This document shows, one piece after another, positions 1-19,397 of a DNA stretch of 19,397 bases (within the stretch, counting starts at the first letter, position 1; each line of letters starts with the position of its first letter). Origin of the DNA: Accumulibacter sp. Lineage in GTDB: Bacteria; Pseudomonadota; Gammaproteobacteria; Burkholderiales; Rhodocyclaceae. Location of the stretch: the NCBI GenBank assembly GCA_003538495.1, contig DPSD01000564.1, positions 617-20,013 on the forward strand, written 5' to 3'. The position numbers and the translations under genes are program-made. The notes beneath the pieces are model-generated. The model was not told the origin of the DNA. It ran no database searches and saw only the letters and a program-made list of their open reading frames with translations.

Positions 1-990
1 CTGCTGCCCCGCGACCAGATGATTCCGCGTGAAAATCTGCGCGTTGGCGACCGGGTCAAGGCCTATCTGCTGCGCATCGACCGTGCTGCGCGCGGTCCGC
101 AACTGATCCTTTCGCGCACCGCGCCGGAGTTCATTGTCAAGCTCTTTGCCCTGGAAGTTCCCGAGGTCGACGACGGCTTGCTGGAGATCAAGGCGGCTGC
201 GCGCGACCCCGGCATGCGCGCCAAGATCGCGGTCAAGTCCAACGACCAGCGCATCGATCCGATCGGCACCTGTGTCGGAATGCGCGGCATGCGGGTTACC
301 GCGGTGACCAACGAGCTGGCCGGCGAGCGCGTCGACATCGTCCTCTGGTCGGCCGATCCGGCGCAGTTCGTCGTTGGCGCGCTGGCTCCGGCTGAAGTCA
401 GCTCGATCATTGTCGACGAAGACAAGCATTGCATGGACGTGGTGGTCGACGAGCAGAATCTGGCCATCGCCATTGGCCGCGGCGGCCAGAATGTCCGCCT
501 GGCTTCGGAAATGACCGGGTGGACGATCAACCTGATGACCGAAGAAGAGTCCAAGACGCTGGTCGAGGCCGAGGCCGCGGCGATCCGGGTGCTGTTGATG
601 GAGAAGCTCGACGTCGATGAGGAAGTGGCCAACATCCTGATCGAGGAGGGCTTCTCGACGCTTGAGGAAGTGGCCTACGTGCCGGTCCACGAGATGCTCG
701 AAATCGAGTCCTTCGACGAAGCGACCGTCCAGGAGCTGCGCGAGCGGGCACGCAACGTTCTGCTCACCGAGGCGATCGTTACCGAAGAGAAGATCGAGGA
801 CGTCGCCGAGGATATGCTGAGCCTCGAAGGGATGGACAAGGCGCTGGCCGGCACGCTGGCCGGTAGTGGGATCAAGACGCGCGACGATCTGGCCGATCTG
901 GCCGTCGACGAACTGACCGAGATGACCGGCATTGATTCCCAGCGGGCCAAACAACTGATCACCACGGCGCGTGCGCACTGGTTCGAGTAA
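1..990 (+). CDS. nusA: Transcription termination/antitermination factor NusA, 3' part (5' end outside window)
   Basis: NusA binds RNA polymerase and nascent RNA and modulates pausing, termination and antitermination. The reading frame is open from base 1, so the gene starts upstream; about 329 C-terminal codons are present. The first ~35 residues are the end of the S1 domain ([12 protein letters not shown], then LILSRT). Next come the two KH domains: the first carries CVGMRGMR, the second [18 protein letters not shown]. The last ~150 residues are acidic and hold two related helical repeats (around [17 protein letters not shown] and [18 protein letters not shown]), matching the AR1/AR2 repeats of proteobacterial NusA. 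The protein ends in HWFE before TAA. infB follows after 19 nt, as in the usual rimP-nusA-infB operon. Confidence 0.97.
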
Positions 991-1009
991 GCGGGAAAAA
1001 GGAACTCAT

Positions 1010-3853
1010 ATGGCGCAAACAAGTGTTGCCCAATTTGCCACCCAGTTGAAGATGCCCACTGGTACCTTGCTGCAGCAGTTGCAAAAGGCCGGTGTTGCCA
1101 AGGGTCTGGCCGACGATCTGCTGTCCGAGCAGGACAAGGCGAAGCTGCTCGATTATTTGCGGCGTTCGCACGGCAGCGTCGACGCCAAGACCAAGATCAC
1201 CCTGACGCGCAAGGAAACCAGCGAAATCCGCTCGCAGGATTCGCATGGCAAGTCGCGTACGGTGCAGGTGGAGGTGCGCAAGAAGCGCGTGCTGGTCAAA
1301 CGCGATCCGGTCGAAGCGCGGCCGGTCCAGGCCGAGCCGCTGCTGGAGGAGCTGGCGGTCGAGCCGGCAGGCGAGGCCATACTCGCCGATCCGCTCGAAG
1401 TGCTCGTCGAAGCGGCGACTGCCCCCGTTGAAGCGCCGCCTGAACCGATCGCAGCGCTGGTTGAAGCGCTGGTTGAAGCGCCAGCCGAGCCGGTTGTCGA
1501 AGCCCGAGCCGAGGCGGCCGCCGACAAACCGGCAGAAGCGGTGGTCGAGGCGCCGCCCGAAAGGATCGCCGAGGCAAGACCAGAGCCGCTGCTCGAGGCC
1601 AAGGCGGGGGTCAAGAAGGTGGTGACCCGTGCGTCGATCATCGGCGAGGAGCAGCAGAAGCTTCGCGCCGAGGAAGCGCGGCGTCACGCCGAGCTGCGCG
1701 CGCTGCAGGAAGCCGAGTTCAAGAACAAGCAGCAGCGCGTGGCCGACCTGGCACGCCTGAAACAGGATGCCGAAGACAAGGCGGTCGCGGCCAAAGCGGC
1801 CGGGGTCGCCAAGCAGGTCGCCGCGCAGACCGCCAGCGAGCGGCCCGCCGAAGACAAGACCTTGCACAAGCCGGCCGGCAAGCCGGCGGCATCGGACAAG
1901 AAAACACCCGACAAGAAAGTCGCCGACAAGAAGGGCCAGTGGAAGAACGAGGGTGCCAACAAGCGCGCCGGGCTGAGAACGCGTGGCGCGACCGGTGGCG
2001 CGGGCTGGCGGGACAACAAGCACGCCAAGCGCGGGGGTCGGGGCAGCGGCGATGACGAGCAGCATTCCTTTCAGGCGCCGATCGATCCGGTCATTCACCA
2101 GGTGCACGTGCCCGAAACCATCTCGGTCGCCGAGCTGGCTCACAAAATGGCGGTCAAGGCCACCGAAGTGATCAAGGCGTTGATGAAGATGGGTTCGATG
2201 GTGACCATCAACCAGGTGCTCGATCAGGAAACGGCGATGATCATCGTCGAGGAAATGGGCCACCTGGCGTTTGCCGCCAAGCTCGACGACCCCGACGCCT
2301 TCCTCGATGACACGCCGTCCGACCACAAGGACGTGCCGCTGGAACCGCGCGCACCGGTGGTGACGGTGATGGGCCACGTCGACCACGGCAAGACCTCGCT
2401 GCTCGACTACATTCGCCGTACGCGCGTCGCCAGCGGCGAGGCGGGTGGGATCACCCAGCATATCGGCGCGTATCACGTCGAAACCGATCGGGGCATGGTG
2501 ACCTTCCTCGATACGCCGGGCCACGAGGCGTTTACGGCGATGCGCGCGCGCGGCGCCAAAGCCACCGACCTGGTCATCCTGGTCGTTGCCGCCGACGACG
2601 GCGTCATGCCGCAGACGCGGGAAGCGATTCACCACGCGAAGGCCGCCGGGGTGCCGCTGGTGGTGGCGGTGAACAAGATCGACAAGCCCGGCGCGCAAAT
2701 CGACCGGGTCAAGCAGGAACTGGTTGCCGAGCAGGTGGTGCCGGAAGAATACGGCGGCGATTCGCCGTTCATTCCGGTCTCGGCGAAGACCGGAGTCGGG
2801 ATCGACGAATTGCTCGAAAACGTCCTGCTCCAGGCCGACATGCTCGAACTGAAGGCGCCGCGCGAAGCGCCGGCCAAAGGTCTGATCATCGAGGCGCGCC
2901 TGGACAAGGGACGTGGCCCGGTGGCGACCATGCTGGTTCTGTCGGGAACGCTTCGCCAGGGCGACGTGGTGCTGGCTGGTGAGGTCTTCGGTCGCGTTCG
3001 CGCGATGCTCGACGAGAACGGCAAGGTGATCAAGAAGGCCGGGCCGTCGATTCCGGTCGAAATCCTGGGCCTCTCGGACGTCCCCGCTGCCGGTCAGGAG
3101 GCTGTCGTTCTGGCCGACGAGCGCAAGGCGCGCGAGATCGCGCTGTTCCGTCAGGGCAAGTACCGCGACGTCAAGCTGGCGACCAAGCAGGCGGCCAATC
3201 TCGAGACGATCCTCGACCAGATGACCGAAACGGAAGCCAGGATTTTGCCGCTGATCATCAAGGCCGACGTCCAGGGGTCGCAAGAGGCCCTGGTGCAGTC
3301 GCTGCAGAAGCTGTCCACCGGCGAAGTCAAGGTCAACGTCATCCACGCCGCGGTGGGAGCGATCAGCGAGTCCGACGTGCACCTGGCGCACGCCTCGAAA
3401 GCGGTGATCATCGGCTTCAATGCCCGTGCCGACGCCGGCGCACGCAAGGCGGCAGAACACGCGGGGGTCGACATCCGCTACTACAACATCATTTATGACG
3501 CGGTCGATGAAGTGAAGGCCGCGCTGTCGGGCATGCTGGCGCCGGAGAAGCGCGAGGACATCACCGGCCTGGTCGAAATCAGGCAGGTCTTCCGGGCGAC
3601 CAGGATTGGCACCATTGCCGGCTGCTATGTCCTCGAAGGGGTGATCAAACGCCACTCGCGGGTACGCCTGCTACGCAATCATATTGTCGTCTGGGACGGC
3701 GAGCTGGATGGACTGAAGCGCTTCAAGGACGACGCCAAAGAGGTTCGCGCCGGTTTCGAATGCGGTCTCTCGCTAAAGAACTTCAGTGCGTACGACGAGG
3801 GCGACCAGCTCGAGGCCTACGACGTCACGGAAGTCGCCAGGAAGTTGCTGTAG
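1010..3853 (+). CDS. infB: Translation initiation factor IF-2
   Basis: IF-2 is the GTPase that brings initiator fMet-tRNA to the 30S subunit and promotes subunit joining. I chose ATG 1010 because AAGGAA lies 5 nt upstream; the frame also opens at a GTG at 971, inside nusA. The product is 947 aa, longer than the ~890 aa of E. coli. The order is: an IF2 N-terminal helical module ([18 protein letters not shown]); a long charged linker rich in Val-Glu-Ala, then Lys/Ala (about residues 95-355); a second N-terminal module ([19 protein letters not shown]); the GTPase domain from about residue 455 with G1 [10 protein letters not shown]3 DTPGHEA, G4 NKID and G5 SAKTG; then the C-terminal beta-barrel and fMet-tRNA binding domains. 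It ends in TAG directly against the rbfA start. Confidence 0.98.
1454..1477 (+). repeat. Tandem 2 x 12 bp repeat in the infB linker
   Basis: The 12-mer gcgctggttgaa occurs twice back to back and encodes Ala-Leu-Val-Glu twice. It sits in a wider stretch (about 1390-1600) of imperfect VEA / PAEP-type codon repeats that forms the low-complexity linker of IF-2. It looks like a recent in-frame slippage duplication in a region tolerant of length change. Confidence 0.75.
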
Positions 3854-4240
3854 GTGCCTGCGAACAAGGGATTTGCGCGTCGGGACCGGATCTGCGAGCA
3901 GATCCGTCGCGAACTGGCCGAGGTGATCCGCACCGAGCTCCGGGATCCGCGCGTCGGCATGATCAGCCTGACCGATGTTCTGATCAGCGCCGATTACGCG
4001 CATGCCAAGGTCTATTTCAGCAGTCTGGCCGGCAGCGAGAGCCTGGAAACGATCCAGCTCGGTCTGCAAAAAGCGTCCGGATTCCTGCGCAGCGAGCTTG
4101 GCAAGCGGATCAGCATTCACACCACGCCGCAACTGCATTTCATCTTCGACGAGTCGCTCGAGCGTGGGGCCCAGATGTCGAAGCTGATCAGGGAAGCATC
4201 GGCGATCTCCGATCAGACCGACCCGCCAGACGTCGCTTGA
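3854..4240 (+). CDS. rbfA: Ribosome-binding factor A
   Basis: RbfA binds the free 30S subunit and assists late maturation of 16S rRNA (5' helix) and cold adaptation. The product is 128 aa, a normal size, with the single KH-like fold. Family features are the N-terminal basic helix (RRDRICEQIRRELAEVIRTEL), then DPRVGMISLTDV, YAHAKVYFS, and the C-terminal LHFIFDESLERGAQMSKLI. The start is GTG, immediately after the infB TAG with no spacer. AGGAA at 3839-3843, inside the end of infB, lies 10 nt upstream of the GTG and supports it. Translation is probably coupled to infB, and the stop overlaps the proposed truB start. Confidence 0.96.
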   Translation: MPANKGFARRDRICEQIRRELAEVIRTELRDPRVGMISLTDVLISADYAHAKVYFSSLAGSESLETIQLGLQKASGFLRSELGKRISIHTTPQLHFIFDESLERGAQMSKLIREASAISDQTDPPDVA

Positions 4241-5136
4241 GTTTGAGCATCGGAAAGACCTGGCGACGGGTCGATGGCGTCCTGCTCCTCGACAAGCCGA
4301 CCGGCATGACTTCGAACTCGGCGCTGCAGGCGGCCCGTCGCCTTTTTTCGGCCGCCAAGGCGGGCCATACCGGTACTCTCGATCCGCTGGCCAGCGGCCT
4401 GTTGCCGCTGTGTTTCGGCGAGGCGACCAAGTTCGCCGTCGACCTGCTGGCCGCCGACAAGACCTACGAAGCCGAACTGCAGTTCGGCGCCCGAACCGCT
4501 ACCGGCGATGTCGATGGCCTCGTCGTCGAGCGCTGCCCGGTCAACTTCCGGCTGGCCGATCTGGAAGCGGCCCTGCCGCGTTTCCGCGGCACCGTTCGCC
4601 AGATTCCGCCGATGTACTCGGCCTTGAAGCGGGACGGAAAGCCGCTCTACGAGCTGGCGCGTCAGGGGCTGGAAGTCGATCGCGAGGCGCGCGAGGTGAC
4701 CATTCACGAACTGACCCTGCTCGATTTTTCGGCTGGCCGTTGTCGTTTGCGGGTGACCTGCAGCAAGGGCACCTATATCCGTAGCCTGGCCGAGGACCTG
4801 GGAAAGGCTCTGGCGTCGCTGGCGCACCTGACGGCGCTCCGTCGCCTTGCCGCCGGACCGCTGGCGGTCAGCGATGCGGTGACCCTGGAGCAGCTGGCAG
4901 CGCTCGCCGACGAAGATCGCCGGTGCTGGTTGCTGGCCCCCGATCGCCTGCTGCAGAGTCTGCCGCCGGTCTACCTGGACGACGCCGACGCGCTGCGTTT
5001 TGTCCACGGCAATCCGGTGAGGAGCAGCGGGCTGCCAGGGAAATGCCGCGTCTACGGCGGGCACCGCCTGCTCGGACTCGGTGAGCGCAACGAGCAGGGC
5101 AGTCTGCGGCCGCGCCGCATCGTCGCTTCGGCTTGA
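4237..5136 (+). CDS. truB: tRNA pseudouridine(55) synthase TruB
   Basis: TruB converts U55 of the tRNA T-loop to pseudouridine and acts as a tRNA chaperone. The product is 299 aa. The catalytic motif GHTGTLDPLASGLLP carries the nucleophilic Asp at about residue 49. VDGVLLLDKPTGMTSN, IPPMYSALKRDGKPLYELAR and CSKGTYIRSLAEDLG are the other family signatures, and the C-terminal part resembles the PUA-like end. No ATG or GTG lies at the right place. The frame offers TTG at 4237, which overlaps the rbfA stop as TTGA, or TTG at 4243. I chose 4237 because the 4-nt overlap fits translational coupling; the alternative removes two residues. No U-tract terminator for the plus strand follows. Confidence 0.94.
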   Translation: MSLSIGKTWRRVDGVLLLDKPTGMTSNSALQAARRLFSAAKAGHTGTLDPLASGLLPLCFGEATKFAVDLLAADKTYEAELQFGARTATGDVDGLVVERCPVNFRLADLEAALPRFRGTVRQIPPMYSALKRDGKPLYELARQGLEVDREAREVTIHELTLLDFSAGRCRLRVTCSKGTYIRSLAEDLGKALASLAHLTALRRLAAGPLAVSDAVTLEQLAALADEDRRCWLLAPDRLLQSLPPVYLDDADALRFVHGNPVRSSGLPGKCRVYGGHRLLGLGERNEQGSLRPRRIVASA

Positions 5137-5183
5137 TCTGTCCGGTGGTCAACCGCGATGGCCCGGTCGACAACATCTGGCCG

Positions 5184-5213
5184 AAAAAAAAAGACCCCGC
5201 CATGGCGGGGTCT
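5184..5213 (-). terminator. Rho-independent terminator of the minus-strand PEP-CTERM gene
   Basis: A perfect inverted repeat with arms 5192-5201 (agaccccgcc) and 5204-5213 forms a 9-10 bp GC-rich stem with a tiny loop. The A-run at 5184-5192 reads as a U-tract only on the minus strand, so it terminates transcription arriving from the PEP-CTERM gene, 23 nt before it. On the plus strand the hairpin is followed by ctgctgccg. It can therefore act only weakly for truB, which converges on it. Confidence 0.9.
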
Positions 5214-5235
5214 GCTGCCGATTCGAGCCGCCGAT

Positions 5236-6240
5236 TCAGCCGGCGCGCTGGCGGCGGCCGAAGCCAAGTCCGGCCAGGGCAAGACCGAGCAGTGCCAGAG
5301 TCGTTGGCTCGGGTACACCGACGGGCACCGTGAACCCCTGAACGACGATCACCTCATTGGCGCCGCCGAAGGTCGAGAAGAGGAAATCGCCGGTGACCGG
5401 ATCGATCGCCGCGCCTTCAGCTCCAACCAGCCCGGTAATGAAGTCCCTTCGTGTGTTCAACAGGGGATTGCCATTCGCGTCCAGATCGTACGCCGCTACG
5501 TTCCCTGCGCTGTACTCGGAAACCAGGAGGCTATTGACCGTGAAGCCCGCATTGCCGGCGGCGATGTAGACAAATCCTTCGGGACCGCCAGGAAGATTGT
5601 CCATCGCACCTGTCGACAGGTCGAGATCGATCTGCGTCACCGAGTCGATGTTGAAGGTGCCGCTACCATCGGGACTGTAGGTCGCGTTATACCATTCGCC
5701 ACCCGCCCACGAAACCAGCTTCATGCTACCCGCTCCGCCAAAGCCGGCCGGGACAAAATTGATCGCGGCGTGCGAGTCGGCGACGCCGAGCGGCGCCAGG
5801 TCGATCACCTTGTCTTCGGCGGTACTTCCCGGCTTGGTCTGACCGAGTTTGTTCACCGGCCATTGCGAGGTGAACAGAACACCTCCCGGTCCATAGGTCA
5901 CGCCGCCATCGTTGTACGTCCCGACGGTCCCAATGGCTGTTGGCGAACCGGTGAATCCGATGATGTGATTGCCGGCGTCGCGGGTGACGCCCAGCTCGTA
6001 GATCAAGCCCGCGTCCGTGTTTGCCGCGCCGCCGATGAGCAGCGTATTCGGGGAACCGGCCTTCAGCGTCAGGCCGCCATAGGGGGTCGGAAGCCCGGCG
6101 ATCGAGCCGAGGCTGGCAGCGGTGTAACTCCCGGCGAAATCGACTCCCAAGGTCAATGCCTGGGCGTTTCCGTGCACTCCCGCGAACAGGGCTGCGGCGC
6201 TCAGGCAATAGGTCAAACGTGTCTTCAAGGAATTATTCAT
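5236..6240 (-). CDS. PEP-CTERM sorting domain protein, beta-propeller-like
   Basis: A predicted exported surface protein of 334 aa. The start is ATG at 6240, with GGAGG at 6247-6251; the frame runs further upstream to 6360 without a better start. An N-terminal signal peptide (basic MNNSLKTR, hydrophobic YCLSAAALFAG, then a GNAQA-type cleavage area) precedes a Gly/Asp-rich body. The C-terminus is a PEP-CTERM signal: VPEP at about residues 309-312, a hydrophobic helix (TLALLGLALAGLGFG) and a final Arg cluster, the signal cleaved by exosortase. The body has repeats of the type GFVYIAAG and AIDPVTGDFLFSTFGG that resemble NHL/SMP-30-like propeller blades; that fold is inferred. Its ligand and role are unknown. 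It is a single-gene unit with its own terminator and sigma-54-type promoter. Confidence 0.9.
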   Translation of the reverse strand: MNNSLKTRLTYCLSAAALFAGVHGNAQALTLGVDFAGSYTAASLGSIAGLPTPYGGLTLKAGSPNTLLIGGAANTDAGLIYELGVTRDAGNHIIGFTGSPTAIGTVGTYNDGGVTYGPGGVLFTSQWPVNKLGQTKPGSTAEDKVIDLAPLGVADSHAAINFVPAGFGGAGSMKLVSWAGGEWYNATYSPDGSGTFNIDSVTQIDLDLSTGAMDNLPGGPEGFVYIAAGNAGFTVNSLLVSEYSAGNVAAYDLDANGNPLLNTRRDFITGLVGAEGAAIDPVTGDFLFSTFGGANEVIVVQGFTVPVGVPEPTTLALLGLALAGLGFGRRQRAG

Positions 6241-6353
6241 GTCCTGCCTCCAATTAGTCCTGCTGTCGTCGGCCGCCGTGCGCCGAGAAAGAAATAGGCC
6301 AAGACGCGGTTTGCTGGTGCCTTTCGTGCAAAACCGATCTTCGCAGAGTGCAA

Positions 6354-6369
6354 AGCACAAATCGTGCCT
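6354..6369 (-). promoter_or_regulatory. Sigma-54-type (-24/-12) promoter of the PEP-CTERM gene at 5236-6240
   Basis: Read on the minus strand this is AGGCACG-ATTT-GTGCT, against the RpoN consensus TGGCACG-N4-TTGCW. The essential GG and GC dinucleotides are present at the correct spacing, with two mismatches (first T to A, TTGC to GTGC). Transcription would start about 12 nt downstream, near 6342, giving a leader of about 100 nt before the ATG at 6240. Two other PEP-CTERM genes in the window have equivalent elements. Confidence 0.7.
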
Positions 6370-6400
6370 GAAGCTCGTCAGGCGCCTGTGAAGCGCATGA

Positions 6401-6413
6401 TATCAAGCTGTTG
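6401..6413 (+). promoter_or_regulatory. IHF-like binding site between far-upstream motif and sigma-54 promoter
   Basis: TATCAA-GCTG-TTG matches the IHF consensus WATCAANNNNTTR at every fixed position. It lies 31 nt upstream of the -24 element and 43 nt from the far-upstream motif at 6457-6472. That is where IHF would bend DNA to bring an enhancer-bound activator to a sigma-54 holoenzyme. Function is inferred from position and match. Confidence 0.5.
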
Positions 6414-6456
6414 GTGTTCTACTTGAGGTCGTGGACGGGGCGCATCAAAGACTGGC

Positions 6457-6472
6457 TGTAAATTTTTTCGAC
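6457..6472 (-). promoter_or_regulatory. Far-upstream motif GTCG-N6-TTTACA (copy 1), candidate activator site
   Basis: On the minus strand this reads GTCG-AAAAAA-TTTACA. The same 4+6+6 pattern recurs upstream of the other two PEP-CTERM genes (11928-11943 and 12230-12245). It lies 87 nt upstream of the sigma-54 element, a normal distance for an enhancer of a sigma-54 activator. The PrsR response regulator known from PEP-CTERM systems is the natural candidate to bind it; this is inference. Confidence 0.6.
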
Positions 6473-6514
6473 ATCTTGGCGCGGTGGCAAGGCGCTTGTT
6501 CCGCCAGTCCTGCT

Positions 6515-7234
6515 TCATGTCACGTCCACCGGGCGTTTCAGGGCGGCATTCGGCTCCCGGTCAGCGGCGTCGGCCGGTGCCGCGATGGTCGGTCGGATCT
6601 GCCCGCCGGCAAGGTGCAGCGGCTGCATCTCGGGCAGAGCGATGACGTCGCGATCGTGGCAGGCAACCACCGTGGTGCTCTGCGGCGTGCAGAACGCGCG
6701 CAGCAGGTCAATCGTTTGCTGGCGCGATTCGGCGTCCAGATTGGCGGTCGGCTCGTCGAGCAGGAGCACCTTCGGCGCCAGCACCCAGGCGCGTGCCAGC
6801 GCGACGCGCTGGCGCTCGCCGCCCGATAGCTTCTGGGGTGGCGTCGCCAGCAGGTGTTCGAGTCGAGCCCAGGCGACCGCCGCTGCCACCATGCCCTCTC
6901 GCTGGCGCAGGTCGACCCTGCGGGCGCGCAGCCCATAGGCGATGTTGTCCGCGACGCTGGTGTGAAACAGGTAGGGATGCTGATGCACATAGATCACTTC
7001 GCGGCGCAGCCAGTCGGGATAGGGCTTCCAGTCGAAGCGCTGCCCCCGGTAGTGCCCGACACCGCTGTCGGGCGTTTCGATTCCGGCCACGATGCGCAAC
7101 AGGGTCGACTTGCCGCTGCCGTTTTCGCCAGTCAGCACGTAGCTCTTGCCAGCGGTGAGCGTCAGCTGGTCGATCGACAGCAGGCGCCGTTCGCCGAATG
7201 ACTTGGTCAACTCGGATACCGCCAACAGCGTCAT
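6515..7234 (-). CDS. tupC: Tungstate-type ABC transporter, ATP-binding subunit
   Basis: This is the cytoplasmic ATPase that powers oxyanion import. The product is 239 aa with a complete ABC set: Walker A GENGSGKST at residues 36-44, a Q-loop region at IYVHQHPYLF, signature LSGGERQR, Walker B VLLLDEP followed by the D-loop TANLD, and the switch His in VVACHD. ATG 7234 overlaps the permease stop as ATGA. The last ~30 residues after HLAGGQI are a Pro/Ala-rich tail without a recognised domain. Assignment to tungstate rather than molybdate or sulfate rests mainly on the TupA-like binding protein two genes upstream. No convincing terminator follows, so some transcription may continue into the PEP-CTERM control region on the same strand. 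Confidence 0.9.
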   Translation of the reverse strand: MTLLAVSELTKSFGERRLLSIDQLTLTAGKSYVLTGENGSGKSTLLRIVAGIETPDSGVGHYRGQRFDWKPYPDWLRREVIYVHQHPYLFHTSVADNIAYGLRARRVDLRQREGMVAAAVAWARLEHLLATPPQKLSGGERQRVALARAWVLAPKVLLLDEPTANLDAESRQQTIDLLRAFCTPQSTTVVACHDRDVIALPEMQPLHLAGGQIRPTIAAPADAADREPNAALKRPVDVT

Positions 7235-7932
7235 CGCCGCGATTCCCCCTGAAAGAAGGCGAAGGCCGAGTTGATCCCCAGCGCGACGACCATCAGCACG
7301 ATGCCCAGAGCAATTCCCTGCGCGAAGTCGCCCTTGCTCGTTTCGAGGGCGATCGCCGTCGGGATGTTACGGGTCACGCCGGCAATGTTGCCGCCGACCA
7401 TCAGTGAGCAGCCGATCTCCGAGACGACTCGGCCGAAGGCGTTGCAGACCGCGGCCATCAGCGCGAAGCGAACTTCGACGAGCATCGTCCAGGCGACGCG
7501 CGGAGCCGCTGCGCCGAGCGCCACGGCGGTCTCGCGCGCGCGCGGGTCGGCGCCCTGGATCGCCGACAAGGAGAAGGTAATCAGTACCGGCAGGGCGATC
7601 AGCACCTGGCCAATGACCATCGCCGTCTGGCTGAACAACAGCTGCAGCTGGCCAAAGACACCCTGGCGCGAGAGCAGCAGGTAGAGGAGCAGGCCGACGA
7701 CCACCGTCGGCGACGCCAGCAGCCCCTGAACGACCACCACCACGACCCGTCGCCCCGGAAAGCGCAGGGTGGCCAGCAGGTAGCCGGCGCCGACTCCCAG
7801 CGGCATGGCGATCAGCATCGCGCGCAGCGTTACCGAGAGCGATACGCCGACGATACCCCACAGGTCCGGGTCACCGGACAGCAGCAGCCGCAGCGCGGCG
7901 TGGGTGGCGTCGACCAGGGTCAAAGGCGGCAC
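7231..7932 (-). CDS. tupB: Tungstate-type ABC transporter, permease subunit
   Basis: An inner-membrane channel subunit of 233 aa in the binding-protein-dependent permease family, with about five or six hydrophobic segments (for example GIVGVSLSVTLRAMLIAMPLGV, TVVVGLLLYLLL, GIALGIVLMVVALGI). The cytoplasmic coupling EAA-type loop is ARETAVALGAAAPR. I placed the start at GTG 7932, two nt after the TAG of the binding-protein gene. The frame is open back to 8028, but that extension reads through the coding end of tupA and has no membrane or family character. No strong ribosome binding site precedes the GTG, so coupling to tupA translation is likely. The stop overlaps the ATPase start by 4 nt. Confidence 0.9.
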   Translation of the reverse strand: MPPLTLVDATHAALRLLLSGDPDLWGIVGVSLSVTLRAMLIAMPLGVGAGYLLATLRFPGRRVVVVVVQGLLASPTVVVGLLLYLLLSRQGVFGQLQLLFSQTAMVIGQVLIALPVLITFSLSAIQGADPRARETAVALGAAAPRVAWTMLVEVRFALMAAVCNAFGRVVSEIGCSLMVGGNIAGVTRNIPTAIALETSKGDFAQGIALGIVLMVVALGINSAFAFFQGESRR

Positions 7933-7934
7933 TG

Positions 7935-8768
7935 CTACTTGTTGTTGTCGGGAGTGACAAAGAACAATGGTTCTCCATTGGGGCGGAAGGCGCTGATCGC
8001 CGACCGCCCGGCAGCGCTGGTCAACCAATCGATCAGCGCCATGGCGTCGGTGAAATGGATCTCCGGATATTTCCCGGGGCTGACCGCGATGATGCCGTAA
8101 GGATTGAACATGCGCGGATCACCCTGCACCAGAATGTCCAGACCGGTCCTCGCCTGGTAGGTCACATAGGTGGCACGATCGGCCAGCGTGTAGGCTTGCA
8201 TCTCGCCGGCCATGGTCAGCACCTCGCCCATGCCCTGGCCGGCAGCGACGTGCCACGGTGCTCCGGTGACGGCCATCCCGAGCTGCCGCCAGTAGCCTTT
8301 TTCCATCCGCTCGGTTCCGGAATCGTCGCCGCGCGAGACAAAGCGCGCCTGGGTGGCGGCGATTTTGCGCATCGCCTGCAGGACGTCCCTGCCGCCGCGC
8401 ACGCCGGCCGGGTCGCTCTTCGGCCCGACCAGGACGAAGTCGTTATACATCACGTCGCGTCGCCCGACGCCGTGGCCGGCGGCGACGAAGGCATCTTCGG
8501 CGCGGCGGTCGTGGACCAGCACGACGTCGACGTCGCCGTTCTCGGCCAGTTTGAGCGCCTTTCCGGTACCAACCGAGACGACGTGCACCTTGACTCCCCG
8601 CGTTTGCTCGAACTGCGGCACGATGGCGCGCAGCAATCCGGAGTTGTCGGTGCTGGTGGTTGTCGCCAGGCGCAGTTCGCGCGCCTCGATCGCTGACGAA
8701 AAGACCAGGATCAGCAGTAGCGCCGGGGTCGCTGCCAGCCGCAGCACGCTCAAGAAAACGTGTGGCAT
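7935..8768 (-). CDS. tupA: Tungstate-binding periplasmic protein
   Basis: This is the solute-binding protein that captures the oxyanion in the periplasm for TupBC. The product is 277 aa from ATG 8768, supported by AAGGA at 8776-8780 seven nt upstream; a TTG at 8786 would add six residues. A hydrophobic signal peptide (LAATPALLLILVFSSAIEA) precedes the mature start RELRLATTTSTDNSGLL. The TTTS motif near the N-terminus is characteristic of TupA proteins and supplies oxyanion contacts. Other family stretches are VGTGKALKLAENGDVDVVLVH and MYNDFVLVGPKSDPAGV. Tungstate is the best-supported substrate; vanadate or molybdate cannot be excluded by sequence alone. It is the first gene of a minus-strand tupABC operon. 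Confidence 0.9.
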   Translation of the reverse strand: MPHVFLSVLRLAATPALLLILVFSSAIEARELRLATTTSTDNSGLLRAIVPQFEQTRGVKVHVVSVGTGKALKLAENGDVDVVLVHDRRAEDAFVAAGHGVGRRDVMYNDFVLVGPKSDPAGVRGGRDVLQAMRKIAATQARFVSRGDDSGTERMEKGYWRQLGMAVTGAPWHVAAGQGMGEVLTMAGEMQAYTLADRATYVTYQARTGLDILVQGDPRMFNPYGIIAVSPGKYPEIHFTDAMALIDWLTSAAGRSAISAFRPNGEPLFFVTPDNNK

Positions 8769-8936
8769 GCCGTTATCCTTGTTCAAAGTGATGATTCAGG
8801 GTTCGAGTTCAAGGTCCGCGGTAGTAACATGGACGTTTGGCTGCGACCGGCTCATGCCAGCTTCGGAAGGCATGGATTCAAGACTTCACGAGTCTAGCAG
8901 TGCAGGACTTCGACCCTCACGACAAGAACAACGACC

Positions 8937-10142
8937 ATGCCGGATTCCTATTCTTTCTTTCGCCCACTGCTTGCTGCCGACAAGCATTGGGCGGCGCTTG
9001 ACTGGTGTTACGCAAGCCCCGATCCGACCGATGCCAGCGATCTTGCTCGCTGCTTTGTCGATGCTGGCGCGGCTCCCCTCGCCAGGCTGATGCCGCTGGT
9101 GATGAGGATTGACCCGAGGTGGCTGAGCGACAGCGAGTTTATCGAGAAATTCGAGGCCAACCAAGCCATCTTTGTCCTCCCGGCTGCGGCTCTGGACGAC
9201 GGTCAGGCGATCGAACTGTGCGCCGGCCTGCGCAGGAAGGGGCGCCATCTGGCCTTGCAGCTTGACCATGCGGAACGTATCAAGGCGATCCCACGCGCCG
9301 CTTTTGATCATCTGCAAGTCGATGCGACGCTTGCCCGTTACGAACTGTCGCTCCTCGATTGGCGCGATCTCGAGCGCAACGCGTTGCGCAAGATCGCCAC
9401 CGGCGTCGGGTCGTTGGACGCCTTCGAGTGGCTGGCGGCCAGGCACTTCGACTTCAGTGACAGCAGCTTCGTGACGATCATTGACCCGACCTCCGGCGGC
9501 GAGCCGGACCTGGCACGGCTGAAGGTCCTCCGGCTGTTGAGCCTGGTCATTCAGGACGCCGACACCCGCGAGATCGAAGAGGTCTTCCGCCAGGAACCAC
9601 GGCTTTCGTATAACCTGTTGCGTCTGGTCAATTCGGTCGCCGTCGGCGCCAAGACCCGGATCAGCAGCTTCAATCAGGCCATCGCGCTGCTCGGTCGTCG
9701 ACAGTTGCAGCGCTGGCTGCAGTTGCTGATCTACGCCGACCAGCTGGCCCATGGCAACAAGCCCAATCCATTGCTGCAACTGGCAGCGGCACGGGGACGT
9801 CAGATGGAATTGCTGGCCGCCACCCTTGACTCGGGCAGCGACGCTCGGGAAATCGGTGACGCCGCGTTCATGACCGGCATCTTTTCCTTGCTCGACATCC
9901 TGCTCAAGATGCCGATGCGCGAAATCCTCAGCGACCTGCCTCTGCCGTCGGACGTTGCTGCCGCACTGGCGCTGCGCCAGGGTACGCTGGGCGCCCTGCT
10001 GGCCGTTGTACAGGCCGGAGAAACCAGGGATTTCGCGCAGGCGAAGGCGCTGCTGTCAAGCCTCGAGATCAGCCCGGCCGGCCATGCCACGGCGCAGATA
10101 GGCGCCTTCTACTGGGCTGCCAGAATCAGTTCGGAACGGTAG
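8937..10142 (+). CDS. HDOD domain protein with degenerate EAL-like N-terminus (YuxH/CdgJ type)
   Basis: A cytoplasmic signalling protein of 401 aa. The C-terminal half (about residues 195-401) is an HDOD domain: VFRQEPRLSYNLLRLVNSV, with NLLRLVN at 226-232, then ISSFNQAIALLGRRQLQRW and a helical remainder. The N-terminal half follows the size and layout of the EAL part of EAL-HDOD proteins, but I see no E-x-L motif, no DDFG-type motif and no other metal-binding residues. It is therefore unlikely to hydrolyse cyclic-di-GMP and may only bind nucleotide or a partner. Known relatives act in motility and biofilm control. ATG 8937 has no clear Shine-Dalgarno. The gene diverges from tupA and is followed by a broken EAL-type gene. 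Confidence 0.8.
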   Translation: MPDSYSFFRPLLAADKHWAALDWCYASPDPTDASDLARCFVDAGAAPLARLMPLVMRIDPRWLSDSEFIEKFEANQAIFVLPAAALDDGQAIELCAGLRRKGRHLALQLDHAERIKAIPRAAFDHLQVDATLARYELSLLDWRDLERNALRKIATGVGSLDAFEWLAARHFDFSDSSFVTIIDPTSGGEPDLARLKVLRLLSLVIQDADTREIEEVFRQEPRLSYNLLRLVNSVAVGAKTRISSFNQAIALLGRRQLQRWLQLLIYADQLAHGNKPNPLLQLAAARGRQMELLAATLDSGSDAREIGDAAFMTGIFSLLDILLKMPMREILSDLPLPSDVAAALALRQGTLGALLAVVQAGETRDFAQAKALLSSLEISPAGHATAQIGAFYWAARISSER

Positions 10143-10191
10143 CGCAGGTTGCCGATGGTCGCAAGGCAAGCGATTCCCGACCCTCCTGGCG

Positions 10192-10816
10192 ATGCATTGC
10201 CGGCAGCAGCAGAACCTCGCGGTGCTGGTGGTGAGCGCCGAGCGGACGTGCCGCCAGGCGCTGCTCCTCGATCAGGCCCGTGACGCGCTGATCACCATTG
10301 GCCTCGGTGGCTGCATCACTGGCTGGAACCCGGGGGCCGAACGCCTGTTCGGTTATGCGGCGACTGAGTCTCTCGGCCGGGATATCCGTCTGCTGCATGT
10401 CGATCCCAACGACGAGTGATTCCTCGGCTGTCCCGAAAGCGGTGGCCGGGAAACGACCGCAAGGCGAAAGAAGACGTCGGGAGAAAGCTTGTGGGGCAGC
10501 GTGTGGCGGAATCGTCGCTGCGACTTCGGTACCGGTTACTCCCGCCTGTCGTACCTCAAGCGCTTCCCAATCGACAATCTCAAGCTCGCTCGGCCAGTCC
10601 TTCGTGCGCGGCATCCCCTGCGACTCGGCGATTGCCAGGACGATCTTCAGCATCGCCAAAAACGTTGGCCTGTCGGTGATTGCCAAAGGCGTCGAGACTG
10701 CCGCGCAAATGGACTTCCTTCGCGAAGCCGGATGCGAGGAGATTCAGGGCTACTACTTCAGCCGACCGCTGCCAGCCGATCAGTTTTCCGAGTTGCTGTT
10801 GCGCACCAACCCGTGA
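10192..10816 (+). pseudogene. Remnant of a PAS...EAL cyclic-di-GMP protein
   Basis: Two pieces of one signalling protein remain. Bases 10276-10416 encode a PAS core (DALITIGLGGCITGWNPGAERLFGYAATE...) ending at an in-frame TGA (10417-10419). Bases 10519-10816 encode the C-terminal third of an EAL domain: DFGTGYSRLSYLKRFPIDNLKLAR in frame 1, then, after a one-base shift near 10593-10597, SFVRGI...IARTIFSIAKNVGLSVIAKGVET...GCEEIQGYYFSRPLPADQF in frame 2 to TGA 10814-10816. The middle of the PAS-GGDEF-EAL arrangement, including any GGDEF domain and the catalytic start of EAL, is missing. Stop, frameshift and deletion together argue for a dead gene rather than a sequencing error. Confidence 0.8.
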
Positions 10817-10969
10817 GGTATGGGCAGGTGCGCTTCGGAAGGGCGCTGCAAGTCATGCGCAGGGCGTGATCATGCGGTGTCTGGCGGGGGTTCTTGCCCG
10901 GCGTTTGGCGTGTGGCTTCGGCAAGTACCCCCCGAAAGGTAGGTGCGGGTGGGTCGAATGCCCCGCCGC

Positions 10970-10998
10970 AAAAAAAAGGGCAGGCGAAAGCCTGCCCT
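10970..10998 (-). terminator. Rho-independent terminator of the minus-strand PEP-CTERM gene
   Basis: Perfect 9-bp stem: arm 10977-10985 (agggcaggc), loop gaaa 10986-10989, arm 10990-10998. The A-run 10970-10977 becomes a U-tract on the minus strand. The hairpin lies 19 nt past the stop of the PEP-CTERM gene at 11018-11797 and closes it as a single-gene unit. The 10817-10969 stretch before it holds no recognisable gene. Confidence 0.9.
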
Positions 10999-11017
10999 CT
11001 GCCTTACCCTTCAGTTC

Positions 11018-11797
11018 TCAAATGTTGCGCTTGCGGGAAACGCCAAAACCTGCCAGCGCCAGGCCAAGCAAGGCCAGGGTTGCGGGCTCGGGTACCGTCG
11101 GACCACAGCCCGGCGTGCCCGGGACGCAAACCTGCTCTACGGTGCCGATGGTGAAGTCATCGAAGGCAAACACGTCACCTTGGCCCGTGGTGGTATTGAA
11201 AGTGACGCTGGTAAACTCTTCACCGACATTCTCGGCGATCAGTCCGTAAAACAGCACGGAGCCATCGGTCGAGCCGCTGCTGCCGACAGTATTAGGCACG
11301 GTCAGGCTGCCGCCATTGATGCCAAGGGTCAGCTGCCCGCCAAAATCGCCAATGTCGATGCCGTAGAAACCGAGGGCGGCGATCGATTGCGAAAAGGTGA
11401 TGGTGAAGTTGCCGCCGCCTCCCGCAGATACTTCCCAATACTTCGACGAGCTGGCGGAAGGAATGCTGTAGCGACCAGCTCCGTTGGTCGTGCCAGGAGC
11501 AACCGCTTGGACCGAACCGCTTCCGCCCGACAGCGTCGCGGTTCCGGCACCGGGGAAAGTGAGGATCAGCGGAGCGCTGGCTCCTGTGGTCTGAGTCTCA
11601 AAGGTTTCCGTGCCGACACCCGTCAGGAACGACAGAAAGCTGGCCTGTGCCGCATTCGAGTTGGGGGTGCTGGCCAGTGGTACCGAGGCGCTGCCGTTCG
11701 CGTCTTCGCCAAAGAAAGTCTGATAGGCATGGGCGCTGAACGAGGTGGCCGCGAGGCCGGCAACGGCCAAGGCACTGAGTAGGGGCTTGCGGAACAT
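11018..11797 (-). CDS. PEP-CTERM sorting domain protein (paralog A of a divergent pair)
   Basis: A predicted exported, exosortase-processed surface protein of 259 aa. ATG 11797 is preceded by AAGGAG at 11805-11810. A signal peptide (KPLLSALAVAGLAATSFSAHA) leads to YQTFFGEDANGS. The C-terminus is VPEP (about 235-238), a hydrophobic helix (TLALLGLALAGFGV) and SRKRNI. The body is Gly/Ser/Thr-rich with GFYGIDIGDFGGQL and VFAFDDFTIGTVEQVC; two Cys (about 224 and 231) lie just before PEP. It shares its whole length with the gene at 12415-13170 (AQASFLSFL.GVGTETFE, FPGAG.ATL.G, YFGLIA-like and FAFDD blocks). The family is not one I can assign a function. It has its own sigma-54-type promoter and terminator. 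Confidence 0.9.
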   Translation of the reverse strand: MFRKPLLSALAVAGLAATSFSAHAYQTFFGEDANGSASVPLASTPNSNAAQASFLSFLTGVGTETFETQTTGASAPLILTFPGAGTATLSGGSGSVQAVAPGTTNGAGRYSIPSASSSKYWEVSAGGGGNFTITFSQSIAALGFYGIDIGDFGGQLTLGINGGSLTVPNTVGSSGSTDGSVLFYGLIAENVGEEFTSVTFNTTTGQGDVFAFDDFTIGTVEQVCVPGTPGCGPTVPEPATLALLGLALAGFGVSRKRNI

Positions 11798-11848
11798 TTC
11801 TGATCTCCTTGGTGGAAAGTGGTCTTGACGAGCTTGCAGGATACGCTA

Positions 11849-11864
11849 AGCCAGAATCGTGCCA
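11849..11864 (-). promoter_or_regulatory. Sigma-54-type (-24/-12) promoter of the PEP-CTERM gene at 11018-11797
   Basis: On the minus strand this reads TGGCACG-ATTC-TGGCT. The -24 half is a perfect match to TGGCACG, and the -12 half has one mismatch (TTGC to TGGC) with GC kept at the correct spacing. The predicted start is near 11838, about 40 nt before the ATG at 11797. Confidence 0.78.
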
Positions 11865-11883
11865 GATCATAAACAAGCAATAG

Positions 11884-11896
11884 AATCAACATCCTG
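11884..11896 (+). promoter_or_regulatory. IHF-like site upstream of PEP-CTERM paralog A
   Basis: AATCAA-CATC-CTG matches the IHF consensus WATCAANNNNTTR with one mismatch. It lies between the sigma-54 element (ending 11864) and the far-upstream motif (from 11928), in the same orientation relative to its gene as the perfect match at 6401-6413. Support is moderate: a short motif with a mismatch, strengthened by position. Confidence 0.35.
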
Positions 11897-11927
11897 TGAG
11901 ATTTGGTCGGTGGTGCTGCTTGAGTGG

Positions 11928-11943
11928 TGTAAAAAAATCCGAC
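11928..11943 (-). promoter_or_regulatory. Far-upstream motif GTCG-N6-TTTACA (copy 2)
   Basis: On the minus strand this reads GTCG-GATTTT-TTTACA. It lies 63 nt upstream of the sigma-54 element of paralog A, almost the same distance as copy 3 from its own promoter (64 nt). It is a candidate binding site for the sigma-54 activator of PEP-CTERM genes. Confidence 0.6.
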
Positions 11944-12229
11944 GGCACCTCAGCGTCGATTCCCGCCAGGCGTGGTGCCAAATTGCGGCCAATCGCCGTC
12001 TTTCAGCGACCCGAGCTGCTTGCCAGCAGAACTCTGGAGGCGCCCTTGCCAGGCAACGGCGCCGTCACCGTCTCGGTCAGGAACCGGCATCAGGCGCCTC
12101 GACTGATCTTGGCAGGCGAGTCGAACGGGGCGCGCGACGGCGTCAATCCGCAGGTGCTGGGCCACGCGCCGCGAGGGGCGGGGCAGGGCGGCGCGCCCGG
12201 GAAAGGGGCAAACAGTCGGAAGGCGCGCT
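11944..12229 (+). other. Gene-free centre of the divergent PEP-CTERM control region
   Basis: This 286-bp stretch lies between the two far-upstream motifs. Several short frames cross it, but none has a ribosome binding site, a recognisable domain or a start that makes sense. I see no strong terminator, tRNA or long repeat in it. Its GC content is high, unlike the AT-rich flanks next to the promoters. It may be a decayed coding segment, but I cannot name an ancestor. Confidence 0.5.
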
Positions 12230-12245
12230 GTCGATATTCTTTACA
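12230..12245 (+). promoter_or_regulatory. Far-upstream motif GTCG-N6-TTTACA (copy 3)
   Basis: Reads GTCG-ATATTC-TTTACA. It overlaps a 6-bp inverted repeat, cgatat-N7-atatcg (12232-12250), which is not seen in the other two copies. It lies 64 nt upstream of the sigma-54 element of paralog B. An AT-rich stretch (about 12281-12308) that could bend DNA lies in between, but it holds no clear IHF consensus. Confidence 0.6.
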
Positions 12246-12309
12246 TATCGCCGCCTAGCCTGCCATTTCCATGCGCATAACGTATTGCTAAATAAAGAAT
12301 TTAAAATCC

Positions 12310-12325
12310 TGGTACGCTTGTTGCT
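12310..12325 (+). promoter_or_regulatory. Sigma-54-type (-24/-12) promoter of the PEP-CTERM gene at 12415-13170
   Basis: Reads TGGTACG-CTTG-TTGCT. It matches TGGCACG-N4-TTGCW at every fixed position but one (C to T in the -24 box). The predicted start is near 12336, giving a leader of about 79 nt. This is the best of the three sigma-54-type elements in the window. Confidence 0.82.
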
Positions 12326-12414
12326 TATTGTTGGCTGCAGCAGTAATTTTCCGCTTCATGCCTGCGCCGGCACAGACTCCGGTTCTTCACTTCCAGACTA
12401 TTCAGGAGAACACC

Positions 12415-13170
12415 ATGTTGAACAAATCGATCATGACCGCGATCGCAGCGGTTGGCCTCGGCGCAGCGTCGTTCGGCGCGCACGCCTACACCACCTTCTC
12501 GGGTATTGACGCCGACGGCTCAGGGGGCACGCGGGCTTCCTTCACCAACTCCGAAGCGGCCCAGGCAAGCTTCCTGTCTTTCCTGCAGGGTGTGGGCACC
12601 GAGACTTTCGAAGGCATCCCCGCTGGCACGACGCCGCCGATCGGCCTGGTTTTCCCCGGTGCGGGCGCCGCCACCCTGACCGGTAGCGCGACGGTCGTAT
12701 TCCAGGGCGCCGGCACCAATGGCGTTGGCCGCTATCCGCACTCTGGCGTCCATTTTGTCGAGACCAGCTCGACCTCTTTCGGTGTGACCTTTGGCTCCAA
12801 CGTCGGGGCCTTCGGGTTCTTCGGAATGGACATCGGCGAGTTCGGCGGGGATCTCTGGATCCGCGTCCACAAAGCGGGTGGTGGCTCGGAAGATATTGAC
12901 GTACCGAACGTACCGGCAACACCCTTCCAGGACGGGTCGGCTCTCTACTTCGGTTTGATCGCGACCAGCGCGGCCGAGGAGTTTACCTCCATCGACTTCT
13001 TCGATACCAACCCAGGCGGCGGCGATTTCTTCGCTTTCGACGACATGACGGTCGGCTCGCTGCAGCAGGTTTGCCAGACGGGCTGCAACGTCCCCGAGCC
13101 GGGCAGCCTGGCGCTCGGCGGTCTGGCACTGCTCGGCCTCGGTGCCGCTCGCCGTCGCAAGAACGGCTGA
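12415..13170 (+). CDS. PEP-CTERM sorting domain protein (paralog B of a divergent pair)
   Basis: A predicted exported, exosortase-processed surface protein of 251 aa. ATG 12415 follows AGGAG (12404-12408) by 6 nt; the frame's opening at 12328 has no such support. The signal peptide (NKSIMTAIAAVGLGAASFGAHA) leads to YTTFSGIDADGSGG. The body shares AAQASFLSFLQGVGTETFE, FPGAGAATLTGS, GFFGMDIGEFGGDL, YFGLIATSAAEEFTSI and FFAFDDMTVG with the divergent paralog. The tail has Cys 220 and 224, VPEP at about 226-229, a hydrophobic Leu/Gly helix and ARRRKNG. The Cys pair directly before PEP, the shared blocks and similar length show a duplication. Ligand and function are unknown; a role in the cell envelope or exopolysaccharide matrix is inferred from the PEP-CTERM class. 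Confidence 0.92.
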   Translation: MLNKSIMTAIAAVGLGAASFGAHAYTTFSGIDADGSGGTRASFTNSEAAQASFLSFLQGVGTETFEGIPAGTTPPIGLVFPGAGAATLTGSATVVFQGAGTNGVGRYPHSGVHFVETSSTSFGVTFGSNVGAFGFFGMDIGEFGGDLWIRVHKAGGGSEDIDVPNVPATPFQDGSALYFGLIATSAAEEFTSIDFFDTNPGGGDFFAFDDMTVGSLQQVCQTGCNVPEPGSLALGGLALLGLGAARRRKNG

Positions 13171-13183
13171 ACGCACGCTTTCG

Positions 13184-13223
13184 CAACGAGAAACGGCGAC
13201 CCGCAGGTCGCCGTTTCTCGTTG
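13184..13223 (+). terminator. Long perfect hairpin after PEP-CTERM paralog B
   Basis: Arms 13184-13201 and 13206-13223 pair over 18 bp without a mismatch around the tetraloop cgca, starting 13 nt after the stop codon. No U-tract follows on either strand (ggcgcggc downstream). It may be a factor-assisted terminator, a 3'-end stabilising structure, or both. The position right after a single-gene unit favours transcript ending. Confidence 0.6.
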
Positions 13224-13383
13224 GCGCGGCGCATGCGAAGGCGCCGGATCGATTGGTGCCAGAGTGACCATGGCTGGTGGAGTTATTTCGCATCTCGTAG
13301 TGGCAGTGTCGCCGGCCGGGATGCCCGCGTCGCCGAGGAAGCCGAATCGGCCCCCTCGTCAAGCGCCACATGCTGCGATGCGG

Positions 13384-13389
13384 TAAAAT
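13384..13389 (+). promoter_or_regulatory. Candidate -10 element close to the pyrD start
   Basis: TAAAAT sits 6 nt before the pyrD ATG at 13396, in the context gcggTAAAATcc. If used, transcription would begin at or next to the ATG, giving a leaderless or near-leaderless message, consistent with the absence of a Shine-Dalgarno. No good -35 hexamer lies 16-18 nt upstream, so this is tentative. Confidence 0.4.
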
Positions 13390-13395
13390 CCACCG

Positions 13396-14433
13396 ATGAT
13401 CTATCCGCTGCTTCGCAAGTTTTTTTTCGCCCTCGACGCCGAGACCGCGCACGGCATCGGGATGGCTGGCGTCGACTTCGTCAATGCCGCTGGCGTGTCC
13501 TGCCTGCTGGCGCGTTCAGTACCGCCGCAGCCGGTGCAGGTGATGGGGCTCGATTTTCCCAATGCGGTCGGTCTGGCAGCCGGACTGGACAAGAATGGCG
13601 AGCACATCGATGCCCTCGCGGCGTTGGGTTTCGGTTTCATCGAGGTCGGAACGGTCACGCCGCGGCCGCAGCCCGGCAATCCGCGGCCACGTCTGTTCCG
13701 CATCCCGGAAAGGCAGGCGATCGTCAACCGCATGGGTTTCAACAATGACGGCGTCGAAAGGCTGCTGGCCAACGTTGCGGCCGCCAAATTCGTCCGCTGG
13801 GGCGGCGTCCTGGGGATCAATATCGGCAAGAATTTCGATACGCCGATCAGCGAGGCGGCAAGCGACTACCTGTTCTGCCTCGAACGCGTCTACGCGGCGG
13901 CAAGTTACGTGGCGGTCAATATCTCCAGCCCGAACACCAAGAATCTGCGCGACCTGCAACAGGACGACGCGCTTGACGCGCTGCTCGGCGGCCTGAAGGA
14001 CGCGCAGGCGCGGCTTGCCGACCAACACGGCAAGTACGTGCCGCTGACGTTGAAGATCGCCCCGGACCTCGAAGATCAGCAGATCCAGGCGATTGCCGAC
14101 CTGCTCCGCCAGCACCGCATGGACGGAGTCATCGCCACCAACACCACGCTCTCGCGGGCCGGGGTCGAGGGGCTGCGAGGTGCCGAGCAGGCGGGTGGGC
14201 TGTCCGGTGCTCCGCTGCTGGCGCTGTCCACCGCGGTGCTCGGCAAGCTGGCCGCCGCGCTGGCCGGCGAAGTGCCGATCATTGGTGTCGGCGGCGTCAT
14301 GAACGGTGCCGATGCGGCGGCGAAGATCGTTGCCGGCGCCAGCCTGGTGCAGTTCTACTCGGGTTTCATCTACCGTGGTCCGGAACTCGTCGCCGAGGCC
14401 GCGGCGGCGATCGCCGCACTGCGCGCACCCTGA
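13396..14433 (+). CDS. pyrD: Dihydroorotate dehydrogenase (quinone), class 2
   Basis: PyrD oxidises dihydroorotate to orotate in pyrimidine synthesis, passing electrons to the quinone pool at the inner membrane. The product is 345 aa, a typical class 2 length. The N-terminal amphipathic helix ([19 protein letters not shown]) provides membrane and quinone contact. FMN- and substrate-binding stretches follow: [45 protein letters not shown], then [11 protein letters not shown] with the catalytic Ser of class 2 enzymes, and later [32 protein letters not shown] and [18 protein letters not shown] 13396 has no Shine-Dalgarno. The gene appears monocistronic: rnfA starts 118 nt downstream from its own promoter. 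Confidence 0.97.
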
Positions 14434-14481
14434 TCCGGAAGCCCTTGCTGCCGAAACCGGAAGGTGTTACTGACAACGTGG

Positions 14482-14510
14482 TTGAACGCACGCATTTGAC
14501 ACGAGATAAT
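14482..14510 (+). promoter_or_regulatory. Sigma-70-type promoter of the rnf operon
   Basis: TTGAAC (14482-14487) and GATAAT (14505-14510) are separated by exactly 17 nt. Each matches its consensus (TTGACA, TATAAT) in four or five of six positions. The expected start is near 14517, 35 nt before the rnfA ATG. It lies in the 118-nt pyrD-rnfA gap, which contains no clear terminator for pyrD. Confidence 0.65.
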
Positions 14511-14551
14511 CGCGGCGCCCCGGACCGGGCTGCCTACGGCTTACGCAAACC

Positions 14552-15136
14552 ATGACTCACTACCTGTTCATCATCGTCGGGGCGGTGCTCGTCAATAACG
14601 TCGTCCTGGTGAAGATCCTGGGCCTGTGCCCGTTCATGGGCGTCTCCAGGAAACTGGAGACGGCCTTCGGGATGGGGGCGGCGACCACGTTCGTGCTCAC
14701 CGTCGCCACCGGTGCCAGCTACATCATCGACCATTACCTGTTGATGCCGTTCGGGCTCGAATACCTGCGGACGCTGTCGTTCATCGTCACCATCGCGGCC
14801 ATCGTTCAGCTGACCGAGATGGTGATCCAGAAAACCAGCCCTGTGCTGCACCAGGTGCTGGGCATCTACCTGCCGTTGATCACTACCAATTGCGCGGTTC
14901 TCGGCGTGCCGCTGCTGAATATCGCCAACCAGCACGACTTCGTCGAGTCGCTGCTCTTCGGCGCCGGCAGTGCCGTCGGCTTTTCGCTGGTGCTGGTGCT
15001 CTTTGCCGGGATCCGCGAACGCGTCGAGGGCGCCGATGTACCCGTTCATTTTCGGGGAACGGCCATCGCGATGGTTACCGCGGGCTTGATGAGCCTGGCC
15101 TTCATGGGTTTCGCCGGGCTGGATCGCTACCAATGA
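14552..15136 (+). CDS. rnfA: Ion-translocating oxidoreductase complex subunit RnfA
   Basis: An integral inner-membrane subunit of the Rnf complex, which couples electron transfer between ferredoxin and NAD to ion movement. The product is 194 aa, standard for the family, with about six membrane helices. Recognisable stretches are [18 protein letters not shown] and [16 protein letters not shown], which carry the conserved Cys residues near the half-membrane [2Fe-2S] site shared with RnfE. ATG 14552 has no clear Shine-Dalgarno. It is the first gene of an rnfABCDGE operon with a promoter at 14482-14510. Confidence 0.97.
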
Positions 15137-15149
15137 CCGTCGCCAGCTG

Positions 15150-15692
15150 ATGATCATTACTATCGCGATCATGGCTCTGGGCGCCATTGTCCTGGGCGCG
15201 GCGCTCGGGTATGCCTCGATCAAGTTCAAGGTCGAGGGCGACCCGCTGGTCGAGAAGATCGAAGCGATACTGCCGCAGACGCAGTGCGGGCAGTGCGGCT
15301 ACCCCGGCTGCAAACCGTACGCGACGGCGATTTCGGCCGGCGAAGCGGACATCAACCTGTGCCCGCCGGGCGGCATGGATGGCGTGCGCAAGCTGGCCGA
15401 CCTGCTCGGCCGCGAAGTCAAGCCGCTGGAAGCCGAGGAGAAGCCGAAACAGGTGGCGATCATCGACGAACAGACGTGTATCGGCTGCACCCTTTGTATC
15501 CAGGCGTGTCCGGTCGACGCCATCGTCGGTGCCGCCAAGCAGATGCACACGATCATCGAACCGCTGTGTACCGGTTGCGAGCTGTGCGTCAATCCCTGTC
15601 CGGTCGAGTGCATCGTGATGCAGCCGATCGCCGAGAAGCTCGACAACTGGAAGTGGAAGTACCCGGTGATCGAAATCAAGCGTGCCGCCTGA
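15150..15692 (+). CDS. rnfB: Rnf complex iron-sulfur subunit RnfB
   Basis: RnfB is a membrane-anchored iron-sulfur protein that receives electrons in the Rnf chain. The product is 180 aa. An N-terminal membrane helix ([20 protein letters not shown]) precedes the four-Cys motif of the Rnf/Fes domain: Cys 46, 49, 54 and 71. Two ferredoxin-type [4Fe-4S] motifs follow: Cys 110, 113, 116 and 120 ([12 protein letters not shown]), and Cys 140, 143, 146 and 150 ([12 protein letters not shown]). It matches the short RnfB/RsxB type of proteobacteria rather than the multi-cluster clostridial form. It starts 13 nt after rnfA without a strong ribosome binding site. Confidence 0.96.
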
Positions 15693-15702
15693 GGCGACCG
15701 GA

Positions 15703-17553
15703 ATGCTGCAGCGATTGTTCAGCTTCAAGGGTGGCGTCAAACCGCAGACCCACAAGGCGCCGTCGGTGCAGCAGCCGATTGCTCAGGCGCCGCTGCCGGC
15801 GCGTCTGTACGTACCCTTGCACCAGAACATCGGCGGAGTGCCGAACCCGCTGGTCGAAGCCGGCGACCAGGTGCTGAAAGGGCAGTTGATCGGCGGCGCC
15901 GACGGCTGGATGTCGGCCGCCGTGCATGCGCCTACTTCGGGAACCGTGTTGGCGATCGAGGAACACCTTGCCGCGCATCCGTCGGGGCTGACGACGCTGA
16001 CGGTGATCATCGAGCCCGACGGGCGCGACGAGTGGATTGTCCGCACACCGTTCGACCACCGCGCTCTGGCGCCCGAGCGGGTGCGCGAATTGCTGCGCGA
16101 CGCCGGCGTCGTCGGTCTCGGTGGCGCCGTCTTTCCGAGTCATGCCAAGCTCACCGCCGCTCGGTCGGTGCCGGTGGACGAGCTGGTGATCAACGGCGCC
16201 GAGTGCGAGCCGTACATGAGCTGCGACGACATGCTGATGCGTGAGCGTGGCGAAGAGATCGTCCGCGGTATCGCGATCTTCCGTGAGCTGCTGGCTGCCC
16301 GGCGGGTATTGATCGGCATCGAGGACAACAAGCCGGAAGCGATCACGGCGATGCGGTGCGCGGTACAGCAGCTCGGCGAGGACTATCAGGTCGTCGCCGT
16401 TCCGACACGCTATCCGGCCGGCGGTGCCAAGCAGCTGATTCGCGTGTTGACCGGCAAGGAAGTGCCGGCCAGCAAGCGCTCGACCGACCTTGGCGTGCAG
16501 TGTTTCAACGTCGCCACGGTGTACACCGCCTTCCGTGCGCTGGCCTGCGGTGAGCCGGTGATCGCGCGCATCGTCACCCTGACCGGCAATCTCGAACAGC
16601 CGCGCAACTGGGAAGTGCGACTCGGCACGCCGCTGCGCGACCTGGTCGCTCTTGGTCGACCGAAAGCCGACACCAGCCGCTACCTGATGGGTGGGCCGAT
16701 GATGGGTTTCGAGATTCCCGATCTGGACGCGCCGGTGGTCAAGGCGACCAATTGCGTCATCGCCGGCTCGCCGACGATGTTCCCACAGAGTCCGCCCGAA
16801 ATGCCGTGCATTCGCTGTGGCGACTGTGCCGAGGTCTGCCCGCACGAGCTGCAACCCTTCGAGTTGTACTGGTTCGCGCGCGCGCGAAACTTCGGCAAGA
16901 CCCAGGAGTACCACATCTTCGATTGTATCGAGTGCGGCTGCTGCAGCTACGTTTGCCCCTCACACATTCCGCTGGTGCAGTATTTCCGTTTCGCCAAGAG
17001 CGAAATCTGGTCGCGCGAGCGCGAGAAGAACGCCGCCGACGCGGCCAAGGCACGCTTCGAACTGCGCAATGCGCGCGAAGAGCGCGAGCAGGCCGAGAAA
17101 GCCGGGCGGCTGGCCCGCGCGGCGGCGGCCCGGGCCGCCGAGAAGAAGGCGCCGCCGGTCATCGCTTCGGCCGCGGCCCCAGCGACCAGCCTTGCCGCAA
17201 GCCCGGCCACCAGCGCAGCGGTGGTGACTGCCGAGCAGTCGGTGCCGGTGGCGCCCGCAGCGGGCAGCGACGCGGCCGTCTCCTCGGAAGCGCAACCGGC
17301 GGCGCCCGCGCTCGATGCCGACGAGGTCAAGAAGGCGACCATCGTCGCGGCGATGGAGCGTGCTCGCGCGCAGCGCGCGGTCGTGCAGCCGCGAAACACC
17401 GAGCAACTGACCGCCGAGCAGAAGCGACAGCTTGCCGCGGTCGATGCGCGGAGGGCCGCTCTGCGGGCAGAACAGGACGCGACGACCGCAGATCGGCCCG
17501 GCCCCGAGAGAACACTGGAAACGCCGGAGACGCCCAAGCGTAGGGCTGACTGA
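15703..17553 (+). CDS. rnfC: Rnf complex subunit RnfC (NADH-interacting, 2 x [4Fe-4S])
   Basis: RnfC is the peripheral cytoplasmic subunit with Nqo1-like folds. I chose ATG 15703 because GAGG (15691-15694) lies 8 nt upstream; a GTG at 15682 would overlap rnfB. The product is 616 aa. The order is: an RnfC N-terminal barrel-sandwich domain (YVPLHQNIGGVPNPLVEAGD...); an Nqo1-like nucleotide-binding region (GVVGLGGAVFPSHAKL, VINGAECEPYMSCDD); an SLBB-like region; two cluster motifs starting at Cys 369 (CIRCGDCAEVCP) and Cys 408 (CIECGCCSYVCP); and, from about residue 440, an Ala/Glu/Arg-rich tail of ~175 residues that is first coiled-coil-like and then low-complexity. Long tails of this sort are known in proteobacterial RnfC. 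Confidence 0.96.
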   Translation: MLQRLFSFKGGVKPQTHKAPSVQQPIAQAPLPARLYVPLHQNIGGVPNPLVEAGDQVLKGQLIGGADGWMSAAVHAPTSGTVLAIEEHLAAHPSGLTTLTVIIEPDGRDEWIVRTPFDHRALAPERVRELLRDAGVVGLGGAVFPSHAKLTAARSVPVDELVINGAECEPYMSCDDMLMRERGEEIVRGIAIFRELLAARRVLIGIEDNKPEAITAMRCAVQQLGEDYQVVAVPTRYPAGGAKQLIRVLTGKEVPASKRSTDLGVQCFNVATVYTAFRALACGEPVIARIVTLTGNLEQPRNWEVRLGTPLRDLVALGRPKADTSRYLMGGPMMGFEIPDLDAPVVKATNCVIAGSPTMFPQSPPEMPCIRCGDCAEVCPHELQPFELYWFARARNFGKTQEYHIFDCIECGCCSYVCPSHIPLVQYFRFAKSEIWSREREKNAADAAKARFELRNAREEREQAEKAGRLARAAAARAAEKKAPPVIASAAAPATSLAASPATSAAVVTAEQSVPVAPAAGSDAAVSSEAQPAAPALDADEVKKATIVAAMERARAQRAVVQPRNTEQLTAEQKRQLAAVDARRAALRAEQDATTADRPGPERTLETPETPKRRAD

Positions 17554-18575
17554 TGGACTTCACCACCCCCCCTTACCTGCTTGTCGAGCGCAGCAGCGTG
17601 CGCCGCGTCATGCTGCAGGTGTTGCTGGCGCTGCTGCCAGGCGTCGCTGCCTACGTCTGGCTGATCGGCCCGGGGATCGTCGTGCAACTGGCGATCGCCA
17701 CGGTCGCCGCACTGGCCGGCGAAGCGCTGATGCTCGCTCTGCGGCGCAAGCCGCTGGCACTGTTCCTAAGCGATGGCAGTGCCATCGTCACCGCCTGGTT
17801 GATCGCCCTGAGTTTCCCGCCGCTGGCGCCATGGTGGCTGATCGTCGTCGGCACCCTGCTGGCCATCGTCGTCGCCAAGCATCTGTACGGCGGCCTCGGC
17901 CAGAACCCGTTCAATCCGGCGATGGTCGCCTTCGCCGCGTGCATCATCTCTTTTCCGGCCTTGATGTCGCAGTGGCCGATACCTGGTCTGAAGCTGAGCT
18001 TGCTCGAGCAGTTCCAGATCATCGCCGGTGTGCTGCCGCGGATCGACGCGATGAGCGGCGCGACGCCGCTCGACGCACTCAAGACCGCACTCAAGCTGGG
18101 CGAGAGCAAGGTCGATGTGCCGACGCTGCTGGCGACGCAGGACGTTTTCGGTTATTTCGCCGGTCGTGACTGGGAGTGGGTCGCCGGTGGCTACCTGCTG
18201 GGCGGCCTGTGGTTGTGGCAGCGCAGGCTGATCACCTGGCATGCGCCGCTCGGTTTCATCGCCGGCCTGGCTCTGCTGGCTGGTGCGCTGTGGGCGTGGA
18301 ATCCGCAGCAGTTCGCCGATCCGCTGTTCCATCTGTTTTCCGGCGGAGCCATGCTCGGTGCTTTCTTCATCGCCACCGACCCGGTTTCCGGCTGCACGAC
18401 GCCGAAGGGCAAACTGATTTTCGGCGTGCTGGCCGGTCTGATCGCCTACACCATCCGGGTCTTCGGCGGCTTTCCGGACGGCGTTGCCTTCGCCGTACTG
18501 CTGATGAATCTCTGCGTGCCGCTGATCGACATGTACTCGCAGCCGCCGATTTTCGGCCTCAAGAACGAGCCATGA
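17553..18575 (+). CDS. rnfD: Rnf complex membrane subunit RnfD (FMN-binding)
   Basis: An integral membrane subunit carrying covalently bound FMN, 340 aa, with about eight to ten hydrophobic helices. The flavinylation motif DAMSGAT fits the Dxx(s/t)gAT rule with Thr 171 as the attachment residue. Other conserved stretches are LFLSDGSAIVTAWLIAL, GGLGQNPFNPAMVAFA and FIATDPVSGCTTPKGK. The start ATG overlaps the rnfC stop (TGATG), and the stop overlaps the rnfG start (ATGA). Both overlaps point to coupled translation and one operon. Confidence 0.97.
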   Translation: MDFTTPPYLLVERSSVRRVMLQVLLALLPGVAAYVWLIGPGIVVQLAIATVAALAGEALMLALRRKPLALFLSDGSAIVTAWLIALSFPPLAPWWLIVVGTLLAIVVAKHLYGGLGQNPFNPAMVAFAACIISFPALMSQWPIPGLKLSLLEQFQIIAGVLPRIDAMSGATPLDALKTALKLGESKVDVPTLLATQDVFGYFAGRDWEWVAGGYLLGGLWLWQRRLITWHAPLGFIAGLALLAGALWAWNPQQFADPLFHLFSGGAMLGAFFIATDPVSGCTTPKGKLIFGVLAGLIAYTIRVFGGFPDGVAFAVLLMNLCVPLIDMYSQPPIFGLKNEP

Positions 18576-19243
18576 CGCCACCCGTCAAGACCATTAGCGC
18601 GCCGCAGATGGCGGTGCGTACGGCGATCGTCCTGTTCGTCTTCGTGGTCGCGTTTACCAGCCTGCTGGCTGCCGCTCACCTGTGGACGCAGCCGGCCATC
18701 GAGGCGGCGGCGGCGGCCGAAAAGATGAAACTGATCGGCGAGGTGCTGCCCGGGGCCCTGTTCGATAACGACCTGCTCAACGACAGCCGGCAGTTGGCGC
18801 CGAGCGCCGCGCTGGGCCTCGACGAGCCGTCGACCGCCTATCTGGCGCGCCAGGCTGGCGTCGCCAGCGCGCTGGTTTTCGAAGCCGTCGCCCCGGACGG
18901 CTATTCCGGCAAGATTCGGCTGTTGATTGCGGTCGCCGCCGACGGTACCCTGCTCGGGGTCCGCGTCACCCAGCACAAGGAGACGCCCGGACTCGGCGAC
19001 TACATCGATCCGCGCAAGGACAAGAACAAGGAGCGCCCGTGGATCAGGCAGTTCGACGGGCTGTCGCTGGCCAGCGTGGCCGATAGCGAATGGCGGGTCA
19101 GGAAAGACCAGGGGCGCTTCGACGCGGTCGCCGGCGCGACAGTTACCCCGCGCGCGGTGATCAAGGCGGTGCACCGGGCGTTGCAGTACGTCGCCGAGAA
19201 CCGCCAGCAACTCTTTTCATCCGATCCGCGAGGGAGCCAGTGA
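18572..19243 (+). CDS. rnfG: Rnf complex subunit RnfG (covalent FMN)
   Basis: A membrane-anchored subunit with an FMN domain on the periplasmic side, 223 aa. A single N-terminal helix (AIVLFVFVVAFTSLLAAA) is followed by the FMN-binding domain: SGKIRLLIAVAADGTLLGVRV, then HKETPGLGD. The flavin attachment motif is DAVAGAT with Thr 190, where the small residue after Dxx is Ala instead of the usual Ser/Thr; the Gly-Ala-Thr core is intact. ATG 18572 overlaps the rnfD stop by 4 nt. The frame extends upstream inside rnfD, but that part is not coding. The stop overlaps the rnfE GTG. Confidence 0.96.
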   Translation: MTPPVKTISAPQMAVRTAIVLFVFVVAFTSLLAAAHLWTQPAIEAAAAAEKMKLIGEVLPGALFDNDLLNDSRQLAPSAALGLDEPSTAYLARQAGVASALVFEAVAPDGYSGKIRLLIAVAADGTLLGVRVTQHKETPGLGDYIDPRKDKNKERPWIRQFDGLSLASVADSEWRVRKDQGRFDAVAGATVTPRAVIKAVHRALQYVAENRQQLFSSDPRGSQ

Positions 19244-19397
19244 TCAGCCGCGACGAATTCCGCCAGATCATGGACAACGGGGTCTGGCACCAGAACTCCA
19301 GCCTGATCCAGATCCTCGGCCTGTGTCCGCTGCTGGCGGTGACCACCACGCTGGTCAATGGCGTGATGCTCTCGCTGGCGACGATCATCGTCATGGC
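19240..19397 (+). CDS. rnfE: Rnf complex membrane subunit RnfE, 5' part (3' end outside window)
   Basis: RnfE is the membrane partner of RnfA, with inverted topology. The first 52 codons are present. GTG 19240 overlaps the rnfG TGA as GTGA, and AGGGAG at 19231-19236 lies just upstream with short spacing. The sequence (DNGVWHQNSSLIQILGLCPL, then LAVTTTLVNGVMLSLATIIV) matches the RnfE/RsxE N-terminus, including the conserved GLCPLLAVT stretch with the Cys near the [2Fe-2S] site. The gene runs off the end of the window. Confidence 0.94.
   Translation, partial: MISRDEFRQIMDNGVWHQNSSLIQILGLCPLLAVTTTLVNGVMLSLATIIVM

Follow-up and report, generated by a model that had tools for sequence, protein, structure and literature searches.

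The window analysed here is a stretch of 19,397 nucleotides of Accumulibacter sp. DNA carrying three genes whose products all exceed the cut-off of the Pfam PEP-CTERM model (PF07589). Upstream of each gene lies the 16-nt motif GTCG-N6-TTTACA, followed by a match to the IHF consensus and a sigma54 -24/-12 element. The features are given below; distances are counted from the final A of TTTACA up to the first G in the -24 GG, and bend centres are given as nt past TTTACA and nt ahead of GG.

6457..6472 (-): motif 1, predicted PrsR enhancer of gene 1; exact match, fits motif 1 of Haft et al. 2006
6401..6413 (-): IHF-like site CAACAGCTTGATA of gene 1; 9/9 to the consensus YAANNNNTTGATW; inferred bend centre 55.5 and 32.5
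6355..6368 (-): sigma54 -24/-12 element GGCACGATTTGTGC of gene 1, with AGGCAC instead of TGGCAC at -24; TTTACA to GG 88 nt
5236..6240 (-): PEP-CTERM gene 1; PF07589 27.7 bits (cut-off 20.7); ATG at 6240 picked by eye
11928..11943 (-): motif 1, predicted PrsR enhancer of gene 2; exact match
11884..11896 (-): IHF-like site CAGGATGTTGATT of gene 2; 8/9; bend centre 43.5 and 20.5
11850..11863 (-): sigma54 element GGCACGATTCTGGC of gene 2; TTTACA to GG 64 nt
11018..11797 (-): PEP-CTERM gene 2; PF07589 32.0 bits
12230..12245 (+): motif 1, predicted PrsR enhancer of gene 3; exact match
12278..12290 (+): IHF-like site TAACGTATTGCTA of gene 3; 8/9; bend centre 44.5 and 20.5
12291..12303 (+): second IHF-like match AATAAAGAATTTA of gene 3; 8/9 in the opposite orientation (WATCAANNNNTTR); bend centre likewise 44.5 and 20.5
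12311..12324 (+): sigma54 element GGTACGCTTGTTGC of gene 3; TTTACA to GG 65 nt
12415..13170 (+): PEP-CTERM gene 3; PF07589 28.5 bits; ATG at 12415 picked by eye

An exact scan of the whole window found the motif at these three sites only, each 5' of and oriented toward a PEP-CTERM gene, which confirms what an earlier note on this DNA had reported; TTTACA itself occurs nowhere else in the window. The distances in that note (87, 63 and 64 nt) hold when counted to the base preceding GG, and become 88, 64 and 65 nt when counted to the first G. Allowing one mismatch adds a single site, 16510-16525 (+), whilst at this tolerance shuffled windows averaged 0.43 matches and reached four in 0 of 200 shuffles. 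This additional site falls within an ORF (15682-17553) that is RnfC-like by eye. Because the motif had been chosen post hoc, a shared-pattern test was made that admitted any two-block pattern of 10 fixed bases (4+6, 6+4 or 5+5, with a gap of 0-10): the three real upstream regions share such a pattern, as did 1/1000 dinucleotide-shuffled triplets, in agreement with the earlier judgement that a triple occurrence by chance is unlikely.

The motif was already on record as 'motif 1' of Haft et al. 2006 (PMC1569441), where it is a 17-nt box with TTTACA at its end, assigned to PrsR, and lying 62.8 ± 10.6 (32-92) nt ahead of a sigma54 motif; the motifs were found 5' of 99/167 PEP-CTERM genes, with a profile matching that of PrsR/PrsK/PrsT. 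The sites in the window agree with this description: each is a 17-nt motif with a terminal TTTACA, their distances to the -24(GG)/-12(GC) element (88, 64 and 65 nt) lie within 32-92 nt, and all three stand 5' of genes with PF07589 hits. The logo drawn from relatives, in which GTCG and TTTACA were fixed beforehand by the search pattern, is likewise 17 nt long (TGTCGR-N4-YTTTACA). A reading of the motif as novel was dropped on the strength of this match, and Haft et al. 2006 was the one paper found for TTTACA together with PEP-CTERM in the literature searched, which was chiefly non-subscription. In the floc former Aquincola tertiaricarbonis RN12, pepA has been described as RpoN-dependent; its -24/-12 start has been mapped, and a 'previously predicted enhancer' is mentioned for it (PMC9850573).

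The combination of motif and sigma54 element recurs in relatives. Among 249 genomes of one family (hereafter the first family), 112 composite matches were found in 65 genomes, against 3 for a reversed-pattern control; in a second family there were 38 matches in 27/260 genomes (control 4). A PEP-CTERM tail is encoded downstream at 87/112 loci of the first family, 33/38 of the second and 32/40 of a set with nearer or farther enhancers. PrsR (TIGR02915 over cut-off) is present in 76/80 genomes with a composite at any tested spacing versus 47/169 without; 4 composite-bearing genomes have no PrsR over the cut-off, and 47/123 PrsR genomes hold no strict composite. This co-occurrence supports the suggestion that the motif is the predicted enhancer of a PrsR-type activator, a suggestion that restates the 2006 prediction. 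With the enhancer flipped, 3 matches were obtained in the 249 genomes, the same number as for its own control, and a flipped enhancer was therefore dropped. Repeated enhancer copies were also dropped: 195 upstream regions held 9 copies at >=11/13, their distances scattered, and 198 spacers held a single one (L219, 51 nt 5' of GG). Outside these two families there is little to go on, with 4 matches in 4/151 Methylococcales genomes (control 1), 2 in 2/7 mixed genomes (control 0) and 2 in 2/22 genomes of the family of G004 (control 3); all eight loci have spacings of 62-74 nt, and no weight is put on them because only two have a PEP-CTERM tail. Genes 2 and 3 of the window are divergent neighbours and paralogues (50% identity), so that the motif common to them is not fully independent, but chance or mere paralogy is a wholly improbable source of the three motifs, being disfavoured already by the composite count and the shuffled triplets, and a comparison of gene 1 with gene 2 gave no significant similarity.

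The distance from TTTACA to GG is not continuously distributed. In the first family it clusters at about 53, 64, 75, 87 and 98 nt, a ladder with a step of ~11.1-11.2 bp: the 112 spacings fall at 51-54 (25), 61-67 (62) and 72-75 nt (25), with zero at 45-50, 55-60 and 68-71 nt. At longer distances 30/38 lie at 76, 85-89 or 96-99 nt (control 0), and the 88 nt of gene 1 belongs to the 85-89 rung. A rung at 43 nt was not established, the near search having returned 3 matches and its control 5. The rung windows, together with the bend-centre offset used below, were fixed on the first family, and 38/38 spacings of the second family fall inside 51-54, 61-67 and 72-75 nt. Off-rung loci number 8/198 (82, 82, 83, 95, 102 three times, and 104 nt); the 104-nt locus also has a second, closer enhancer at 51. 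The ladder might record common descent from a few promoter copies rather than a mechanical constraint, and indeed genes 2 and 3 are paralogous and 97/198 spacers chain into one cluster at >15% shared 6-mers. We regard this as very unlikely: 90/93 cluster representatives fall on the ladder, three rungs recur in the second family, and one genome alone (G165) covers five rungs (53, 53, 54, 65, 74, 75, 87, 88, 89 and 98 nt), whilst even steps separated by empty gaps would not be expected from ancestry only. The proposal that the three window sites may share one DNA face is supported, and the ladder extends the phasing to two families. No description of helical phasing for motif 1 was found in section 7 of Haft et al. 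2006 or in the literature searched; the earlier suggestion that both motif and phasing might be undescribed is wrong for the motif, whereas the phasing, as far as found, appears to go beyond the published description.

Between enhancer and promoter lies the IHF-like site, which the earlier note overlooked and which is present at all three window genes (9/9, 8/9 and 8/9). A consensus match of at least 8/9 with its bend centre 20.5 bp before GG was found at 40/112 first-family loci and 26/38 second-family loci, compared with means of 0.88 and 0.11 in dinucleotide shuffles that preserve the AT content of the spacers; the reversed consensus gave 0/112 and 0/38 at this place, and sigma54-like sequences with no TTTACA close by gave 0/152. 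Three in-phase centres together hold 45/112 and 28/38 matches versus 3/112 and 0/38 at two half-turn-shifted centres, and a looser test (7/9 at any of the three in-phase centres) gave 79/112 in the first family against 14.5 in shuffles. Taking one representative per spacer cluster, a positioned match remains in 19/29 for the second family and, under the strictest clustering, in 12/62 for the first. In the near/far set, 1/40 loci have a match at the main place and 8/40 at any in-phase centre (shuffles 0.5). A comparison of AT content beside the IHF-like sites covered one orientation, the other having 0 qualifying sites. The IHF alpha model TIGR00987 scored over its cut-off in 14/14 other composite-carrying genomes tested, and a search for PEP-CTERM and IHF as whole words found nothing in the literature searched, chiefly non-subscription. 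An alternative is that the published enhancer and promoter loop with a phase set by the stiffness of bare DNA, and that AT-rich spacers mimic IHF sites. A looping study does report that loops prefer whole turns without a bender (PMC8501960), a class of sigma54 enhancers has been described without IHF sites, some with a conserved AT-rich sequence (PMC4740811), and 72/112 first-family loci have no 8/9 match at the main place. It is nevertheless improbable, given the roughly one match in AT-preserving shuffles against 40 observed, the absence of the reversed consensus at this place, the almost empty half-turn centres and the 26/38 matches of the second family.

We consider it likely, on the evidence of sequence, that these three-part promoters work through a stereospecific loop made by PrsR together with IHF and the sigma54 polymerase. 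Each gene would have a directional PrsR enhancer (TGTCGR-N4-YTTTACA), a DNA-kinking IHF site and a -24/-12 element; phosphorylated PrsR, an NtrC-type protein, would occupy the enhancer, the IHF-bent DNA would bring it to sigma54-RNA polymerase on a fixed face, and ATP hydrolysis would then open the promoter. The sequences show the motif, its orientation, the ladder, the positioned IHF consensus and the co-occurrence with PrsR; we infer binding by PrsR and IHF, loop formation and effects on transcription. Such a geometry would tolerate length changes of either arm mostly as whole helical turns of ~11.1-11.2 bp, which is how arm lengths would change in evolution. As the IHF-like site divides the spacer into two arms, the extra ~23 nt at gene 1 would amount to roughly one more turn in each of them; the earlier note had called it close to two turns, which fits the ladder, and had taken no account of an IHF site. 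Its interpretation as a whole is partly supported. We lean slightly towards a further reading, in which the rigid IHF-kinked fold acts as a natural ruler whose arms change almost only by whole turns, the ladder reports the in vivo helical repeat (~11.1-11.2 bp) in many uncultured bacteria, and a whole surface-protein regulon is IHF-dependent. With these results a PrsR box predicted 20 years ago becomes a precise, testable promoter grammar that specifies orientation, distances in steps and the place of an IHF-like site. This grammar could aid sequence-based calling of PrsR-regulated genes in activated-sludge and biofilm bacteria, and the ladder loci offer natural data for judging how tightly enhancer loops are phased in cells.

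IHF-assisted sigma54 promoters are known from nifH/NifA and glnHp2, each an example of a single promoter, whereas here a dispersed family appears to have arm lengths stepped on both sides of an IHF-like site. An IHF site within the enhancer has been described as marking one of two broad bacterial enhancer classes (PMC4740811). The PrsR box of Haft et al. 2006 (motif 1/motif 2) is the same 17-nt TTTACA box ahead of a -24/-12 sigma54 motif; section 7 of that paper summarises the spacing by its mean, SD, maximum and minimum, and helical steps and an IHF-like element go unmentioned there. The sigma54 enhancers of Vibrio qrr genes are reported to tolerate indels of 10-11 bp but not of 5-6 bp (PMC4740811); that set comprises 61 genes of one genus, whereas the loci described here have mostly dissimilar spacers, come from two families and occupy five clear rungs.

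The window holds three exact copies of GTCG-N6-TTTACA, each directed toward a PEP-CTERM gene, and TTTACA is found in the window only at these copies; exact pattern searching thereby confirmed the positions and orientations reported in an earlier note made from the sequence alone. The features concerned, with their neighbours, are:

5236-6240, minus strand: PEP-CTERM gene 1
6515-8786, minus strand: apparent ABC operon (binding protein, permease-like ORF, ATPase)
8937-10142, plus strand: HDOD-domain protein (PF08668), adjoining the EAL remnant and near the PEP-CTERM genes
10298-10869, plus strand: two overlapping frames, each matching part of the EAL domain (PF00563)
11018-11797, minus strand: PEP-CTERM gene 2
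12415-13170, plus strand: PEP-CTERM gene 3

All three downstream proteins match PF07589 (PEP-CTERM) over cut-off; genes 2 and 3 form a pair of paralogues with 50% identity, and the similarity of genes 1 and 2 is not significant. The first G in the -24 GG lies 88, 64 and 65 nt past the end of TTTACA at genes 1, 2 and 3, respectively. A comparable pattern was common to all three regions in 1 of 1000 shuffled triplets, in a post-hoc test. The gene 1 enhancer starts 42 bp beyond the stop of the ABC-type ATPase, which is over no NCBIfam cut-off among the 25 families listed; the periplasmic binding protein of this operon matches PF12849, and the permease-like ORF, without a Pfam match, was assigned by eye. 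Between the HDOD gene and gene 2, one EAL frame matches PF00563 positions 175-236 over cut-off and the other 153-179 below it, and the region appears to be what is left of a cyclic-di-GMP phosphodiesterase gene after a frameshift.

The suggestion that the motif might be undescribed fails, because it is the 17-nt motif, ending in TTTACA and preceding a sigma54 motif, that is set out by Haft et al. 2006 (PMC1569441). There the spacing to the sigma54 motif averages 62.8 nt (SD 10.6, range 32-92), 99 of 167 proteobacterial PEP-CTERM genes have the motif upstream, and its phylogenetic profile matches those of PrsR, PrsK and PrsT; the function proposed in the earlier note, an enhancer for a PrsR-type activator, matches a prediction already printed there (PMC1569441). 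The pepA start has since been mapped and is RpoN-dependent, and the predicted enhancer is remarked on in the same later paper (PMC9850573).

The composite of motif and sigma54 element (GTCG-N6-TTTACA-N45..75-GGYACG-N6-GC) was searched in a first family of 249 genomes, to which the window PyrD is at best 83% identical and which includes a locus titled Parazoarcus communis (L027). It gave 112 matches in 65 genomes, and the backwards-read control 3; with the enhancer flipped there were 3 matches vs 3 for the flipped control. A PEP-CTERM ORF, recognized by its tail pattern, lies downstream in 87 of the 112 loci (reverse strand, 4), and the sequence logo of the relatives lengthens the motif to TGTCGR-N4-YTTTACA (17 nt). 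PrsR (TIGR02915 over cut-off) is present in 123 of the 249 genomes; co-occurrence with prsR, named earlier as a check on the motif, was indeed seen, with PrsR in 76/80 genomes carrying a composite whose spacing lies anywhere in the range 14-106 vs 47/169 without (odds ratio 49). A second family of 260 genomes, that of a locus titled Rubrivivax sp. (L002, genome G002), yielded 38 matches in 27 genomes (control, 4).

Spacings fall on a ladder. The 112 first-family loci lie at 51-54 (25), 61-67 (62) and 72-75 nt (25), with none at 45-50, 55-60 or 68-71; the farther range of 76-106 added 38 matches (control, 0), at 76 (5), 85-89 (20), 96-99 (5) and other values (8). All 38 second-family spacings are inside rung windows, as are 90 of 93 representatives once similar spacers were clustered, and those of the window occupy the main rung (64 and 65) and the 85-89 rung (88). 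Successive rungs are 11.1 bp apart (bootstrap 10.95-11.37), or 11.2 bp (10.99-11.44) without the doubtful 43-nt loci and 11.3 bp (11.06-11.58) for all 153 first-family spacings, unclustered; an E. coli looping study puts the DNA turn in vivo at ~11 bp (PMC8501960). A rung at 43 nt is not claimed, because the nearer range (14-44) gave 3 matches, two of them at 43 nt, vs 5 in the control. One genome (G043) has two on-ladder composites (L157, L158) before PEP-CTERM-like genes and no PrsR over the family cut-off; the genome may be incomplete or the activator a different one.

IHF binds the consensus WATCAANNNNTTR, with which the spacers between enhancer and promoter were scanned. Match starts cluster mainly 32-34 nt before GG in one orientation and 19-21 nt in the other; in both, the inferred bend centre falls 20.5 bp ahead of GG (the main place, fixed on the first family). 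The offset of the centre within the site was derived from these two peaks and agrees with the IHF-DNA structure. Matches of at least 8/9 stand at this place in 26/38 second-family loci (shuffles: mean 0.11, maximum 2) and 40/112 first-family loci (mean 0.88, maximum 5), and the reversed consensus in none of either the 112 or the 38. With one locus per spacer cluster the counts are 19/29 and 28/89, and under the loosest clustering of the first family, where one cluster comprises 50 loci, 12/62. Two centres shifted by half a turn gave 3/112 first-family and 0/38 second-family loci, and three in-phase centres 45/112 and 28/38; in the near/far set the match is at the main place in 1/40 and at any in-phase centre in 8/40 (shuffles, 0.5). 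The retrieved DNA also contains 152 sigma54-like sequences that lack TTTACA within 120 nt and are probably mostly not promoters; none of them has a match at the main place. Beside 44 commoner-orientation sites, AT content is 0.76 on the promoter side vs 0.60, and it is on the side corresponding to this one that IHF prefers AT-rich DNA. The consensus appears in print as WATCARXXXXTTR (PMC7962754).

With the inferred bend centre as joint, most enhancer arms measure ~32.5, 43 or 54 bp, with a few of 66, and most promoter arms 20.5 bp (~10.5 or 31-32 being rarer). The commonest pairs give the rungs: 32.5+20.5 (53), 43+20.5 (64), 54+20.5 or 43+31 (75) and 54+32 (87); minor clusters of matches occur elsewhere, e.g. 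28+36, with 5 matches on the 64 rung. The arms in the window are:

Gene 1: 55.5+32.5, IHF-like match 9/9
Gene 2: 43.5+20.5
Gene 3: 44.5+20.5, IHF-like matches in both orientations at the same centre

The extra length at gene 1, previously read as close to two helical turns, thus amounts to about one added turn in each arm, with the IHF-like site between them. Of the 198 loci, eight fall outside the rungs, at 82, 82, 83, 95, 102 (three) and 104 nt. The 104-nt locus has a second enhancer 51 nt upstream of GG, and L215 (82) and L227 (95), without a PEP-CTERM tail, may be chance matches. The three 102-nt loci (L222, L224 and L226, in genomes G117, G226 and G244) are an exception to the phasing; their IHF-like sites are all at 66.5+35.5, and they may be related to one another. 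The other two off-ladder loci are L225 (82) and L239 (83).

On this sequence evidence, the best account is a predicted stereospecific DNA loop at PEP-CTERM promoters, in which PrsR, IHF and sigma54 polymerase would be joined. No paper putting IHF at these promoters was found in the literature searched. The layout is that of a known kind of promoter: sigma54 enhancers containing IHF sites are named as a class, and helical tolerance of sigma54 enhancers is reported for the qrr genes, in one paper (PMC4740811).
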